From Actinoalloteichus fjordicus (GTDB lineage: Bacteria > Actinomycetota > Actinomycetes > Mycobacteriales > Pseudonocardiaceae): a DNA stretch of 64,000 nt. The notes under the pieces are model-generated. The model did not search any database. It worked only from the letters and a program-made list of their open reading frames with translations, and had not been told where the DNA came from. The position numbers were made by a program, and so were the translations under genes. Positions 1 through 64,000 of this stretch are shown piece by piece. How positions within the stretch are numbered: the first letter of the stretch is position 1; each line of letters begins with the position of its first letter. Location of the stretch: positions 1,736,001 through 1,800,000 of the forward strand of contig NZ_CP016076.1 in NCBI RefSeq assembly GCF_001941625.1, written 5' to 3'.

Positions 1-1
1 A

Positions 2-397
2 CCCGGTCTCGCGGTCACATTCGTCGCGGTGCACCAAGCCCTCTGGGGTATCTACATGGGCTGTTCGTTCGCGCCGAACCACAAGGGAATGCCCACGATG
101 ACTGGGCAGCCGGTCGACTTCCTGCACCGGCAAGTGCTGACCGCACGCAAGGTCTGCGGCGGGAAGGCCATCGACTTCGTGCTCGGCGGGCTCAATTACC
201 AGATCGAGCACCATCTCTTCCCGAACATGCCCCGCCCGCACCTGCGCCGCGCTCAGCCGATTGTGGACCGATTCTGCCGCCGCCACGAGATCCCTTACGC
301 CGAAACCGGACTGCTGCACTCGTACCGGCAGGTCCTCGGCCACCTCCATCAGCTCGGCGCACCACTGCGTGCCGCAGACCATGCTCGCGGTCTCTGA
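2..397 (+). CDS. fatty acid / acyl-CoA desaturase, C-terminal part (5' truncated by window)
   Basis: The frame is open from the window edge, so the start lies outside; about 131 C-terminal residues are present. The motif QIEHHLFP is the third histidine box (QxxHH) of membrane di-iron fatty acyl desaturases of the linoleoyl-CoA / delta-6 type, which insert a double bond in a membrane-bound acyl chain. It is preceded by a histidine-containing segment ending in LWGIYMG and a short loop (VCGGKAIDFVLGGLNYQ) before the box. The tail after the box (PHLRRAQPIVDRFCRR) also resembles this family. The two earlier histidine boxes, and so full activity, cannot be checked here. A reductase or ferredoxin partner gene is not visible. 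Confidence 0.85.
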   Translation, partial: PGLAVTFVAVHQALWGIYMGCSFAPNHKGMPTMTGQPVDFLHRQVLTARKVCGGKAIDFVLGGLNYQIEHHLFPNMPRPHLRRAQPIVDRFCRRHEIPYAETGLLHSYRQVLGHLHQLGAPLRAADHARGL

Positions 398-549
398 CCG
401 GAAACCGGAAACGTTCAACGCGCGGAAGCCAGAGTCGGCGGACGTCCGGTCCGCGGTCTCGGAACTGGTGGGTTCACGCCGGCGAGATCAGACAAACTTT
501 CCCTCAAGCTGTTATGGGTGTACCGCCGGAGGGCGGCACACCCACGGTG

Positions 550-885
550 TCAGTCGGCGCGCTGGGGACTGGAATTTTGCTGCTGGGCTTCGTGCAGCTG
601 ATCTTCGAGGGACACGATCCGGCACGCCGCGTCGACGGCGGTGCCCTGGTCGACCAGTTCCCGCGCCCGTGCGGCGATACGCAACTGGCGGCGGGAGTAA
701 CGCCGGTGCCCGCCAGCGGAGCGTTGCGGCTGGATCAGACCGGCTTCGTCGAGGCTGCGCAAAAAGTTCTGACTTGCGCCGAGCATGTCTGCGGCGCGGC
801 CCATGGTGTAGGCGGGGTAGTCCTCGTCGTCGAATTTGTCCGCCCCGCCATCCGGCACGGCCGGGTCGTGTTGGTCAGGGATCAT
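550..885 (-). CDS. MerR-type transcriptional regulator (small)
   Basis: A 111-residue protein with a winged helix-turn-helix at about residues 25-75: YTMGRAADMLGASQNFLRSL, then DEAGLIQPQRSAGGHRRYS, the classic MerR DNA-recognition and wing pattern. The rest (IVSLEDQLHEAQ) looks like a short dimerisation coiled coil, and there is no effector-binding domain, so the signal is unknown. Start: ATG at 885 preceded by GGAGGTGG a few bases upstream. A perfect 15-bp inverted repeat sits directly upstream of that ribosome binding site and may control it. Small MerR-like proteins of this kind are common in actinomycetes and mostly uncharacterised. Confidence 0.8.
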   Translation of the reverse strand: MIPDQHDPAVPDGGADKFDDEDYPAYTMGRAADMLGASQNFLRSLDEAGLIQPQRSAGGHRRYSRRQLRIAARARELVDQGTAVDAACRIVSLEDQLHEAQQQNSSPQRAD

Positions 886-903
886 TCCACCTCCACATCA
901 CAA

Positions 904-938
904 GGGACCCCGGGTGCCGTACAGGCACCCGGGGTCCC
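904..938. promoter_or_regulatory. perfect 15-bp inverted repeat upstream of merR-like gene
   Basis: Arms GGGACCCCGGGTGCC (904-918) and GGCACCCGGGGTCCC (924-938) are exact reverse complements around a 5-base loop. It lies 9 bp from the ribosome binding site of the minus-strand regulator starting at 885. In RNA it would be a very stable hairpin without a following U-run on the minus strand, so it could be an autoregulatory operator, an attenuator, or a terminator for decayed upstream DNA. Confidence 0.45.
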
Positions 939-2692
939 AGGGGTTTGGGTTTCATCATTGCCAACCGGCATCCACGCCGGACTGTTGTACCCGCATCCAG
1001 CCGAAAAGCGAACTGTGCGGGGATCGCTGAATCGTAACCGAGAACCACCTTCCAATCCGATGGGACTGCGGTACCCGCGCGGCGCTACTGCACAGCCGCA
1101 GCGGGCGATCCAATGATGTGCCCTGTCCCTTCTTTTCTGTGTTTCTCTCTTACTCGGTACCGCTGCGGTCATCACCGGCCGGAACCCCTTACCAAGATCG
1201 GTCCCAGCACGCCTGATGTCGCTGGGGAATGCGGGGCTGGCCCGTGCGCTGCCTGGCCCGCATCCGCCCGTCTTCTTTACTGCATACTGCGAACTGACAT
1301 CACTGCACGCGGACACTCGTGCTCATCCGCGTCTGCTGCACCAGGGCCGCCACTGCTTCGTCTTCACTACCCGGCCCCGGGGCCGCCACCAGCCGGAACC
1401 CCTTCCGTGATCGGCTCCGTCCCGCATGGCGGTCTCGCTTGTCCTTTCGCGGGCAGTTACGTCATCTCCCGCGCCATCTGACGCTGTCTCTCCCTGAACA
1501 AGGGGAACAGTACACCCTGCGGCAGTTGAATGTCTACCCCTGGCGACATAGATTTACTGGACGGCAGGTGAGGGAATGTCTGATCCAGCGCGCCGCAGGT
1601 CAGCGGCCATACCTCGCCTGGTGACCGGATTGAGCAGATGTCCGGCCTGCTCCGGGCCAGCCGACATCCGGACGACGAGAGGAACGCGTGAGCATGTGCG
1701 CGCCGATACCGCTCGAGACCTGGGTGACCGGACCGGTCCGCGCCACCATCGCGGCGATGAGAGTCGATCCCTGGGGATCAGCCGTGCTTGACACCACCAG
1801 GACGAGATACGCGCCGAACTCGCCGCGGCAGGCTCGGCACCAGGCCGCCCCACCCTCACCTCTACCTGCACGTGCTCGGCCGCGCCATGGACTACGTCGG
1901 CACGAACGTCCCCGGCGACACTCTGCCCCTCGCCCGCGTGCACGACACCGGGACGGACTAGTTCACCATCCGCATCGCTGCCGCGTGCCAGCTCGCCATC
2001 AGTGAAGGTCTCGCCGCCTGAACAGCGGTTCCTGCGCTGGGCCGACGACGACCCGGGTGCAGTTCATCGATTCCGCGCTCGATACACCGGTCGGGAACCG
2101 TAGCGGAACGCGCGGCACTGCCGGAGCTGGCGGCGCGGATCGCCAGGCTGATCATCCAGCATTGGGGCGACTGATGGGCCGGAACCCGTGGGAGACCGGC
2201 TGCACGACCCAGCCAGTCACATTGTCAACATTCGGAATCTGGCAGGTAACCCTGGACACGGTCACTCGATGGAGCGGGGAAGTGTGGAGCCAGCCGGCAA
2301 ATGTGGCGTACGCGGTCAGTGCGATGCCACATTGCTTGCCGAGGCGGCAGGTTGACGATCGGCGGGTGGCGGGATCTCTCGTCCGAGGCCGCAGATGATC
2401 GCGTCGAAGAGCGGAGTCGGTTCACGAGGAAACGGCGATGTGCCGGGCGTTCCGTTCGGCTGTGCCTGCTGAGACTCCATTACTCATCCTCGCGAAGTGG
2501 TAACCAGGATATCGTGAAGGCGTCACTCTAACGGCGGTAGCCCGCGACAGCTATCCCTTGACCAGGTGACCGACGTGCTCCTGGCGGCCCCCATGCCCGC
2601 CAAAATTCGGCGTGCCCGGCCGCCACCGCGGACACTCGGCGAACCCTTGGACCCCTCCTCGCCAGCACCATCGACAACCCGACGGAGGCGCC
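939..2692. other. gene-poor, decayed stretch
   Basis: No convincing intact gene is visible in about 1.75 kb. Frames that stay open are short, lack ribosome binding sites and have arginine/proline-rich products typical of chance GC-rich reading. Two imperfect copies of a CACC(G/A)GCCGGAACCCCTT sequence occur near 1174-1192 and 1390-1409. Coding-like fragments appear around 1800-2174 and are listed separately. The stretch has a less regular GC-by-position pattern than the rest of the window and looks like remnants of accessory DNA. Confidence 0.5.
1800..2174 (+). pseudogene. possible remnant of an unidentified gene (stops and frameshift)
   Basis: Protein-like pieces appear in neighbouring frames. 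DEIRAELAAAGSAPGRP (from 1801) is followed in another frame by LYLHVLGRAMDYVGTN... to a TAG at 1959-1961. That frame continues as FTIRIAAACQLAISEGLAA to a TGA at 2019, and later as VAERAALPELAARIARLI to a TGA at 2172. The pieces have natural amino-acid composition and codon bias, unlike the surrounding frames. I do not recognise the family. Decay of a single former gene by frameshift and nonsense mutation is inferred, and chance is not excluded. Confidence 0.3.
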
Positions 2693-3772
2693 GTGCGTCC
2701 GCGTGGACCACAAGACTCACCGAACCTGCTGGTCGGCGACTATCTCCAGTTCGCAACAGTCCGCCCTCCCGCCTACGGCCGTGCCGTCGACGAAGGCTTC
2801 GCCCGGGTGGCGCGAATTGAACGCGTTCCGGCTGAGGTCGCGTCACGAGTCCTCGACAGCGCCTACGTCGACGGGCTCTCGCTGGCGGTGATGTGGTGCC
2901 ACGGCGCGCCGGGGCCGGTTGTGGTGAGCAGTGGCGACGTCTGTGTGCTTGATTGGGCCAGCGAGCACCGCGCACAACACGACCGGCAGCACCCCTGGTG
3001 GCCACCCGCGCTCAGCTTCTTGTTTCCCGGTGCTGTTCCCGCCGGGGTGAAGCCGCCACCGCGCCGACGCATTCCGGAACCGCTCCGGCAGCCCGTCGCG
3101 TGGGCAACGCCGACCATTACGCCGAAGGCGCCGGTGCGCGCGACCGGGTTCACCAAACCCGCCTCGGCTCTCCGTATTGGGGACTACCTGCGCGTTCACG
3201 CGGACCGCAGGCCGGTGAGCGATCAGGACATCGACAAGGGCTGGACGCAGGAGGGCCCCAACGGCCGACGACACCACCTTCGTCGACCCGGAGATCATTC
3301 ACGGCGACGCCGACGTGGACCCGGTGCTGCTGCACGATGCGGGGACTACCCCGAGGCGACGGCGGGTGGCGCGAGCTGGCCGCGTCTTTGTCCACCCCGG
3401 AACCGGGCTACGACCTGCGAGAAGGCGGAGCGGCTGTCGCGCGATCCGTTTGGTGTCCTGGATCGCGAACGCTTCGCCGCGCAGCACTGCGTCCCGATCG
3501 CCTACGCGACCGAGCCCTGGAACCCCGTCCTGGAAATGCTGCCGCAGGCGCGTGCACTCACCACGCGTCCTGAACTCCAGCTACTTCAGGATCGAAAACC
3601 GGTACATGATCGGACAAGGGGGTGTGAGCGTTGGCTCGGGAACACGAGCGCCGCGACGACGCCACCCGGCCGTCTGGCTCCTGACGAACCACCGGAACTG
3701 GCCGTTCGACCGAGAGCAGCGACTCAACCAGCGCAAACAGGACAACGAGAACGAGGAGGGTGCCATGGCTAG
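2693..3772 (+). pseudogene. multiply frameshifted gene of unknown function next to tRNA-Arg
   Basis: A GTG at 2693 has GGAGG at 2684-2688 and opens a frame that reads convincingly to about 3262: NLLVGDYLQF near the start, and a second similar segment SALRIGDYLRVHADRRPVSD at about residues 157-176, which suggests two copies of one small domain. From there protein-like text hops between frames. ADDTTFVDPEIIHGDADVDP continues in the frame of 3264, DYPE in the frame of 3344, GGWRELAASLSTPEPGYD in the frame of 3355, and RDPFGVLDRERFAAQHCVP returns to the original frame. The nominal frame stays open to 3772, but its middle is nonsense (arginine-rich). I read this as a gene damaged by several small indels. 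Function unknown. Confidence 0.5.
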
Positions 3773-3798
3773 CACCGCTCCCGTTCTCATCCTTGGAG

Positions 3799-3871
3799 TG
3801 CCCCCGGCAGGACTCGAACCTGCGACCAAGAGATTAGAAGTCTCTCGCTCTATCCGCTGAGCTACGGAGGC
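3799..3871 (-). tRNA. tRNA-Arg (anticodon TCT)
   Basis: The minus strand folds as a full cloverleaf. The acceptor GCCTCCG pairs with CGGGGGC (one G-U pair). The D-arm contains AGCTCAGCGGATAGAGC. The anticodon stem AGAGA/TCTCT encloses loop CTTCTAA with anticodon TCT, and the T-arm is GCAGGTTCGAGTCCTGC. No CCA is encoded. It reads AGA codons, which are rare in this genome type. Its 3' end faces the decayed region to the left, a common integration geometry. Confidence 0.95.
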
Positions 3872-4252
3872 GTTCTGTGCTCGACGCGCGGCCAGGGTAA
3901 CCCGCGTGAAGTCCTTGTTCAGCCTTGGCGCGCGTCTGTTGCCGAGCCGGTATCCAACTGATTCGGCATCGCTGTACGGTGAGAAGTCGACCGTGCACGC
4001 GGCATTCTGGACAGCGGTTTTCCCTTCTCGGCGTGAGCAGTGCCCTGAGCCGGTCGCATGGTGCCCACCTGCTGCGCTCGGTCCAGGCCTGGTGACAAGT
4101 ATCCACCCTCGGCTCGCTCGGGCGTCGAGATGGTCCGCGTGCCGCTCACGCCTATTGCCTACGTCACAGTCGAGGGACGTGCCTGCCTGTGCGCGTGCTC
4201 CGGTGGCGACGCCGGGGCCAGGGCGCGCAGGCCGGATGCCTAGTCTCGTGAG
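3872..4252. other. intergenic region between tRNA-Arg and copD/ctaG
   Basis: About 380 bases with no gene I can support. It must hold the tRNA promoter on the minus strand and the promoter of the plus-strand membrane gene starting at 4253, but I see no clear -35/-10 pair or terminator hairpin. Confidence 0.4.
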
Positions 4253-6289
4253 GTGCCTCCCGAGACGTCCTCGACCAGCGAGCTGCCGAAGTCCGACCCG
4301 ACGGGGTCGCGTCGGCGCCGGGCCACCGCGCTGGTCAGCCTGTTGCTGCCGGGCGCGATGTTCGCCGTGCTGATCGCCGCCCTGCTGACCGCGTTGTTCG
4401 CCGACGACCTCTACGCCTCGCTCGGACTGCCCGATCCCGGTGTTCTGGTCCAGCTCGGACTGCCTGCGGTCCGGGTGATCGCCGAGCTCGGTGCGATCGT
4501 CTGCATCGGCTCGCTGCTGTCTGCCGCGTTCCTGGTGCCGCCGCAGCCGTCCGGCATGCTCGCCGCAGACGGCTATGCCGCCGTGCGGACTGCGGGCTGG
4601 GCGGCGGTCGTGTGGGCGGTCGGCTCCGCCCTGGTGGTCCCGTTGTTCGTGGCGGAGGCCGTCGGACGTCCGCTCGACGAGGTGCTCGAACCGCAGATCC
4701 TGGGTTCCCTCATCCCCAGGCTGGAGCAGACCGGGGCGTGGCTGCTGACCGGGGGCATCGCCCTGGCGGTGGCGATCGCCTGTCGCTTCATCCTCACCTG
4801 GCGGTGGGCGCTGGCGGCGTTCGCCGTCGCGCTGGCCGGGATGCTGCCGGTGGTCGTCACGGGGCACTCGGCGACCGGCGGCGCCCACGACGTCGCGACG
4901 AACAGCCTGCTCATGCACCTCTACGCCGCCTCCCTATGGGTGGGCGGCCTGATCGCGCTGCTCGCCCACGGACTCCGGCGGGGATCACATCTCGCGCTGG
5001 CGACGACCCGGTTCTCGCGCATCGCCCTCGTCTGCTGGATCGTCATGGCCGTCTCGGGAACGATCAACGGGCTCGTCCGGGTGAGCATCGGCGAGCTGTT
5101 CACGACGGTCTACGGGCGGCTACTGCTGATCAAGATCGCGGCGCTGATCCTGCTGGGCGTCGTCGGATACTTCCAACGCAGGCGCAGTGTGGCGGATGTC
5201 GTGGCCGCAGGCTCCGGCCGCACGCTGATCCGACTCGCCTCGGTCGAGGTGCTCATCATGCTCGGCACGGTGGGCGTGTCTGTGGCCTTGGGACAGACGC
5301 CTCCGCCGAGCGAGTTCGACCCGGTCGGGCCCTCCAGTACCGAGGTGGCGCTCGGCTATGACCTGGACGGGCCGCCCACCCTGACGGCCCTCCTGCTGGA
5401 CTGGCGGTTCGACCTCATCTTCGGGACCGTCGCCCTGGTGCTCGCGGGGCTCTATCTGTACGGGGTCCGAAGGCTCGCCAAGCGCGGCGACGGCTGGCAG
5501 CTCGGCCGCACGATCGCCTGGCTGGCGGGCTGCGCGACGCTGCTGATCGCGACGTCCTCCGGCATCGGTCGCTACGCCCCCGCGATGTTCAGCGTGCACA
5601 TGGGCGCCCACATGCTGCTGGCGATGCTGGTGCCGATCCTGCTCGTGCTGGGCGGCCCGGTCACCCTCGCGCTACGGGCCCTGCCCGCCGCCGGGCGCGA
5701 TGCCCCGCCCGGCCCCCGCGAGTGGCTGCTCGCCGCGCTGCATTCGCGAGCCACCATGGTGATCACCCATCCGGCGATCGTGTTCACCCTGTTCGTCGGG
5801 TCGTTCTACATCCTGTACTTCTCGGGACTCTTCGACGTCGCGCTGCAAGAGCACTGGGCGCATCTGGCGATGAACGCCCACTTCCTCGTCACCGGCTACC
5901 TCTTCTACTGGCTGGTCATCGGGGTCGACCCGGCTCCGAGAAATCTGCCGCCGCTGGGCAGGCTCGGCCTGCTGTTCGCGTCGATGCCATTCCACGCCTT
6001 CTTCGGCATCGCGCTGATGAGTTCCAGCACCGTGATCGGCGACACGTTCTATCGCAGCCTCGCACTGCCCTGGGCGACGGACCTGCTGGAGGATCAGCGA
6101 CTGGGCGGCGGACTGTCCTGGGCGGCCGGGGAGATTCCGGTGGTGGTGGTGCTGATCGCGCTGCTGGTGCAGTGGGCTCGGACCGACGGGCGGGCCGCAC
6201 GGCGGGACGACCGCCGCGCTGACGGCGACGGCGACGCCGATCGCGCGGCCTACAACGAGATGCTCAAGAACCTGTCTGAACGGCCCTGA
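4253..6289 (+). CDS. fused CopD-type copper resistance / CtaG-type cytochrome c oxidase assembly membrane protein
   Basis: A 678-residue polytopic membrane protein. The first half (about residues 30-345) is CopD-like, with many hydrophobic helices and a copper-binding-type histidine segment (TGHSATGGAHDVATNSLLMH). The second half (about 380-640) is a CtaG_caa3 domain, recognisable from HMGAHMLLAMLVPILLVLGG and HWAHLAMNAHFLVTGYLFYW. The fusion suggests copper uptake coupled to delivery of copper to the aa3 oxidase at the membrane. The C-terminus is charged and cytoplasmic (RRDDRRADGDGDAD). The GTG at 4253 has no good upstream Shine-Dalgarno site, so it may be translated from a leaderless mRNA. 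Such fusions are usual in actinobacteria. No cytochrome oxidase genes are adjacent. Confidence 0.88.
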   Translation: MPPETSSTSELPKSDPTGSRRRRATALVSLLLPGAMFAVLIAALLTALFADDLYASLGLPDPGVLVQLGLPAVRVIAELGAIVCIGSLLSAAFLVPPQPSGMLAADGYAAVRTAGWAAVVWAVGSALVVPLFVAEAVGRPLDEVLEPQILGSLIPRLEQTGAWLLTGGIALAVAIACRFILTWRWALAAFAVALAGMLPVVVTGHSATGGAHDVATNSLLMHLYAASLWVGGLIALLAHGLRRGSHLALATTRFSRIALVCWIVMAVSGTINGLVRVSIGELFTTVYGRLLLIKIAALILLGVVGYFQRRRSVADVVAAGSGRTLIRLASVEVLIMLGTVGVSVALGQTPPPSEFDPVGPSSTEVALGYDLDGPPTLTALLLDWRFDLIFGTVALVLAGLYLYGVRRLAKRGDGWQLGRTIAWLAGCATLLIATSSGIGRYAPAMFSVHMGAHMLLAMLVPILLVLGGPVTLALRALPAAGRDAPPGPREWLLAALHSRATMVITHPAIVFTLFVGSFYILYFSGLFDVALQEHWAHLAMNAHFLVTGYLFYWLVIGVDPAPRNLPPLGRLGLLFASMPFHAFFGIALMSSSTVIGDTFYRSLALPWATDLLEDQRLGGGLSWAAGEIPVVVVLIALLVQWARTDGRAARRDDRRADGDGDADRAAYNEMLKNLSERP

Positions 6290-6468
6290 ATACCACAACA
6301 CCTCGTTCGCAACGCCCGACTACCGGTCTCGTGTCGGCGTGTCGTCCACATGTCTTCGGTTGTCCACAGGCAGGCGGGGTCTTCGTTGCGGTCGTCACGT
6401 GTCCCGGTGATCCTGATCTCAGCACTTGCCCGGCAGGCAGGGAGATCACACCCGGAAAGGGCGCACCG

Positions 6469-6894
6469 ATGAACGAGACGACCATCACGATCATGGGCAA
6501 CCTGATCAGCGGAGTGCGATTCCGCCGGAGCCCCGAGGGAGTGGCGGCGGCCAGCTTCCGGTTGAGCAGCACCGAACGCCGGTACGACCGCGACCGAGGG
6601 CACTGGGTCAACGGCGACCGGCTGTTCGTGACGGTTCGTTGCTGGCGGACGCTCGCCGAGCACACGATCGCCGTGCTGGAGAAAGGTGATCCGGTGATCG
6701 TGCACGGCAGGCTGCAGACCCGTGAGTACGCGGTGGACGGGCAACGGCGGCACTGCACGGAGCTCACGGCCTCGGCCATCGGACCGGACCTCACCCGGTG
6801 CCGTGCTGCTCCGGAGCGGCATGGTGCCCGTGCTTCCGAACAACAGGCGGGCGGCGAGACGGCGGCCGAGCCCGTCTTGGCGGTCGCCACCTGA
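6469..6894 (+). CDS. ssb: single-stranded DNA-binding protein (SSB paralogue without acidic tip)
   Basis: A 141-residue OB-fold protein. The N-terminal strand NETTITIMGNLISGVRFRR, ASFRLSSTERRYDRDRG, FVTVRCWRTLAEH and GDPVIVHGRLQTREY are the standard SSB core (residues about 1-110). The C-terminus ends in EPVLAVAT. The acidic DDDIPF-like tip that recruits replication and repair partners is missing, so this is probably a secondary SSB (SsbB or Rv2478c type) rather than the replicative one. ATG 6469 was chosen because the OB fold starts there and GGAAAGG lies just upstream; the frame is open further upstream without family similarity. It sits before ettA as in mycobacteria. Confidence 0.9.
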   Translation: MNETTITIMGNLISGVRFRRSPEGVAAASFRLSSTERRYDRDRGHWVNGDRLFVTVRCWRTLAEHTIAVLEKGDPVIVHGRLQTREYAVDGQRRHCTELTASAIGPDLTRCRAAPERHGARASEQQAGGETAAEPVLAVAT

Positions 6895-7099
6895 TACGTC
6901 GGGCTGGGGGCGGCCCCCGACCCGCTCTCAGCCCGGCTTCTTCGGGGCTTCGCCGCCTCGAGTCGCCGTTCGTGGGATCAGGGACACGCGCCCTGGCCTG
7001 CCTGCGCGCGGGCGCTGTCGATCCGCCGATGCCCGGCGGGGGACTCGGAGAGGCCGTCCGAGGTGTCTCGCCTACGGGCATCGCTCTACGATCGCCGGC

Positions 7100-8776
7100 A
7101 TGGCCGAGTTCATCTACACCATGAAAAAGGTCCGCAAGGCGCACGGGGACAAGGTCATCCTCGACGACGCGACCATTCAGTTCTACCCAGGCGCCAAGAT
7201 CGGCGTGGTGGGGCCCAACGGCGCTGGAAAGTCCAGCGTCCTCAAGATCATGGCGGGACTCGACCAGCCCAACAACGGCGAGGCGTATCTGACGCCCGGA
7301 TACACGGTCGGCATCCTTCAGCAGGAGCCGCCGCTCAACGAGGACAAGACTGTCCTGGGCAACGTCGAAGAGGGCGTCGGCGAGATCAAGGTGAAGCTCG
7401 ACCGCTTCAACGACATCGCCGCCCAGCTCGCGACCGACTACACCGACGAGCTCATGGAGGAGATGGGCGCCCTCCAGGAGGAGCTCGACGACGCCAACGC
7501 CTGGGACCTCGACTCCCAGCTCGAGCAGGCGATGGATGCCCTGCGTTGCCCGCCGCCGGACGCCGACGTGAAGGTCCTCTCCGGTGGTGAGCGTCGCCGG
7601 GTCGCCCTCTGCAAGCTGCTGCTCTCCCAGCCCGACCTGCTCCTGCTGGACGAGCCGACCAACCACCTCGACGCGGAGAGCGTGCTCTGGCTGGAACAGC
7701 ACCTGGCCAACTACACCGGTGCCGTACTGGCCGTCACGCACGATCGGTACTTCCTGGACAACGTCGCCGCCTGGATCCTGGAGCTCGACCGGGGACGGAC
7801 GTACGTCTACGAGGGCAACTACTCGACCTACCTGGAACAGAAGGCGGAGCGGCTCGCCGTCGCGGGCAAGCGGGACCAGAAGCTGCAGAAGCGGCTGCGG
7901 GACGAGTTGGCCTGGGTCCGATCGAATGCCAAGGCCAGACAGACCAAGTCTCGCTCGCGGTTGGCCCGGTACGAGGAGATGGCCGCCGAGGCCGAGAAGA
8001 CCAGGAAGCTCGACTTCGAGGAGATCCAGATCCCGCCGGGGCCGCGACTCGGCAGTGTCGTCGTCGAGGTCGACAAGCTGAAGAAGGGCTTCGACGAGCG
8101 GGTGCTCATCGACGGGCTCTCCTTCGACCTGCCCCGCAACGGGATCGTCGGCGTCGTAGGACCGAACGGGGTCGGGAAGACGACCTTGTTCAAGACCATC
8201 GTCGGGCTGGAGCAGGCGGACAGCGGTGCCGTCCGGATCGGCGAGACGGTGAAGCTGTCCTACGTTGATCAGAACAGGGGCGGTATCGACCCCAAGAAGA
8301 ACGTGTGGGAGGTGGTCTCCGACGGACTCGACTACATGCACGTGGGCAACGTCGAGATGCCCTCCCGTGCCTACATCGGTGCCTTCGGGTTCAAGGGACC
8401 CGACCAGCAGAAGCCTGCGGGCGTGCTCTCCGGCGGCGAACGCAACCGGCTGAATCTCGCTCTCACCCTCAAACAGGGCGGGAACCTGATCCTGCTGGAC
8501 GAGCCGACGAACGACCTCGACGTCGAGACCCTCGGCTCGTTGGAGAACGCCTTGGAGCAGTTCCCCGGCTGCGCCGTGGTGATCTCGCACGATCGCTGGT
8601 TCCTGGACCGGGTGGCCACGCACATCCTCGCCTGGGAAGGCACCGAGGACGCCCCTGGAAGCTGGTACTGGTTCGAGGGCAACTTCGAGGGCTACGAGAA
8701 GAACAAGGTCGAGCGGCTCGGACCCGACGCGGCGCGCCCGCACCGCGTCACCCGACGCAAACTGACACGCGACTGA
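7100..8776 (+). CDS. ettA: energy-dependent translational throttle protein EttA (ABC-F ATPase)
   Basis: A 558-residue soluble ABC-F protein, the same length as mycobacterial Rv2477c. It has two nucleotide-binding domains. Walker A motifs are GPNGAGKSS and GPNGVGKTT, signatures are LSGGERRRVALCK and LSGGERNRLNLAL, and Walker B regions are LLLLDEPTNHLD and LILLDEPTNDLD. The linker between them (about residues 240-320, rich in Lys/Arg and including AKARQTKSRSRLARYEEM) is the P-site tRNA interaction motif that enters the ribosomal E site. EttA couples the first elongation step to the ATP/ADP ratio. There are no membrane helices, so it is not a transporter despite frequent mislabelling. The ATG at 7100 begins the family-typical MAEFIYTM. 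Confidence 0.93.
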   Translation: MAEFIYTMKKVRKAHGDKVILDDATIQFYPGAKIGVVGPNGAGKSSVLKIMAGLDQPNNGEAYLTPGYTVGILQQEPPLNEDKTVLGNVEEGVGEIKVKLDRFNDIAAQLATDYTDELMEEMGALQEELDDANAWDLDSQLEQAMDALRCPPPDADVKVLSGGERRRVALCKLLLSQPDLLLLDEPTNHLDAESVLWLEQHLANYTGAVLAVTHDRYFLDNVAAWILELDRGRTYVYEGNYSTYLEQKAERLAVAGKRDQKLQKRLRDELAWVRSNAKARQTKSRSRLARYEEMAAEAEKTRKLDFEEIQIPPGPRLGSVVVEVDKLKKGFDERVLIDGLSFDLPRNGIVGVVGPNGVGKTTLFKTIVGLEQADSGAVRIGETVKLSYVDQNRGGIDPKKNVWEVVSDGLDYMHVGNVEMPSRAYIGAFGFKGPDQQKPAGVLSGGERNRLNLALTLKQGGNLILLDEPTNDLDVETLGSLENALEQFPGCAVVISHDRWFLDRVATHILAWEGTEDAPGSWYWFEGNFEGYEKNKVERLGPDAARPHRVTRRKLTRD

Positions 8777-8783
8777 ACGGAGC

Positions 8784-11700
8784 ATGGTGGCGTCCGCCTG
8801 GGGTGCGACACCGGCGAATGGCGAGGTGGGTTCCGCTCTGGAGCTCGCCTGGCGACTCCGTTGGAGCGCACCGGAGGTGACCCTCCTCGCGGGCGAGCGA
8901 GCCCGCAGGCTCGCCACCGAGGAGGGCGATCACCGCAGCAGACTCTCCGCCGAGTTGATGGCGTTGTTCGCCCTCAATCGGCTCGGACGAGGTGTGGTGG
9001 TCGTCGAGCGCGGCATCGCAGCTCTCCGTGAGGTCGAGGTCGAGCGGTTCACCGAGCTGTCCGCGCCGCTGCGGGTCGAACTGGCCCACAGCGCGCGGAT
9101 AGTCGGTGCCCCGTTGATTGCCTTCGGGCTGCTGCGGCCGGTGTTGGAGGACGACGGTCTGGCATCCGACGTGCGCGCCGCAGGTCTGTTGGAACTCGCG
9201 GAGTGTCTGCCCGGCGGAAGCCGGGACGAGGGATGGTCCCAGGCGCTGTCCGCAGCAGATCGGCTGTACGAGTCCGATGCCGCGCTGCACCCAGACGACG
9301 TATTGCTACGGCAGGCCATGATCCAGGCGCTGCGGGCGGGTTTTCACCGCAGGCGAGGCGAACCGGGACGGTCCGAGCAGTGCGTGCTCCACGGGCTCGA
9401 CCTGCTGGACGGCGTCCGGGGCGCGGCGGCCGACAGCGGACAGGCGCATGCGCGGCTGATGCTCGAACGGGCCCACCTGTTGCTGGACGGCGGGCGGACC
9501 GACCTGGCCGTGGACGTCTGCCGCGCCACGCTGGACCGGCCCGTCCGAGCCGCGTCGGCCTCGGCCGTCGGCTGGCTTCGGGTGGTGCTGGCCACCAGAC
9601 TGCACCTGCCTGCCGGCCGGCCGGAGACGGCACGTGAGCTGTTGTTGGAGGCGGCGGCCGGTGCTCGACGGCACGGGCTGGACCCCTTGCTCTCGGAGAG
9701 CCTGCAGGCCCTGTCGTATCTCTACGAGGCCGTCGACGAGTTGCCCGAGGCGCTGCGCTGCCTCCGCGCCGCGCACGCCGCCGAGCAGCGTAGGCAGCGA
9801 GCCGTCAGCGCGGCCCGGCTGCAGTTGGCTGCGGAGTTCTCGTCCAGCTTCGGCGACGCCGCAGCCTTGAAAGCCACCCTGACCGGCCTGTTGCGGCCGG
9901 ACGCCGAGTCGGGGCCGGTGATCGACTCCTCGTACACCGCGACGTCGAGCCCGGTCCCGGGTTCGGCCGAGACTGCGGACGGCGCGGAGGCACAGCCCGG
10001 CGGGGCGTCGGTGGCGTGGCGCATCGACGACTCCGCTGGTGACGCCCGTGGTCAGGCCGTCGCACCCGGCGGCGAGCCGATCCGGGCGGCCTTCACCCTG
10101 CCGCCGGGAGTCGCAGTGCGGGATGCGGCAGACCAGGATCGGGCGGCGCTCTCGGCGCCACGCGGTCGGCACGGGGCGACCGACTCGCACACTGCGGCGA
10201 CGCTGGGTGCGGGCGGCGAGCGCGACGCGGAGGACCTCCCACCGCCTGGCGGTCCAGCGCGCGAATCGGCCTCGCCGAGCCTGCCGGACTGGCGGGTGCG
10301 GGCCGACCAGGGGGACCCGGCCGTGGTCGACTCGATCGACGGCGGATCGGGGGTGACCGGCTGGGCAGCAGCCCCGCCGAGGACCAGCGACGAGCCCCGC
10401 ACAGCTGCGGACGATTTCTCGTCGCGGCGCCCGGACGATGCGGGCGGGGAGTCCCACGCACAAGAATTCGTCGCTTCGATCCCTTCGGCGGAGCCCGCCG
10501 CCGCACAGCCGCAGGCAGCGGAGCCCGCCGATCGACACGTCCCGGCCCTGCCGTCGAACTGGCAGGTCGGCGCGCCTGCGGCGACGGAGCAGGCCTGGCA
10601 TGTGACGGCCGAGAGCTTCGACGGTCCCGCGCCGTCGACACCGATGACCGAAGCCTCGGCCGGGCGGACGGCCGCTGTGCCCGCTGACGTGGGTCCGGCT
10701 GACGTGGGTCCTGCTGGCGAGGCGCCTGCCGACCAAAGGCCCGCTGACACGGTGTTCACCGGCTCGACGGAGGTGAGTGCGGGCCAGATGGACGCGCGCC
10801 GATCGGACGCCGATGCTCCCCCGCCGGGGACGTTCGTCGAGCCCGGCGCGGGGTCCGAGTCCGGCTCGTCGGCCCCCTCGGCGCCCCGCGATCAGGTGAG
10901 GAGTTCCGCCGACATCTCGCGCCGTGGCGACACCTCTGCGGAGACGTCCGACCGGGCCGCAGCAGCGTCGGCCCCTGCGGTTTCCGAGCTGGTCCACCCC
11001 GCGCCCCCCATCGGCTTCGAGGGGAATTCCGGCGTGGTCTCCGGCCGTGAACCAGTGGGCGAGGCCGTCGCTTCGGCAGGCGTGCAGTCCGAGCTCGCCG
11101 CAGCAGGCGGGACGGGTCCGGCCTTCGGGGTGGAGCGCGCAGCCGGGCAGGCGACGTCCGGGAGGCAGGCGGGCTTCGACCCGCCTGCGACGCCCTCAGT
11201 AGTGTCTCGGCGGTCGGACCGGCACGACGAGGAACAGACGTCCGGGCCGCTCGGCGCGACCTTCGCCGCGGAGCCGCTGCCGTCGCGGCGCGCGGCGGCG
11301 GGCGGCGGGGAACTGCCCGTCGCAGCCGATCACCGCTCCGAGTCCGCTCCGTCATGGGCTGCCGAACCCGCGCCTGCCGCAGGCGGACCGGTGTCCTGGG
11401 CGGCGAGGCCGGGAGAACAGCCGACCCCGCCGCAGGGGATGCCGGTGTCGGGTGCTCCTGCCGTATCGGGATTGCCCGACGATGCGGCACTGGCGAACGA
11501 GATCACCGCGCCCTTGCCGGTCATCCGCGACGACACACCGCCCACCAGCGGCGACACGCTGCCCAGCTTCAGCCTGAGCGAGCTGGCGGCGATGGGCGGG
11601 GAGATCGACCTCGCCCCGAGTTCGCTGGCGCTCTTCCGGGGCATCGGCACCACCGATCCGCTGCTCGCCTACGAACGGGCCGACGACGAGGATCAGGAGC

Positions 11701-14144
11701 CGGCGGACCCGGTGCCCCCCATGCCGTTCGGCATGTTCGGCGTCGGAGTGCCGATGCCGTCACCGCCTCGCCCGGAGCCCGCCGAACAGCCCGCCGCCAC
11801 GCACCCCGCATCGGGGGACTCCGCGTCTCGAGAGCCCGAATATCAGGACCCGACGGCCCGGGCGCCCGCTGCGCAGCACCCGGCCGTCACCGGTCCTGTC
11901 GACGACCCGACCGACCACGCCCCCACCGCCCCGCCTGCGCCTGCTCCCGGCGCCGAAGCCGACGTCCACTCGGTTCAGGATCTGCCTCCACCGGTTCAGG
12001 AACGCGGTGGTGGTGCCGACCACGCCCGAGCCAAGGGAGCCGATGTCGGCGCGGCGAGCAGCTTCGGTGCAGAACCGTCGACGACTCCTCCGACCGAGAC
12101 CTCACCCGGCTTCGAGTCGCCGGAACCCACGCGGCCGACCGGTGATCCGCTGGATGTCGCCGTCATGACGGACGGCCCGCGCACCGCTGCGGGCGGCGCC
12201 CCGCCGAGCCCGGCATCCCACCGAGCGCAGGCCGTCGAACCGGAGGGGGCGTCCCCTCCGTCGGGACCCGTCGACCCGGCCGTGTTCGATGCGGCGGCAT
12301 CCGCGTCGCACGACGACGACGCCGACGGCCGGACACCCGAGACAGGGTCCGCAGGGACCGCCATCGGAACCTCCGGCGGAGCAGGGGACGCAGCAGCAGC
12401 AGCCGAATGGCGGTCGGGGGGCCGGTCGGCGAATTCCGGCCGTCGGGCACACGCTGCCGAGGCCACCGCAGCACCGGAGTGGGAACGGGCGTTGCCTCTC
12501 GACGTCGCCTCGGCCCGATCGGATCGCGGAGAGACCACCACGCCTGATCAGCCTGCGTTCCGCGGCGACCCTGCCTCGGCGCGGGCGGAGACGCTCGCCG
12601 CGAGCGAGTCCCCGACGCCGCCTGCGGGCATCCCGGTGCGTCCCGCCCGGGAACCGGGTGTAGGCCTGTCGCTCTCGTCCTCGCCCGCGACCTCGTTTCC
12701 GTGGGCCGTCGGCGGTCCGGCCGTGCCTCCTCGGAACGTCGGCTCCACCACTGCGGAACAGGAGGGCAGCCCGGCATCGGCGGGTGGCGATCGATCGGCG
12801 ATCAGCTCCGACGTCGGCGGGGTGGACTCGTCCACGTCTGTTGGCGCTGTGCGTCCTGGGCCGTCCGATCCGGCTGCCGCAGCGACGGGGGCGGCGGACC
12901 CCGACCTCGGGGTGAGTCCGCCACCCCGAGTCACGCCCGACGCCGCCGATCTCTCCGCTGCTTCGACGCCGGGGGGTGCGTCAGGGAGCGATGCGGTGCC
13001 GGGCTTCGAATTGCGTGGCTCGAGGGATGCCGTGGCTCGGGACGACGTGCCCGCGACTGCGGCAGGCTCCGCGTCCGGGCCGCAGATACCGGGCCCCGCC
13101 GCCGAGTCGTCGCCTGCGGAAACCGACCGAGTGCCCGCAGGCTCGACGCCGACACCGTGGACGGGCGCGGACTTCTCGGATGCTCCCACCGAGCCGATCC
13201 CCCGGATCGCCGCCTCCGCGTCCGGGTATGAGTCCGTCGATCCCGGCGAGCCGAGGACCCCACCGCTCGGGATCGCGCTCGGCAGGCCGGGGCAGGGCAC
13301 CGGGGCGCCTGCCGTCGAGTTCGAAGCGGGCCGCGCGACGCCCGACGGCGAGTCCCCGCAGGCTGCGAACTCCGGAGCAGTGTCTCCGCACGCAGTGCCG
13401 GTTCCGGAGCCGACGACTCCGGAGACATCCGTTCCGCGAGCAGAGTCTTCGCCCGCCGAGCCTTGGCAGGCAGTCGCCACTTCCGGAGCAGCAACTCCGC
13501 AGGAGGCACTTCCGCAGGAAGCACCGCCGCCTGCGCACTCGCCGTCGGTGTCGCACTCCGAGTCGACGCCGTCCGAGACACCGCCGCCCGTCCCGGACCA
13601 GGCGGAGTACGGCGACCTGCCTGCCGCAGGCACCCCGGAGCAGGCCACGTCCGTACCGGAGCCGATCGTGTCGCGCTCGGCAGCGGGCGACGATGTGACC
13701 AGCACCGGTCGACTGCGCCGAGTGCGTTCTCCACTACGCATCGGGGATCTCCTGGCTGACGCGATGATGGAGTACGAGTCGAGCCTGCGAGGGCTGGAGC
13801 TGCCCGTGCCGCCGCCCGCGCCGCGAGTGGGCGAGTCGGGGCAGCCGCCGCAGGCCGCACGCGATTCCGGCGGCGTTCCCGGTGAGTCGGGCACACCGCC
13901 CCGGCAGCGCAGCGGCGACGGGGTTCCGCCTGGGGCGAATCAGCTCGGGGCCGCCGCGTTCGTCGACAACGCCAGGCCTCAATCGGAGGTCGCAGGCCGG
14001 GAGACCGGCAGCCAGACCCCGTCCTCCGTCGCCTCGGAGCAGGCCGGTGGCGACTGGGCGGTCCTGCCGCCCCGACGAGGACCGGAGTCCGACGTCGTAG
14101 CCGACTCGGAGGACGATCAGGTCTGGACACCTCCGGGGGATTGA
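8784..14144 (+). CDS. giant protein: helical-repeat (TPR-like) head plus very long disordered Pro/Ala/Ser-rich body
   Basis: 1786 residues starting 7 bp after the ettA stop, so probably co-transcribed with it; GTG at 8787 is an alternative start. Residues about 1-370 are Leu/Ala/Arg-rich amphipathic helices with TPR-like spacing (RAGLLELAECL, RLMLERAHLLLDGGRTDLAV, ESLQALSYLYEAVDELPEAL). From about 370 onward the chain is low-complexity, dominated by Pro, Ala, Ser, Gly, Glu and Asp, with no cysteine clusters and no membrane segments. Two ordered-looking islands interrupt it: SFSLSELAAMGGEIDLAP with a following FRGIGTTDPLLAYE at about 925-970, and RLRRVRSPLRIGDLLADAMM near 1640-1660. Function unknown. 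The islands look like short binding motifs, so a scaffold or regulatory role is plausible. Steady third-position GC bias supports real coding throughout. Confidence 0.75.
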   Translation: MVASAWGATPANGEVGSALELAWRLRWSAPEVTLLAGERARRLATEEGDHRSRLSAELMALFALNRLGRGVVVVERGIAALREVEVERFTELSAPLRVELAHSARIVGAPLIAFGLLRPVLEDDGLASDVRAAGLLELAECLPGGSRDEGWSQALSAADRLYESDAALHPDDVLLRQAMIQALRAGFHRRRGEPGRSEQCVLHGLDLLDGVRGAAADSGQAHARLMLERAHLLLDGGRTDLAVDVCRATLDRPVRAASASAVGWLRVVLATRLHLPAGRPETARELLLEAAAGARRHGLDPLLSESLQALSYLYEAVDELPEALRCLRAAHAAEQRRQRAVSAARLQLAAEFSSSFGDAAALKATLTGLLRPDAESGPVIDSSYTATSSPVPGSAETADGAEAQPGGASVAWRIDDSAGDARGQAVAPGGEPIRAAFTLPPGVAVRDAADQDRAALSAPRGRHGATDSHTAATLGAGGERDAEDLPPPGGPARESASPSLPDWRVRADQGDPAVVDSIDGGSGVTGWAAAPPRTSDEPRTAADDFSSRRPDDAGGESHAQEFVASIPSAEPAAAQPQAAEPADRHVPALPSNWQVGAPAATEQAWHVTAESFDGPAPSTPMTEASAGRTAAVPADVGPADVGPAGEAPADQRPADTVFTGSTEVSAGQMDARRSDADAPPPGTFVEPGAGSESGSSAPSAPRDQVRSSADISRRGDTSAETSDRAAAASAPAVSELVHPAPPIGFEGNSGVVSGREPVGEAVASAGVQSELAAAGGTGPAFGVERAAGQATSGRQAGFDPPATPSVVSRRSDRHDEEQTSGPLGATFAAEPLPSRRAAAGGGELPVAADHRSESAPSWAAEPAPAAGGPVSWAARPGEQPTPPQGMPVSGAPAVSGLPDDAALANEITAPLPVIRDDTPPTSGDTLPSFSLSELAAMGGEIDLAPSSLALFRGIGTTDPLLAYERADDEDQEPADPVPPMPFGMFGVGVPMPSPPRPEPAEQPAATHPASGDSASREPEYQDPTARAPAAQHPAVTGPVDDPTDHAPTAPPAPAPGAEADVHSVQDLPPPVQERGGGADHARAKGADVGAASSFGAEPSTTPPTETSPGFESPEPTRPTGDPLDVAVMTDGPRTAAGGAPPSPASHRAQAVEPEGASPPSGPVDPAVFDAAASASHDDDADGRTPETGSAGTAIGTSGGAGDAAAAAEWRSGGRSANSGRRAHAAEATAAPEWERALPLDVASARSDRGETTTPDQPAFRGDPASARAETLAASESPTPPAGIPVRPAREPGVGLSLSSSPATSFPWAVGGPAVPPRNVGSTTAEQEGSPASAGGDRSAISSDVGGVDSSTSVGAVRPGPSDPAAAATGAADPDLGVSPPPRVTPDAADLSAASTPGGASGSDAVPGFELRGSRDAVARDDVPATAAGSASGPQIPGPAAESSPAETDRVPAGSTPTPWTGADFSDAPTEPIPRIAASASGYESVDPGEPRTPPLGIALGRPGQGTGAPAVEFEAGRATPDGESPQAANSGAVSPHAVPVPEPTTPETSVPRAESSPAEPWQAVATSGAATPQEALPQEAPPPAHSPSVSHSESTPSETPPPVPDQAEYGDLPAAGTPEQATSVPEPIVSRSAAGDDVTSTGRLRRVRSPLRIGDLLADAMMEYESSLRGLELPVPPPAPRVGESGQPPQAARDSGGVPGESGTPPRQRSGDGVPPGANQLGAAAFVDNARPQSEVAGRETGSQTPSSVASEQAGGDWAVLPPRRGPESDVVADSEDDQVWTPPGD

Positions 14145-14198
14145 GGCGGGTGAAACACCCCCCGCCGCAGGCGATCTCCCGGCACCCTCGAAAGCAGC

Positions 14199-14247
14199 GC
14201 ACGAGATGACGAACTCATCCGCTCGCCTGTGATCTCGTGCACAGGCG
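14199..14247. promoter_or_regulatory. two mutually exclusive stem-loops upstream of gdh
   Basis: GCACGAGAT (14199-14207) can pair with ATCTCGTGC (14232-14240), while CGCCTGTG (14224-14231) can pair with CACAGGCG (14240-14247). The two stems cannot form fully at once because the second uses the loop and last base of the first. They lie 55-103 bp after the giant gene and about 170 bp before the gdh start. They could be a terminator pair or a conditional leader. No U-run follows. Confidence 0.3.
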
Positions 14248-14417
14248 TCGCATGGTGACGTTGCGCCGGGCCATTCCGTGTCACCGTCGATGAGGACTGC
14301 CGTTATGGCCGATTGTTCCGCTTCGGTGGGCGGTGGTGCAGGCCCTCGCCTTGCGGAGAGGGATCAGAGTCAGGCACTAAGGTTGGCCCCGGCCTTGGTA
14401 CAACCGAGGTACCCGTG

Positions 14418-17400
14418 ATGTGGAGTCGTTTGACCATGACCTCGACAGGAGCACAGTCCGAGATGATCGCCACCGGCAACGACGCCGAGTCGGCACCGTC
14501 GCACCGCCAGGACAGGACGGCCGCGCTCGAGTGGACTCGCGATCTGCTGCTCGATCGAGCAGCCGAGTCCGAGCCCGCCATCGGCAGTCTGTTGCGACTG
14601 TACTTTCGATACGTCTCCGCCGAGGAGGTCGTCGCACACGATGCCGACCAACTCGTCGCAATGCTGTCCTCACACGTTGAGCTGGCACAGCATCGGGTGG
14701 CGGGCAGGCCCGCGATCCGTGTGTTCGCCCCGGAGGACGAGAAGGCGGGCGTGACCCGCGACGTCACCGTGATCCAGATCGTCACCGACGACATGCCTTA
14801 CCTCGTCGAATCGGTCGTCGCGGGCCTGAGCAGGCAGAACGCCTCGGTGGCCCGCATCGTGCATCCCATCGTCGTGGTGCGACGCGATCTGACCGGCGAA
14901 CTGCTTCAGGTGCTGGACGCGGCAGACCCCAGTGACCCGCCCACGGACTCGCTGGTCGAGTCCTGGATGCACCTGGAGATCGCGCCGATCGGCGACGAGG
15001 CGGCACGGGAGGCATTGGAGCGCAGCCTGCACTCGGTGCTCAACGACGTCCGCGAGGTCGTCGAGGACACCGACCGGATGGCCGATCGCGCTCGCTCCCT
15101 GTCGGCCGAGCTGGAGTCGGCGACCCTGCCGCTGCCGGTGACCGAGGTTCGCGACGGTGCGCGCCTGCTGCGTTGGCTGGCGGGTGGTCACTTCACCTTC
15201 CTGGGATACCGACACTACGAACTCGTCGACGAGCCGGGACACGACGAGCCGGTGCTGCGGACGGTCCTGGCCTCCGGCCTCGGCGTGCTCCGTCGGGACA
15301 GCCTCGACGCCAAGGACCTCGCCACCGCCCCGGACGGCATGGCGCACGCGTTGGCGCCCAACCTGCTGGTGCTGACGCAGGGCAGCGCACCGTCGACGGT
15401 GCACCGGCCGATGCACCCCTATTACGTCGGCGTCAAGACCTTCGACGAGAACGGTGCGGTCAGCGGCGAACACCGCTTCCTCGGCCTGTTCACCACCACC
15501 GCCCTGCATGAGGACGTCCTCGACATCCCCGTCGTCGCACGCAAGGTGCGAACGGTGATCCGTCGGGCGGGATTCCCGCTGGAGTCCTACTCCGGACAGC
15601 GAATGCTGGAGGAGTTCCAGAACTACCCTCGGGCCGAGCTGTTCTCGGCGGACCCCGAGACCCTGCAGGACACGATCGCGGGCGTGCTCTCCCTCGTGGA
15701 GCGCCGTCGGCTGCGCTTGTTCCTGCGGCGAGACGAGTTCCGCCGCTTCTTCTCCTGCCTGGTCTACCTGCCGAGGGATCGCTACACGACCACGTCGCGG
15801 TTGGCGATGCAGGAGGTGCTGCTCCGCGAGCTGCACGGCGTCGAGCTCGAGTACAGCGCGCGCATCGGCGAGTCGTTGCTGGCCAGGGTGCACTTCATGG
15901 TCCGAACCGATCCCGACGCCGACGTGACCGTCGACACCGGCATCCTTCAGGATCAGCTCACCGCGGCGGTGCGCACCTGGAGCGACCGGATGGTCGAGGA
16001 GGTCATCGCCTCCGACGGTCCCAGGACGACCGAGAACGCCGACGGCGACGATCTGCGGTCGGAACCCGCTGCGGAACGCGGCAGGCAGTACGCCTCGGCG
16101 TTCTCCGAGGCGTACAAGGAGGACTTCACCGCCGCCGAGGGCCTCGCCGACCTCCGCAGGCTCTTCGCGCTCTCGGGGCCGGGCGATGTGGACATCTCCT
16201 TCTACCGACCGGCCGTCGGCGAACCGGGCGAGCGGCGGTTCAAGCTCTACATGGTCGGGGAGCGCGTCACGCTCTCCCAGGTGCTGCCGATCCTGCAACG
16301 GATGGGCGTCGAGGTCGTCGACGAGCGCCCCTACGAGGTCAATCGACACGACGGCGTCCAGTGCTGGGTCTACGACTTCGGCCTCCGGCTCGACGTCGCG
16401 CTCCTGGACGACCAGACCCCGAACATGGCCGAGCTCCAGAGTCGTTTCCAGGACGCCTTCGTGGCCGCCTGGGAGGGCCGCTGCGAGGTCGACGGATTCA
16501 ACTCGCTCGTCTTGCGCGCCGATCTCACCTGGCAGCAGGCCGTCCTGCTCCGCACCTACGCCAAGTACCTCCGGCAGGCGCGGATCGCCTACAGCCAGGA
16601 CTACATCGAGGACACCCTGCGGGCGAACCCGGTCGTCACCAGGGCGCTGGTCAGGCTCTTCGAGTCGCGATTCGACCCCGCACTGGCCGAGGAGGCGCGG
16701 CGGTCGGGGACGGAGTCCGCGCTCGCCGAGATCGAGGCGCTGCTCGACGAGGTCACCAGCCTCGACGTCGACCGGATCCTGCAGTCTTACGTGACGTTGA
16801 TCCGTGCGACGCTGCGTACGAACTACTTCGTCCGTGACGAGGCAGGCGAGCCCAGGCCCTACCTCGCCGTCAAGCTCAAGCCGAGCGAACTGCCCGACCT
16901 GCCCGAACCCCGGCCCGCCTACGAGATCTTCGTCTGCTCACCTCGGGTCGAGGGCGTGCACCTGCGCTTCGGCGCGGTCGCGCGGGGCGGGCTGCGCTGG
17001 TCCGACCGCCGGGAGGACTTCCGCACCGAGATCCTGGGGTTGGTCAAGGCCCAGGCGGTGAAGAACGCCGTGATCGTGCCGGTCGGTGCGAAGGGCGGAT
17101 TCGTCGTGAAGCGTCCGCCCGCGCCCACCGGCGATGCGGGTCGGGACCGGGAGGCACACGCCGCCGAGGGGGTGGCCTGCTACCGGATGTTCATCTCCGG
17201 CCTGCTGGACCTCACCGACAATCTCGACGCCGGACAGGCCGTGCCCGCCCCCCAGGTCGTGCGCCACGACGGCGACGACACCTACCTGGTGGTGGCCGCG
17301 GACAAGGGCACGGCGCGGTTCTCCGACATCGCCAACGACGTGGCGAAGTCCTACGGCTTCTGGCTGGGCGACGCCTTCGCCTCCGGCGGATCGGCGGGCT

Positions 17401-19421
17401 ACGACCACAAGCAGATGGGGATCACGGCCAGGGGCGGCTGGGAGAGCGTCCGTCGGCACTTCCGCGAGCTGGGCGTGGACACTCAGCAGGACGACTTCAC
17501 GGTCGTCGGCGTCGGCGACATGTCCGGTGACGTCTTCGGCAATGGAATGCTGCTCTCCGAGCACATCCGGCTGATCGCCGCGTTCGACCACCGGCACATC
17601 TTCCTCGACCCCGAACCCGACGTCGCCGTCTCCTTCGCCGAGCGGCGCAGACTCTTCGCGCTGCCCCGGTCGAGCTGGGACGACTACGACCGAACGCGGA
17701 TCAGCACGGGCGGCGGCGTCTGGCCGCGCAGCGTCAAGGCCATCCCGATCGCCCCCCAGGTCCGCGCCGCGCTCGGCCTGGCCGACTCGGTCACCCAGCT
17801 GTCGTCGCCGGAACTGGTCAAGGCCATCCTCCTGGCCCCGGTGGACCTGTTGTGGAACGGCGGGATCGGCACCTACGTCAAGGCCGCCGACGAGTCACAC
17901 GCCGAGGTGGGCGACAAGGCCAACGACGTGCTGCGAGTCGACGGCCGTGACCTGCGCGTCAAGGTCGTCGGCGAAGGCGGCAACCTGGGGCTGACCCAGC
18001 GTGGCCGCATCGAGTTCGCCAGGGCGGGCGGCAAGGTCAACACCGATGCGCTGGACAACTCAGCAGGCGTGGACTGCTCCGACCACGAGGTGAACATCAA
18101 GGTCCTGCTGGACCGGGTCATCGCCTCGGGCGCGCTGGAGCCACAACGGCGCAACGAACTGCTCGGGGAGATGACCGACGAGGTCGCCGAGCTGGTCCTG
18201 GCCGACAACTACCGGCAGAACGCGGTCCTGGGAGTCTCCCGATCCCACGCCGCCCCGATGCTGTCGGTGCATGCGCGCCTGGTGGCGGGCCTGGAGGCGA
18301 CCCATGGGCTCGACCGGGAGCTCGAGGTGCTGCCCACCGCCCAGCGGTTCAAGGCCATGGACAAGGCAGGGGAGGGGCTGACCTCGCCGGAGCTGGCCAC
18401 ACTGATGGCCCACGTCAAGCTTGCGCTCAAGGACGACGTGCTGGCAGGAAGTCTGCCGGAGGCCGAGATCTTCGCGGGCAGACTGCCGAGCTACTTCCCC
18501 ACACCGTTGCGCGAGCGGTTCGGCGACGTCATCTCGCAGCATCCGCTTCGTCGCGAGATCATCACCACGATGCTGGTCAACGAGGTCGTCGACGGCGGCG
18601 GCATCTCCTACGCCTTCCGGCTGTCCGAGGAGATGAGCGTCACCACGACCGACGCCGTGCGTGCGTTCGCGGTGGTCACCGAGGTCTTCGACCTGCCAGC
18701 GCTCTGGCGGGCCGTCGACGAGCTGGACACGACGGTGCCCAGCGCCGTCGCCGACGACCTGGTCCTGCAGTCGCGGCGGCTGTTGGATCGCGCGGCGCGC
18801 TGGCTGTTGTCGAACCGTCCGCAGCCGCTGGCGGTCGGTGCCGAGATCTCGCGATTCAAGCCGGTGGTGCAGGCGCTGACCCCGCACGTCCCCGACCTGC
18901 TGCAGGGTCGGGAACGCGAGACCGCAGCGGGCCTGACGAAGAACCTGGTCGCCTCCGGGGTGCCCGAGGACACGGCGGACCGCATCGCCGCCCTCCTGCA
19001 CACCTTCAGCCTGCTCGACATCACCGAGGTCGCCGAGCTGGCGGAGCGGGACGGCGGCGTCAGCCGGGAACGCAGCCCCGAGGAGGCAGCCGAGCTGTAC
19101 TTCGCGGTGTCGGCGCACCTGGACATCGACCGGATTCTGAACTCGGTGAGCGATCTCGAACGCGGCAACCGCTGGCACGCGCTGGCACGGCTCGCCCTGC
19201 GCGACGACGTCTACACCTCATTGCGCAAGATCACCATCGACGTCCTGCGCAACAGCGACCAGGGGCAGACCGTGGCGGAGAAGATCGACCAGTGGGAGCA
19301 GGCCAACTCCTCCCGGCTCGAGCGGGCGGGAACCACCCTGGCCGCGATCAACGCCGTCACGAAGCTGGATCTGGCGACCCTGTCGGTGGCGGCCCGGCAG
19401 ATCCGCAGCATGGTGCGGTGA
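14418..19421 (+). CDS. gdh: NAD-specific glutamate dehydrogenase, large type
   Basis: 1667 residues, matching the about 180-kDa NAD-GDH class of actinobacteria (Rv2476c, 1624 residues). It oxidatively deaminates glutamate to 2-oxoglutarate and ammonium and joins amino-acid catabolism to the TCA cycle. N-terminal ACT-like regulatory segments (YLVESVVAGLSRQNASVARI, about 120-150) precede the catalytic part. There FGAVARGGLRWSDRREDFRT and IVPVGAKGGFVVKRPP carry the substrate-binding lysines, and GVGDMSGDVFGNGMLLS and VVGEGGNLGLTQRGRIEFA belong to the Rossmann region. ATG 14418 has GAGG at 14406-14409; ATG 14436 is an alternative, and the open frame back to 14313 is not family-like. In mycobacteria this enzyme is inhibited by GarA, but no garA is in the window. 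Confidence 0.95.
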   Translation: MWSRLTMTSTGAQSEMIATGNDAESAPSHRQDRTAALEWTRDLLLDRAAESEPAIGSLLRLYFRYVSAEEVVAHDADQLVAMLSSHVELAQHRVAGRPAIRVFAPEDEKAGVTRDVTVIQIVTDDMPYLVESVVAGLSRQNASVARIVHPIVVVRRDLTGELLQVLDAADPSDPPTDSLVESWMHLEIAPIGDEAAREALERSLHSVLNDVREVVEDTDRMADRARSLSAELESATLPLPVTEVRDGARLLRWLAGGHFTFLGYRHYELVDEPGHDEPVLRTVLASGLGVLRRDSLDAKDLATAPDGMAHALAPNLLVLTQGSAPSTVHRPMHPYYVGVKTFDENGAVSGEHRFLGLFTTTALHEDVLDIPVVARKVRTVIRRAGFPLESYSGQRMLEEFQNYPRAELFSADPETLQDTIAGVLSLVERRRLRLFLRRDEFRRFFSCLVYLPRDRYTTTSRLAMQEVLLRELHGVELEYSARIGESLLARVHFMVRTDPDADVTVDTGILQDQLTAAVRTWSDRMVEEVIASDGPRTTENADGDDLRSEPAAERGRQYASAFSEAYKEDFTAAEGLADLRRLFALSGPGDVDISFYRPAVGEPGERRFKLYMVGERVTLSQVLPILQRMGVEVVDERPYEVNRHDGVQCWVYDFGLRLDVALLDDQTPNMAELQSRFQDAFVAAWEGRCEVDGFNSLVLRADLTWQQAVLLRTYAKYLRQARIAYSQDYIEDTLRANPVVTRALVRLFESRFDPALAEEARRSGTESALAEIEALLDEVTSLDVDRILQSYVTLIRATLRTNYFVRDEAGEPRPYLAVKLKPSELPDLPEPRPAYEIFVCSPRVEGVHLRFGAVARGGLRWSDRREDFRTEILGLVKAQAVKNAVIVPVGAKGGFVVKRPPAPTGDAGRDREAHAAEGVACYRMFISGLLDLTDNLDAGQAVPAPQVVRHDGDDTYLVVAADKGTARFSDIANDVAKSYGFWLGDAFASGGSAGYDHKQMGITARGGWESVRRHFRELGVDTQQDDFTVVGVGDMSGDVFGNGMLLSEHIRLIAAFDHRHIFLDPEPDVAVSFAERRRLFALPRSSWDDYDRTRISTGGGVWPRSVKAIPIAPQVRAALGLADSVTQLSSPELVKAILLAPVDLLWNGGIGTYVKAADESHAEVGDKANDVLRVDGRDLRVKVVGEGGNLGLTQRGRIEFARAGGKVNTDALDNSAGVDCSDHEVNIKVLLDRVIASGALEPQRRNELLGEMTDEVAELVLADNYRQNAVLGVSRSHAAPMLSVHARLVAGLEATHGLDRELEVLPTAQRFKAMDKAGEGLTSPELATLMAHVKLALKDDVLAGSLPEAEIFAGRLPSYFPTPLRERFGDVISQHPLRREIITTMLVNEVVDGGGISYAFRLSEEMSVTTTDAVRAFAVVTEVFDLPALWRAVDELDTTVPSAVADDLVLQSRRLLDRAARWLLSNRPQPLAVGAEISRFKPVVQALTPHVPDLLQGRERETAAGLTKNLVASGVPEDTADRIAALLHTFSLLDITEVAELAERDGGVSRERSPEEAAELYFAVSAHLDIDRILNSVSDLERGNRWHALARLALRDDVYTSLRKITIDVLRNSDQGQTVAEKIDQWEQANSSRLERAGTTLAAINAVTKLDLATLSVAARQIRSMVR

Positions 19422-19452
19422 CCGTGTCTGCGGCTCCGGCGACCCCGATAGG

Positions 19453-19959
19453 GTGAGCGAGGAACGGTATGAGGTCGATCCGCAGGGAGGCATTCGTCCC
19501 TTGGGTGTGTATGTCGCGGACGTGACACCGAGGTGGTCTGACATGGACGCGTTCGGTCATGTCAATCACGCGAACACGGTCACGTTGTTGGAGGAGGCCC
19601 GTGTCGGGCTGTTGTTCGTCGAGGGCGGGCGACGCGGCGAAGTCGAGATGGCCGACGGCACCGTCGTCGCCCGGCTGCGGGTCGACTACCTGCGCCCGCT
19701 GGTCGTCGACGGTGCCTCGGTCCGGGTCGAGATCGCCGTCGACGAGCTGCGAGCGGCGTCGTTCACGCTCGTCTACGTGCTCCGGAGCGGGCGTTCTCCC
19801 GACGACCCGATCGCCGCGACCGCAGAGACGGTGATGGTGCCCTACGACCTCGCAGGCGGCAGGCCGCGCAGGCTCACCGACACGGAGCGGGACTTCCTGG
19901 CCGGGTGGCGGGCGAAGCTGCCCACCGGCAGACCGCAGGCGGTGAACTCCCGTGGCTGA
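19453..19959 (+). CDS. hot-dog fold acyl-CoA thioesterase (4HBT / YbgC type)
   Basis: 168 residues. DVTPRWSDMDAFGHVNHANT is the 4-hydroxybenzoyl-CoA thioesterase active-site region: the Asp in WSDMDAFGHVN is the catalytic residue of this class. It is followed by LLEEARVGLLF and a typical strand ARLRVDYLRPLVVDGASVRV. The likely reaction is hydrolysis of an acyl-CoA in the cytoplasm; the substrate is unknown. It lies 31 bp after gdh and overlaps the next gene by 8 bp, and the same gdh-thioesterase-hypothetical order occurs in mycobacteria (Rv2476c-Rv2475c-Rv2474c). GTG 19453 is the first start in frame; a GTG near 19507 would remove the unconserved head. Confidence 0.85.
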   Translation: MSEERYEVDPQGGIRPLGVYVADVTPRWSDMDAFGHVNHANTVTLLEEARVGLLFVEGGRRGEVEMADGTVVARLRVDYLRPLVVDGASVRVEIAVDELRAASFTLVYVLRSGRSPDDPIAATAETVMVPYDLAGGRPRRLTDTERDFLAGWRAKLPTGRPQAVNSRG

Positions 19960-20605
19960 GCTTCGCCTCGTCGACTCCTCGGCCAGGGATGATCTGGGCG
20001 CCTTCGTCGCGCGTGCCGTCCGGCTCGATCAGCAGGCCGTGGTGCGACTGCGCAACCGGCCCGGCATCGGCGAGGACGCGCCCCCGATGCTGGACGCCTG
20101 GGTGTCCACCCCCTTCGACGCGCTGGTCACCCGGTCCGTCGAGGGCGTGCTGGCGCCCGCCGACACGACCGTCTGGGCCAACGACCTCCTCACCACGCTC
20201 ACCGTGGTGCGGGGCGATCGGCTGGACCCGGGCCTGCCGCAGGACCTTCTCTGGCGATCCGCACTGCCTCCCTCGGAGGGCTGGCGGCGGGTGGACGACG
20301 TTCCCGCAGGAACAATCGCCGAGCTCGCCGATCGCGGAGTGTCGGTGGCCAGGGAGAATCCCGGTCCGCACGGCACGCCCCCCGCGTCGCTGCTCGACCA
20401 GACGGTGCTCACCGTCAGCGGAGCCGGGTTGGACGTCAAGATTCCGCTGCGCTGCCTGTTCGCGCTGTCCGGGATGGGCTTCGTCGGTGGCGGGGAGGCC
20501 GAGGACCAGGTTCGCGTCGTCGCGACGGACTCCTGGCTGCGGCTGGACGCACGGTTCGGCTCGGTGGTCCGCCGTCGACACGCGATGCTGCCGCTGCTGA
20601 TCTGA
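19952..20605 (+). CDS. conserved actinobacterial protein of unknown function (Rv2474c-like)
   Basis: 217 residues, the same length and position as Rv2474c. No catalytic motif is recognised. The sequence looks like a soluble alpha/beta protein: AVRLDQQAVVRLRNRP near the start, DALVTRSVEGVLAPADTTVW, and a C-terminal half with DVKIPLRCLFALSGMGFVGG and SWLRLDARFGSVVRRRHAML. GTG 19952 overlaps the thioesterase stop by 8 bp, so the two are translationally coupled and probably work together. A strong bidirectional hairpin follows. The function is not known in any relative I can name. Confidence 0.8.
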   Translation: MAELRLVDSSARDDLGAFVARAVRLDQQAVVRLRNRPGIGEDAPPMLDAWVSTPFDALVTRSVEGVLAPADTTVWANDLLTTLTVVRGDRLDPGLPQDLLWRSALPPSEGWRRVDDVPAGTIAELADRGVSVARENPGPHGTPPASLLDQTVLTVSGAGLDVKIPLRCLFALSGMGFVGGGEAEDQVRVVATDSWLRLDARFGSVVRRRHAMLPLLI

Positions 20606-20681
20606 CCGCACGACGACGTCATCGGTGCAGGCACCCCGCCCGGATGACTGCTCGACCGCCACGGGTCACGAGGACGCCCGA

Positions 20682-20734
20682 GAACGACGAAGGCGCCGGT
20701 GCGACTGGATCGCGACCGGCGCCTTTCGTCGTTC
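20682..20734. terminator. bidirectional intrinsic terminator hairpin
   Basis: Arms of 19 and 20 bases, GAACGACGAAGGCGCCGGT (20682-20700) and ACCGGCGCCTTTCGTCGTTC (20715-20734), pair with a single bulged T. The hairpin lies between two convergent genes (stops at 20605 and 20744), so it can end both transcripts. Confidence 0.85.
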
Positions 20735-20743
20735 TCTGGCGGC

Positions 20744-22357
20744 TCAGTGCAGCCAGGCCGCAGTGTCCGGGGGCAGCTCGCCGACCCCGAGCGGACCGCT
20801 GGAGAGCAGCACCTCACCAGGGGGAAGCGGCACGGGGACCGACGAGGTGTTGAGCGCGCAGATGAGTCCACCGCCTTTACGCCGGAACGCGAAGCAGCCC
20901 TCGGGTGCGCCGTACCACTCGACCTCGCTGCCGGAGAATGCCGAGGTCGTCTTGCGCAGCTCCAGGGCCTGGCGGTACAAGGAGAGCATCGACTCGGGGT
21001 CCTCGAGCTGGCGCTCCGCGGTCAGCTCCGCCCAGTCCGGTGGGATCGGCAGCCAGGTGTCCGGCCGAGTGGAGAAGCCGAACGGCGGCGTCTCGCCTTC
21101 CCACGGCATGGGCACGCGACACCCGTCCCTGCCACGCTCGGTGTGCCGGGACCGCTCCCAGATCGGGTCTTGCAGTGCCCAGTCGGGCAGGTCGACGTTG
21201 GGCAGGCCGAGTTCCTCGCCGTTGTAGAGGAAGGCGACACCCGGCAACGCGAGTTCGACCATCACCATCGCGCGGGCGCGTCGGGCTCCCTGCGGGCCTC
21301 CGCCGTAGCGGGACACATGACGCACCACGTCATGGTTGGACAGCGTCCAGGTCGGGGGCGTGTCGGTGGCGGCGAGCGCGTTGACGGAGTGCTCGATCGC
21401 CTCGCGGATCACCTCCGCGTTGAAACCCGCCTCGACCAGACGGAAGTTGAACCCCAGATGCAGCTCGTCGGGCCGCAGATAGCGGGCGAACCGCTCGTCG
21501 TCCTTCACCCAGATCTCGCCGACCGCCATGCGGCCCGGATACTGGTCGAGGACCTTGCGCACCATGCGGTGGATGTCGTGAACGCCGTCGTTGTCGAACC
21601 GCGGGTCCAGCCGGTTGTCGTGCAGCACGGCCGAACCCTGGTCCGCCCTGGCGTCCATGTCCGGCAGCCCGTCCGGCTTGGCCATGCCGTGGGCGACGTC
21701 GATGCGGAAGCCGTCGACGCCCCGGTCGAGCCAGAAGCGCAGCGTCTGCTCCAGGTCGTTCCAGACATCGATGTTCGCCCAGTTCAGATCCGGCTGCTGC
21801 GGTGCGAACAGGTGAAGGAACCACTGTCCGTCCGGCAGTCGAGTCCACGCGGGGCCGCCGAAGATGCTGGTCCAGTTGTTCGGCGGCTGCGAGCCGTCGG
21901 GTCCTCGGCCGGGCCGGAAGACATACCGATCGCGTTCCGGGCTGCCGGGAGCCGCCCGCAGGGCCTGCTGGAACCAGGGGTGCTGGTCACTGCTGTGATT
22001 GGGTACCAGATCGATCGTGACTCTGATGCCGCAGGCGTGGGCCTCGGACACGAGTCGGTCGAATCCGGCCAGGTCGCCGAAACGGGGATCGACGTCACGG
22101 GGATCCGCCACGTCGTAGCCGTGGTCGGCCATCGGCGAACGGTAGAACGGCGTCAGCCAGAGGGCGTCGACACCGAGTAGCTCGAGGTAGCCGAGTCGGG
22201 CTCGGATTCCGTCGATGTCGCCGACACCATCACCGTCGGAGTCGGCGAAGGAGCGCACGTAGACCTGATAGAAGACTGCGTTTCGCCACCATGCGGAGTT
22301 CTCCGCAGTCTCGGTTTGAAGGTCGGCAGATCGTCGCACAGGGAGCCATCCTGCCAT
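20744..22357 (-). CDS. aglA: alpha-glucosidase, GH13 (oligo-1,6-glucosidase type)
   Basis: A 537-residue cytoplasmic (beta/alpha)8 barrel hydrolase with no signal peptide. The conserved GH13 regions are all visible: TIDLVPNHSS (about 114-123), DGFRIDVAHG with the nucleophile Asp at about 220, VGEIW with the acid/base Glu at about 281, and LSNHDVVRH with the transition-state Asp at about 343. The N-terminal WWRNAVFYQVYVRSFADSDG is typical of alpha-glucosidases and related enzymes acting on maltose, isomaltose or trehalose breakdown products. It corresponds in position to Rv2471 (aglA). Substrate specificity cannot be settled from motifs. It is convergent with the gdh operon across a shared terminator. 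Confidence 0.92.
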   Translation of the reverse strand: MAGWLPVRRSADLQTETAENSAWWRNAVFYQVYVRSFADSDGDGVGDIDGIRARLGYLELLGVDALWLTPFYRSPMADHGYDVADPRDVDPRFGDLAGFDRLVSEAHACGIRVTIDLVPNHSSDQHPWFQQALRAAPGSPERDRYVFRPGRGPDGSQPPNNWTSIFGGPAWTRLPDGQWFLHLFAPQQPDLNWANIDVWNDLEQTLRFWLDRGVDGFRIDVAHGMAKPDGLPDMDARADQGSAVLHDNRLDPRFDNDGVHDIHRMVRKVLDQYPGRMAVGEIWVKDDERFARYLRPDELHLGFNFRLVEAGFNAEVIREAIEHSVNALAATDTPPTWTLSNHDVVRHVSRYGGGPQGARRARAMVMVELALPGVAFLYNGEELGLPNVDLPDWALQDPIWERSRHTERGRDGCRVPMPWEGETPPFGFSTRPDTWLPIPPDWAELTAERQLEDPESMLSLYRQALELRKTTSAFSGSEVEWYGAPEGCFAFRRKGGGLICALNTSSVPVPLPPGEVLLSSGPLGVGELPPDTAAWLH

Positions 22358-22474
22358 CTGTTTCGGGGGAAAGTTGCCTCAAACGGGTGATTGGGTAGCG
22401 CGATCTTGGGCACTGCGAGAGAGGGCGATGCGGCCGGATGCGGCGTGATCCAGACGGGTTGCACAGAGCGGAGA

Positions 22475-22495
22475 CGGCCCCCGTGCCGGGGGCCG
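22475..22495. terminator. hairpin downstream of truncated haemoglobin gene
   Basis: CGGCCCCCG (22475-22483) pairs perfectly with CGGGGGCCG (22487-22495) around a 3-base loop. It lies 37 bp after the stop of the minus-strand globin gene and ahead of the alpha-glucosidase start, so it probably separates the two transcripts. Confidence 0.65.
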
Positions 22496-22531
22496 CTCAT
22501 GATCAGACTCGTCCGTCTCGGCCTGCGGGGG

Positions 22532-22933
22532 TCAGTGCCAGGAGTTGACCAGCGTCTGCGCCGCCATCTCCATGTACGCCCACAGCCGGTCGCGATGCAC
22601 CGGATCGAGGTCTGCCTCGTCGACGGCCACCCGCATGCACCGCAGCCATGCGACGCGCTCGGCCTCACCGATGGTGAATCCTGCGTGACGCATCCGCAGC
22701 CGGGGGTGCCCCCGCTGCTCGGAGTAGGTGTGCGGGCCGCCCCAGTACTGCGCCAGGAACAGGCGCAGGCGGTCTTCGGCGGGACCCAGGTCCTCTTCGG
22801 GGTACATCGGGCGCAGCAGTTCGTCGTGAGCCACCTCGACGTAGAACCGAGCGACGATCCGGCGGAAGGTCTGCTCGCCTCCGACTGCCTCGTAGAAGTT
22901 CTCCGGTACGCCCACGCGTCCATACTCGCTCAC
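22532..22933 (-). CDS. glbO: group II truncated haemoglobin
   Basis: A 133-residue 2-on-2 globin. The N-terminal [20 protein letters not shown], then [40 protein letters not shown] with the proximal histidine in RMRH, and the group II tryptophan in RVAWLRCM are all present. Mycobacterial GlbO (Rv2470) sits in the same place next to aglA and binds O2 at the membrane or supports peroxidase and NO chemistry. GTG start at 22933. The next gene upstream on the same strand (MscS, stop 22973) is 39 bp away, so the two may be co-transcribed. Confidence 0.93.
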
Positions 22934-22972
22934 GTCCGCAACGCTCTTCTCCTCAGGGTGGCAACCACGGCA

Positions 22973-23935
22973 TCATCCCTGGTAGAAGGATCGGCCGGTC
23001 GGATAGGGCGCGCTGATCTCGGCGCGGTCGAACGCCGCCTTGATCCGCGCCCGCAGTGCTCGTGCGACGGCCCACTGCCTGCCGGGACGCACCTTGACGG
23101 TCAGACGGATGGTGATCGTGTCCGAGGTGATCTGGTCCACGCCGAGCATCTCCGGCGGTTCCAGCACGCTCTCCGACAGCGGAGCCTGCGCCGCGGCGTC
23201 GGCCGCGGTCGCCTGCGCCAGCTCCAACGCCGCGTCGACGTCCGAGGAGTGCGCCAGCGGCAGATCGATCACCGCCACCGCGAACCCCTGGCTGAAGTTG
23301 CCGACGCGGAGCACCTCGCCGTTGCGGACGTACCAGACCGTGCCTCCGAGGTCACGCACCGTGGTGACCCGCAGTCCGACGGCCTCGACCGTGCCGATCG
23401 CGTCACCGAGGTCGACGATGTCGCCGACGCCGTACTGGTCCTCCAGCATCATGAAGATTCCGGACAGGAAGTCGCGTACCAGATTCTGCGCACCGAAACC
23501 GATGGCCACGCCAAGTACACCTGCGGAGGCGATGATCGGGGCCATCTGGATGCCCAGCTGGTCCAGCGACAGGATCAGGGCGAAGCCGTAGACGACGAAG
23601 GACGTGATCGACTTCAGCACCGAGCCGATGGTTCGAGCACGCTGGATGCGCCGCTCGGACAACAGCGGGCCGAGCGCGTCGGGCGCTCGGTCCCGCAGCG
23701 GCTTGAGCAGGGTGGGGACCTTCTGCTCCCCGGTCATTTTCGTGGCCCGGCCGATGGCCCGATGCAGGACGAACCTGATCACGAAGGCGGCCAGGAAGAT
23801 CAGGAGGATCTGGACGGCGGTGATCAGCGCAGGGGAGACCTGCGCGACGACAGCATTGTCGGTGAGCTCGTAGACCCGATCGCACCAGGAGTCTTCTTCA
23901 CGGGCGCAGTCGGGCGCCGCCGTGGGGATGAACAC
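22973..23935 (-). CDS. small-conductance mechanosensitive channel (MscS family)
   Basis: A 320-residue inner-membrane protein. A hydrophobic helix at about 35-58 (LITAVQILLIFLAAFVIRFV) and a second around 108-128 precede the pore helix, which reads IIASAGVLGVAIGFGAQNLV followed by RDFLSGIFMMLEDQYGVGDI, the MscS TM3 and beta-domain entry. The later part is the cytoplasmic vestibule (GTVEAVGLRVTTVRDLGGTV). It protects against hypo-osmotic shock by releasing solutes. GTG start at 23935. Mycobacterial-type channels of this group are common, and nothing in the sequence looks altered. Confidence 0.92.
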   Translation of the reverse strand: MFIPTAAPDCAREEDSWCDRVYELTDNAVVAQVSPALITAVQILLIFLAAFVIRFVLHRAIGRATKMTGEQKVPTLLKPLRDRAPDALGPLLSERRIQRARTIGSVLKSITSFVVYGFALILSLDQLGIQMAPIIASAGVLGVAIGFGAQNLVRDFLSGIFMMLEDQYGVGDIVDLGDAIGTVEAVGLRVTTVRDLGGTVWYVRNGEVLRVGNFSQGFAVAVIDLPLAHSSDVDAALELAQATAADAAAQAPLSESVLEPPEMLGVDQITSDTITIRLTVKVRPGRQWAVARALRARIKAAFDRAEISAPYPTGRSFYQG

Positions 23936-24061
23936 AGAGAGTCATGGTAATCGTGGTACACGGTCCACGTCACGAGTTCGTGATCAACTCATGCACGTGG
24001 CCGTGACAGAACCCACGACGATGCAGCCGGGGTCTCCGGACGGTCGAACGGTCGCCGTCGG

Positions 24062-24841
24062 TCAGGAGGCGAGACTCCCGGCCGTCTCGGCGAGTCGGGA
24101 GCCCAGCGCCCGCGCATTGGCAGGCGCGACGACCATCCAGTTCCGCCCGTCGGGACCGAGCGTCTGCTGTGCCATGTAGCGGCCCGGCGGCGGATCGAAG
24201 AAGCTGATCGCGTTCTCGACCCGGTGCCGCTTCCCGAACCGGTCCCGCCGTGCCACATAGAGCTGCCCAGCGCAGGACCTGGGCATGGCCAGGAGCTGCT
24301 TCAACGCCTTCATGTCCGGTCCGCCCGCACCGCCGGGTGCCGCCTCGAAACCGAATTCGCCCTCGCGCGACGGGTCGTTGCCGCCGTCACCGAACGCGTC
24401 CTTGGGGAAGTTGAACGAACGGCCGCGACCACCCTGGTTGGGCGGCAGCGCCGAGAGCAGGGCGTCGATCAGCCCGGTGGACCGGACCGGTTCGAGGCTG
24501 AGCTCGTCGTCGGCCATCCTGGCGAGCAGCGCCTGTTCGCCGCTGCCGAGGGCCAGCGCCGACCGCGTGTCCTTCTGGCCGTGACTGAACCACCCGTAGA
24601 ACTCGACCTCCGGGCGCTTGATCAGCCGGAGGGCGTCGAGCAGGTCGGGATGTGCCTCGCGGCCCCTGGCCAGGCCGAGGCCGCCGAGCTCCTGCCAGGC
24701 CTGGTTCACCAGCTCACGGCGTTCGTCGAAGGTGCGTCCCGGCGAGCGGCTGTTCAACGCCAGGTGCTTCTCCTCGAGCCGTTCCTGTTCCCACAGCACG
24801 TCGTAGGCAAGGTTGGAGATGGTGATCTTGCTCCGCAACAT
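24062..24841 (-). CDS. EspG-family type VII secretion chaperone
   Basis: 259 residues resembling EspG, the cytosolic chaperone that binds PE/PPE-type heterodimers and keeps them competent for export through ESX systems. Supporting features are the N-terminal TISNLAYDVLWEQERLEEKH, FYGWFSHG with a following acid-rich strand region, SLEPVRSTGLIDALLSALPP, and a C-terminal RRDRFGKRHRVENAISFFD strand pair before GRYMAQQTLGPDGRNWMVVA. It is the last gene of a minus-strand run of four type VII-linked genes, 118 bp behind the PPE-like gene it presumably serves. No EccA-E or MycP gene is in the window, so any secretion machine must lie elsewhere. Confidence 0.85.
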   Translation of the reverse strand: MLRSKITISNLAYDVLWEQERLEEKHLALNSRSPGRTFDERRELVNQAWQELGGLGLARGREAHPDLLDALRLIKRPEVEFYGWFSHGQKDTRSALALGSGEQALLARMADDELSLEPVRSTGLIDALLSALPPNQGGRGRSFNFPKDAFGDGGNDPSREGEFGFEAAPGGAGGPDMKALKQLLAMPRSCAGQLYVARRDRFGKRHRVENAISFFDPPPGRYMAQQTLGPDGRNWMVVAPANARALGSRLAETAGSLAS

Positions 24842-24959
24842 CGTCGCTCCCGACTGCGATCGTTCCTCAGGCAGGTGGATGAGCCGCCCGATCCTCGAAA
24901 GACCAGCGTCACCCGCATCTCAGCGGGTGACGCCGACCCTTCGCGGAATGGGTCTCCAG

Positions 24960-26303
24960 TCAGCGGTAGTTCGAGGGCGGTGTCTCGCCGAGCACGGCGG
25001 GCGCCACTCGCTGGCCGTCACCGAACACATCGTCGGTCTCGACCAGGTAGTCGGCGCGCTTGTGCTCCTTGTCGTCCTCACCGTCCTGGGCCTGGCCGCC
25101 GCGGCCGCCGCCCGCCATTCCGCCGCCTGCCATACCGCCGCCCGCGCCACCGCCGCCGGGGCCGAACCCGCCGCCCGCCGGGCCGAAGCCGCCGCCACCG
25201 GGACCGAAGCCGCCGGGCATCCGGCCGCCCATGCCGCCGCCTGCGCCCCCGCCCGAGGGGCCGAAGCCGCCGCCGGGCCCACCGGGACCGCCGCCGAAGC
25301 CGCCGGGCATCCGGAATCCGCCTGGTCCACGTCCGCCGCCGCCGGGGCCGCCCGCGCTGCCGCCGGGTCCGCCCGCACCGCCGCCGGGCGGAACGAAGCC
25401 GTTCGGACCCGGACCGTTAGGGCCGTAAGGCCCGCCGGGGCTCGGCCCGTTGGGACCGATCGGACCGTTGGGGCCGGGGAAGTTCGGGCTGGGCGAGTTC
25501 GGGATGTTCGCGTCGGGGCTGATCGACGGTGGCTGGTTGGGTGTCGGACCTCCCGGCGGGACGTTGCCGGGCGGTGTGAAGCCGCCGCCCCCGCCGCCGC
25601 CCCCGCCGCCGCCGCCGCCGGTGGGTACTTCACCGGGCGGCGTCCAACCGCCGCCCCCGCCCCCGCCGCCGGAAGGAAGGGAGCCGAGCCCGCCCCCGGA
25701 CCCGTTGCCCCCGCCGCCATTACCGCCGCCGCCGTTCCCACCCGGGTCGACTCCGAGGGTGTCGGCGCCCTTCATCGAGATCTGCACCTCGGCGGGCTGC
25801 TCGAAGACCGGCAGGTTGTTGACGTTATCCGAGGTCTCCATGCCGTAGGAGTTGTACGCGGCGATGTTGGCGCTGCTCTGCTCCTGGTTCGCCTCTTTCT
25901 TCCGGTCGTAGTCGATCTCCCACGGGACCGGGCTGTACCAGGGCTCGTTCGGCACTTCCGGCGGCTTCTCGATGTTGCCCGCCGCTGTCCGGAAAGAGCC
26001 GCTCTGGGAGGCGACCTTGTACGAGATGTCGGTGCAGGTCTGCTCTGCGTTGACCGCATACTCGCTGAACGGTTTGACCGCACTCCCAGCGTTGTCCGCT
26101 GCCGTACCGGACCAGCCGACCTGGGCTTCGACGACGGCCTTGTCTACGATCTCGAAAACGTCCCGATAGCTTCTACCTACATCAAGCCATGCTTCATAGT
26201 TCGGGTCGGTTGTGCTCTCGGGGCCGGTAGCATCGGTGTGGAACCAGGCGTAGATCTCATCTCCGTCGACTGCGCGGCACTGTGGGACGATGGGCTCGCC
26301 CAT
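24960..26303 (-). CDS. PPE-like type VII secretion substrate with glycine/proline-rich body
   Basis: 447 residues. Residues about 1-165 are helical with a central VGWSGTAADNAGSAV (a WxG turn) and YEAWLDVGRSYRDVFEIVDK, as in PPE/WXG100-type substrates of actinomycetes. Residues about 195-400 are an extreme Gly/Pro-rich low-complexity region (GGNGGGGNGSGG and GGFGPGGGG types). The last 35 residues are distinct and charged (ADYLVETDDVFGDGQRVAPA), a tail I associate with PPE-like proteins of Pseudonocardiales. The start lies 1 bp after the lipoprotein stop, so translation is coupled. It is probably exported or surface-exposed. The EspG gene downstream is the expected chaperone. Confidence 0.8.
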   Translation of the reverse strand: MGEPIVPQCRAVDGDEIYAWFHTDATGPESTTDPNYEAWLDVGRSYRDVFEIVDKAVVEAQVGWSGTAADNAGSAVKPFSEYAVNAEQTCTDISYKVASQSGSFRTAAGNIEKPPEVPNEPWYSPVPWEIDYDRKKEANQEQSSANIAAYNSYGMETSDNVNNLPVFEQPAEVQISMKGADTLGVDPGGNGGGGNGGGGNGSGGGLGSLPSGGGGGGGGWTPPGEVPTGGGGGGGGGGGGGFTPPGNVPPGGPTPNQPPSISPDANIPNSPSPNFPGPNGPIGPNGPSPGGPYGPNGPGPNGFVPPGGGAGGPGGSAGGPGGGGRGPGGFRMPGGFGGGPGGPGGGFGPSGGGAGGGMGGRMPGGFGPGGGGFGPAGGGFGPGGGGAGGGMAGGGMAGGGRGGQAQDGEDDKEHKRADYLVETDDVFGDGQRVAPAVLGETPPSNYR

Positions 26304-26304
26304 C

Positions 26305-26934
26305 TCAAATCCCCCTTTGAATATTCTCGATTACCAGTGCCGCCACCTCGTCAACCTTGGCGCAAGGGTCGTTGTAAGCGTCGACGTCGTTGTCAGAGAT
26401 GTAGATCGTCATGCTTAGCGTGCTGTCGGCAGTGAGGTCGACGTAGGCGCCGCATTGCCCTTCGGGTTCGTGCGGAAGGGTGTCGCTGTGAATCGCGGGC
26501 CTTCCCGCTATCTCGATATCGGTCTCGATGAAGGGAAAAGGTGCTTCCCGCAGGCGGTCGATTCCACCAGAGACCTGATCATGGGCGACGATGATCCGAT
26601 CGAGAGAGTCGCTCTGCCGGTTGGACCAGGAACACTCAAGGGTCCCATCGACCGGGCTCACCCTGGTCTCGCCCGCTTCAGCGAAACCGTACTCTTCAAG
26701 TTGATCAAGAGTGAAGAACAGACACGGGTCCTCGGTTGCGGGCCCCGGGTCGAGATCTTCGACGGGGCGATCCGCTACGGGCGGACTCGCGCTGGTCTCG
26801 CTCTCCCCAGCGGGAGTCGTGGCTGCGGTGGTGTCGGCAGCCGTGCCTTCGCCATCGGTCTCGGTGGAACATCCGGTCAAGGTCAGTAGGACAATCGTGG
26901 TGGCGCAGAGAGTGCTGCGCAGGCTGCGGTTCAT
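26305..26934 (-). CDS. DUF3558-family lipoprotein
   Basis: A 209-residue lipoprotein. A charged start (MNRSLR) and hydrophobic helix lead to the lipobox LTLTGC, so the mature protein would be anchored at Cys 21 on the outer face of the membrane. A Thr/Ala/Glu linker precedes the globular domain: DPCLFFTLDQLEEYGFAEAG, LECSWSNRQSDSLDRIIV, and a closing GQCGAYVDLTADSTLSMTIY with DPCAKVDEVAALV, the DUF3558 cysteine pattern. These lipoproteins often accompany WXG100/PPE genes in Pseudonocardiales. The ATG overlaps the stop of the preceding gene as ATGA, and the next gene starts 1 bp after its stop. Confidence 0.88.
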   Translation of the reverse strand: MNRSLRSTLCATTIVLLTLTGCSTETDGEGTAADTTAATTPAGESETSASPPVADRPVEDLDPGPATEDPCLFFTLDQLEEYGFAEAGETRVSPVDGTLECSWSNRQSDSLDRIIVAHDQVSGGIDRLREAPFPFIETDIEIAGRPAIHSDTLPHEPEGQCGAYVDLTADSTLSMTIYISDNDVDAYNDPCAKVDEVAALVIENIQRGI

Positions 26935-27302
26935 ACGTCGATGTTTCCGATCTGCGAGTTCTCTTCCTCGATGCGCTGGTACTCGTTGAGCGTGGTAGTC
27001 AAGTTGTCGATAGTGGCCTCGAGCGCCTCGCGGAAGGCTTTGTTGGCGATGCCGTGCGCACCGTCCGAGCCCATCGCCCGTTCGTTGATCAGGCGGACGG
27101 CGCCTTCGCTGTAGTCGTCTCCACCAGGTGGGGCCAGTTGGCCGAACCGCTGGCGGGCGTCGCGGTCGATCGTCTCCAGCTTCTCGATCGCCTCGTTCAG
27201 CCCGTCGATCAACTTCTGGATGTTCTCCGGGTCGACCTCGAACGATCCGCCGCTGACAGCCGGGCCGGGGCCCGGGTCGCTGGGGTAACCGCGGTCTTCC
27301 AT
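26931..27302 (-). CDS. WXG100-like small helical protein of the type VII cassette
   Basis: 123 residues, first gene of the cassette. After a Gly/Pro-rich head come two long amphipathic helices: FEVDPENIQKLIDGLNEAIE continuing to about residue 60, and REALEATIDNLTTTLNEYQR near the C-terminus, with a loop PPGGDDYSEGAVRLINERA between them. This is the size and helical-hairpin design of ESX substrates, although the canonical WxG turn is not present, so the family call is by context. ATG 27302 is preceded by GGAAGG; the open frame upstream to 27353 lacks such a site. The stop overlaps the lipoprotein start (ATGA). Confidence 0.7.
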   Translation of the reverse strand: MEDRGYPSDPGPGPAVSGGSFEVDPENIQKLIDGLNEAIEKLETIDRDARQRFGQLAPPGGDDYSEGAVRLINERAMGSDGAHGIANKAFREALEATIDNLTTTLNEYQRIEEENSQIGNIDV

Positions 27303-27595
27303 GGGTGCTGCCTTCCGACTCGTTCGCGCCCTCGTCGCCGTTGAGACGCCCACCGGTGACCGGTGGTTCCCGTGGCTGCTCGACCCCCTGGCGCCACCGA
27401 GTCCGTCGGGACGGCGGCATGTCGAGCGCTGCCCTCAAGATTAATCCATCGCACCAACGGAAAACACGGCAATGCGGCCCTCGGCGGCGACTCGCCCGTG
27501 ACCAGGCGGGCTGCCAGGATCGGGATCGGGACAGGCAGGTTGACGAGGCAGGGGACGGCGGCAGAAGATCGCGCGGGCGGCCGACCGGCCCGGCC

Positions 27596-29716
27596 TCAGT
27601 CCTGTCTCAGGTCGAGCCCGGTCTGCGCCGCCAGGAAGGCGAGCTGGTCGGCGGACAGCGCGACGGCCTGCGTGACCGAGCGTGCGCCGTGGCCGACCTC
27701 CGTCTCCCGACGCAGGAGCACCGGGCGCTTCTCGGGATCGCCCGTCGTGGCGTGCTGGAGCGCGGCGCACATCTTGCGGGCGTGGCAGGGATCGACCCTG
27801 CTGTCCGAGTCGAACACGGTGAACAGCACCGAGGGGTACTCCACCCCCGAGGTGACGCGGTGATAGGGCGAGTAGCCGAGCAGCCAGTCCAGTTGCTCGG
27901 GGTCGTCGGCCGTGCCGTACTCGTCGTTCCAGGTCCGGCCGAGGAGGAATCGCTCGTACCGCACCATGTCCAACAGCGGCGCCGAGCAGACGACGGCGCG
28001 GAACAGGTCGGGACGCTGCGTCAGCGCGGCGCCGACCAGGAGGCCGCCGTTGGAACCGCCCATGATCGCGAGCTGGTCGGGCGTGGTCCACTGTCGGGCG
28101 ATCAGTTCATCGGCCGCGGAGTGGAAGTCGTCGAAGACGTTCTGCTTGCGGTCTCGCATGCCCGCCTGATGCCAGGCCTCGCCCTCCTCGCCACCGCCGC
28201 GCAGCGAGGCCGTCGCCCAGATCCCGCCCGCCTCCACCCAGGCGAGGGCGGCTGAGTTGTAGGCGGGGCGGCGGCTCACCGAGAAGCCGCCGTATCCGGT
28301 GAGGATCGCGGGCCTCGACGTTGCTACCGAGGAGTCCGGGCTGACGAGGAAGAGCCGGACGGGCGTGCCGTCCTTCGATCGATACACGATCTGCTCACTG
28401 CGCACCGACGGCGGCGTCACCGAGCCGGGAGCCGACTCGACCAGGTCTTCTCGGCCGGAACCCGCCCAGTAACCGCGCACGCCCGTCGGGGTCAGGAAGT
28501 CGGTCCAGCCGAACCAGAGCCGGTCGCCCCCGGTGTCGGTGCGGGGGTCGACGGTGGACAGTGAGGTGACGGTGCCAGGACCGGGCAGGGGGACCAGCGC
28601 GGTCTGTGCACCGGTCGTCGGATCGTGCAGTGCCAGCTCCGACACCGCATGTCGGGCCCGCAGGACGACGAGCTGCGCGGGCACCTGCTCGTCTCCCGGC
28701 AGCCACTCGACGCCGCTGAGCACGGAGTCGACGTCCTCGGAGATCAGCTCGGTCCAGTCCGCCCGGTCCGGCCTGGCGGGATCGGCGACGCAGAGTCGCC
28801 AGCGGGGTGCGTCGAGCGTCGTCAGCAGGTACAGCCTGCCGTCGCGATTCACCCAGGCGTGCAGCATCGCCTCGTTGCGTTCGTCACTGATCTGCCGCAA
28901 CTCGCCCGTCGCCGCGAGATCGGCGAGCCAGGTCGAGTTCCTCGGGGCGGTGCCGGGACGCGCGTCGACGACGAGCCAGCGTCCGTCGGCGGACACCCGG
29001 ACGCCGTAGTAGTTGGTCAGGTCCAGGCCTGCGCCGTGGACCTCCACGTCGGTCGCCGCGTCCTGGCCGACCCGGTGCAGCCAGACCCGTCGATGGAACT
29101 GCTCCTCGCCCTCGGGCACGTCCTCCGGCGGCAGCCTGCGCACGTAGTAGAACTCTCGACCGCCGGGCAGCCAGGCGACGGCCGAGTACCGGCATCGGTC
29201 GATCGGCCCGTCGACGACCTCGCCGGTCGCCACGTCCAGCACGTGCAGCAGCGAATGCTCGTCGCCGCCCACCGACAGCTGATAGGCCAGCAGGGTGCCC
29301 TCCCGGCTCGGCGACCAGGTGTCCAGGGTCGTTCGCCCGGTGGGGTCGAGCCGGTTCATGTCGAGCAGGGTCCGTTCGGAGGTCGTGCCGTCGGCCGCCG
29401 TCTCCCGGACGTACAGCACGGCGTGGTCCTCGTCGGGCAGCCTGCGGGTGAAGAAGGCACGACCCGCGCGCCAGACGGGTGCGGACACCGAACCGGCGCC
29501 TGCCAGCTCGGTCAGCCGGGCGGCCAGCCGCTCGCGACCGGGCAGCGCACCCAGCACCGCCGAGGCCAGCCCGTCCTGTGCCTCCTGCCAGGCCAGTGTG
29601 GCGGGGTCCGCTGGGTCTTCCAGCCTGCGATAGGGATCGGCCACGGCCCTGCCGTGCAGGTCCTCGATGAGATCTTCGCGCGCGGCGTCCGGATAGATCG
29701 GCGAGTCAGCGGGCAC
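27596..29716 (-). CDS. prolyl oligopeptidase (S9 family serine peptidase)
   Basis: 706 residues, standard length for cytosolic prolyl oligopeptidases, with no signal peptide. The seven-bladed propeller spans about residues 80-420. The alpha/beta-hydrolase domain carries ILTGYGGFSVSRRPAYNSAA, the nucleophile in GGSNGGLLVG (Ser about 555), Asp about 638 in FDSDSRVDP, and His about 676 in EVGHGARS. It cleaves short peptides after proline. A GTG start at 29716 is used. It lies upstream of the type VII cassette on the same strand, but 293 bp separate them. The neighbouring repeat-protein gene encodes many Pro-containing spacers; any link is speculative. Confidence 0.93.
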   Translation of the reverse strand: MPADSPIYPDAAREDLIEDLHGRAVADPYRRLEDPADPATLAWQEAQDGLASAVLGALPGRERLAARLTELAGAGSVSAPVWRAGRAFFTRRLPDEDHAVLYVRETAADGTTSERTLLDMNRLDPTGRTTLDTWSPSREGTLLAYQLSVGGDEHSLLHVLDVATGEVVDGPIDRCRYSAVAWLPGGREFYYVRRLPPEDVPEGEEQFHRRVWLHRVGQDAATDVEVHGAGLDLTNYYGVRVSADGRWLVVDARPGTAPRNSTWLADLAATGELRQISDERNEAMLHAWVNRDGRLYLLTTLDAPRWRLCVADPARPDRADWTELISEDVDSVLSGVEWLPGDEQVPAQLVVLRARHAVSELALHDPTTGAQTALVPLPGPGTVTSLSTVDPRTDTGGDRLWFGWTDFLTPTGVRGYWAGSGREDLVESAPGSVTPPSVRSEQIVYRSKDGTPVRLFLVSPDSSVATSRPAILTGYGGFSVSRRPAYNSAALAWVEAGGIWATASLRGGGEEGEAWHQAGMRDRKQNVFDDFHSAADELIARQWTTPDQLAIMGGSNGGLLVGAALTQRPDLFRAVVCSAPLLDMVRYERFLLGRTWNDEYGTADDPEQLDWLLGYSPYHRVTSGVEYPSVLFTVFDSDSRVDPCHARKMCAALQHATTGDPEKRPVLLRRETEVGHGARSVTQAVALSADQLAFLAAQTGLDLRQD

Positions 29717-29929
29717 ACCCGCACTCTAGAGAACGACCCACGGCGCGCTGGTGGCGCGGTTGTCCGGCCGCTCGCACGCTGCAGGCGGTCGGACCACGGT
29801 AGTTCGCGTCACATTCGCCGCCTCCGGTCGTGCGCGGGCGCAGGTGTTCACCGACCGGTCGGCGATTCAGGAGTGCGAGACCGGCCGAAAGTGTGGTCGA
29901 CTGGTTCCTGTACCGGTGGAGGTGGTTGC

Positions 29930-30601
29930 GTGCCAGATCGACAACCCACTTCGATCGGCGCTCCTGCGGAGTGGGCGCCGACCGCTGTCGTGCGCCCGGC
30001 GAACGCCAGACTTTGTTCGCCGAGCATCGTCAGAGCCGATCCGACTCCGTCTGCGCAGGCGGTGCCCGCCGGGGAGACACCCTCGCCCTGGGCCAGGCGT
30101 CAGGTCCTGCTGCTCAATGCGACCTACGAGCCGCTGGCGGCGCTGCCGCTGCGTCGGGCGGTCGTCCTGGTGATCTGTGGCAAGGCTGAAGTGGTGCACG
30201 ACGACCCGCAGGGGCTTGCGGTGCATTCGGTGAACGCCAGCCAGTCCGTTCCCTCCGTCATCCGGCTCAGCCGATTCGTGCGGGTGCCGTATCGCGGCCG
30301 GGTGCCGCTGACGCGGGCCGCGCTGATGCTGCGGGACCGCTACCGCTGCGCCTACTGCCGGGGTCGGGCGGAGACGGTCGACCACGTGGTGCCGAGGAGT
30401 CGGGGCGGCAGTCACTCCTGGGAGAACTGCGTCGCCTCCTGCGCGCGGTGTAATCACCGCAAGGCTGACCGGCTGCTCCGGGAACTCGGTTGGCGGCTGC
30501 TCACGATTCCTCGGGCGCCCTCCGGGCCTTACTGGCGGCTGCTGGCCGGCGGCGAGACCGACCCGCTGTGGCTGCCTTACCTGGGCGAACCCGCCGCCTG
30601 A
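29930..30601 (+). CDS. HNH endonuclease (Rv2469c-like)
   Basis: 223 residues. After a variable head comes VLLLNATYEPLAALPLRRAV, the conserved start of the Rv2469c-type HNH family. The nuclease motif follows: CAYCRGRAETVDHVVPRSRG, then ENCVASCARCNHRKADRLL, giving two CxxC zinc pairs (CAYC, CARC), the catalytic DHVVPRSRGG and the terminal NHRK. GTG 29930 has GGAGGTGG 4-7 bp upstream; GTG 29990 is a shorter alternative. The gene is the homologue of the HNH gene between glbO and the DUF5130 gene in mycobacteria. Its biological role is unknown, although it is very widely conserved. It converges on the repeat gene, with 28 bp between stop codons. Confidence 0.9.
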   Translation: MPDRQPTSIGAPAEWAPTAVVRPANARLCSPSIVRADPTPSAQAVPAGETPSPWARRQVLLLNATYEPLAALPLRRAVVLVICGKAEVVHDDPQGLAVHSVNASQSVPSVIRLSRFVRVPYRGRVPLTRAALMLRDRYRCAYCRGRAETVDHVVPRSRGGSHSWENCVASCARCNHRKADRLLRELGWRLLTIPRAPSGPYWRLLAGGETDPLWLPYLGEPAA

Positions 30602-30629
30602 GGAATTCGTGGTGTGGGCAGGCGGTAGG

Positions 30630-31280
30630 TCAACGCCCGCCGGGTGTGACGCGCACGCCTGCCTGGAGTCCGCGTCGGGTGACGCGTACGCCGCGACCGG
30701 ACAGCTCGCGCACGGGGGTGTGGGTGACCCGGACTCCCTGTCTGGTCACTCGGACGCCCGCCTCGGGAGACCGGGTGACGCGGACCCCCGCCTCGGGAAG
30801 TGCTCGGGTGACGCGGACGCCTGCCTTCGGGAGTCGGGTGACGCGGACGCCTGCGTCGGGGAGACCTCGGGTGACGCGGACGCCTGACTCGGGAAGTCGT
30901 CGGGTGACGCGAACCCCGGCTTCGGGCAGGTGCCTGGTCACCCGGACGCCCGCCGTGCTCCTCGTGACCCGGACTCCGCAGTCCGGCGTGCGTCGGGTGA
31001 CGCGAACCCCGGCCTCGGGCAGGTCGCGGGTCACGCGGACACCGTCCTGAGGCAGCATCCTGGTGACGCGGACCCCGAGCGTCAGGGACAGCCCGGACGG
31101 CGTCGAATCGGTGCGCGTGACGCGCACCCCTGCGGACGGCGTCGACCGAGTCACTCGGACCCCCGCTCTCGCGGCAGGCTCGTCAGTACGCAGAGTCGTT
31201 GTCGCACTGTGCGGTGCGGTAGGGCGGCTACCGTTGGGACGGGTGGTGTCCTTGCTCCATACGTGGATGTTGAAAAACAT
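30630..31280 (-). CDS. GVRVTR-repeat protein of unknown function
   Basis: 216 residues. ATG 31280 has a perfect AAGGAG about 9 bases upstream. Residues 1-39 (MFFNIHVWSKDTTRPNGS onward) are non-repetitive and lack a signal peptide. From residue 40 there are 16 copies of GVRVT[R/H/P] (14 end in R) separated by spacers of 5, 12, 5, 5, 5, 3, 5, 5, 5, 4, 5, 4, 1, 9 and 5 residues. Common spacers are LPEA, LPES, LPDA or TPSA with one preceding residue, so the basic unit is 11 residues. Alternating V-R-V-T suggests short beta strands joined by Pro turns; the protein is strongly basic. No known family is recognised. Possible readings are a beta-solenoid surface or nucleic-acid-binding protein, or a multi-core peptide precursor. 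It interrupts a conserved gene order. Confidence 0.7.
   Translation of the reverse strand: MFFNIHVWSKDTTRPNGSRPTAPHSATTTLRTDEPAARAGVRVTRSTPSAGVRVTRTDSTPSGLSLTLGVRVTRMLPQDGVRVTRDLPEAGVRVTRRTPDCGVRVTRSTAGVRVTRHLPEAGVRVTRRLPESGVRVTRGLPDAGVRVTRLPKAGVRVTRALPEAGVRVTRSPEAGVRVTRQGVRVTHTPVRELSGRGVRVTRRGLQAGVRVTPGGR
30642..31163 (-). repeat. tandem coding repeat array (16 units, mostly 33 bp)
   Basis: Each unit encodes GVRVT[R/H/P] on the minus strand. Unit-to-unit distances are all multiples of three. Differences between units fall almost wholly at wobble positions: Gly is GGC, GGA, GGG or GGT; Val is GTC, GTG or GTT; Arg is CGC, CGG or CGA. That points to old repeats held by protein selection rather than a recent slippage expansion. 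The plus strand also reads as VTRTP repeats, because the wobble positions of the two strands coincide, but that frame hits a stop at 31048-31050. Confidence 0.85.
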
Positions 31281-31730
31281 GATGTCATCTCCTTGACGTC
31301 GATCCGGACGGATCTTTCGCCTACTGGATGTGTGCAAGACCCGTACAGGTGAAAGTAGAAGCCTGGGCGGGCCTGGACAAGCCGCCAATGTGAGTGGCAT
31401 TCACCCCCTTCTGGTCCGGGTCCGAACGGGGGAGCCTGCTGGTCCGACCGAGTGATCCCTGCCGGTGCGACTCCGTGCTGAAGGGTTACCCGTCGTAGCG
31501 GGCGTATAAGCACTCGCACACCTAGCGTGATGGACGATCGCGATGCGTGGTTGCCTCGGGCGGCGATTCCCGACGATCGGATGGTTCCGCGCCGCAGGCG
31601 CACCGGGCCCGCCCGCCCGCCGTCGCAGACCGATGGACCGGGGTGGCCGAGCCCGCCGTCGGCGAGTGATCTCGGGCGGCGTTGACACGCAGACACCCTG
31701 GTGGTCGACCCGTGGGCTACCGTACGAGGC
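31281..31730. other. intergenic region holding divergent promoters
   Basis: About 450 bases between the minus-strand repeat gene and the plus-strand small membrane gene. The leader of the repeat gene carries the AAGGAG site (around 31290-31295) and, further upstream, a short GTGA(7)TCAC dyad near 31390-31404 on the minus strand. On the plus strand I see no clear sigma-70-type promoter. No gene or terminator is apparent. Confidence 0.4.
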
Positions 31731-32012
31731 GTGACCGTAGTGGAGACAATCCTCGTCTTCGTGCTGATCCCCCTGGTGGTCTACGGCGTGGTGATGATGC
31801 TGACCCTGCGGCAGAAGGCTGCTCGGGCTGCGCGCTACCGCCCCGGCCAGGAATGGGACTACCGACCGGTGTGGTGGACCGCGAACCCCGCGGGCCTGAG
31901 CGAGGCCCAGCGAGCCAGGGCAGCCGCAGCCGAGGAGCACGACGACCAGGCAGCGCAGACCGACGACCCGAACGTGTCGACGGCCAGGGGAGGTGCTCGT
32001 GGGAACTGGTGA
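31731..32012 (+). CDS. small single-pass membrane protein (possibly CtaJ-like)
   Basis: 93 residues. An N-terminal transmembrane helix (VVETILVFVLIPLVVYGVVM) is followed by a basic stop-transfer LRQKAARAARYRPGQEWDYR, a tryptophan-rich PVWWTANPAG and a charged Ala/Glu/Asp tail facing the cytoplasm. The helix followed by RPGQ.W....VWW resembles a small actinobacterial protein annotated elsewhere as aa3 oxidase subunit CtaJ, but I am not sure of this. GTG 31731. It overlaps the DUF5130 gene by 14 bp, so the two are coupled. Confidence 0.7.
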   Translation: MTVVETILVFVLIPLVVYGVVMMLTLRQKAARAARYRPGQEWDYRPVWWTANPAGLSEAQRARAAAAEEHDDQAAQTDDPNVSTARGGARGNW

Positions 32013-32493
32013 GCTGACCCGCCGAGTGGAGGCCGCCGATGCCGATCTCGGCCTCGGCGCCGTGGTGACGTCCACCGGCCGAGTGTCCGTCGCTCGCAGG
32101 CTGACGCGTGACGAGGAGCCCGCGCTCCCGTTCACACCGTCGCAGTTGGCGCGGCTCGACGAGGCGCTGACGCTGGCAGGTCGGTCCACCGGGCTGGACT
32201 TCAGCATCTACCTCGGCGGCCTCGGCGAGGACAGCAGGGCACGGGCGGAGGAGCTGCACGCCTCCATCGGGTTCGCCGCGCGGGACGCCGTCCTGATCGC
32301 CGTGTCGCCTGCCGGGCGGGTGGTCGAGCTGGTGACGGGCTTCGAGGCCGCACGAAGGGTGCCCAACCGGGGCTGCAAGCTCGCCGTGATGAGCATGGTC
32401 GCCTCGTTCAAGGAGGGCGATCTCGTCGGCGGGCTGCTCAGCGGCCTGCGGATGCTCTCCGACCAGGCGGGCAACGAGCTGACGACCCGGTAG
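31999..32493 (+). CDS. DUF5130 / TPM-like domain protein (Rv2468c-like)
   Basis: 164 residues. SLG-type core: LDFSIYLGGLGEDSRARAEE, DAVLIAVSPAGRVVELVTGF, RRVPNRGCKLAVMSMVASFK and the Gly-Leu ending GDLVGGLLSGLRMLSD. This is the DUF5130 pattern, related to TPM phosphatase-like domains. The function is not established. GTG 31999 is preferred because GGGGAGG ends 5 bp before it; GTG 31993 is also in frame. It matches Rv2468c in position between the HNH gene and pepN, and forms an operon with the small membrane gene in front. Confidence 0.82.
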   Translation: MGTGELTRRVEAADADLGLGAVVTSTGRVSVARRLTRDEEPALPFTPSQLARLDEALTLAGRSTGLDFSIYLGGLGEDSRARAEELHASIGFAARDAVLIAVSPAGRVVELVTGFEAARRVPNRGCKLAVMSMVASFKEGDLVGGLLSGLRMLSDQAGNELTTR

Positions 32494-32560
32494 GAACCGC
32501 CTGTCGACGCGGCGGCAGTGGGCCCGGCCGTGTCCAGGCCGCCGTGATGAGACCGACCGC

Positions 32561-32588
32561 CGGGGGTGCGGCATGAACCGCACCCCCG
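32561..32588. terminator. bidirectional hairpin between convergent genes
   Basis: CGGGGGTGCGG (32561-32571) pairs perfectly with CCGCACCCCCG (32578-32588) over a 6-base loop. It lies between the stops of the DUF5130 gene (32493) and pepN (32605), so it can terminate both transcripts. Confidence 0.8.
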
Positions 32589-32604
32589 TGGTCCGTCACC
32601 GGAA

Positions 32605-35163
32605 TCAGTGGTCGTCGAAGGCCCGCGCGGCCAGTGCGCGGACGATCCCCGCTCGACCCTCGGACACCAGCCTCCGCAGCGCGGGCGGATGGTCTCCCGC
32701 CAGCCAGGCGTCAGCCGCCTCCACGGTGCTCGTCTCGACCGCCCAGGACGGGAAGAGCCCCACGACGGCAGGCTGAGCCCGTTCGATCGATCGCCGCCGC
32801 CACACGTCGTCCACCTCCGCGAAGTACCGCTGGACGTAGTCGGCCAGCAGCTTCTTCTGCGCCGGATGCGAGAAGCCGTGGATGATCGCCTCGTTCACGG
32901 CGTTGGGCAGCTCGTCGTCGTGCACGGCCCGTCGCCATGCCTCCTCCTTGGCCTCCGCCGTCGGCCGCAGTGCTCGCGCGCGCTCCGCATGCCTGCGTCC
33001 GGTCGCGGTCGGGTCGCGACACAGCTCCGCCTCGATCTCGGCGGTGTCGGCCGCACCATGGGCTACCAGCGCGAGCAGCAGACGCCAGCGCAGGTCCGTG
33101 TCCACCGTCAGGCCGGGCAGCGGGTCGGAGCCGTCCAGCCAGCCCCGGAGCACGTCGAGCTGCTCTGAGGTGAGCACCGATCCGGAGAGCGAGTTGACGA
33201 AGGCGAGCTGGTGGTCCGAGCCCGGCTCGGCGGCACGGGCGAGTTCGAGCACCCTGGTGGTCAGCCGTCGCCAGCCCTCCGGCGCCCAGTCGGGCGCGGC
33301 GTAGGAGGACAGTGCGGTCTGTGCCTGCATGAGCAGGCGCTGCGCCACCCCCACCTCTTCCTCGGCATGCACGCCGCCGAGCGCGAGCGCCACGAAGTCC
33401 CGAGCCTTGAGTTCGGCCTCCCGCGCCATCTCCCAGGCCGCCGACCAGCACAGGGTCCTGGGCAGCGACTCCTCGATGTCGGAGATCCGGTCGATCAGCG
33501 CGGCCAGCGAGTCGGGGTCGAGCCGCATCACGCAGTAGGTCAGGTCGTCGTCGTTGACCAGCACGATCTTTCCGCGCGGCACCCCGACCAGCTCGGCGAC
33601 CTCGGTGCTCTGACCGGACACGTCCACCTCTGCCCGGTGGGTCCTGACGAGCCTGCCGCGCTCATCCTCGTCGTAGACGCCCACCGCGAGCCGGTGCGTG
33701 CGGAGCTCGCCCGCACCGGGGTGGGCGGGTCCCTGGACGACCTCGAACCGGGTGAAGCGACCCTCGTCGTCGAGTTCGAAGCGCGGCCGCAGGGAGTTCA
33801 GCCCCGTCGTCTCCAGCCACTGCGCGCTCCACCAGGACAGGTCTCGACCGGAGGCCTCCTCCAACGCGGCCAGCAGATCCGCGAGGGTGGCGTTGCCCCA
33901 GGCATGGCGGGCGAAGTAGACCCGCAGTCCGGCGAGGAAGTTGTCCAGCCCGACGTAGGCGACGAGCTGCTTGAGGACGCTGGCGCCCTTGGCGTAGGTG
34001 ATGCCGTCGAAGTTGACCTCGACGGCGTGGGTGTCGGGGATGTCTGCCGCGACCGGATGCGTCGAGGGAAGCTGATCCTGACGGTAGGCCCAGGACTTCT
34101 CGATGTTGGCGAAGGTCGTCCAGGCCTGGGTGTACTCGGTGGCCTCGGACTGCGACAGGACGCTCGCCCAGGTCGCGAACGACTCGTTGAGCCACAGGTC
34201 GTTCCACCAGCGCATGGTCACGAGGTCGCCGAACCACATGTGGGCCATCTCGTGCAGCACGGTCTCGCAGCGGCGCTCGTAGGAGTACCGGGTGACCCGC
34301 GACCGGAAGACGTAGTCCTCCAGGAACGTCACGCAGCCCGCGTTCTCCATGGCGCCCGCGTTGAACTCCGGCACGAAGCACTGGTCGTACTTGCCGAACG
34401 GGTAGGGCACGCCGAAGGCCTTGTTGTAGAACGCGAAGCCCTGTCGGGTCTCGGTGAACAGGCGGTCGGCGTCCAGGTGCTCCGCGAGCGAGGCGCGGCA
34501 GTACAGCCCCAACGGGATGACGCCGTGCTCGTCCTCGTACTCGGCACGCCACTCGGCGTAGGGTCCTGCGACCAGAGCCACCAGGTAGGTCGACATCGGT
34601 CGGGTGGTCGCGAAGACATGTCGGGCGGCCGCGCCGACGGTCGTCGTCTCGCTGATCAGGTCGTTGGAGATCACCTTCCAGCTCGACGGAGCGGTGACCG
34701 TGAGCTGGTACACGGACTTCAGATCCGGCTGATCGAAACAGGCGAACATCAGCTTGGCGTCGGAGGTCTCGAACTGCGTGTACAGGTACACGCCGTCGTC
34801 GACCGGATCGACGAAGCGGTGCAGGCCCTCGCCGGTGTTCATGTAGCGGCAGTCGGCATGCACGACGAGCTCGTTCTCGGCTGCCAGCTCGGGCAGCGCG
34901 ATGCCATCCTCCTCGCGGTAGCCGCCCAGGTCGAGCTCGACGCCGTTGAGGACGGCTCGGTCGACCTGCTCGGCGACCAGATCGATCCAGCTTCGGGCGC
35001 CGACCTCCGAGGAACGGAAGCGGACCGTGGTGACGGATCGGAAGGTCTTCTCGCCGGGACCGCCCTCGCCGTCGGTGAGGTCCAGGTCGATGGCGTAGGA
35101 CGTCACGCTCAGCAGCTCGGCCCGCTCGCGGGCGGCTTCGCGGGTCAGGTTCGGGGCGGGCAA
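32605..35163 (-). CDS. pepN: aminopeptidase N (M1 zinc metallopeptidase)
   Basis: 852 residues, normal for actinobacterial PepN. The exopeptidase motif GAMEN (in FNAGAMENAGCVTFLEDYVF) recognises the substrate amino terminus. The zinc site is HEMAHMWFGD with the downstream Glu in LWLNESFATW. The C-terminal alpha-solenoid domain fills about residues 430-850. It removes N-terminal residues from peptides in the cytoplasm, complementing the Clp proteases further right. The start is uncertain: TTG 35163 begins LPAPNLTREAARERA and has GAGGTG 5 bases upstream, whereas the frame extends to another TTG at 35235. It is the homologue of Rv2467 and sits next to the Rv2466c-like gene as in mycobacteria. 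Confidence 0.93.
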   Translation of the reverse strand: MPAPNLTREAARERAELLSVTSYAIDLDLTDGEGGPGEKTFRSVTTVRFRSSEVGARSWIDLVAEQVDRAVLNGVELDLGGYREEDGIALPELAAENELVVHADCRYMNTGEGLHRFVDPVDDGVYLYTQFETSDAKLMFACFDQPDLKSVYQLTVTAPSSWKVISNDLISETTTVGAAARHVFATTRPMSTYLVALVAGPYAEWRAEYEDEHGVIPLGLYCRASLAEHLDADRLFTETRQGFAFYNKAFGVPYPFGKYDQCFVPEFNAGAMENAGCVTFLEDYVFRSRVTRYSYERRCETVLHEMAHMWFGDLVTMRWWNDLWLNESFATWASVLSQSEATEYTQAWTTFANIEKSWAYRQDQLPSTHPVAADIPDTHAVEVNFDGITYAKGASVLKQLVAYVGLDNFLAGLRVYFARHAWGNATLADLLAALEEASGRDLSWWSAQWLETTGLNSLRPRFELDDEGRFTRFEVVQGPAHPGAGELRTHRLAVGVYDEDERGRLVRTHRAEVDVSGQSTEVAELVGVPRGKIVLVNDDDLTYCVMRLDPDSLAALIDRISDIEESLPRTLCWSAAWEMAREAELKARDFVALALGGVHAEEEVGVAQRLLMQAQTALSSYAAPDWAPEGWRRLTTRVLELARAAEPGSDHQLAFVNSLSGSVLTSEQLDVLRGWLDGSDPLPGLTVDTDLRWRLLLALVAHGAADTAEIEAELCRDPTATGRRHAERARALRPTAEAKEEAWRRAVHDDELPNAVNEAIIHGFSHPAQKKLLADYVQRYFAEVDDVWRRRSIERAQPAVVGLFPSWAVETSTVEAADAWLAGDHPPALRRLVSEGRAGIVRALAARAFDDH

Positions 35164-35341
35164 CAGATCACCTCGGTCTGCAGTCTGGGCAGGTCGCTGG
35201 CATCCAATCACGTCCGGCGCGGCCGGGGCAGTCAACCGACTGGGTCAGCCCGATCGGGAATTCCTCGTCGATGTCGCATGGTTGTCGTTCATGGTGCACC
35301 CCGACGGGTGACAGGCCGACCGATTTCCGAGGAGACCCTGC

Positions 35342-35971
35342 ATGGCACAGGACCCGAACACGAACGCGGCGAGGACCACGGTGGACTTCTGGTTCGACCC
35401 GGTCTGTCCCTTCGCCTGGATCACGTCGCGGTGGATCCTCGAGGTTCAGAAGGTGCGCGACATCGACCTCCGGTTCCGGGTGATGAGCCTGTCCGTCCTC
35501 AACGAGGGACGTGAGCTGTCCGAGGACTACCAGGCTCTGATGGACCGCTCCTGGGGTCCGGTCCGCGTGGCGATCGCCGTGGAGCATCAGCACGGGCCGG
35601 AGGCGCTGGCCGCCTACTACACGGCGATCGGCACGCTGATCCACGTCGAGGGGGTCCGGGATCGGCCGACGGCCATCTCGCAGGCGCTCGCGGAGGCCGA
35701 GCTGCCTGCCGAACTGATCGAGGCCGTCGAGTCCACCGCCTACGACGAGCGGCTGCGGGCGAGCCACCATGAGGGCATGGACCCGGTGGGGGAGGACGTG
35801 GGCACGCCGACGATCCACATCGACGGCACCGCCTTCTTCGGCCCGGTGTTGACGAAGATCCCCCGCGGCGAGGAGGCGGGCCGCATCTTCGACGGCGCGC
35901 GGCTGTTGGCCGACTATCCGTACTTCTTCGAGTTGAAGCGGACCCGTACCGGAGAGCTCGACTTCACCTGA
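35342..35971 (+). CDS. Rv2466c-like DsbA-family (mycothiol-dependent nitroreductase type) protein with CPFA active site
   Basis: 209 residues, thioredoxin fold. [20 protein letters not shown] aligns with the active-site region of M. tuberculosis Rv2466c, which as I recall carries CPWC there. Further matches are [51 protein letters not shown] and the ending [11 protein letters not shown]. Rv2466c uses reduced mycothiol (mycoredoxin-like chemistry). Here the second active-site cysteine is Ala (C-P-F-A), so only a monothiol mechanism would be possible. The gene is divergent from pepN. A strong hairpin follows 7 bp after the stop. The partner enzymes of mycothiol synthesis are not in the window. 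Confidence 0.88.
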
Positions 35972-35977
35972 TCGGTC

Positions 35978-36015
35978 GGATCCCTTCCCGCCGGATGACC
36001 GGCGGGGAGGGATCC
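35978..36015 (+). terminator. intrinsic terminator hairpin
   Basis: A 17-bp stem (35978-35994 with 35999-36015) starting GGATCCCTTCCCG and closing GGGGAGGGATCC, one G-U pair and an ATGA loop. It ends the Rv2466c-like transcript. Short GATGCGCCTC repeats follow it (about 36026-36075) before the aldehyde dehydrogenase gene. Confidence 0.8.
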
Positions 36016-36140
36016 GCCTCCGCAGAGGGGGATGCGCCTCGCGGGGATGATGCGCCTCGGCGGGGAGGGATGCGCCTCGGCGGGCGGGTGTGCCACGCTC
36101 GGGGCCGACGCATCGACCGCGCACAACTCGGGGAGGACCC

Positions 36141-37571
36141 ATGGCGGCTCCTGGCACCGCTCGCACCGGTCACCTGATCGGCGGACGGGCGGTGATCGGC
36201 GGCGATGAACGGATCGACGTCGTCAATCCCGCCACCGAGCAGGTCATCGCCTCGATTCCGGCGGGGACCGCCGACGACGTCGATGCGGCCGTTCGCGCCG
36301 CGGCCGCCGCCTGGCCCGGCTGGGCGGCCACCTCCGTCACGGAGCGAGCGGCCGCCGTGCGCAGGATCTCCGGCGGACTGGCCGCGCGAGGCGCCGATCT
36401 CGCCGCCACCATCTCGGCCGAGATGGGCTCACCGATCTCCTTCGCCACGAAGGTCCAGGCCGGGCTGCCGGTGGCGACCTCGGCGGCCGTGGCGGACCTG
36501 CTCGACTCGGGGTATTCCTTCACCGAGGAGATCGGCAACTCGCGGATCGTTCGGGAGCCGGTCGGGGTCGTCGGCTGCATCACCCCGTGGAACTATCCGC
36601 TGCACCAGCTCGTGGCGAAGGTCGCACCGGCCCTGGCCGCCGGGTGCACGGTAGTGATCAAACCGAGCGAGATCGCCCCGCTCTCCGCCGGGATCTTCGC
36701 CGAGATCGTCGCCGAGGCCGGTGTTCCGCCGGGCGTCGTCAACATCGTGCACGGCACCGGACCGATCGTGGGCGAGGCGCTCGCCACGCATCCGCTGGTC
36801 GACATGGTCTCCTTCACCGGCTCCGTCGCGGCAGGCAGCCGGGTCGCCGCGCTGGCGGCCGGGACCGTCAAGAAGGTGGCCCTCGAGCTGGGCGGCAAGT
36901 CCGCGAACATCATCCTCGACGACGCCGACCTGACCAAGGCGGTCAAGATCGGTCTGGCCAACTGCTTCATCAACGCGGGGCAGACCTGCACGGCGTGGTC
37001 GCGCATGCTGATCCCCGAATCGCTGCACGACCAGGCGGTGACGCTGGCGGAGTCGGCCGCCGCCCGATACACGCCGGGCGATCCCACCGACCCGGCCACC
37101 CGGATCGGGCCGCTGGCCTCGGCGACGCAGCGGGACCGGGTGCTCGACTTCCTCCGAAGCGGTATGGAGGCGGGCGCTCGGCTGGTCGTCGGCGGCACCG
37201 AGACGCCGACCGGCCTCGATCGCGGGTCCTATGTGCTGCCCACCGTGTTCGCCGAGGTCCGACCCGAGATGACCATCGCGCGCGAGGAGATCTTCGGCCC
37301 GGTGCTGGCGATCATGCCGTATCGCGACGAGGACGAGGCCGTCGAGATCGCCAACTCCACCGACTACGGGCTGTCCGGCGCGGTGTTCTCCGCAGATCAG
37401 GATCGTGCGCTCGCGGTGGCCGGCCGGATGCGCACCGGTCAGGTCGACGTCAACGGCGCGGCCTTCAATCCGATGGCGCCCTTCGGCGGGTATCGACGCT
37501 CCGGGGTGGGCAGGGAACTCGGGCGCTTCGGATTGGAGGAGTTCCTCGAGGTCAAGTCGATCCAGGTGTGA
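36141..37571 (+). CDS. NAD(P)-dependent aldehyde dehydrogenase
   Basis: 476 residues, standard ALDH superfamily length. The cofactor-binding [20 protein letters not shown], the general base in [11 protein letters not shown] and the nucleophile in [13 protein letters not shown] are all in place, and the C-terminal [13 protein letters not shown] and [14 protein letters not shown] complete the family pattern. It oxidises an aldehyde to the acid; the substrate cannot be told. ATG 36141 is preceded by GGGAGGA, and the open frame upstream to 36090 is not family-like. It does not belong to the mycobacterial gene order here and has its own terminator-bounded unit, convergent with the XRE-like regulator. 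Confidence 0.93.
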
Positions 37572-37589
37572 GCCCGGATCGCGGAGCCG

Positions 37590-38621
37590 TCAGTCCGCCC
37601 AGTCCCATCGCATGCCGTAGATCCCCGGTGCGACGTCCAGTTCGATGACGTGCGCGGTGTGCGAGGCGCCGATCGCGACCTCCCGCAGCCCCTGTTCCGG
37701 GGCGTCGGCGTTGGGCCGGTGGTAGCGCAGGCACCGGACGGGCAGCGCATCCGGCTGGAAGCCGACCTGGAGCACGTACTGCCGGGTGGGCATCACGAAG
37801 CGTCGATCGTGGAACAGGATGGGTTCGCCCGGCTGCCCCGCCACCTCGTACTCGAAGATGGTCGCCTCGCCCGCGTCGAGCACCCTGTCGAGCACGAGTT
37901 CGGCGACCATGAAGCCGCTCGGACCGTGGACGACCTCGCCGAGGGTGCAGTAACGGGTCGCGGTGATCGCGACGGAGCGCTCCGGCTCGGTGCGGTAGAC
38001 CAGGAAGCTGCGAGACACGCCGTCCACCGCTGCCTCCACGACCATCCGGGTGCGTACCGCCTGTTCGTCACGCTGGGAGCCGACCAGCACGATGTCCTGG
38101 ACGCTGAGCGGGCTGAGCTGATTCGGCGGCGGCACGTCGATGTGGGCCCGCAACTCCCGAACCGTGTCGGGGTCGGTCCAGAGCTGATCCAGGTCGACGG
38201 TGCCGTGGCTGCGAGCCACCCAGCGCCCACGGGGACGACGCGGGCCGAGCAGGCCGGTGAGCGACTCCTCCGGGAGGCCGAGCACCTCCTCCAGAATGCG
38301 CACTCCGCGCAGCGAGTCGGGCCGCTCCGGGCGACTGCGGCCGTGCCGCCAGTAGCTCAGGGTGGTGAGGCTGACGCGCACGCCCCGGTCGGCCAGTCGT
38401 CGTTGCAGCCGATCCAGGCTCAGGCCGCTCACCTCGATGGCGAGGCGCAGCGCGTTACTGAACGGGCCCTGCTCCAACGCCTCGGCGAGTTCCTCACGCC
38501 TGCCTGCGGGATGGGGCGCGTCGAGGCGGGGCTGTCGGGTCTGTCGAGAAGACGTCGGGGGCGTCGGAGGGCACGGCGGCTGCTGCGGCGGCGGTGCCTG
38601 CGGAGGTCGGTCGCCATGCAT
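37590..38621 (-). CDS. helix-turn-helix (XRE-like) regulator with C-terminal beta domain
   Basis: 343 residues. A Pro-rich head (PPQAPPPQQPPCPPTPPTSS) leads to an HTH at about 60-110: ALRLAIEVSGLSLDRLQRRL, ADRGVRVSLTTLSYWRHGRS. Then RILEEVLGLPEESLTGLLG follows, and a C-terminal region of about 200 residues rich in beta strands (MVVEAAVDGVSRSFLVYRTE, FMVAELVLDRVLDAGEATIF, YVLQVGFQPDALPVRCLRYH). The combination occurs in actinomycete regulators of unknown target. It may control the convergent aldehyde dehydrogenase or the MBL gene upstream, but nothing proves this. ATG 38621 has GAGGGGG upstream. Confidence 0.78.
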   Translation of the reverse strand: MHGDRPPQAPPPQQPPCPPTPPTSSRQTRQPRLDAPHPAGRREELAEALEQGPFSNALRLAIEVSGLSLDRLQRRLADRGVRVSLTTLSYWRHGRSRPERPDSLRGVRILEEVLGLPEESLTGLLGPRRPRGRWVARSHGTVDLDQLWTDPDTVRELRAHIDVPPPNQLSPLSVQDIVLVGSQRDEQAVRTRMVVEAAVDGVSRSFLVYRTEPERSVAITATRYCTLGEVVHGPSGFMVAELVLDRVLDAGEATIFEYEVAGQPGEPILFHDRRFVMPTRQYVLQVGFQPDALPVRCLRYHRPNADAPEQGLREVAIGASHTAHVIELDVAPGIYGMRWDWAD

Positions 38622-38803
38622 CGGGACCCCCTCGCGGTCGGGATGGGCAGAGGCTGTCGGTCCGGCACACCGCGCCGGGACCCGGCTGACAGGCGGGCGT
38701 ACCGCCCGCCGATCGACCTGCTCACGATATCCGCCGTGCACTCCGCCGCATCGTTGCATCCTCAACTTGATCAGTCGGTGAGATGCGCCCGCGATCTGCC
38801 TGG

Positions 38804-39628
38804 TCAGCGCAGTCGGTCGGCTGCGGTGCGGACGACCGCTGCGCCGAACGGGTGAGTCGGCCCCTCCTCGGCTGCGTAGGAGACTGCGCCGAGCGCCGCA
38901 GCGTGCTCGACCAGAGTGCGTAGTTGCGCGGCCTGTGTTCGGACGAACGCGATGTCGACCGGTCGGCCGTGACCGGGGACGAAACGGGTGACCGCCGAAC
39001 CGCGTTCGGCGAGTCCGGCCGCGAGTGCGGCCCAGTCTCGCGGGAACGAGTCCTCGAAGGCGGGCGGAGCACCCTGCTCGATCAGATCGCCGGTGAACAC
39101 CACGTCGACGTCCGGCACGGTCACGATCAGATCGTGATCGGTGTGCCCCCTGCCGAGGTGTTCGAGCACCACGGTCCGTCCGCCGAGGTCGACTTCGACG
39201 TGATCGGTCACGGTGCGATCCGGCGGGACCGCCCGCGAGGCCGAGAGCGCGTCGGCCAGATCGGGCCTGCCCTCGTCGCGATAGTGCGTCGACCACTGGT
39301 CTCGTTGGGCCGATGCGGTGGCCCTCAGCACCGCAGGCAGCCGCTCGTGTGCCCAGACCGGACAGGGGAGGAAGGCCTCGGTGCCGAAGCAGTGGTCGAA
39401 ATGGGCGTGGGTGTAGACGACGGCCCAGGGCAGCGACGTGCGTTCCCGGACGGCCGCCGCCAGGGCCGCTCCCTGTCGATGATCGCCGCCGGTGTCGATC
39501 ACCAGGCAGGATCGCGTGCCGATGACCAGACCGGTCGAGAGGTCCAGTTCGCGATGTCGCCGCACCAGCACTCCGTCGGCGATCTCGCTCCACCACGCGG
39601 CGGGCGCGGGCTCTGGCGGCTCGGTCAT
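38804..39628 (-). CDS. metallo-beta-lactamase-fold hydrolase
   Basis: 274 residues. YTHAHFDHCFG is the HxHxDH metal-binding motif, followed by the third-ligand region GRGHTDHDLIVTVPDVDVVF with Asp in FTGDLIEQG, and FVPGHGRPVD supplies a later histidine. The N-terminal strands (GLVIGTRSCLVIDTGGDHRQ) also fit the alpha-beta/beta-alpha fold. It probably hydrolyses a small ester or thioester in the cytoplasm; the substrate is unknown. It lies on the same strand as the ComB-like gene (stop 39727) with 98 bp between them. Confidence 0.87.
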   Translation of the reverse strand: MTEPPEPAPAAWWSEIADGVLVRRHRELDLSTGLVIGTRSCLVIDTGGDHRQGAALAAAVRERTSLPWAVVYTHAHFDHCFGTEAFLPCPVWAHERLPAVLRATASAQRDQWSTHYRDEGRPDLADALSASRAVPPDRTVTDHVEVDLGGRTVVLEHLGRGHTDHDLIVTVPDVDVVFTGDLIEQGAPPAFEDSFPRDWAALAAGLAERGSAVTRFVPGHGRPVDIAFVRTQAAQLRTLVEHAAALGAVSYAAEEGPTHPFGAAVVRTAADRLR

Positions 39629-39726
39629 GACTTCTGCTCCCGTGCTGTCGTCGGACGTGGTCCCTGCCGAGGTGCTGCGTCAGACTCGCAGCTGCTCGGC
39701 GCCGTGCCCCGGCCCGCCTCGGCGAA

Positions 39727-40500
39727 TCAGCCGAGGCGGGCTCCATCGACCAGGATGCCGTCCGCCAGCTGCGGTGCCGCTCGGCTGACGTCGAGGAGAC
39801 TCGCCAGCTCCACGTCGGCGGCGAAGCCCTCGTCGCGCAGCTCGCGGCCGGAGACGCAGCCCGCGATCACCTCCGCGATCCGGACGCGGCATCCCTGGAA
39901 GGACGCCTCGGCCAGTTCGGCCTCGGGGGAGAGGCCGCCGGTGGCCAGCCCCGCGATCACCGCTCCCGCGCCGAGGAGATCCTCCACTGCAGGCCGCAGC
40001 GGGCCTTCGTTCACTCCCCACCGCTCGCCCGCCGCGATCACCGCGATCGGCCCGCCTGCCGCGAGCGTCAGCGCCCGGCGAGCCGTCGCGCCCGCGTTGC
40101 GCAGACCGCCGACCAGCACGGCGGCCTGCCCTGCAGCGGCCGTGGCGCAGAGTGTGGCTCCGTTGGGGGAGGGCAGCGCGAGCAGCTGCCCGGCGGGGAT
40201 ATCCCGCAAGGAAGCGGGGCTCAGCGACCAGCCCGCACCGCGCCGAGGCCCGGCGAGCACGGCGCCTGCCCGCGTGGCCGCCTCGGCCGCTCGATCGTCG
40301 CGCCAGGGCAGCGGCAGGACCCGTGCCCCACGCCCGATCGCGACGTCGACGGCAGTGCTGAACGACAACACGTCGACGACGACCACCACCGCGCAGTCCT
40401 CGGCGAGGGCGGCGAGTCCCGCAGGCCCCCAGTCCAGCCGAATTCGGTGATCGGCCTGTCGAAACACGCGTGCATCAGCCATGTCGCCATCGAAGATCAT
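39727..40500 (-). CDS. 2-phosphosulfolactate phosphatase-like protein (ComB family)
   Basis: About 257 residues. The ComB-type pattern is clear: RLDWGPAGLAALAEDCAVVV, VDVLSFSTAVDVAIGRGARV, LPSPNGATLCATAAAGQAAV, and VIAAGERWGVNEGPLRPAVE followed by LLGAGAVIAGL. In methanogens ComB acts in coenzyme M synthesis, but actinobacterial members have no known pathway, so the activity is only inferred. The start is uncertain: ATG 40500, 40482 and 40524 are all in frame and none has a strong ribosome site. It is divergent from rpiB, whose start lies about 90 bp away. Confidence 0.8.
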   Translation of the reverse strand: MIFDGDMADARVFRQADHRIRLDWGPAGLAALAEDCAVVVVVDVLSFSTAVDVAIGRGARVLPLPWRDDRAAEAATRAGAVLAGPRRGAGWSLSPASLRDIPAGQLLALPSPNGATLCATAAAGQAAVLVGGLRNAGATARRALTLAAGGPIAVIAAGERWGVNEGPLRPAVEDLLGAGAVIAGLATGGLSPEAELAEASFQGCRVRIAEVIAGCVSGRELRDEGFAADVELASLLDVSRAAPQLADGILVDGARLG

Positions 40501-40593
40501 CCAGGGGGGCCGAGTCGAGTCCATTGCCGCTCTCGACCGCCGGTGCGGTCTCGCTCGTCGCCTCCGCCGCCGCAACCTGGCAGACTGCCCGGC

Positions 40594-41067
40594 GTGCGTG
40601 TCTATCTCGGTGCCGACCATGCAGGCTTTCAATTCAAGAACGAGCTGGCCGACCATCTCCGCGGCCTCGGCCACGAGGTCGTCGACGTCGGACCTCATGC
40701 CTACGACGCCGAGGATGATTACCCGGCGTTCTGCATCGAGGCGGCGAGTCGGGTGGTCGCCGACCACGGCAGCGTCGGGGTCGTGATCGGCGGTTCCGGC
40801 AACGGCGAACAGATCGCGGCGAACAAGGTGCCCGGTGCCCGGGTTGCCCTGGCATGGAGTCCGGAGACCGCACGGCTGGCGCGAAACCACAACAACGCCC
40901 AGCTCATCGGCGTCGGCGCTCGGATGCACACCACGCAGGAGGCGATCGAGATCGTCACGACCTTCCTCGACGCGACCTTCTCCGACGAACAGCGGCACTC
41001 GCGGCGGATCGGGCTGATCGCGGAGTACGAGTCCACCGGCACTCCGCCGCCGCTGCCGACGGGCTGA
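40594..41067 (+). CDS. rpiB: ribose-5-phosphate isomerase B
   Basis: 157 residues, RpiB/LacAB fold. VYLGADHAGFQFKNELADHL, VVDVGPHAYDAEDDYPAFC, and GVVIGGSGNGEQIAANKVPG with the catalytic-base region, plus ARLARNHNNAQLIGVGARMH. It interconverts ribose-5-phosphate and ribulose-5-phosphate in the pentose phosphate pathway. The Glu in GNGEQIAANK matches the actinobacterial RpiB active site (mycobacterial enzymes use Glu where E. coli uses Cys). GTG 40594. The order rpiB then nei2 is conserved with mycobacteria (Rv2465c-Rv2464c), here with a small membrane gene between. Confidence 0.93.
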   Translation: MRVYLGADHAGFQFKNELADHLRGLGHEVVDVGPHAYDAEDDYPAFCIEAASRVVADHGSVGVVIGGSGNGEQIAANKVPGARVALAWSPETARLARNHNNAQLIGVGARMHTTQEAIEIVTTFLDATFSDEQRHSRRIGLIAEYESTGTPPPLPTG

Positions 41068-41071
41068 GCCG

Positions 41072-41437
41072 ATGGCGGTCCCGGACCGACCGGTGCACTG
41101 GTCGCTGGTCCCGCTGCTCGCGGCGCCTGCGACCGTGCTCGGCGTCGTCCTGCTCTACTTCGGCCAGTCGGCCCTCGTGCCCGCCGTCGCGGGCGGTGTC
41201 GAGGGCATCTGCGGATCTCCGGACTGCGGACTCGGCATCGGCGTGATGCTGTTTCTCGCCGGGGTGGCGTCCGTGCTGGTGGCACTGCTGTTGTCCGTCC
41301 TGCTGGGACGAGCCAGGGCGCGGGGCGGCCGCGAGCTCGGACTGCACCTCGCCCTCCGCGATGCCGGTGCGGTGACGGCCTGTGTGCTGCTGGGGTATGT
41401 CATCGTCTCCGTGCTGCTGTGGTGGATGATCGGCTGA
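41072..41437 (+). CDS. small integral membrane protein, unknown function
   Basis: 121 residues with three predicted helices: SLVPLLAAPATVLGVVLLYF (about 11-30), LGIGVMLFLAGVASVLVALL (about 53-75) and AGAVTACVLLGYVIVSVLLW (about 97-117). Two cysteines in GICGSPDCGLG lie on the loop after helix 1 and could form a disulfide outside. It starts 4 bp after rpiB and its stop overlaps the nei2 start (TGATG), so the three genes form one operon. No family recognised. Confidence 0.7.
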   Translation: MAVPDRPVHWSLVPLLAAPATVLGVVLLYFGQSALVPAVAGGVEGICGSPDCGLGIGVMLFLAGVASVLVALLLSVLLGRARARGGRELGLHLALRDAGAVTACVLLGYVIVSVLLWWMIG

Positions 41438-42246
41438 TGCCGGAAGGACACACCCTGCACCGACTGGCCCGGCTCCACCAGCGGCGCTTCGAGGGTGGGC
41501 CGGTGGCGGTGAGCAGTCCACAGGGTCGCTTCGCCACGGAGGCCGCCCGGCTGGACGGCGTGACGCTGTGCGAGGCGCAGGCGTACGGGAAGCACCTGCT
41601 GCATCACTACGAGAACGGCCTGACCGTGCACGTCCACCTCGGGCTGTACGGCACCTTCGTCGAACATCCCCTGCCGGTCGAAGAACCGGTCGGGCAGGTG
41701 CGGATGCGGATCGTCGGAGCGGATCACGTCACGGACCTGCGCGGCCCGACCGCATGTCGGATACTGCTCGCGCCGGAGGTCGCCGCGCTGCAGGCGAGGC
41801 TGGGCCCCGATCCGTTGCGGCCGGACGCCGATCCCACCGCGGCGTGGACTCGTGTCTCCCGTTCCCGCGCCTCGATCGCGGCGCTGCTGCTGGATCAGTC
41901 CGTCCTCGCGGGGGCGGGCAACGTCTACCGCGCCGAGGTCCTGTTCCGCCACGGCGTGCCGCCGATGCTTCCTGGATCGCGTCTGGGTCGGGAGACCTGG
42001 GATGCGATCTGGGCGGACCTGGTGCTGCTGATGGGCGAGGGGGTGCGCAGCGGGCGCATCGACACCGTGCGCCCGGAACACGATCCGAGCGTCACCGGCC
42101 GGGAGCCCAGGCGAGATCGACACGGTGGAGAGGTCTACGTCTATCGGCGCGCGGGGATGCCCTGTCTGGTCTGTGGCGAGACCGTGCTGATGCGCGATCT
42201 GCAGGGCCGCAAGCTGTACTGGTGTCCCGCATGTCAGGCAGGCTGA
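41437..42246 (+). CDS. nei2: Fpg/Nei-family DNA glycosylase (endonuclease VIII, Nei2)
   Basis: 269 residues. The start PEGHTLHRLARLH supplies the catalytic Pro (after Met removal) and Glu. Then come the core strand LTVHVHLGLYGTF, the helix-two-turn-helix QSVLAGAGNVYRAEVLFRHG, and a C-terminal zinc finger CLVCGETVLMRDLQGRKLYW ending CPAC. It excises oxidised pyrimidines and nicks the abasic site. ATG 41437 is fixed by the need for Pro-Glu right after Met, and overlaps the previous stop. It corresponds to Rv2464c. Confidence 0.93.
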   Translation: MPEGHTLHRLARLHQRRFEGGPVAVSSPQGRFATEAARLDGVTLCEAQAYGKHLLHHYENGLTVHVHLGLYGTFVEHPLPVEEPVGQVRMRIVGADHVTDLRGPTACRILLAPEVAALQARLGPDPLRPDADPTAAWTRVSRSRASIAALLLDQSVLAGAGNVYRAEVLFRHGVPPMLPGSRLGRETWDAIWADLVLLMGEGVRSGRIDTVRPEHDPSVTGREPRRDRHGGEVYVYRRAGMPCLVCGETVLMRDLQGRKLYWCPACQAG

Positions 42247-42740
42247 TCGGCTCCCGACCGGCGGCCGAGGGCGGCAGCCCCGTCAGGGAGCACGTCGACG
42301 GACTCGCGGGTCGAGATCGGTTCTGACGATCCGGGCCCGTCGGCCGCCGTGTTCCGACCGATCTCCGTGCCGCGTCGGAGGCCTCATCGGAACCGTCGGC
42401 CCTGCTTCTCGGCGGCCTGGCACCGGCTGCGACGTTCGTCGGTGGTCCGCCCATCGGATCGGATGCGGTCGGCAGGCTTCCGAAGCGATCCGCCACCGAG
42501 CCGATCGGATCGCCCCGCCCCTTCGGGCCGCCGATCGTGTGAAGCCGTGCGGCGGGTGCGAGCCGCTCCCGGGGAACAGGGCGGGCTCGTTCCCCGGCCG
42601 GAGCGGTGTGCCGGTGCCCGAGACGGCGGATGCCGTGTCACCCGCTGAGAACCAGGGTGACACGGCATCGTCTGTCGCGTCGTCGAGCGTGGCGGTGTCC
42701 GCCGCGCAGGCGCAGGCCTCGGTGGCCGACCGCAGCGGGC
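42247..42740. other. intergenic region between nei2 and the DUF1542 gene
   Basis: About 490 bases between convergent genes. No supportable coding sequence; all open frames are Arg/Pro/Ser-rich. The only clear structure is the hairpin at 42631-42667. Confidence 0.45.
42631..42667. terminator. 13-bp perfect hairpin, terminator candidate
   Basis: TGCCGTGTCACCC (42631-42643) pairs exactly with GGGTGACACGGCA (42655-42667). It lies 74 bp beyond the stop of the minus-strand DUF1542 gene and in the convergent gap with nei2. Confidence 0.65.
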
Positions 42741-43505
42741 TCAGAAGTCGCCGAAGTCCATGTCGCCCCCGCCGAAGTCGTCCCCGCCGCCGAAGTCGTC
42801 GCCACCGGAGTCGGCCTCGGCCTCGGCGTCTTCCTCTGCCTGTGCCTGGCCTGCCTCGAAGCCGTCGTCGTAGCCGTCGCCGTAGACGTCGGTGGGCACC
42901 CCGGACATCCCGGAGAACATCGCGCTGAACAGCAGCGCCGAACCGAGACCCCAGGCGCCTGCGACCAGCGCCGGCTTCCACCACGGCTCGCTGTACCAGC
43001 CCTGCGGCACCGGCCTGCCCGCGACCTCACCACCGGGGTAGTAGTGCGAGGCATGCTGGTCCGGCTGCGGCGAGGCGATCATCTGCCTGCCCTCGAACTC
43101 GACCTCGCGCTGCTCGGTCACCTTGCCCGCCCGCGTCTGACCGAAGAGGTCGGGCAGCTCGGGTCCGGGGTCGATCCCCATGGCGGTACGCGCGGCCCGC
43201 ACGTAGTACAGGCCCTCCATCGCGGTCTGGGTGACGAGATTGCACTGCTCTGCAGTGCGGGCCTGCTCCATCTGCGAGCCTGCGGCCGTGTAGCGCTCGG
43301 ACGCGTCGGCCATGGCCTGCTTCGACGCGTCGTTCGTGCCGGTCAGGTTGATCACCTGACCGCCGAGGCGCTCGACCCAGCGGCGGGCGTCGGCCTTCGC
43401 GTCGTCCAGCTCTTGCTGTTGCGCTTTCGCGCGTCGTTGCGCGAACACCACCGCCCCACCGACGACCACGATCGCGAGGACGATCAGAACGATTGCGGTG
43501 CCCAC
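42741..43505 (-). CDS. DUF1542-type membrane protein with acidic Gly/Asp tail
   Basis: 254 residues. An N-terminal transmembrane helix (AIVLIVLAIVVVGGAVVFAQ) is followed by a coiled-coil segment (RRAKAQQQELDDAKADARRW, ASKQAMADASERYTAAGSQM) and EGLYYVRAARTAMGIDPGPE. A second hydrophobic stretch with GSALLFSAMFSGMSG comes at about 185-205, and a strongly acidic glycine tail rich in GGDDFGGGD closes the protein. This layout is common in actinomycetes and named DUF1542 there; the function is unknown. GTG 43505 has AGGAGG upstream. The tail resembles the ends of phage-shock/PspA-type or stress membrane proteins only in composition. Confidence 0.78.
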   Translation of the reverse strand: MGTAIVLIVLAIVVVGGAVVFAQRRAKAQQQELDDAKADARRWVERLGGQVINLTGTNDASKQAMADASERYTAAGSQMEQARTAEQCNLVTQTAMEGLYYVRAARTAMGIDPGPELPDLFGQTRAGKVTEQREVEFEGRQMIASPQPDQHASHYYPGGEVAGRPVPQGWYSEPWWKPALVAGAWGLGSALLFSAMFSGMSGVPTDVYGDGYDDGFEAGQAQAEEDAEAEADSGGDDFGGGDDFGGGDMDFGDF

Positions 43506-43693
43506 GGAATCCTCCTGTTCTCGGTGCGGCTGTGCCGCGAAACCGACGATTCAGACGTTACCGGTTGTGCGTATCGCCTGAGTCAAGACCCCGACCGAGT
43601 CGATCTAGTCGGCATATCGGTGTAGGGACAGGGAATCGTCGTCCCACGCCCGGACGTCGCATCGTGAGCAGTCCACTGTGGAGATATGTGTGC

Positions 43694-43724
43694 AGCCCGT
43701 CCGGGGGCTCCGTCCGGACGGGCT
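43694..43724 (-). terminator. hairpin downstream of eis-like gene
   Basis: AGCCCGTCCGG (43694-43704) pairs perfectly with CCGGACGGGCT (43714-43724) over a 9-base loop. It lies 51 bp beyond the stop of the minus-strand acetyltransferase gene and ahead of the DUF1542 gene. Confidence 0.65.
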
Positions 43725-43774
43725 CGGCGGCTGCCTGCGGCGGGTCGCTCCGGAGTTCCGAGAGTCCGTCGACG

Positions 43775-44995
43775 TCAGAAGTCGACCGCGCAGTAGGGCA
43801 TCGGATCGGCCAGGAATGACCGGGAGGCGGCGGCGACGGCGCCCGCACGGTGCTCCTGCACGAGGCCACTCGCGGCAAGCGTGCTCAGCCGGGTGGCACC
43901 GAGGAAGGCGGCGCCGAGGTCGGCGACCCCGATGGTGAGATCCGCCCGCTCGGCGGCGGCCGTCACCGTGGCGGCTCCCTCGTCGTCGACACGCAGCCGC
44001 CACCGCCCCTGATTCCACGGGCAGCGTGGGTCGACGATCTCCAGCACGACGTCCAGCGGCGCGGAGTAGCGCCGGGCGATCAGCGCTCGATCGACGTCCA
44101 CCAACCGCAGCCACAACGCGTCCACGTCACTGCGCTCCGCCTGTCGTCGGTCGGCGAGCAGGCTGGTGATCGGGTCGTCGGTCGCGCACTTCTCGTAGCG
44201 GACCTCGCTGATCCAGTCGACGTCCAGCAGGTATCGCCACACGGCGGCGTGCCCGACGGGGCTGGTCGAGCCCAGCTCGACGACGCTCATCTGATACCTC
44301 GGCGCCGAGATGCTGCCGCCTGGCCGCACCCGATAGACGGCGTAGCCCTCGGGGTGCAGTGCGAAGTGCAGTCTGCTCGCACCACCCGTCCGCATCGCCT
44401 GTGTGTCCACCAGGGTGAACTCCCAGTGAGCAGCCGATCGCGACATCCAGCCGGTATGTGCTGCGGACCGGTCGTACAGCGCGGTGATCAGTGGCAGCGC
44501 CTCGGCCCGAGGCACCTCACGGACTCGATCGCCGCCGAGATCCACCTCCGGCCGGAACGGCGCCTTGCCCGGCACCGTGGTCTTGGCCCACTCGGTGGAC
44601 ACGCCGTAGCCGAACCGACGGTAGATGCCCGCCTCGGAGGCGCCGAGACCGGCGATCGGCTCCGCCCCCGCCTCGTGCAGACCGTGGAGCTGGGCGGTCA
44701 TCAGTCTGCTCAGGATGCCGCGTCTGCGGTGTCCGAGTGCCGTCCCGACCCAGGTGACCGCCGCGACGGGGCTCTGCCACCCGCCGGGCAACGTGAGGGA
44801 TCGGGTCAGCGCGCCCGCCCCGCCGACCAGTTCGGTTCCGTCGAAGACCCCGTGCACGCGGTCGATCTCCAGGAATCGTCGGTTGATCTCCCACACCTCC
44901 GGGTCCTCGAGCAGGAACGCTCCGGACAACACCGCCTCGAGCTGCTCGAAGTCGGCATCGGTGAGGGTTCGGGTGTGCAGATCATCTCGGGTCAT
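43775..44995 (-). CDS. Eis-like GNAT N-acetyltransferase
   Basis: 406 residues, the full Eis architecture. The first GNAT domain carries the acetyl-CoA loop VGTALGHRRRGILSRLMTAQ (about 80-100). A degenerate second GNAT region follows (RLHFALHPEGYAVYRVRPGG), and a C-terminal SCP2-like domain (DVVLEIVDPRCPWNQGRWRL) ends PYCAVDF, whose terminal Phe carboxylate completes the active site in Eis. Mycobacterial Eis acetylates aminoglycosides and some proteins; members in soil actinomycetes have varied substrates, so resistance cannot be assumed. ATG 44995. Divergent from modABC. Confidence 0.9.
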   Translation of the reverse strand: MTRDDLHTRTLTDADFEQLEAVLSGAFLLEDPEVWEINRRFLEIDRVHGVFDGTELVGGAGALTRSLTLPGGWQSPVAAVTWVGTALGHRRRGILSRLMTAQLHGLHEAGAEPIAGLGASEAGIYRRFGYGVSTEWAKTTVPGKAPFRPEVDLGGDRVREVPRAEALPLITALYDRSAAHTGWMSRSAAHWEFTLVDTQAMRTGGASRLHFALHPEGYAVYRVRPGGSISAPRYQMSVVELGSTSPVGHAAVWRYLLDVDWISEVRYEKCATDDPITSLLADRRQAERSDVDALWLRLVDVDRALIARRYSAPLDVVLEIVDPRCPWNQGRWRLRVDDEGAATVTAAAERADLTIGVADLGAAFLGATRLSTLAASGLVQEHRAGAVAAASRSFLADPMPYCAVDF

Positions 44996-45266
44996 GGGCC
45001 TGTCCTACTCGGTGACACCGAGAGAACCAAGGGAATTGTCGGCGGCGGGCGTGGCGCCGGGCACGGGGTGCTCCCGCCGACGTCCGCACGGGCCTTCTCA
45101 CAGGCAGGCAGGCTGGGAGACGACCGTCCAGGGACCGGCGATCGCTCAGCCGGTGGACATTCGTCGACACATCGCCGAAGATGCGGTTCGGCACGGCGGA
45201 TGATTCCGCATCTCCGTCGTCATGGTGGCGATCGTCGACGATGTCTCGGAGAGGAGAGGAGGCGTG

Positions 45267-46073
45267 GTGGCACCTGTCCTGCGCGGAGCGGCCGTGGCGT
45301 TATGCGCTCTGCCGCTGCTCGGTTGCGGCGTCGCACCCGGATCGGTCGACGGCGGCTCGCCTGCTGCGACGGAGGAGTCCGATGCGGGAGAGACGCTCAC
45401 GGGAGAGTTGACCGTCTTCGCCGCCGCGTCGCTCACCGACGGGTTCACCGAGCTGGCAGGCCGTTTCGAGGAGGCGAACCCGGGCGTCACGGTGCGACTG
45501 AGCTTCGCGGGCAGTGGCACCCTCGTGCAGCAGATCGAACACGGCGCACCGGCCGACGTGCTGGCCACCGCCGACATCCCGACCATGGACCGGGCGGTGG
45601 ACGCGGGCCTGACCGCCTCGGACGCGGTCGTCTTCGCCTCGAACCGGCTGCAGATCGCCGTGCCGCCGGACGATCCGGCGAACGTCCAGGGCCTCGCCGA
45701 CCTGGCGCAGCCTGCGAACACCATCGCGCTGTGCGCTGTCGAGGTGCCGTGTGGCGCGGCGGCCGAGGCGGTCTTCGATCTGGCCGGACTCGAGCCGGCT
45801 CCGGACACCAGAGAGCAGGACGTCAAGGCGGTGCTGACCAAGATCGTGCTGGGTGAGGCCGATGCCGGGCTGGTGTACCGCACCGACATCCGGGCGGCGG
45901 GTGAGACGGTGCGCGGCGTCGACTTCCCCGAGGCCGCTCAGGTCGTCAACGACTACCCCGTCGCCGTCGTCACGGAGGCGCCGCAGGCCCTGCTGGCCGA
46001 GGCGTTCATCGACTCCGTGCGTTCCGAGACAGGCGAAGAGGCGCTGACCGACCTCGGCTTCGATCTCCCGTGA
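45267..46073 (+). CDS. modA: molybdate ABC transporter substrate-binding lipoprotein
   Basis: 268 residues. A short signal with lipobox LPLLGC anchors it outside the membrane. The mature domain has TVFAAASLTDGFTELAGRFE, RLSFAGSGTLVQQIEHGAPA and DVLATADIPTMDRAVDAGL, then LAQPANTIALCAVEVPCGAA and KIVLGEADAGLVYRTDIRAA, all typical of ModA, with Ser/Gly oxyanion-binding loops. GTG 45267 is supported by GAGAGGAGG 5 bp upstream; GTG 45264 and an earlier start at 45222 are less likely. The stop overlaps the permease start (GTGA). Confidence 0.92.
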   Translation: MAPVLRGAAVALCALPLLGCGVAPGSVDGGSPAATEESDAGETLTGELTVFAAASLTDGFTELAGRFEEANPGVTVRLSFAGSGTLVQQIEHGAPADVLATADIPTMDRAVDAGLTASDAVVFASNRLQIAVPPDDPANVQGLADLAQPANTIALCAVEVPCGAAAEAVFDLAGLEPAPDTREQDVKAVLTKIVLGEADAGLVYRTDIRAAGETVRGVDFPEAAQVVNDYPVAVVTEAPQALLAEAFIDSVRSETGEEALTDLGFDLP

Positions 46074-46906
46074 GTCCCCGGTCCTCTCGGATGCCTGCCG
46101 GTCGGGCCCGCCGCCGATCGCGGGTCCTCGGCGTTCCACCGATGCTGATCCTGCCCGCGGGACTGGCCGCCGTCTTCCTGATCGGACCGCTGGTCGGCCT
46201 GCTGGCCGCCGCCCCGTGGGCCGAGCTGCCCGCGCGGTTGGCCACCCCGGAGGTGCGCTCGGCACTGCGACTCTCCCTGCTGTGCGCGACCTTGGCGACC
46301 GTGCTGTGTCTCCTGCTGGGCGTACCGCTGGCGTGGGTGCTGGCGCGAGCCGAATTCCCCGGCCGTCGGGTGCTGCGAGCGCTGATCACGCTGCCGCTGG
46401 TGCTGCCGCCCGTGGTCGGCGGCGTGGCACTGCTGTTGTTCCTGGGACGACGGGGCCTGGTCGGGGAGCAACTGCACACCTGGTTCGGGGTGTCGATCCC
46501 CTTCACCACCCTGGCCGTCGTACTCGCCGAGGCCTTCGTGGCGATGCCGTTCCTGGTTCTCTCGGTGGAGGGCGCCCTCCGCGGCGCCGATCGACGATTC
46601 GAGGAGGCGGCGGCCACCCTGGGGGCCTCGCGGTGGCTCGTCTTCCGCCGCGTCACCCTCCCCTCGGTCGCGCCGGGCGTGCTTGCGGGGGCGGTGCTCT
46701 GCTGGGCGCGGGCGCTCGGCGAATTCGGCGCCACCATCACCTTCGCGGGCAGCCTGCCCGGTGCGACCCAGACCATGCCCTCCGCCGTGTACGTCGCCCT
46801 GCAGACCAGTCCGGACGCCGCCGTGGTCCTGAGTCTGCTGCTGCTGACGGTCTGCGTGCTGGTGCTGGTGTCGTTGCGGGAACGGTGGACGGGCGGGCTG
46901 CGATGA
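46070..46906 (+). CDS. modB: molybdate ABC transporter permease
   Basis: 278 residues, about six hydrophobic helices (LILPAGLAAVFLIGPLVGLL, LLCATLATVLCLLLGVPLAW, ALITLPLVLPPVVGGVALLL and others). The EAA-type loop is EEAAATLGASRWLVFRRVTL, where the ATPase docks. The ending SLPGATQTMPSAVYVALQT is typical of ModB. Both ends overlap neighbours by 4 bp (GTGA, ATGA), so modABC is one translationally coupled operon. No ModE-type site or molybdenum riboswitch is apparent upstream. Confidence 0.92.
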   Translation: MSPRSSRMPAGRARRRSRVLGVPPMLILPAGLAAVFLIGPLVGLLAAAPWAELPARLATPEVRSALRLSLLCATLATVLCLLLGVPLAWVLARAEFPGRRVLRALITLPLVLPPVVGGVALLLFLGRRGLVGEQLHTWFGVSIPFTTLAVVLAEAFVAMPFLVLSVEGALRGADRRFEEAAATLGASRWLVFRRVTLPSVAPGVLAGAVLCWARALGEFGATITFAGSLPGATQTMPSAVYVALQTSPDAAVVLSLLLLTVCVLVLVSLRERWTGGLR

Positions 46907-47955
46907 CTCTCGATGCTCGGCTGATCGTGCGCCGCGACACCGGATTCCGACTCGATCTCGCCCTGCGCGTCCGGCCGGGGGAGGTCGTGGCCCTGTTGGG
47001 GCCCAACGGCGCGGGCAAGACCACCGCATTGCGGGCGCTCGCGGGCCTGCTCCCCGTGGACGAGGGGCGGATCGAGCTGGCGGGCGAGGTTGTCGACGAG
47101 CCGGGCAGGCCGGATCGCTTCGTCCCGCCGGAGCGAAGGAACCTCGGTGTCGTCTTCCAGGATCACCGGCTGTTCGGGCATCTCAGCGCACTGGAGAACG
47201 TCGCCTTCGGTCCGAGGGCACGAGGCGTGCGGCGGCGAGTCGCCCGAGCGTCGGCGATGGAGTGGCTGGGCAGGCTGGGCCTCGCCGAGCTCGCCCGCAG
47301 GCTGCCCGCCCGGCTGTCCGGTGGTCAGGCACAGCGGGTCGCACTCGCCAGGGCATTGGCCGTCCGGCCCGGCCTGCTGTTGTTGGACGAGCCGACGGCG
47401 GCTCTGGACGCGGGCTCCCGGCTGGCGGTCCGTGCCGAACTGAGCAGGCAACTCGCCGACTTCGACGGCTGTGCGGTGCTGGTCACCCACGACCCCTTGG
47501 ACGCGATGGCGCTGGCGACGCGGCTGGTCGTCCTGGAAGCGGGGTCCGTGGTCCAGGACGGCACCCCCGCCGAGGTCGCGACGCGACCCCGCACCGACTA
47601 CGTCGCAGCCCTGGTCGGTCTGAACCTGTGCCGAGGGACGGTCGACGGCGCCGACGTCGAGATCGAGGGTTTCGGCAGGGTCGCCCAGGCCGGTGGGCGA
47701 TCCGAGACCGGCTCGGTCCTCGTCGCCTTCCCGCCCGCTGCGGTGACCCTGCATCGCGAGGCGGTCCCCTGCAGCCGCCCGGTCACCGTCGCCGAGGTGG
47801 CCGCAGGGGGCATCGGCGTGCGCGTGCGGCTGGCCGATCCACCGGGGATCTCGGCCGACGTGACCCCGGCGGCGATGGCCGAACTCGGTCTCGCGGCGGG
47901 CGCGCGGCTGTGGGCGGCGGTGCGGCCCGACGAGGTGCGGTGCTATCCGCCGTGA
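46903..47955 (+). CDS. modC: molybdate ABC transporter ATP-binding protein
   Basis: 350 residues. Walker A GPNGAGKTT, Q-loop GVVFQDHRLFGHLSALENVA, signature LSGGQAQRVALARALAV, Walker B LLLLDEPTAAL and switch VLVTHDPLDA are all present within about 1-215. The C-terminal part (about 260-350) resembles a single TOBE/molybdate-binding domain (VTVAEVAAGGIGVRVRLADP). It energises uptake through ModB. The ATG overlaps the modB stop. No molybdopterin genes are nearby. Confidence 0.92.
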   Translation: MTLDARLIVRRDTGFRLDLALRVRPGEVVALLGPNGAGKTTALRALAGLLPVDEGRIELAGEVVDEPGRPDRFVPPERRNLGVVFQDHRLFGHLSALENVAFGPRARGVRRRVARASAMEWLGRLGLAELARRLPARLSGGQAQRVALARALAVRPGLLLLDEPTAALDAGSRLAVRAELSRQLADFDGCAVLVTHDPLDAMALATRLVVLEAGSVVQDGTPAEVATRPRTDYVAALVGLNLCRGTVDGADVEIEGFGRVAQAGGRSETGSVLVAFPPAAVTLHREAVPCSRPVTVAEVAAGGIGVRVRLADPPGISADVTPAAMAELGLAAGARLWAAVRPDEVRCYPP

Positions 47956-48197
47956 ACGAGCGGGGCGTTCGGCAGGCAGGCCCGCGCCCCGGATCGATCC
48001 GGGCGCCGTGCCGAGCAATGGCGGCGGCCTCGTCACCGGGTGGGATGCAGGCGGCCCGGACGAGGTCTCAGGGCGTCACGACCGGGGCAGGAGCAGGGAC
48101 GAACCGCATCCTGGTGCTTCAGACAGGGGCGCGTCGGTGGCCTGCGCCTGTCGCCGGACGCCGGAGATCCGTTGCCGTGCCCCTCGCGGTCCCTCGA

Positions 48198-48578
48198 TCA
48201 CCGGGTCGTGCGAAAACTGATGTTCACCGCGACGATGGCCAGCCAGACGATCACCAGCGTCCCGGCGCCGACCGGCGCGAGGATCGTGATCGGGACGGCG
48301 AGGGCGAGCGAGATGATCGCCAGCGCGAGCGACTGGCTGTCCTTGCGCCTGCGGTCCGACCGATCCGACGCGGACGTGTCGGTGCGCGCGGCCAGCTCGG
48401 CCGCGACTCGCTCCTCGACCCGCCGGTCGATCGACTCCCCGGTGCGTTCGAGGAATGACGCGATCACCGCCTCCTCCGCGTCGGGACCGAGACTGCGACG
48501 TGCTGCGAGGCTGCCCGCGAGGTCGTCCGCGACAGCGGAGTGCGGGGGTGTGCTGCCTGCAGGTGGTTCGGCGGACAT
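48198..48578 (-). CDS. small membrane protein, unknown function
   Basis: 126 residues. The N-terminal half is soluble and acidic with a helical segment (EEAVIASFLERTGESIDRRV, EERVAAELAARTD). The C-terminal half has two adjacent transmembrane helices (SLALAIISLALAVPITILAP and AGTLVIVWLAIVAVNISFR) separated by a tight turn, so both ends would be cytoplasmic. ATG 48578 is preceded by GAGG; GTG 48587 is in frame. The layout resembles small 2TM domain proteins of actinomycetes. No operon partner is visible. Confidence 0.7.
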   Translation of the reverse strand: MSAEPPAGSTPPHSAVADDLAGSLAARRSLGPDAEEAVIASFLERTGESIDRRVEERVAAELAARTDTSASDRSDRRRKDSQSLALAIISLALAVPITILAPVGAGTLVIVWLAIVAVNISFRTTR

Positions 48579-48803
48579 GATCCTCACTCTAGGCCGGGTG
48601 GCCGCGTCGCCTGCGGGAATTCACGCATTCGGCCGCCGGGTGACCAGGCGGAATCGCTGAGCGACCACCATCGTGTCGTCGTTCACGGTGAAGGCCGGAT
48701 GTCGCCCCGACGCCCCGGTGGCTCGTCGGGCCGAGAGCGGCGGCGGACTACCAGCGACCGCAGCGGCGCGGCCTGCAGCCGGTCCGCCTACGGCACGCGG
48801 TGC

Positions 48804-51203
48804 TCAGGCCGTCCTGCTCCACGACGGCCACGACCAGTCGCGCACCTCGGGCAGGTCCTCGCCTCGGGTCGTCACATATCGCCGATGCCTGATGAGCGCG
48901 TCCTGGAACTCCTGACGCGCATACGCGGCCGTCGGGCCGAGCCGGGGCACCCGGTCGATCACGTCCATCGCGAGGTGGAAGCGGTCGATGCCGTTGAGCA
49001 CGCACATGTCGAAGGGCGTCGTGGTGGTGCCCTCCTCGTTGTAGCCGCGCACGTGGAAGTTCTCGTGGTTGGCCCGTCGGTACGTCAGTCGATGGATCAA
49101 CCACGGGTAGCCGTGGTAGGCGAAGATCACCGGCCGGTCGGTGGTGAAGAGCGAGTCGAAGTCGGCATCGGGCAGCCCGTGGGGATGCTGCCGTTCGTCC
49201 TGCAACCGCATCAGATCCACCACGTTGACGACGCGCAGCCGCAGCTCGGGCAGCCGGGTCCGCAGCAGGCTCACAGCCGCGAGGACCTCCTTGGTCGGCA
49301 CGTCGCCCGCACAGCCGAGCACCGCGTCGACGTCGCCGTCCTCGTCGTTGCTCGCCCAGTCCCAGATGCCGATCCCCTTGATGCAGTGCGTCGCGGCCGA
49401 CTCGACGTCCAGGTACTGCGCCTCCGGCTGCTTGCCTGCCACGATGACGTTGACGTAGTCCCTGCTGCGCAGGCAGTGATCGGCGATCGAGAGCAGCGTG
49501 TTCGCGTCCGGCGGCAGGTAGACGCGGACGACCTCGGCCTTCTTGTTCATGACGTGGTCGATGAATCCCGGGTCCTGGTGGGAGAAGCCGTTGTGGTCCT
49601 GCTGCCAGACGTGGGAGGTCAACAGGTAGTTGAGGGAGGCGATCGGCCTGCGCCACGTCAGCTCACGCGAGACCTTTAGCCACTTGGCGTGCTGATTGAA
49701 CATCGAGTCCACGATGTGCACGAAGGCTTCGTAACAGGAGAACAGGCCGTGTCTTCCGGTGAGCAGATAACCCTCCAGCCAGCCCTGACAGGTGTGCTCG
49801 GAGAGCATCTCCATCAGCCTGCCGTCCGGGACCAGTGCCGCGTCGTCGTCCGGACGGGCCTCGGCGATCCAGGCGCGGCCGGTGGCCTCCAGCACCGCGC
49901 CGAGCCGGTTGGAGTTGTTCTCGTCCGGCGAGAACAGTCGGAAGGTGCCCTCGGCCTCGTTCGCCCGCAGCACGTCACGCAGGAACTCGCCGAGCACGCC
50001 GGTGGCGGAGGCCTTGGTGCCGCCGGGGCGGTCCACCCCCACCGCGTAGTCGCGGAAGTCGGGCAGTCGCAACGCCCGCAGCAGCAGGCCGCCGTTGGCG
50101 TGCGGGCTGGCGCTCATCCGGCGGGTGCCCGCCGGGTGCAGCTCCCGGATCTCGCGGATCGGAGCGCCGTCGGGCTGGAAGAGCGCGGCCGGGTCGTAGC
50201 CCCGCAGCCAGGCGTCGAGCAGCCGGAGCTGATCCGGGTCCTCCCTCGGCGCGGGCAGCGGTACCTGATGGGCGCGCCAGGAGCCCTCCACCCGCCTGCC
50301 GTGCAGGGTCGCCGGACCGGTCCAGCCCTTCGGGGTGCGCAGCACGATCATCGGCCAGCGCGGCCGTTCCATCGTGCCTCGACCGCGGGCCCGGTCCTGG
50401 ATCGCGGCGATGTCGTCCAGACAGGCGTCGAGGGCGCCCGCGAAGGCATGGTGCATCGCCACCGGGTCGCGACCGCTGACGAACCACGGCTCGTGTCCGT
50501 AGCCGCGCAGCAGCGAGCGCAGCTCCTCTTCTGGGATGCGGGCCAGCACCGTGGGACCGGCGATCTTGAATCCGTTGAGGTGCAGGATCGGCAGCACGGC
50601 GCCGTCCCGAGCGGGGTCGACGAACTTGGTCGAGTGCCATGCGGTCGCCAGTGGTCCGGTCTCGGCCTCGCCGTCGCCGATCACACACGCCACCGTGAGC
50701 CCGGGGTTGTCGAACGCCGCGCCGTAGGCATGGGCCAGGGAGTAACCGAGTTCGCCGCCTTCGTTGATCGAGCCCGGCGTCTCCGGCGCCGCGTGACTGG
50801 GGATGCCGCCGGGAAACGAGAACTGGGTGAACAGTCGGCGCAGCCCGGGGAGATCCTGACCGACGTCCGGGTATATCTCGCCGTAGCTGCCCTCCAGCCA
50901 GGAGGCCGCGACCATGCCGGGACCGCCGTGGCCGGGACCGGTCACGTACATCATCTCCAGGTCACGCCGCATGATCGCGCGGTTCAGATGGGCGTAGACG
51001 AAGGTCAGGCCCGGTGTGGTCCCCCAGTGCCCGAGCAGCCTGGGCTTGATGTGCTCTGGGCGCAGTGGCTCCCGCAGCAGCGGGTTGTCCATGAGATAGA
51101 TCTGCCCGACCGAGAGGTAGTTAGCCGCCTGCCACCACCGGTGGAGGTTCTGCAGTTCGGCGTCGGTGAGAGTTCCGCTCCGCGGATCGGTCCCGACCGT
51201 CAT
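48804..51203 (-). CDS. xfp: phosphoketolase
   Basis: 799 residues, thiamine diphosphate enzyme. The typical start is [19 protein letters not shown], with [40 protein letters not shown] and the ThDP-binding [19 protein letters not shown]. The middle domain holds [14 protein letters not shown] and [12 protein letters not shown], and the C-terminal part [20 protein letters not shown]. It splits xylulose-5-phosphate or fructose-6-phosphate to acetyl phosphate plus a sugar phosphate; which one cannot be told from sequence alone. ATG 51203 has GAGGAGG upstream; an open frame continues to 51341 without family similarity. No acetate kinase gene is adjacent. Confidence 0.95.
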
Positions 51204-51325
51204 CCTCGCCTCCTCTACCCGCACGGCTCCTCGGCGTCTGCCCTGCTCAGCGTGCCCGGTGGGCAGCCAGTCGAAACGCGGACAAGCCGGCCGGGGCGGC
51301 TCCGCGGTCTGGGGAGGTCGCGTGC

Positions 51326-51365
51326 GTCGTACGACCGACACGAGTTTGTAGGTTATTCACAAACT
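51326..51365. promoter_or_regulatory. paired palindromes upstream of phosphoketolase
   Basis: GTCGTACGAC (51326-51335) is a perfect 10-bp palindrome. AGTTTGT (51343-51349) and ACAAACT (51359-51365) form a perfect 7-bp inverted repeat with a 9-base spacer. They lie 123-162 bp upstream of the xfp start and are AT-richer than the surroundings, so they could be the operator and promoter of that gene. No regulator gene is next to it. Confidence 0.4.
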
Positions 51366-51527
51366 TCGCCGCTGGGTCGGTGAACCGTTGATCGGTACAG
51401 CGCCTCGCGTTACGCTCCGTCTGCTCGATGCGTTGAAAAGCTACTCATCATGGTTCTGGGGGGAACTGAGAGTCGCCTCTCTCGCCGGTCTCGGAGTGGG
51501 CTGACATTCGGTTCCGCCAAGCTCGTA

Positions 51528-51556
51528 TTGACATCACGGGCTTAGTGAAAACGATT
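51528..51556 (+). promoter_or_regulatory. possible sigma-70 type promoter before the Tat-leader ORF
   Basis: A consensus TTGACA at 51528-51533 is followed after 17 bases by ACGATT (51551-51556), a weak -10. It lies about 70 bp before the GTG start at 51625. The spacing is right but the -10 is poor, so it is only a candidate. Confidence 0.35.
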
Positions 51557-51569
51557 CTCCAGACGGACC

Positions 51570-51585
51570 GAATCGTCGACGATTC
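51570..51585. promoter_or_regulatory. 16-bp perfect palindrome in the leader of the amidase unit
   Basis: GAATCGTCGACGATTC reads the same on both strands. It sits about 14 bp downstream of the candidate promoter and 40 bp before the GTG at 51625, a typical operator position. Confidence 0.4.
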
Positions 51586-51624
51586 CGTTCAGTCCATTCG
51601 AAGGCACCCCTCGGAGGATGTCGA

Positions 51625-51852
51625 GTGTTCGAACCAGATCGATCAAGACGTGGTTTCCTGGGATTAACCGGCGGCGTCCTTGCCGCCGGTGTGGCGATGA
51701 CGGTGCTCGCGCCTGCCGCAGCGGCCGCCGCCGTCGGTCAGGGCGCGGCAGCCGGGCCCGGCTCCGCGGATCTCGTACGTGGCGCCGTGGACGAGTTCAC
51801 CGGTGAGCCCCTGGACGCCGGGGTCGCTTGTCAGCAGGGAGGCCACCGATGA
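51625..51852 (+). CDS. 75-residue twin-arginine signal ORF preceding amidase
   Basis: GTG 51625 has GGAGG 7 bp upstream. The product begins with a twin-arginine export signal, RSRRGFLGLTGGVLAAGVAM, then an Ala-rich cleavage region (APAAAAAAVGQ) and only about 35 further residues (DLVRGAVDEFTGEPLDAGVA). The stop overlaps the amidase ATG as ATGA, so the two are translationally coupled. It may be a small exported protein, or the detached signal of a formerly single secreted amidase. No family recognised. Confidence 0.6.
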   Translation: MFEPDRSRRGFLGLTGGVLAAGVAMTVLAPAAAAAAVGQGAAAGPGSADLVRGAVDEFTGEPLDAGVACQQGGHR

Positions 51853-52646
51853 CGACCTTCGTGAGCCGAGCGAGCTGGGGAGCCAGAGCGCCCAGGAACG
51901 TCTCGAACAACATCACGCCGCAGAACGGCGGGGTGACCGTGCATTACGTGGGCAGTGGCAACGTCGCCCGTCCCGATCATTCGCAGTGCGCGGCGCAGGT
52001 CCGGGGAATTCAGAACGGCCACATGGACGGCAACGGCTGGGCCGACATCGCCTACACGCATCTCGTCTGTGTCCACGATTACGTCTTCCACGGCCGAGGT
52101 CCGAACGTCCGGACGGCGGCCAATGGAACCAATCCCGGAAATCAGAACTGGTATGGGGTGTGCGCTCTCATCGGAGATGCGGACACCGTTCCCGCCGGGC
52201 TGACCGCGGGCATCAGATCGGCCATCGCCAACCTCCGCAGTGTGGGCAACGCCGCGAACGGCATCAACGGCCACCGTGACCACCTGGCCACCTCCTGTCC
52301 GGGCAGCAGGCTGTACGCGCTGGTCCAGGACGGCTCGCTGAATCCGGGTGGTGGCGGCGGCCCGTCGCCCGCGCCCGCCTGGCCCGGCGTCTACTTCCGC
52401 TATCCGCCGGTGACGACGCACAGCAGCGTGCGTACCTGGCAGCAGCAGATGCTCAATCGGGGCTGGTCGCTAGCCGTGGACGGCGCATACGGGGCCGGTT
52501 CGCGGGAGGTCTGTCTCGCCTTCCAGCGGGAGAAGGGCCTCGGCGCCGACGGCGTGGTGGGTCCCGCGACCTGGGCGGCCGCCTGGACCGCACCGCTCAC
52601 CCGTGTCGAGGCTCTCACTCGGCAGACGCTCGCCGCGAGCAGCTAG
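51849..52646 (+). CDS. peptidoglycan-recognition-type N-acetylmuramoyl-L-alanine amidase with peptidoglycan-binding domain
   Basis: 265 residues. The amidase_2/PGRP domain covers about 1-165. FVSRASWGARAPRNVSNNIT, then GVTVHYVGSGNVARPDHSQC with a zinc-ligand histidine, GNGWADIAYTHLVCVHDYVF with the central tyrosine, and INGHRDHLATSCPGSRLYAL with the last ligands (H and C). A Gly/Pro/Ser linker then leads to a PG_binding_1 domain (about 185-250: SVRTWQQQMLNRGWSLAVDG, YGAGSREVCLAFQREKGLG). It cuts the amide between MurNAc and the stem peptide. It has no signal of its own, and the Tat-leader ORF directly in front may matter for export. Phage-lysin-like relatives exist. Confidence 0.9.
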   Translation: MTTFVSRASWGARAPRNVSNNITPQNGGVTVHYVGSGNVARPDHSQCAAQVRGIQNGHMDGNGWADIAYTHLVCVHDYVFHGRGPNVRTAANGTNPGNQNWYGVCALIGDADTVPAGLTAGIRSAIANLRSVGNAANGINGHRDHLATSCPGSRLYALVQDGSLNPGGGGGPSPAPAWPGVYFRYPPVTTHSSVRTWQQQMLNRGWSLAVDGAYGAGSREVCLAFQREKGLGADGVVGPATWAAAWTAPLTRVEALTRQTLAASS

Positions 52647-52671
52647 GGCATCGCGCGGTCGAGGCACGACG

Positions 52672-52713
52672 TCGACGGTCGCCCTGCTCGGATTCGAACA
52701 GGGCGACCGTCGA
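52672..52713 (+). terminator. intrinsic terminator hairpin after amidase
   Basis: A perfect 15-bp stem, TCGACGGTCGCCCTG (52672-52686) with its complement (52699-52713), and a 12-base loop. It begins 26 bp after the amidase stop and ends 30 bp before the tRNA-Gly-derived repeat. Confidence 0.8.
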
Positions 52714-52742
52714 GTGCGCAGATCTGTACTGCCTGCTGGAGC

Positions 52743-52773
52743 GGCGACGGGAATCGAACCCGCGTAGCCAGTT
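52743..52773 (-). repeat. att-like copy of the tRNA-Gly(TCC) 3' end
   Basis: These 31 bases are identical to 56868-56898, the 3' half of the intact tRNA-Gly (T-arm plus part of the acceptor and anticodon arm), in the same orientation. Outside this core similarity continues with single-base gaps (GAGCGG versus GAGCGGG; GTTGGGAAG versus GTTTGGAAG). It cannot fold into a tRNA and marks the far end of an integrated element. Confidence 0.85.
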
Positions 52774-53120
52774 GGGAAGGCCTCGCCAGACTGGCGCACG
52801 TCGTCGCTGACCAGGGTGAACATCAGACACGCGGCACCACGACCGACCGTGATTGACCGCTCGTGATTCCACGCTAGTTCCACGGCCGGAGTTGCCGAGC
52901 CAGCCGGCCGGTTTTTTCGGCGTGAGACAACGAGTGCGCGTGGACGGGGCGTGGGAACATGCCGTTCAGCGTCGTTGTCGCGTCCGTGGACGACCAGCAG
53001 TGGCGGTGATGTGGGTGCGGTCGCCACGCAGTTCGTCTTTCGACCTCCATGCATGCTGCGTCTCGGTACACCGCTGTCAGCGACGGCTGAGGCGAGTCAG
53101 ATTGCCCGGGTGCCGCCCGG

Positions 53121-53744
53121 TCAACGGGAACGAGGCCGCATGTCAGGTGCGAATGCGGCACCGTCGAGCAGCATCTCGACCTGCTTGATGAGCAAGGGCG
53201 TCTCCGCGACCGCGTCGAAGCCGCCGCCCGCCACCCGTGCGGCGAAGCCGTCGATCAACAGCATGATCCAGACAGCGAGCCGGTCCGCCGTGAGGTCGGT
53301 CCGGACGTCAGCCTGCCGCTGGGCCTCAGCCACGACACCCCTGAGCGAGGTCCGGATGGTGTCCTCCTCGACCTGCAGCGCTGCCGCGATCTCCGGGCGC
53401 ATCGCCGCGGCACCGACGACGGGAATGAAGGCCGCGGCCCGTGGGTCGGTCAGGTCGGCGACGGCGTGTGTGACGTAGTCGAGCAGCGTCCGACGCGGGG
53501 CGACGTCGGACGCCCGCGTGGCGAAGAACGCGCGGGTCTCCTCAGCGCCGAGTTCCAGGATCGCCAGCAGAAGTGAGTCCTTGGTGGGGAAATGGTGAAA
53601 GAAGGTGCCCGACCCGATCCCCGCGATCCGGCAGATCTGGGCGGTGGTGGCTCCGACCCCGTGTTCGGCGAACGCCGTCAGGCCCGCGTCGATGATCTGG
53701 AGCCGACGGGCTCGCCGGAGCGCTGGATCGACAGGACGGGGCAC
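53121..53744 (-). CDS. TetR-family transcriptional regulator
   Basis: About 207 residues. The N-terminal HTH reads RRLQIIDAGLTAFAEHGVGA, TTAQICRIAGIGSGTFFHHF and PTKDSLLLAILELGAEETRA. The C-terminal ligand domain is all-helical (RLAVWIMLLIDGFAARVAGG). The ligand is unknown. GTG 53744 (or 53753) is preferred, because the longer start at 53774 would lie inside the palindromic operator. It is transcribed away from the membrane gene pair across a 26-bp palindrome, the standard layout for a TetR repressor controlling itself and its divergent neighbour. Confidence 0.88.
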   Translation of the reverse strand: MPRPVDPALRRARRLQIIDAGLTAFAEHGVGATTAQICRIAGIGSGTFFHHFPTKDSLLLAILELGAEETRAFFATRASDVAPRRTLLDYVTHAVADLTDPRAAAFIPVVGAAAMRPEIAAALQVEEDTIRTSLRGVVAEAQRQADVRTDLTADRLAVWIMLLIDGFAARVAGGGFDAVAETPLLIKQVEMLLDGAAFAPDMRPRSR

Positions 53745-53757
53745 GACCCCCACCCTA

Positions 53758-53783
53758 GTTAATGGAGTGGCCACTCGGTTAAC
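53758..53783. promoter_or_regulatory. 26-bp palindromic operator between tetR and membrane gene
   Basis: GTTAA-2-GAGTGGCCACTC-2-TTAAC: a perfect 12-bp core palindrome (53765-53776) flanked by matching GTTAA/TTAAC ends. It fills most of the gap between the divergent starts (53744 or 53753 and 53792), so a bound TetR dimer would cover both promoters. The short leaders suggest near-leaderless mRNAs. Confidence 0.75.
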
Positions 53784-53791
53784 GTGGCGGC

Positions 53792-54796
53792 ATGTCGCTT
53801 CGCTGGGTCACGCTCGCCTCGGTGGCCGGGATCGCCGTCGGCGCACCCATCACGGCCGAGTACCTGCAGGCTTACCTGTCCTCCACCGGTGACCTGGCGG
53901 CCATGCTGATCGGACTGTTGATCTTCACCCCGCTCTACGGCGGTGCTGCATTGCTGATCCGGGAGATCGCGGTGCGTACTGGTCGGGGATGGACCGGGAT
54001 CCTGCTGCTGGCCGCCGGGTTCGGTGTGGCGATGCCGGGCGTGGTCGACCTGGCGATGTTCGGGGCGGAACGGCCGGACATCCCCTACTGGGCCGAGCTG
54101 CGCGAACCAACGTTGATCGAGCCGCTGCAGCTGAGCGCATCGGCGACCCTGGGCTGGGTGATCGGCCACGTCGTGATGAGCATCGGTGCACCGTTGGCCG
54201 TCCACCAGGCGCTGGTTCCGTCCGTGCGTGGACGGCCACTGCTCGGCCGGTGGGGCATCGCCGTGACGCTGCTCCTGTGGCTGGGTGCGGCGGCACTCGT
54301 CCACGGCGACGGCCGTTCCACCTACGACTACGTTCCCTCGGCCGGTCAGGTGGTCGGCGTCCTCCTGGTCGTGGCCGTTCTCGTGGCGCTGGCCATGTCC
54401 CGTGTCGGCCAGCCGATCCGTGCGGCTCCTGACGGGCGTGCGGTCTCCGCAGCGTGGGTTCTCGGCGCGGGTGTCGTGGGCAAGGTCGCGTTCGATGTGT
54501 TGCCCTCGTCCTGGACCGGGTTCGCGATCGGTGTCGGACTCCTCGGTGCCGCCGTGGTCCTGCTCCGATGGTTCGCGGCGCGTCGACGCTGGAGCTCCCG
54601 CGAGATCGGGCTTCTCGGCACATCGATGATCATTGGCAGCGTGCTGATCGGGTTCGTCGCTCCGCTACCCGAGGGAGTGTCGTTCGCGGCCAAGCTCGGA
54701 CAGGGAGCCGTCTTTCTCGTGCTGGCGATCGCGGTGACCGCGGCGGTGTACCGCACCACGTCAGAGGCGACTTCCGAGGAACGGATGAACGGGTGA
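53792..54796 (+). CDS. polytopic membrane protein, unknown function
   Basis: 334 residues with about nine hydrophobic segments, for example LIGLLIFTPLYGGAALLIRE, GILLLAAGFGVAMPGVVDLA, ATLGWVIGHVVMSIGAPLAV, GQVVGVLLVVAVLVALAMSR and FAIGVGLLGAAVVLLRWFAA. A conserved-looking loop GGAALLIREIAVRTGRGW recalls CPBP-type or related membrane proteins but lacks their Glu-Glu/His motifs. ATG 53792 lies 8 bp after the operator. The stop overlaps the next gene (GTGA). Under TetR control it may be an efflux or immunity-type membrane protein; this is inference. Confidence 0.8.
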   Translation: MSLRWVTLASVAGIAVGAPITAEYLQAYLSSTGDLAAMLIGLLIFTPLYGGAALLIREIAVRTGRGWTGILLLAAGFGVAMPGVVDLAMFGAERPDIPYWAELREPTLIEPLQLSASATLGWVIGHVVMSIGAPLAVHQALVPSVRGRPLLGRWGIAVTLLLWLGAAALVHGDGRSTYDYVPSAGQVVGVLLVVAVLVALAMSRVGQPIRAAPDGRAVSAAWVLGAGVVGKVAFDVLPSSWTGFAIGVGLLGAAVVLLRWFAARRRWSSREIGLLGTSMIIGSVLIGFVAPLPEGVSFAAKLGQGAVFLVLAIAVTAAVYRTTSEATSEERMNG

Positions 54797-55602
54797 AAAC
54801 AACCGAACCTGTGCACTTCCGAGTGCGCATCTCGTCGGTACTTCTCGGCGTGATCCTGGCGATCGGACCGCCGGTGGGTGCCGCGCTGGGATTTCTCGTC
54901 GCGCCGGTCACCCATTGGCTGCTCGACGTGATTGACGGAGCCCCCGGCCCCCTTCGTCTTCTCGCGCTGATACCGACACCGTGGCTGGTCGGCGGTGGTG
55001 CCGTCGCCGGACTCCTCGTGGTGATGCTGCTCGTGCGGCAGATACTGCGGGAGACCACGGTTGTCGACGTCGGCGCCGACGCCGTCACCGTGCACCGCGA
55101 CGAGACGTCCACTTATGTCGAGCGCGTGCGGATCGCCGCCGTGTTCGTCGACCCGCACGACCTAGTGTTGGTCGGCTCAGATGAACGTGAACTGTTGCGC
55201 CGGGACGCTGATATCGGGTCCCGCCGTCTCGCTGCCGCATTCCAGGCTGCGGGATACCCGTGGGCCGGGGACCGCGACCCGCAGGAGCACCGGTTCCGAC
55301 CCTGGATCGACGGAACCCCCGACTTGCCCGCAGACATCCACGAAATACTGCGGCAACGCGGCCGGGAGCTGCGTGACAAGAACGGCGACAAGGCCGCCGA
55401 CCTTCGGGAGCGACTACAGGACCTCGGCGTCATCGTCCGCGACCGCACCGCACGCAACGGTCAACAGTGGCGCTTCCTGACTGATCACGACACAACCCGT
55501 TTCAGTAAACTACCCAAACGCTCTACCGATCCGAAGGCGGGAAAGCATCCCAGCACGACGACGCCTCGTTCTGCCTGCAGCCCGCAGGCTGGTGACACCT
55601 GA
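54793..55602 (+). CDS. YqeB-like membrane protein
   Basis: 269 residues. Two N-terminal helices (ISSVLLGVILAIGPPVGAAL; PTPWLVGGGAVAGLLVVMLL) precede a PH-like cytoplasmic domain: VVDVGADAVTVHRDETSTYV, RIAAVFVDPHDLVLVGSDER, ELLRRDADIGSRRLAAAFQA, AAGYPWAGDRDPQEHRFRPW and a closing ARNGQQWRFL. This order matches the YqeB family of unknown function. After FLTDHD the last 35 or so residues are Lys/Ser/Thr-rich and unlike the family, so the 3' end may have been replaced or frameshifted. The GTG overlaps the preceding stop, so both are expressed as one operon. Confidence 0.8.
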   Translation: MKTTEPVHFRVRISSVLLGVILAIGPPVGAALGFLVAPVTHWLLDVIDGAPGPLRLLALIPTPWLVGGGAVAGLLVVMLLVRQILRETTVVDVGADAVTVHRDETSTYVERVRIAAVFVDPHDLVLVGSDERELLRRDADIGSRRLAAAFQAAGYPWAGDRDPQEHRFRPWIDGTPDLPADIHEILRQRGRELRDKNGDKAADLRERLQDLGVIVRDRTARNGQQWRFLTDHDTTRFSKLPKRSTDPKAGKHPSTTTPRSACSPQAGDT

Positions 55603-56439
55603 GCTCAAGACCTCTTCGTCCCCAAGCAACCGGGACACCGGTTCGACGAGCGACGATGCCCAGGCCAGCGCGCTCGTTCAATCCGTGGACGTCTGCCGGG
55701 CCGCCGTCGTGATGGGCCCTTGTCAGGCAGTTGGTCAGGCAGGGCACGGCCCTGCTTCCCGCTTCTGGCGCCATCTCGTCGACCTGGAACAGCCCGATCA
55801 CGTCGCGTACAGGGCAACCGCCCCACACGACTCGACACAGCCGGGCCGACGCCTCCACTGTCAGGCGTCTGCCTGGTCCCCGACCAGTATCCAGACGTGC
55901 CCGCCTGCGCGTTCAGACGGTTCGCACACTACCTCGCGCCGCGGTTTCGTCGTGTGAGGAGTCTGATCCGTGACGCGAAGCCGAGATGCCCGACCATCAG
56001 AAGCACAAGGAGATGATGCAGCATTCCGGAACTCTTGCGCTTCGAAGTCACTGCGGTCTGCCCCCATTCTATTGCTCCGACCTCTACATCGGCACGTCTA
56101 ACGGGGAGTCAGGCATTGAATCTACTTTGCGCGCGTGCCGCCTGGGATCGACCGTTCGGCGCAACTCGCCACTCCGGCGACTCGACGAATTACGCAAGTG
56201 TGGGTTCGACCAAATTCTATCGCTGTAGTTCCCAGGCATCTTGCTTGGCTCGCGACTTGGTAATCCCACCACCAGATCGACAAGATCTCCTGGGAGACCA
56301 AGCAGGCTGCCTGAGCACAGGCTCTGGAACAGCGCTGACCAGCGGGAGATTTCTCCCGTCGGTCAGCGTCGTTTCTCGTTGTTGGCGGTCTCCCACGGCC
56401 CCACGGCGGCCCGGAGGCGACCCAGGAACGGCCCGTTGA
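55603..56439. other. decayed DNA inside the tRNA-Gly element
   Basis: No intact gene is supported. Short coding-like fragments occur on the minus strand around 55640-55850 (DVIGLFQVDEMAPEAGSR). The part from about 55980 to 56300 is visibly less GC-rich than the rest of the window. A structured inverted repeat lies at 56333-56368. Confidence 0.5.
56333..56368. terminator. two-tier inverted repeat, terminator candidate
   Basis: CGCTGACC (56333-56340) pairs with GGTCAGCG (56361-56368), and the inner CGGGAG (56343-56348) pairs with CTCCCG (56353-56358), leaving an ATTT loop and one 2x2 internal mismatch. It lies about 70 bp before the integrase remnant and may be a former terminator or a recombination site. 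Confidence 0.45.
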
Positions 56440-56892
56440 CCCCGCGAGCACAGCGCCGAGTACGCCGAAGACGGCACGGAGGGCCTGGTCTTCACCGGCG
56501 ACCGGGACGGCCCGCTACGCCGGGGCAACTTCCACCGCGCCACCGCCTGGACCCGCACCGTGGTCGCCGCAGGCCTGCCGAGCGGCTTCCATTTCCACGA
56601 CCTGCGCCACACCGGCAAACACCTCGCCGCCACGGCCGGAGCCCGCACCCGCGAGCTGATGCACCGGAAGGGCCACGGCTCCATGTGGGCCGTGCTGATC
56701 TACCAGCACGCCACGACCGAGCGGGGCCGCGCCATCGCCCAACGCCTCAACGACCTGGTCCGGCGCGACGACGACGGCCAATTGCACGTTAGTTGCACGG
56801 AACGACGACGGCGCCCCTCCCGAGACCGGGAGCAGGCGCCGTTTCCACCGGTAGAACCACTTGAGCGGGCGACGGGAATCGAACCCGCGTAG
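56440..56892 (+). pseudogene. tyrosine recombinase (integrase), C-terminal remnant
   Basis: The frame opens after a TGA at 56437-56439 and has no usable start, so only about 150 C-terminal residues remain. LVFTGDRDGPLRRGNFHRAT leads to the catalytic box FHFHDLRHTGKHLAATAGAR (second Arg of the RHRY set), then ELMHRKGHGSMWAVLIYQHA with the conserved His region and the nucleophilic Tyr in IYQHA. The stop lies within the tRNA-Gly gene, as expected for an integrase beside its attachment site. The N-terminal core-binding part and first catalytic Arg are gone, so the protein should be inactive. Confidence 0.85.
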
Positions 56893-56934
56893 CCAGTTTG
56901 GAAGACTGGGGCTCTACCATTGAGCTACGCCCGC
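56864..56934 (-). tRNA. tRNA-Gly (anticodon TCC)
   Basis: Full cloverleaf on the minus strand: acceptor GCGGGCG/CGCCCGC, D-arm GCTCAATGGTAGAGC, anticodon stem CCAGT/ACTGG with loop CTTCCAA (TCC), and T-arm GCGGGTTCGATTCCCGT. No encoded CCA. Its 3' half is repeated at 52743-52773, so it is the integration target of the element to its left. Confidence 0.95.
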
Positions 56935-57069
56935 AAGTGCGCCTGACGGCGCTGCGATCGAAGTCTAGCGTGCCGCCGAGGGCCTTCGATGACGGGGTCG
57001 GATCTCGATCAGCGGCCGGGTGGATCACGCGGTCTCGGTCGCCTCGGCTGTGCGCTAGGATCTGCGCGA

Positions 57070-57146
57070 CGGGCTGTAGCGCAGCTTGGTAGCGCATCCG
57101 CTTTGGGAGCGGAGGGTCGCAGGTTCAAATCCTGTCAGCCCGACCA
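57070..57146 (+). tRNA. tRNA-Pro (anticodon TGG)
   Basis: Cloverleaf on the plus strand: acceptor CGGGCTG/CAGCCCG, D-arm GCGCAGCTTGGTAGCGC, anticodon stem TCCGC/GCGGA with loop TTTGGGA (TGG), and T-arm GCAGGTTCAAATCCTGT. A CCA end is encoded at 57144-57146. It lies upstream of the trigger factor gene. Confidence 0.95.
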
Positions 57147-57573
57147 TGTGTGAGCAGGTGGGACCCGGAGGTCACGGGAACCGGCCGAGGCGGGGCCTCG
57201 TGATGTCCCACATTCTCGGTGTGGCCGGAGGAGTCGACGGCCCGGCCGCAGTCGTCGCACGCCTCCGTGACACCGGACGGGCGGCGCGGGTCATGAACGG
57301 TCTCGGCGTGGCGCCCGAACGCGAGGTGTGGCGCTCGCGAGCATCCCCATCGGTCGGGCCCTCGGCGACTTCGCCTAGAATCGCGCCGACAGGCGGCGCC
57401 CTGTGAGCCAGTCCGACCCCGTGTTCACCGGGGCACTCAACAGTCCACGGCTGGCTTCCCGGCGTTGACCAGCACTATGTGCAGGCCAGGGCGCTCCCGC
57501 GGTTCTTGTCCCCAGGAAGCCGGTGGCGGGCGACGTCAGGCCAGCCAAGATCGCAACGTCCCAAGGAGATCAC
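57147..57573. other. leader region of the trigger factor gene
   Basis: About 430 bases without a gene. TAGAAT at 57376-57381 is a fair -10 hexamer roughly 200 bp before the tig start, but its -35 region (around GTCGGG) is poor. AAGGAG at 57563-57568 is the ribosome site of tig. Confidence 0.4.
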
Positions 57574-59007
57574 GTGAAGAGCACCGTCGAGCAGCTCAGC
57601 CCGACGCGGGTACGGATCGACGTCGAGGTGCCGTTCGACGAGCTCAAGCCCGACTTCGACCGTGCCTACCGCAAGCTCGCCTCGCAGGTCCGTATTCCGG
57701 GCTTCCGGCCGGGCAAGGCCCCCTCCCGAGTGCTGGAGAGCAGGCTCGGACGAGGCGTCGTGCTCGACGAGGTCGTCAACGAGGCCATCCCCGCGAAGTA
57801 CATGGAAGCCGTCAACAGCGGCGAGGTGCGCACCCTCGGCAGGCCGGAGATCGAGGTCACCAAGATCGACGATGGTGACGTGCTCGCCTTCAGCGCCGAG
57901 GTCGACGTCCGGCCGGACATCACCATCCCGGCCTTCGGCGAGCTCGCCGTCTCCGTCGACGACGTGGCCGTGGAGGACTCCGACATCGACACCCAGCTCG
58001 ACGAGCTGCGTGCGCGCTTCGGCACCCTCACCGGCGTCGACCGGCCGATCGAGGCGGGCGACTTCGTGGTCGTCGACCTGTCGGCCACGGTCGACGGCGT
58101 CGAGGTCGAGGACGCCCGCACCGAGGGCCTCTCCTACGAGATCGGCTCCGGCCAGCTGGTGGAGGGCATCGACGACGCCCTGATCGGCGCCTCGCAGGAC
58201 GAGACCAAGACGTTCACCACCACGCTCGTCGCCGGGGAACACGCGGGCCGCGAGGCCGAGGTCCAGGTCAAGCCCACCTCCGTGAAGGTGCGCGAGCTGC
58301 CGGAGGCCGACGACGAGTTCGCCCAGATGGTCAGCGAGTTCGACACCCTCGAGGAGCTGAAGGGCGACCTGCGCGAGCGCATCGGCCGCGTCAAGCGGAT
58401 GCAGCAGGGCATGGAGGCCCGCGACAAGGTCCTCGAGGTGCTGCTGGAGACCACCGAGGTCCCGCTGCCGGAGAAGGTCGTCGAGGCGGAGATCGAGGTG
58501 CGCAAGCACGACGCGATCCACCCGTTCGACCACGACGAGGCGCGGTTCGCCGAGTGGCTGGAGCAGCAGGACAAGACCCTGGAGGGCTTCGACGCCGAGA
58601 CGAAGGCCGAGGCGGAGAAGGCGGTGCGCACGCAGCTCGTGCTCGACACCATCGCCGACGCCGAGCAGGTCGCCGTCTCCGACAACGAGCTGACGCAGCG
58701 CATCGTCTACCAGGCGCAGCGCTTCGGCATCAGCCCCGACGAGTACGTGCAGCGGGCCCAGCAGTCCAACCAGCTCGGTGCCATCTACGCCGACGTGCGA
58801 CGGGGCAAGGCCCTGGCGGGCGTCGTCCGGCAGGCCACGGTCACCGACGCCTCCGGCAACACCCTGGACCTCGACGAGCTGTTCGGCACCGCCGAGGAGC
58901 CGGAGGCCGCGCCCGGTGCGGTCATCGAGGGCGACGCGGTGGTGGAGAACGACGAAGCCGAGACGACGGGCAAGTCCGATGCAGCGGGTGCCGCTGCGGA
59001 GAAGTAG
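57574..59007 (+). CDS. tig: trigger factor
   Basis: 477 residues. The N-terminal ribosome-binding domain contains the signature VRIPGFRPGKAPSRVLESRL (about 42-60). The FKBP-type PPIase domain spans about 160-245 (AGDFVVVDLSATVDGVEVED, SGQLVEGIDDALIGASQDET), and the rest is the helical chaperone arm domain. The C-terminal tail is acidic and actinobacterial (GDAVVENDEAETTGKSDAAG). It folds nascent chains at the ribosome exit and isomerises prolines. GTG 57574 is placed by AAGGAG six bases upstream. It heads the tig-clpP1-clpP2-clpX cluster, as in mycobacteria and streptomycetes, but a strong hairpin separates it from clpP1. Confidence 0.96.
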   Translation: MKSTVEQLSPTRVRIDVEVPFDELKPDFDRAYRKLASQVRIPGFRPGKAPSRVLESRLGRGVVLDEVVNEAIPAKYMEAVNSGEVRTLGRPEIEVTKIDDGDVLAFSAEVDVRPDITIPAFGELAVSVDDVAVEDSDIDTQLDELRARFGTLTGVDRPIEAGDFVVVDLSATVDGVEVEDARTEGLSYEIGSGQLVEGIDDALIGASQDETKTFTTTLVAGEHAGREAEVQVKPTSVKVRELPEADDEFAQMVSEFDTLEELKGDLRERIGRVKRMQQGMEARDKVLEVLLETTEVPLPEKVVEAEIEVRKHDAIHPFDHDEARFAEWLEQQDKTLEGFDAETKAEAEKAVRTQLVLDTIADAEQVAVSDNELTQRIVYQAQRFGISPDEYVQRAQQSNQLGAIYADVRRGKALAGVVRQATVTDASGNTLDLDELFGTAEEPEAAPGAVIEGDAVVENDEAETTGKSDAAGAAAEK

Positions 59008-59018
59008 AACGCTCTGGG

Positions 59019-59060
59019 CGAACACGGGCGGTGCTGGGAAGGCAGCGCCGCCCGTGTTCG
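59019..59060 (+). terminator. intrinsic terminator after tig
   Basis: An 18-bp stem, CGAACACGGGCGGTGCTG (59019-59036) with 59043-59060, one G-U pair, loop GGAAGG, followed by TTACTGTC. It begins 12 bp after the tig stop. Confidence 0.85.
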
Positions 59061-59162
59061 TTACTGTCGATTGAGTAATCCGGATGACCGACGGCGGAAC
59101 ATCGGTAGCGCTGCCGATGTGGACGAGAACCGCCCATCACTGGTTGGAGAAGGCAGGCAGAC

Positions 59163-59795
59163 GTGACGCAGCACCCACCCATCCCCACCCCCGAGATGCG
59201 TTCGAGCAGCAGCGGTCTCAACTTGAACGACTCGGTCTACGAGCGCCTGCTTCGTGAACGGATCATCGTCCTGGGCTCTCAGGTCGAGGAGAACATCGCG
59301 AACCAGATCTGCGCCCAGCTCCTCCTGCTCGAGGCCGAGGACCCCGAGGCCGACATCAGGCTGTACATCAACTCACCGGGTGGCTCGGTCTTCGCGGGTA
59401 TGGCCATCTTCGACACCATGCAGCTCATCGAGCCCGACGTGTCGACCGTGGCGATGGGCTTCGCCGCATCGATGGGGCAGTTCCTGTTGTCGGCGGGCGC
59501 ACCCGGCAAGCGATACGCCCTCCCGCACGCCAGGGTGATGATGCACCAGCCGTCGTCCGGCATCGGCGGCACCGCCTCCGACATCGCCATCCAGGCCGAG
59601 GTGTGGATCAAGGACAAGAAGGAGATGGCCGAGCTCATCGCCGAGCACACCGGTCAGACGGTCGAGCGGATCACCGCCGACTCCGACCGCGACCGCTGGT
59701 TCACGGCCGAGGAGGCCAAGGAGTACGGCTTCGTCGATCATGTGGTCAGCCGTACCAACCAGCTGCCCAACCCCAAGGGCACGAGTCGGCGCTGA
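59163..59795 (+). CDS. clpP1: ATP-dependent Clp protease proteolytic subunit ClpP1
   Basis: 210 residues. The catalytic triad regions are [11 protein letters not shown] (Ser about 103), [11 protein letters not shown] (His about 128) and the Asp in ADSDRDRWF. The handle helix [20 protein letters not shown] and the N-terminal processing region are typical. In actinobacteria ClpP1 and ClpP2 form one mixed 14-mer degraded through ClpX or ClpC1. GTG 59163. The clpP2 start lies 46 bp after its stop, with GGAG in between. Confidence 0.96.
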
Positions 59796-59841
59796 TCCCG
59801 GCCGCCGTGTTGATCCAGGCCGATCTCTAGGAGTCACCACG

Positions 59842-60468
59842 ATGAACGAGCTTCACCGTCCACAGTCTCGTTACGTACTGCCGTCCTTCATCGAGCGCAC
59901 CAGCTACGGGGTCAAGGAGTCCAACCCCTACAGCAAGCTGTTCGAGGAGCGGATCATCTTCGTCGGCTCGCAGGTCGACGACGTCTCGGCGAACGACGTG
60001 ATGGCACAGCTGCTGTGCCTGGAGTCGGACGACCCGGACCGCGAGATCACGATGTACATCAACTCGCCCGGCGGCTCCTTCACCTCGCTGATGGCGATCT
60101 ATGACACGATGCAGTTCGTTCGGCCCGACATCAAGACGGCCTGCCTCGGCCAGGCGGCCTCGGCCGCCGCCGTGATCCTGGCGGCGGGCACCGCGGGCAA
60201 GCGTCTGATCCTGCCCAACGCGCGGGTGCTGATCCATCAGCCCGCGATCGAAGGCGTCTATGGTCAGGTGTCGGACCTGGAGATCCAAGCGAACGAGATC
60301 CAGCGGGTGCGGACCCAGATGGAGGCCACGCTCGCCCGGCACACGAACCGCTCGGCAGAGCAGGTCCGGGAAGACGTCGAGCGCGACAAGATCCTGACGG
60401 CTCAAGAGGCGTTGGAATATGGTCTTGTCGACGAGGTGATTCCGTACCGGAAGCTCTCGCAGAACTGA
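59842..60468 (+). CDS. clpP2: ATP-dependent Clp protease proteolytic subunit ClpP2
   Basis: 208 residues. [20 protein letters not shown] is the ClpP2-type head, [12 protein letters not shown] holds Ser about 107, and [13 protein letters not shown] holds His about 132. It pairs with ClpP1 to form the active heteromeric chamber. ATG 59842 is preceded by TAGGAGTC. It is the second gene of the clp operon and is followed by clpX 157 bp later. Confidence 0.96.
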
Positions 60469-60625
60469 CCCGACACGCCGAGTGTGTCGGACGTCCCGAC
60501 ACACTCGGCGGCGACGGGAGAGGCTTGCCCACCCGAAGACCGGGGGCAGGCAAGGTACCGTCGATGACGTACACGGCCAGGCACACCGAGTCCGGGTGAG
60601 CCAGAGGGGACAGAGGTCAGCGGTC

Positions 60626-61906
60626 ATGGCACGTATCGGTGACGGCGGCGACCTGCTCAAGTGCTCGTTCTGTGGGAAGAGTCAGAAGCAGGTGAAGAAG
60701 CTCATCGCGGGCCCCGGTGTGTACATCTGCGATGAGTGCATCGACCTCTGCAACGAGATCATCGAGGAGGAGCTCGCCGAGGCGGGCGACGTCAAGCTCG
60801 ACGAGCTGCCCAAGCCCGCCGAGATCCACGATTTCCTCGATCAGTACGTGATCGGTCAGGGCGGCGCCAAGCGGTCGCTCGCGGTGGCCGTCTACAACCA
60901 CTACAAGCGCATCCAGGCGGGCGATCGAGCCAAGGACAGCCGCGAGGAGAACGTCGAACTCGCCAAGTCCAACATCTTGATGCTCGGGCCCACCGGCTGC
61001 GGCAAGACCTATCTCGCGCAGACCCTCGCCAAGCTCCTCAACGTCCCCTTCGCGATCGCGGACGCCACGGCGTTGACCGAGGCGGGGTACGTCGGCGAGG
61101 ACGTCGAGAACATCCTGCTGAAGCTGATCCAGGCGGCGGACTACGACGTCAAGCGTGCCGAGACGGGCATCATCTACATCGACGAGGTCGACAAGATCGC
61201 TCGTAAGAGCGAGAACCCGTCGATCACCAGGGACGTCTCCGGCGAGGGTGTGCAGCAGGCCCTGTTGAAGATCCTCGAGGGCACCACTGCGAGCGTCCCG
61301 CCGCAGGGCGGACGCAAGCATCCGCACCAGGAGTTCATCCAGATCGACACGACGAACGTGCTGTTCATCGTGGCGGGCGCGTTCGCAGGCCTGGAGAAGA
61401 TCATCCAGGACCGCGTCGGCAAGCGCGGGCTGGGCTTCGGCGCGGAGATCCGGTCGAAGGCCGAGATCGACGCGATGGACTTCTTCACCGACGTCATGCC
61501 GGAAGACCTGATCAAGTTCGGCCTCATCCCCGAGTTCATCGGTCGACTGCCGGTGGTCGCAGGCGTCACCAACCTGGACAAGGAATCACTGGTACAGATC
61601 CTGACCGAGCCGCGTAACGCGCTGGTCAAGCAGTATCAGAAGCTCTTCGACATCGACGGCGTCGAGTTGGAGTTCACCAAGAAGGCGATGGAGGCGATCG
61701 CGGACCAGGCGATCCTCCGAGGCACCGGCGCACGTGGTCTGCGGGCGATCATGGAGGAGGTGCTGCAGTCGGTGATGTACGACATCCCCAGCCGCAGCGA
61801 CGTCGCCAAGGTCGTCATCACCGAGCAGACGGTGCGAGAGAACGTGAACCCCACCATCGTGGCCCGCCAGGCCTCTCGGCGGGAGCGCCGCGAGAAGTCG
61901 GCCTGA
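60626..61906 (+). CDS. clpX: ClpX AAA+ unfoldase of the Clp protease
   Basis: 426 residues. The N-terminal C4 zinc finger is [19 protein letters not shown] with CDEC. Walker A is [12 protein letters not shown], the Walker B region is [20 protein letters not shown], and the pore loop [14 protein letters not shown] and sensor region [14 protein letters not shown] are intact. It recognises tagged substrates (for example ssrA) and feeds them to ClpP1P2. ATG 60626 begins the family MARIGDGG. A terminator-like hairpin follows, closing the cluster. Confidence 0.97.
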
Positions 61907-61971
61907 CGTCGGCGGGCCTCGCCGCCAACGCACGTCGATCGCTGCCTCGAGGACGACGTCGATTCGCTCAA

Positions 61972-62011
61972 TCCCGGCCCGTCGTGGTGAACCTGCCACG
62001 GCGGGCCGGGA
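61972..62011 (+). terminator. intrinsic terminator of the clp operon
   Basis: A 16-bp stem (61972-61987 with 61996-62011), beginning TCCCGGCCCG and ending CGGGCCGGGA, one G-U pair and an 8-base loop. It lies 66 bp after the clpX stop. The rest of the 370-bp gap to 62275 holds no gene I can support. Confidence 0.75.
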
Positions 62012-62275
62012 GTCGGATCCGCGTCGTGCCGGTGTGCCGAGGCGGCCGAAGCCTGCGAGGCTCTCGGGTGAGGCGAGGCGCTGCCTCGGAGCTCGACTGA
62101 GGGAGCAGGGTCGCCTGCGTGGCTCCAGCCGACGAAGTGACTCTCGGTGCGGTTCGCCGTGCAGGTCCAGCCGCCGCGTGATCTTCGGCGCTGCTCGCCG
62201 GGTGCCGTCCGTCGCGCCGCAGGCCGCCGGGACGACGAGATCGATCCTGCGGGGCGAGGGAGGTCGGTGCAGTCG

Positions 62276-63562
62276 ATGGAGTTGGAGATCGATCCGCTCG
62301 ACGGCATGGCGGACCGGCCGCCTGTCGTCCGGGTGCGCGCTGCCTCACACGTCGGGGTCAAGCTGGAGCTGCGGATCACCGATGCGGCAGGCCATGCCTG
62401 GACCTCGCTCAACACTTATGGCGCCGATGTCTCCGGACTGGTCGACCTCGGTACGCACGAGCCGCTGACCGGCACGTATCAGGGCATCGACCCCGCAGGT
62501 CCGTGGTGGTCGATGCGCTTCGCCGCGCCGGGGCGGGCGCCCGTCGACTTCAGCGCCGCACCCGACTCGCTCACCTGCCGCGTGACCGCGCAGGCAGGCG
62601 CGGAGACCGCGGTCGCGACGGTGGTGCGGCGGTGGGCCGCCGCTGGGGTGGAACGGCAGGACCATGACGTGCCGGGCAGCACCATCAGCGTCTTCACTCC
62701 GGCGGGTTCCGGGCGCGGCCCAGGGGTGCTCATCGTGCCGGGGTTCACCGGCGGCGCGGCGATGCTGCCCAGAGCGGCCCTGCTCGCGTCGCGCGGCTAT
62801 GTGGCGGTCGTCGTGGACTACCTGAGTGACGAGCGAACGCAGCCGGGGTTCACCGAGGTGCCGATCGAGACGATCACCGACGCTCTCGGCTGGTTGGCGG
62901 CCCATCCCAGGGTCGACGCCGATCGGATCGGCGTGTTCGCCTCCTCGGCGGGCTGTGTGGGTGCCCTCGCCGCGCTGGCCTATCTCGATCACCATCCGAT
63001 TCGCGCCATCGCGCTGGTGTCCCCGAGTTCCGTCGTGTGGCAGGCCGCTGCCGCGGGCGGGCCGCCTGCCCGCACGTCCTCGTGGACTCATCGAGGCAGG
63101 CCGCTGCCGTGGGTGCGGGTCCGGGCAGGCAGGCTGCTTCCCGAACTGCTCGGGCAGGCCGTCCGACATCGGGTCGCCCGCCATCCCCGCCCGACTGCGC
63201 TGCACCTGCGCTCGTCCTACGCCGCAGGGCTGCGCAATCTCGCGGAGGTGGACCGCGCGACCATCCCGGTGGAGCGGATCGACGCCCCGCTGCTCCTGCT
63301 CTGCGGAGAGGACGACCAGCTCTGGCCCGCCGATCAGATGGCTCGCGCGATGGTGGCTCGACGCGGCGTGCACGGCATCGCTCATCAGGACGAGACCCGG
63401 ACCTTCCCCGACGCGGGGCACTTCCTGCGTCCGCCTCTGGTGCCGACCACCGCAGCATGGAGCGAGACCCTGATGGCGGGCGGCTCCGCCGAGGGGATCG
63501 CGCTCGCCCAGCAGGAGTCATGGGACGCGACCCTTTCCTTCCTCGCCCGGCGGCTGGCCTGA
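62276..63562 (+). CDS. acyl-CoA thioester hydrolase / BAAT C-terminal domain protein
   Basis: 428 residues in two parts. Residues about 1-135 are a beta-sandwich like the N-terminal domain of acyl-CoA:amino acid N-acyltransferases (DPLDGMADRPPVVRVRAASH, GTYQGIDPAGPWWSMRFAAP). The rest is an alpha/beta hydrolase: GVLIVPGFTGGAAMLPRAAL, the nucleophile elbow VFASSAGCVGAL (Ser-Cys), LLLCGEDDQLWPADQM with the Asp, and FPDAGHFLRPPLV with the His. The BAAT elbow usually has G-x-S/C-x-G; here it reads S-S-A-G-C, so the exact nucleophile is unsure. It probably hydrolyses or transfers an acyl thioester. ATG 62276 is used; GTG 62267 is equally possible. Confidence 0.82.
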   Translation: MELEIDPLDGMADRPPVVRVRAASHVGVKLELRITDAAGHAWTSLNTYGADVSGLVDLGTHEPLTGTYQGIDPAGPWWSMRFAAPGRAPVDFSAAPDSLTCRVTAQAGAETAVATVVRRWAAAGVERQDHDVPGSTISVFTPAGSGRGPGVLIVPGFTGGAAMLPRAALLASRGYVAVVVDYLSDERTQPGFTEVPIETITDALGWLAAHPRVDADRIGVFASSAGCVGALAALAYLDHHPIRAIALVSPSSVVWQAAAAGGPPARTSSWTHRGRPLPWVRVRAGRLLPELLGQAVRHRVARHPRPTALHLRSSYAAGLRNLAEVDRATIPVERIDAPLLLLCGEDDQLWPADQMARAMVARRGVHGIAHQDETRTFPDAGHFLRPPLVPTTAAWSETLMAGGSAEGIALAQQESWDATLSFLARRLA

Positions 63563-63940
63563 TCGCGGCCAGGTGGGGGAGCGAGATCTCCTCGGGCACA
63601 TCCGGGGGGAGAGCGCGTGCTCCGACGTCGGCTCGGCGTCTGCCTGCGGTCGGCGGCGTCGCCGCGTCGCCGCTGATCACTGCGGCGGGTGGGGGCACGA
63701 TCTCGGCCGTGCACAGGCGGCCTTGGTGGTCTGGCCGGTCTGGCCGGAGCGTGCCGGTTCGCGGTTGCTCCGTCGAGCGGCGGCGTGGCCGGCCGGGAAG
63801 AGTCCAGTCGGGACCTCCTGGTGCCGCGACACGGAGGATCGGTGTCCTGCCTGCCTGCGAGCGGTGCGCCCGGCGGCAGGCCGACGGCGGCACGGTCGGT
63901 CGTGTGGGCAGTCCGGAGAGCTGTTGAGACGGAGGCGGAG
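63563..63940. other. intergenic region, no feature recognised
   Basis: About 380 GC-rich bases without a supportable gene or clear hairpin. GGAGGCGGAG directly before 63941 is the ribosome site of the next gene. Confidence 0.4.
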
Positions 63941-64000
63941 ATGTCGGATCGACAGGTGCTCCTGCTGCACGGCTGGCGTACGCCCACGCCGGATCACTGG
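63941..64000 (+). CDS. start of an RBBP9/YdeN-type alpha/beta hydrolase (3' cut by window)
   Basis: Only 20 residues are visible, beginning MSDRQVLLLHGW. The strand and loop VLLLHGWRTPTPDHW match the N-terminus of RBBP9/YdeN serine hydrolases (HGW... then the W/HW pair). ATG 63941 has GGAGGCGGAG right upstream. The active site lies beyond the window. Confidence 0.6.
   Translation, partial: MSDRQVLLLHGWRTPTPDHW

Follow-up and report, generated by a model that had tools for sequence, protein, structure and literature searches.

The window analyzed was a 64,000-nucleotide stretch of the Actinoalloteichus fjordicus chromosome. An ORF on its minus strand encodes a protein of 216 amino acids consisting of a head and an array of short repeats (Table 1). 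The start codon, the ribosome-binding site and the 39-residue head followed by 16 exact GVRVT pentads, as given in the first-pass annotation, were confirmed. The residue after the pentad was Arg 14 times and His and Pro once each. The 11-residue rhythm described there held for nine of the 15 spacings (11, 18, 11, 11, 11, 9, 11, 11, 11, 10, 11, 10, 7, 15 and 11), the others ranging from 7 to 18. Among 2,000 residue shuffles of the protein none had more than one GVRVT. As previously stated, no signal-peptide-like hydrophobic stretch was seen on reading the head by eye. The C-terminus is PGGR, without an LAA tail.

The opposite strand of the array is also open over long stretches and reads as a VTRTP repeat. 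Against the nearest relative, L005, the minus frame had a pN/pS of 0.45 and no stop, the runner-up frame, on the opposite strand, had 0.52 and two stops, and the remaining four frames had 1.21 to 1.71. Plus-strand coding was disfavored by these ratios and stops. Judged by this frame-wise comparison, the minus frame is the coding frame of the array.

Table 1. Features at the pentad-array locus (window positions)
Feature	Position	Strand	Basis
HNH endonuclease gene, convergent (tested segment)	29993..30601	+	Downstream convergent neighbor in 100/109 loci
Pentad-array protein CDS, 216 aa and stop (ATG at 31280, stop codon ending at 30630)	30630..31280	-	ORF reading, frame-wise pN/pS, unit count
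Array of 16 GVRVT pentads and linkers	30645..31163	-	Unit count; pN/pS against two congeners
Head, 39 residues, common within the genus and varying between genera	31164..31280	-
Ribosome-binding site AAGGAG	31289..31294	-	Read from the sequence
Conserved 18-base element CACCTGTACGGGTCTTGC	31334..31351	-	No other site in the genome within 1 mismatch of CACCTGTACGGNCCTTGC; family conservation
-10-like TACTTT	31352..31357	-	Spacer 17 from the -35, as in 120/123 matched relatives; uncalled by sigma-70 consensus scan
-35-like TTGTCC	31375..31380	-	Uncalled by sigma-70 consensus scan
M103, small putative membrane protein, divergent	31701..32012	+	Upstream divergent neighbor in 100/109 loci; no Pfam match above cut-off
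DUF5130	31993..32493	+	Pfam PF17174; 97/109 loci

The neighbors were counted in 109 loci, 102 from the motif scan described below and seven from a genome homology search. Eight of the nine loci without HNH end in or just past the array, and no HNH match was present in 3.5 kb downstream in Saccharomonospora saliphila (L045). Where M103 or DUF5130 is missing, the locus starts a short way upstream of the array. What had been described as a break in a shared gene order is better seen as a family-wide gene with fixed neighbors. PADLOC gave HNH-type matches for the neighboring gene and none for the array proteins. Elsewhere in the window a tandem array of about 4.3 copies of the 20-base unit CGGCGGGGAGGGATGCGCCT lies at 36000-36084. 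Overlapping GC-rich short tandem repeats with periods of 12 to 90 bases, likely a Gly/Pro-rich coding stretch, lie at 25105-25476 and 25581-25620.

Distribution of the pentad-array family

In a first protein search, of 60 relatives, clear homologues turned up in the two remaining genomes of the window genus (identities of 74% and 60%) and in G025 and G022, from two further genera. Three weaker matches, at other genomic positions and with E about 0.005, were discarded. The first homologues, G025 excepted, shared upstream sequence. Named genomes were scanned for the upstream motif TTTCACCTGTACRGNNCTTG, giving 107 stretches. In 102 of them the first base of the motif was followed, 71-75 bases on, by the start of an ATG ORF containing one or more pentads. 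Among the other five, L094 is cut by the end of the locus, its head being that of the full SVRIT member L146; L110 and L120 have no pentad ORF after the motif; L024 (Saprospiraceae) and L088 (Granulosicoccaceae) were rejected as unrelated motif matches. Apart from the latter two, all of the 80 titles listed are from what we take to be Pseudonocardiaceae genera, a placement that rests in part on the HNH tree. They include Amycolatopsis, Saccharothrix, Actinokineospora, Kutzneria, Kibdelosporangium, Prauserella, Saccharomonospora, Actinophytocola and others. One record, titled Rhodococcus rhodnii strain NRRL B-16.. (L107), has an HNH gene grouping with Kibdelosporangium and an array of the Kibdelosporangium type, and so is probably mislabelled or contaminated.

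A search anchored on HNH, independent of the upstream motif, covered 36 Pseudonocardiaceae-type genomes including that of the window. A pentad array lay beside HNH in 32 of the 36. In three genomes without an array (G004, G005 and G030) the gap between HNH and the M103 match was only 45-126 bases; in the fourth (G006), which counts neither for nor against an array, HNH was diverged and the M103 and DUF5130 neighbors were absent from the stretch read. In most of the genera sampled in this family of soil bacteria, a pentad-array gene occupies one fixed chromosomal spot. When 390 family genomes were searched simply by protein similarity, ten matched at E 1e-4, eight of them true and two (G163 and G218) low-complexity; this count is far below the HNH-anchored one because linker differences hide most members. 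G163 has at least six dispersed low-complexity arrays (L015, L018-L022) of about 21-base units, with frames reading VGFGCLN or GTRLPECEVRVPE, which are unrelated to the pentad arrays.

Two class-wide searches were insensitive, both missing the window's own gene. Profile A1 matched in 27 of 394 class genomes; G074 and G035 were true members within the family, and for the 25 other genomes 18 loci were given, and the 14 of them that were read showed no pentad array. A query built on the second family described below (f4) matched in 18 of 394 class genomes and recovered none of the window family's genes; the loci read (20/20) held only low-complexity or hexapeptide proteins and no such array.

After identical entries among 140 were merged, the sequence set comprised 124 distinct sequences, of which 119 were complete. 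It was filtered for a motif with at most seven mismatches and at least two units, leaving out G025 and any member without the motif. Complete members had 3 to 51 copies. The existence and conservation of the pentad family are solid. The window protein passed no curated cut-off in Pfam or NCBIfam, and in those parts of the literature that were available the family was not described and pentad words occurred only under unrelated titles. This bears out the earlier statement that no named family has the unit. The gene is core-like in an antibiotic-producing family and unnamed in the libraries searched.

In f4, a family of the same order, tiny proteins of GxR[VIMF]G units are encoded convergently beside the HNH gene, in the matching place. 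Arrays were present at eight of 14 HNH loci found in 17 genomes, with 2-7 units where readable and one locus partly masked. The chain ends exactly on a unit in the f4 forms (L267 excepted), as it does in Kutzneria. No copy of the 18-base element was seen in seven f4 upstream stretches. On sequence and position, the f4 and pentad arrays agree in place, orientation and unit, and common descent is a possibility. A filter-based look at ten loci from other families of the order gave no array.

Pentad words, selection and flanking signals

Ten lineage words were found: GTRVT, GTRIT, GVRVT, GIRVT, GVRVN, GIRVN, GVRIH, GVRIS, GVRIE and SVRIT. The repeat reported as GVRVTR is thus real, and its unit is a pentad with genus-dependent spelling rather than GVRVTR as such. 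One word is used nearly throughout each protein and differs between genera or lineages. Deviant units were rare (for example a single DTRVT, GIRVT or SVRVT in a protein, and three GTRVV units in L102). When the Arg position was not fixed, 1672 of 1683 G[TVI].[VI][TSNHE] units and all 274 SV.IT units had Arg there. Its codons were AGG or AGA in 186 of 1967 cases and otherwise CGN, in units pre-selected by an Arg-demanding pattern. On an HNH tree of 70 rows, a weak tree with 14 of 67 inner branches starred, eight words required nine changes compared to 22.1 on shuffling. Prauserella shujinwangii, with 12 GVRVT units, fell inside GTRVT relatives (99/81 support). Together with the whole-word differences this indicates that whole arrays change word together, and the switching of words between lineages is solid.

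The pentads are under sharper selection than the neighboring enzyme. Ten Amycolatopsis proteins of 123 amino acids had 9 nonsynonymous and 683 synonymous pentad differences (pN/pS 0.007), with pN/pS of 0.082 in the linkers, 0.80 in the head and 0.23 in the tail. In ten Amycolatopsis proteins of 117 amino acids the pentads had 9 and 785 (pN/pS 0.006) and the linkers 0 and 141, with pN/pS of 1.06 in the head and 0.28 in the tail. The HNH gene of the same species gave 0.051 and 0.026, above the pentads (pS of 0.235 and 0.146 for HNH compared to 0.199 and 0.245 for the pentads). Within the window genus, against two congeners, pN/pS was 0.16-0.18 in the pentads, 0.54-0.74 in the linkers and 0.28 to 0.96 in the head, L005 having some decayed or misaligned units. 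Synonymous change in the Amycolatopsis head and first three pentads was several-fold below most of the later array. This makes the head pN/pS look higher, and it may reflect an RNA-level constraint on approximately the first 150 coding bases, at the 5′ end of the message. By these substitution counts, protein-level selection on the pentads is extreme in Amycolatopsis and that on the head is much less. The first-pass annotation had tied the gene to a conserved head; the head proved not to be conserved across genera. Since the relatives read keep the array in frame, the pentad gene stands despite the head variation.

A TTG[TC]-type -35 and a TAnnnT were present in 123 of the 124 sequences, with a spacer of 17 (120) or 18 (3). 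After the -10, CACCTGTACGGNYCTTGC was near invariant across 65 distinct sequences. Most of the 124 sequences were found through the motif, so the fair number is that from the HNH-anchored search, where 30 of the 32 array genomes had the element with at most 4/21 mismatches. The exceptions were G025, without the element (eight mismatches), and G035, with an indel (seven). A sigma-70 consensus scan of 30500-31800 called no promoter and no terminator. No regulon was apparent in the window genome, which had one site with at most one mismatch and 21 sites with at most three, compared to 51 for a backwards control. The 18-base element is probably an operator or start-site element. The 5′ UTR of 42 sequences showed no fold (mean z +0.59 against plain mononucleotide shuffles), pairing between the ribosome-binding site and the first 14 bases occurred in 9 of 123, and Rfam had no match in the window region or four relatives.

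Many of the proteins end like a tmRNA tag. In raw counts, LAA was the C-terminus of 56 of 119 complete proteins and AA that of 73; the AA end alone means little since the HNH neighbor often ends in AA too. The LAA tails fitted [DE][FYL]xLAA in 48 of 56 cases. LAA was missing from 63 complete proteins, the window protein among them. The tmRNA tags of 16 Pseudonocardiaceae genomes all ended in LAA, and 14 fitted [DE][FY]xLAA. The tag of the window genome is ADNKSRAEYALAA. An unusually long tag, ADESQHAPVQGARADFALAA, was predicted at L202 in G006, which has no array beside its HNH match.

Interpretation of the pentad array

The beta-solenoid proposed in the first-pass annotation is plausible but weakly supported; AlphaFold2 gave beta-helix-like models of low confidence (mean pLDDT 64.4 and 60.1), the five models disagreed, and Foldseek found nothing at E 0.001 for either model. 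The best PDB matches of a GTRVT profile were hexapeptide beta-helix enzymes (best E 7e-4). The f4 protein P0002 passed Pfam Hexapep PF00132 (36.1 bits, cut-off 27), as none of four unit-permuted controls did. The window protein had no Hexapep match up to E 1 and no DUF2345 match, and neither it nor the GTRVT proteins tested passed the cut-off of any beta-helix profile. For DUF2345 (cut-off 30.7) the SVRIT relatives L126 (80.9) and L023 (42.4) passed and L101 (19.0) failed. An SVRIT test piece kept the match (55.3); four of five permuted controls fell below and one that kept the V.I alternation scored 47.4. Permuted controls also gave unrelated matches above cut-off (YTV 41.7, Gp5_trimer_C 35.9, Antimicrobial_7 37.0 and P53_C 33.7), and L126 passed several unrelated Pfam models such as Sarcoglycan_1 and Pirin_C_2. 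Profile matches of such repeats therefore weigh little.

The reading that we tentatively prefer is a cytosolic, multivalent protein that stacks as beta structure, displays an Arg ladder and, where tailed, is short-lived. The working unit of this tandem-repeat protein would be the pentad [GS]-[TVI]-R-[VI]-[TSNHE]. Each pentad would form one short beta strand with the beta-branched positions 2 and 4 facing inward and the invariant Arg at position 3 facing outward, and Gly/Ser and the linker would make the turn. Stacked in register, within one chain or across several, identical pentads may build a solenoid- or prism-like rod, the Arg ladder of which would offer a partner one repeated binding surface. 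As units would have to match each other, the partner or both, a lineage would change the word in all copies together. The ssrA-like tail of about half of the sequences would make these short-lived Clp substrates. Of the readings, beta stacking accounts best for the constraint on every copy and for word changes that affect all copies at once. Against it, a chain of only 2-3 units, as in f4 and Kutzneria, could not make a stable solenoid alone and linkers range from 1 to 35 residues, so a precursor of peptides or an array of flexible motifs may apply instead.

The main rival, itself unlikely, is the multi-copy precursor already raised in the first-pass annotation. The array would be cut to pentads or hexads, by Clp after LAA recognition or by an Arg-specific or other protease, yielding a lineage-specific signal or modified product. 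The many copies of one genus-specific word, the weakly constrained head, the linkers varying freely in the window genus and others, and the tiny forms ending exactly on a unit all fit this. However, the constrained leader, modifying-enzyme neighbor and constant cleavage site that were looked for were not found: the head ratios are not those of a RiPP-type leader, although the synonymous rate there is low too; no modifying enzyme, exporter or receptor is among the fixed neighbors HNH, M103 and DUF5130, although an enzyme could lie at a distance; and the arrays showed no constant cleavage motif. The Amycolatopsis linkers are conserved too, and individual copies are under stronger selection than a precursor with redundant copies would require.

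Somewhat less probable is an array of flexible short linear motifs, disordered until each binds the one domain of a common partner or, in basic members, a polyanion such as nucleic acid or polyphosphate. The invariant Arg, the wide variation in linker length and copy number, and net charges per copy of approximately +1.3 for GTRVT and +2 for window-type GVRVT favor it. The basic surface suggested in the first-pass annotation is not general, as SVRIT proteins are about neutral (mean +0.03, range -0.89 to +1.00 per copy). This speaks against plain charge binding, and no partner was found. We regard as doubtful a lineage-coded peptide language, in which Clp would cut a short-lived polyprotein to pentapeptides and the word of each genus would address its own receptor. 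It is very unlikely that the protein is a Clp decoy or clamp, an abundant substrate occupying ClpX through its tail: many members have ssrA-like tails under constraint, but more than half of the complete proteins, including that of the window, have no LAA, and the pentad words would go unexplained. That there is no protein gene but a DNA or RNA repeat or an opposite-strand frame is scarcely credible, since the openness of the other strand is set against free synonymous sites with fixed amino acids, a start codon, ribosome-binding site and upstream element at near-constant distance, and the lack of an Rfam match or 5′ UTR fold. The whole-word change between genera is a natural variant series for finding the partner.

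Among known systems, the hexapeptide-repeat left-handed beta-helix (PF00132) resembles GTRVTR and GARIGR arrays in its six-residue period and inward-facing V/I; it differs in that linkers break the period in many genera and the arrays have no enzyme domain. The VgrG-type beta-helix (DUF2345) shares an 8-residue, SVRITARD-like period, but the arrays lack any other VgrG part, are cytosolic single genes, and matches of this kind arise easily in repetitive permuted controls. Pentapeptide-repeat proteins (MfpA, Qnr, AlbG) have the consensus A(D/N)LXX without linkers. The arrays differ from them in word and in having linkers, Z was in the range common for repeats, and no Pfam Pentapeptide model matched the window protein (E up to 1) or seven relatives (E up to 0.1). 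Multi-core precursors, fungal Kex2-processed repeat proteins (PMC7329392) among them, likewise carry many near-identical short units per chain, with the units differing by lineage, whereas the array is bacterial, with no signal seen, no constant processing site and a weakly constrained head. The ssrA tag differs from the array tails in being added by tmRNA instead of gene-encoded, the window protein lacks such a tail, and degradation of tailed members is putative. The likeness itself lies in the genome-encoded [DE][FYL]xLAA tails of 48 of the 119 complete proteins, many members seeming to encode a copy of the cell's own degradation tag in the gene itself.
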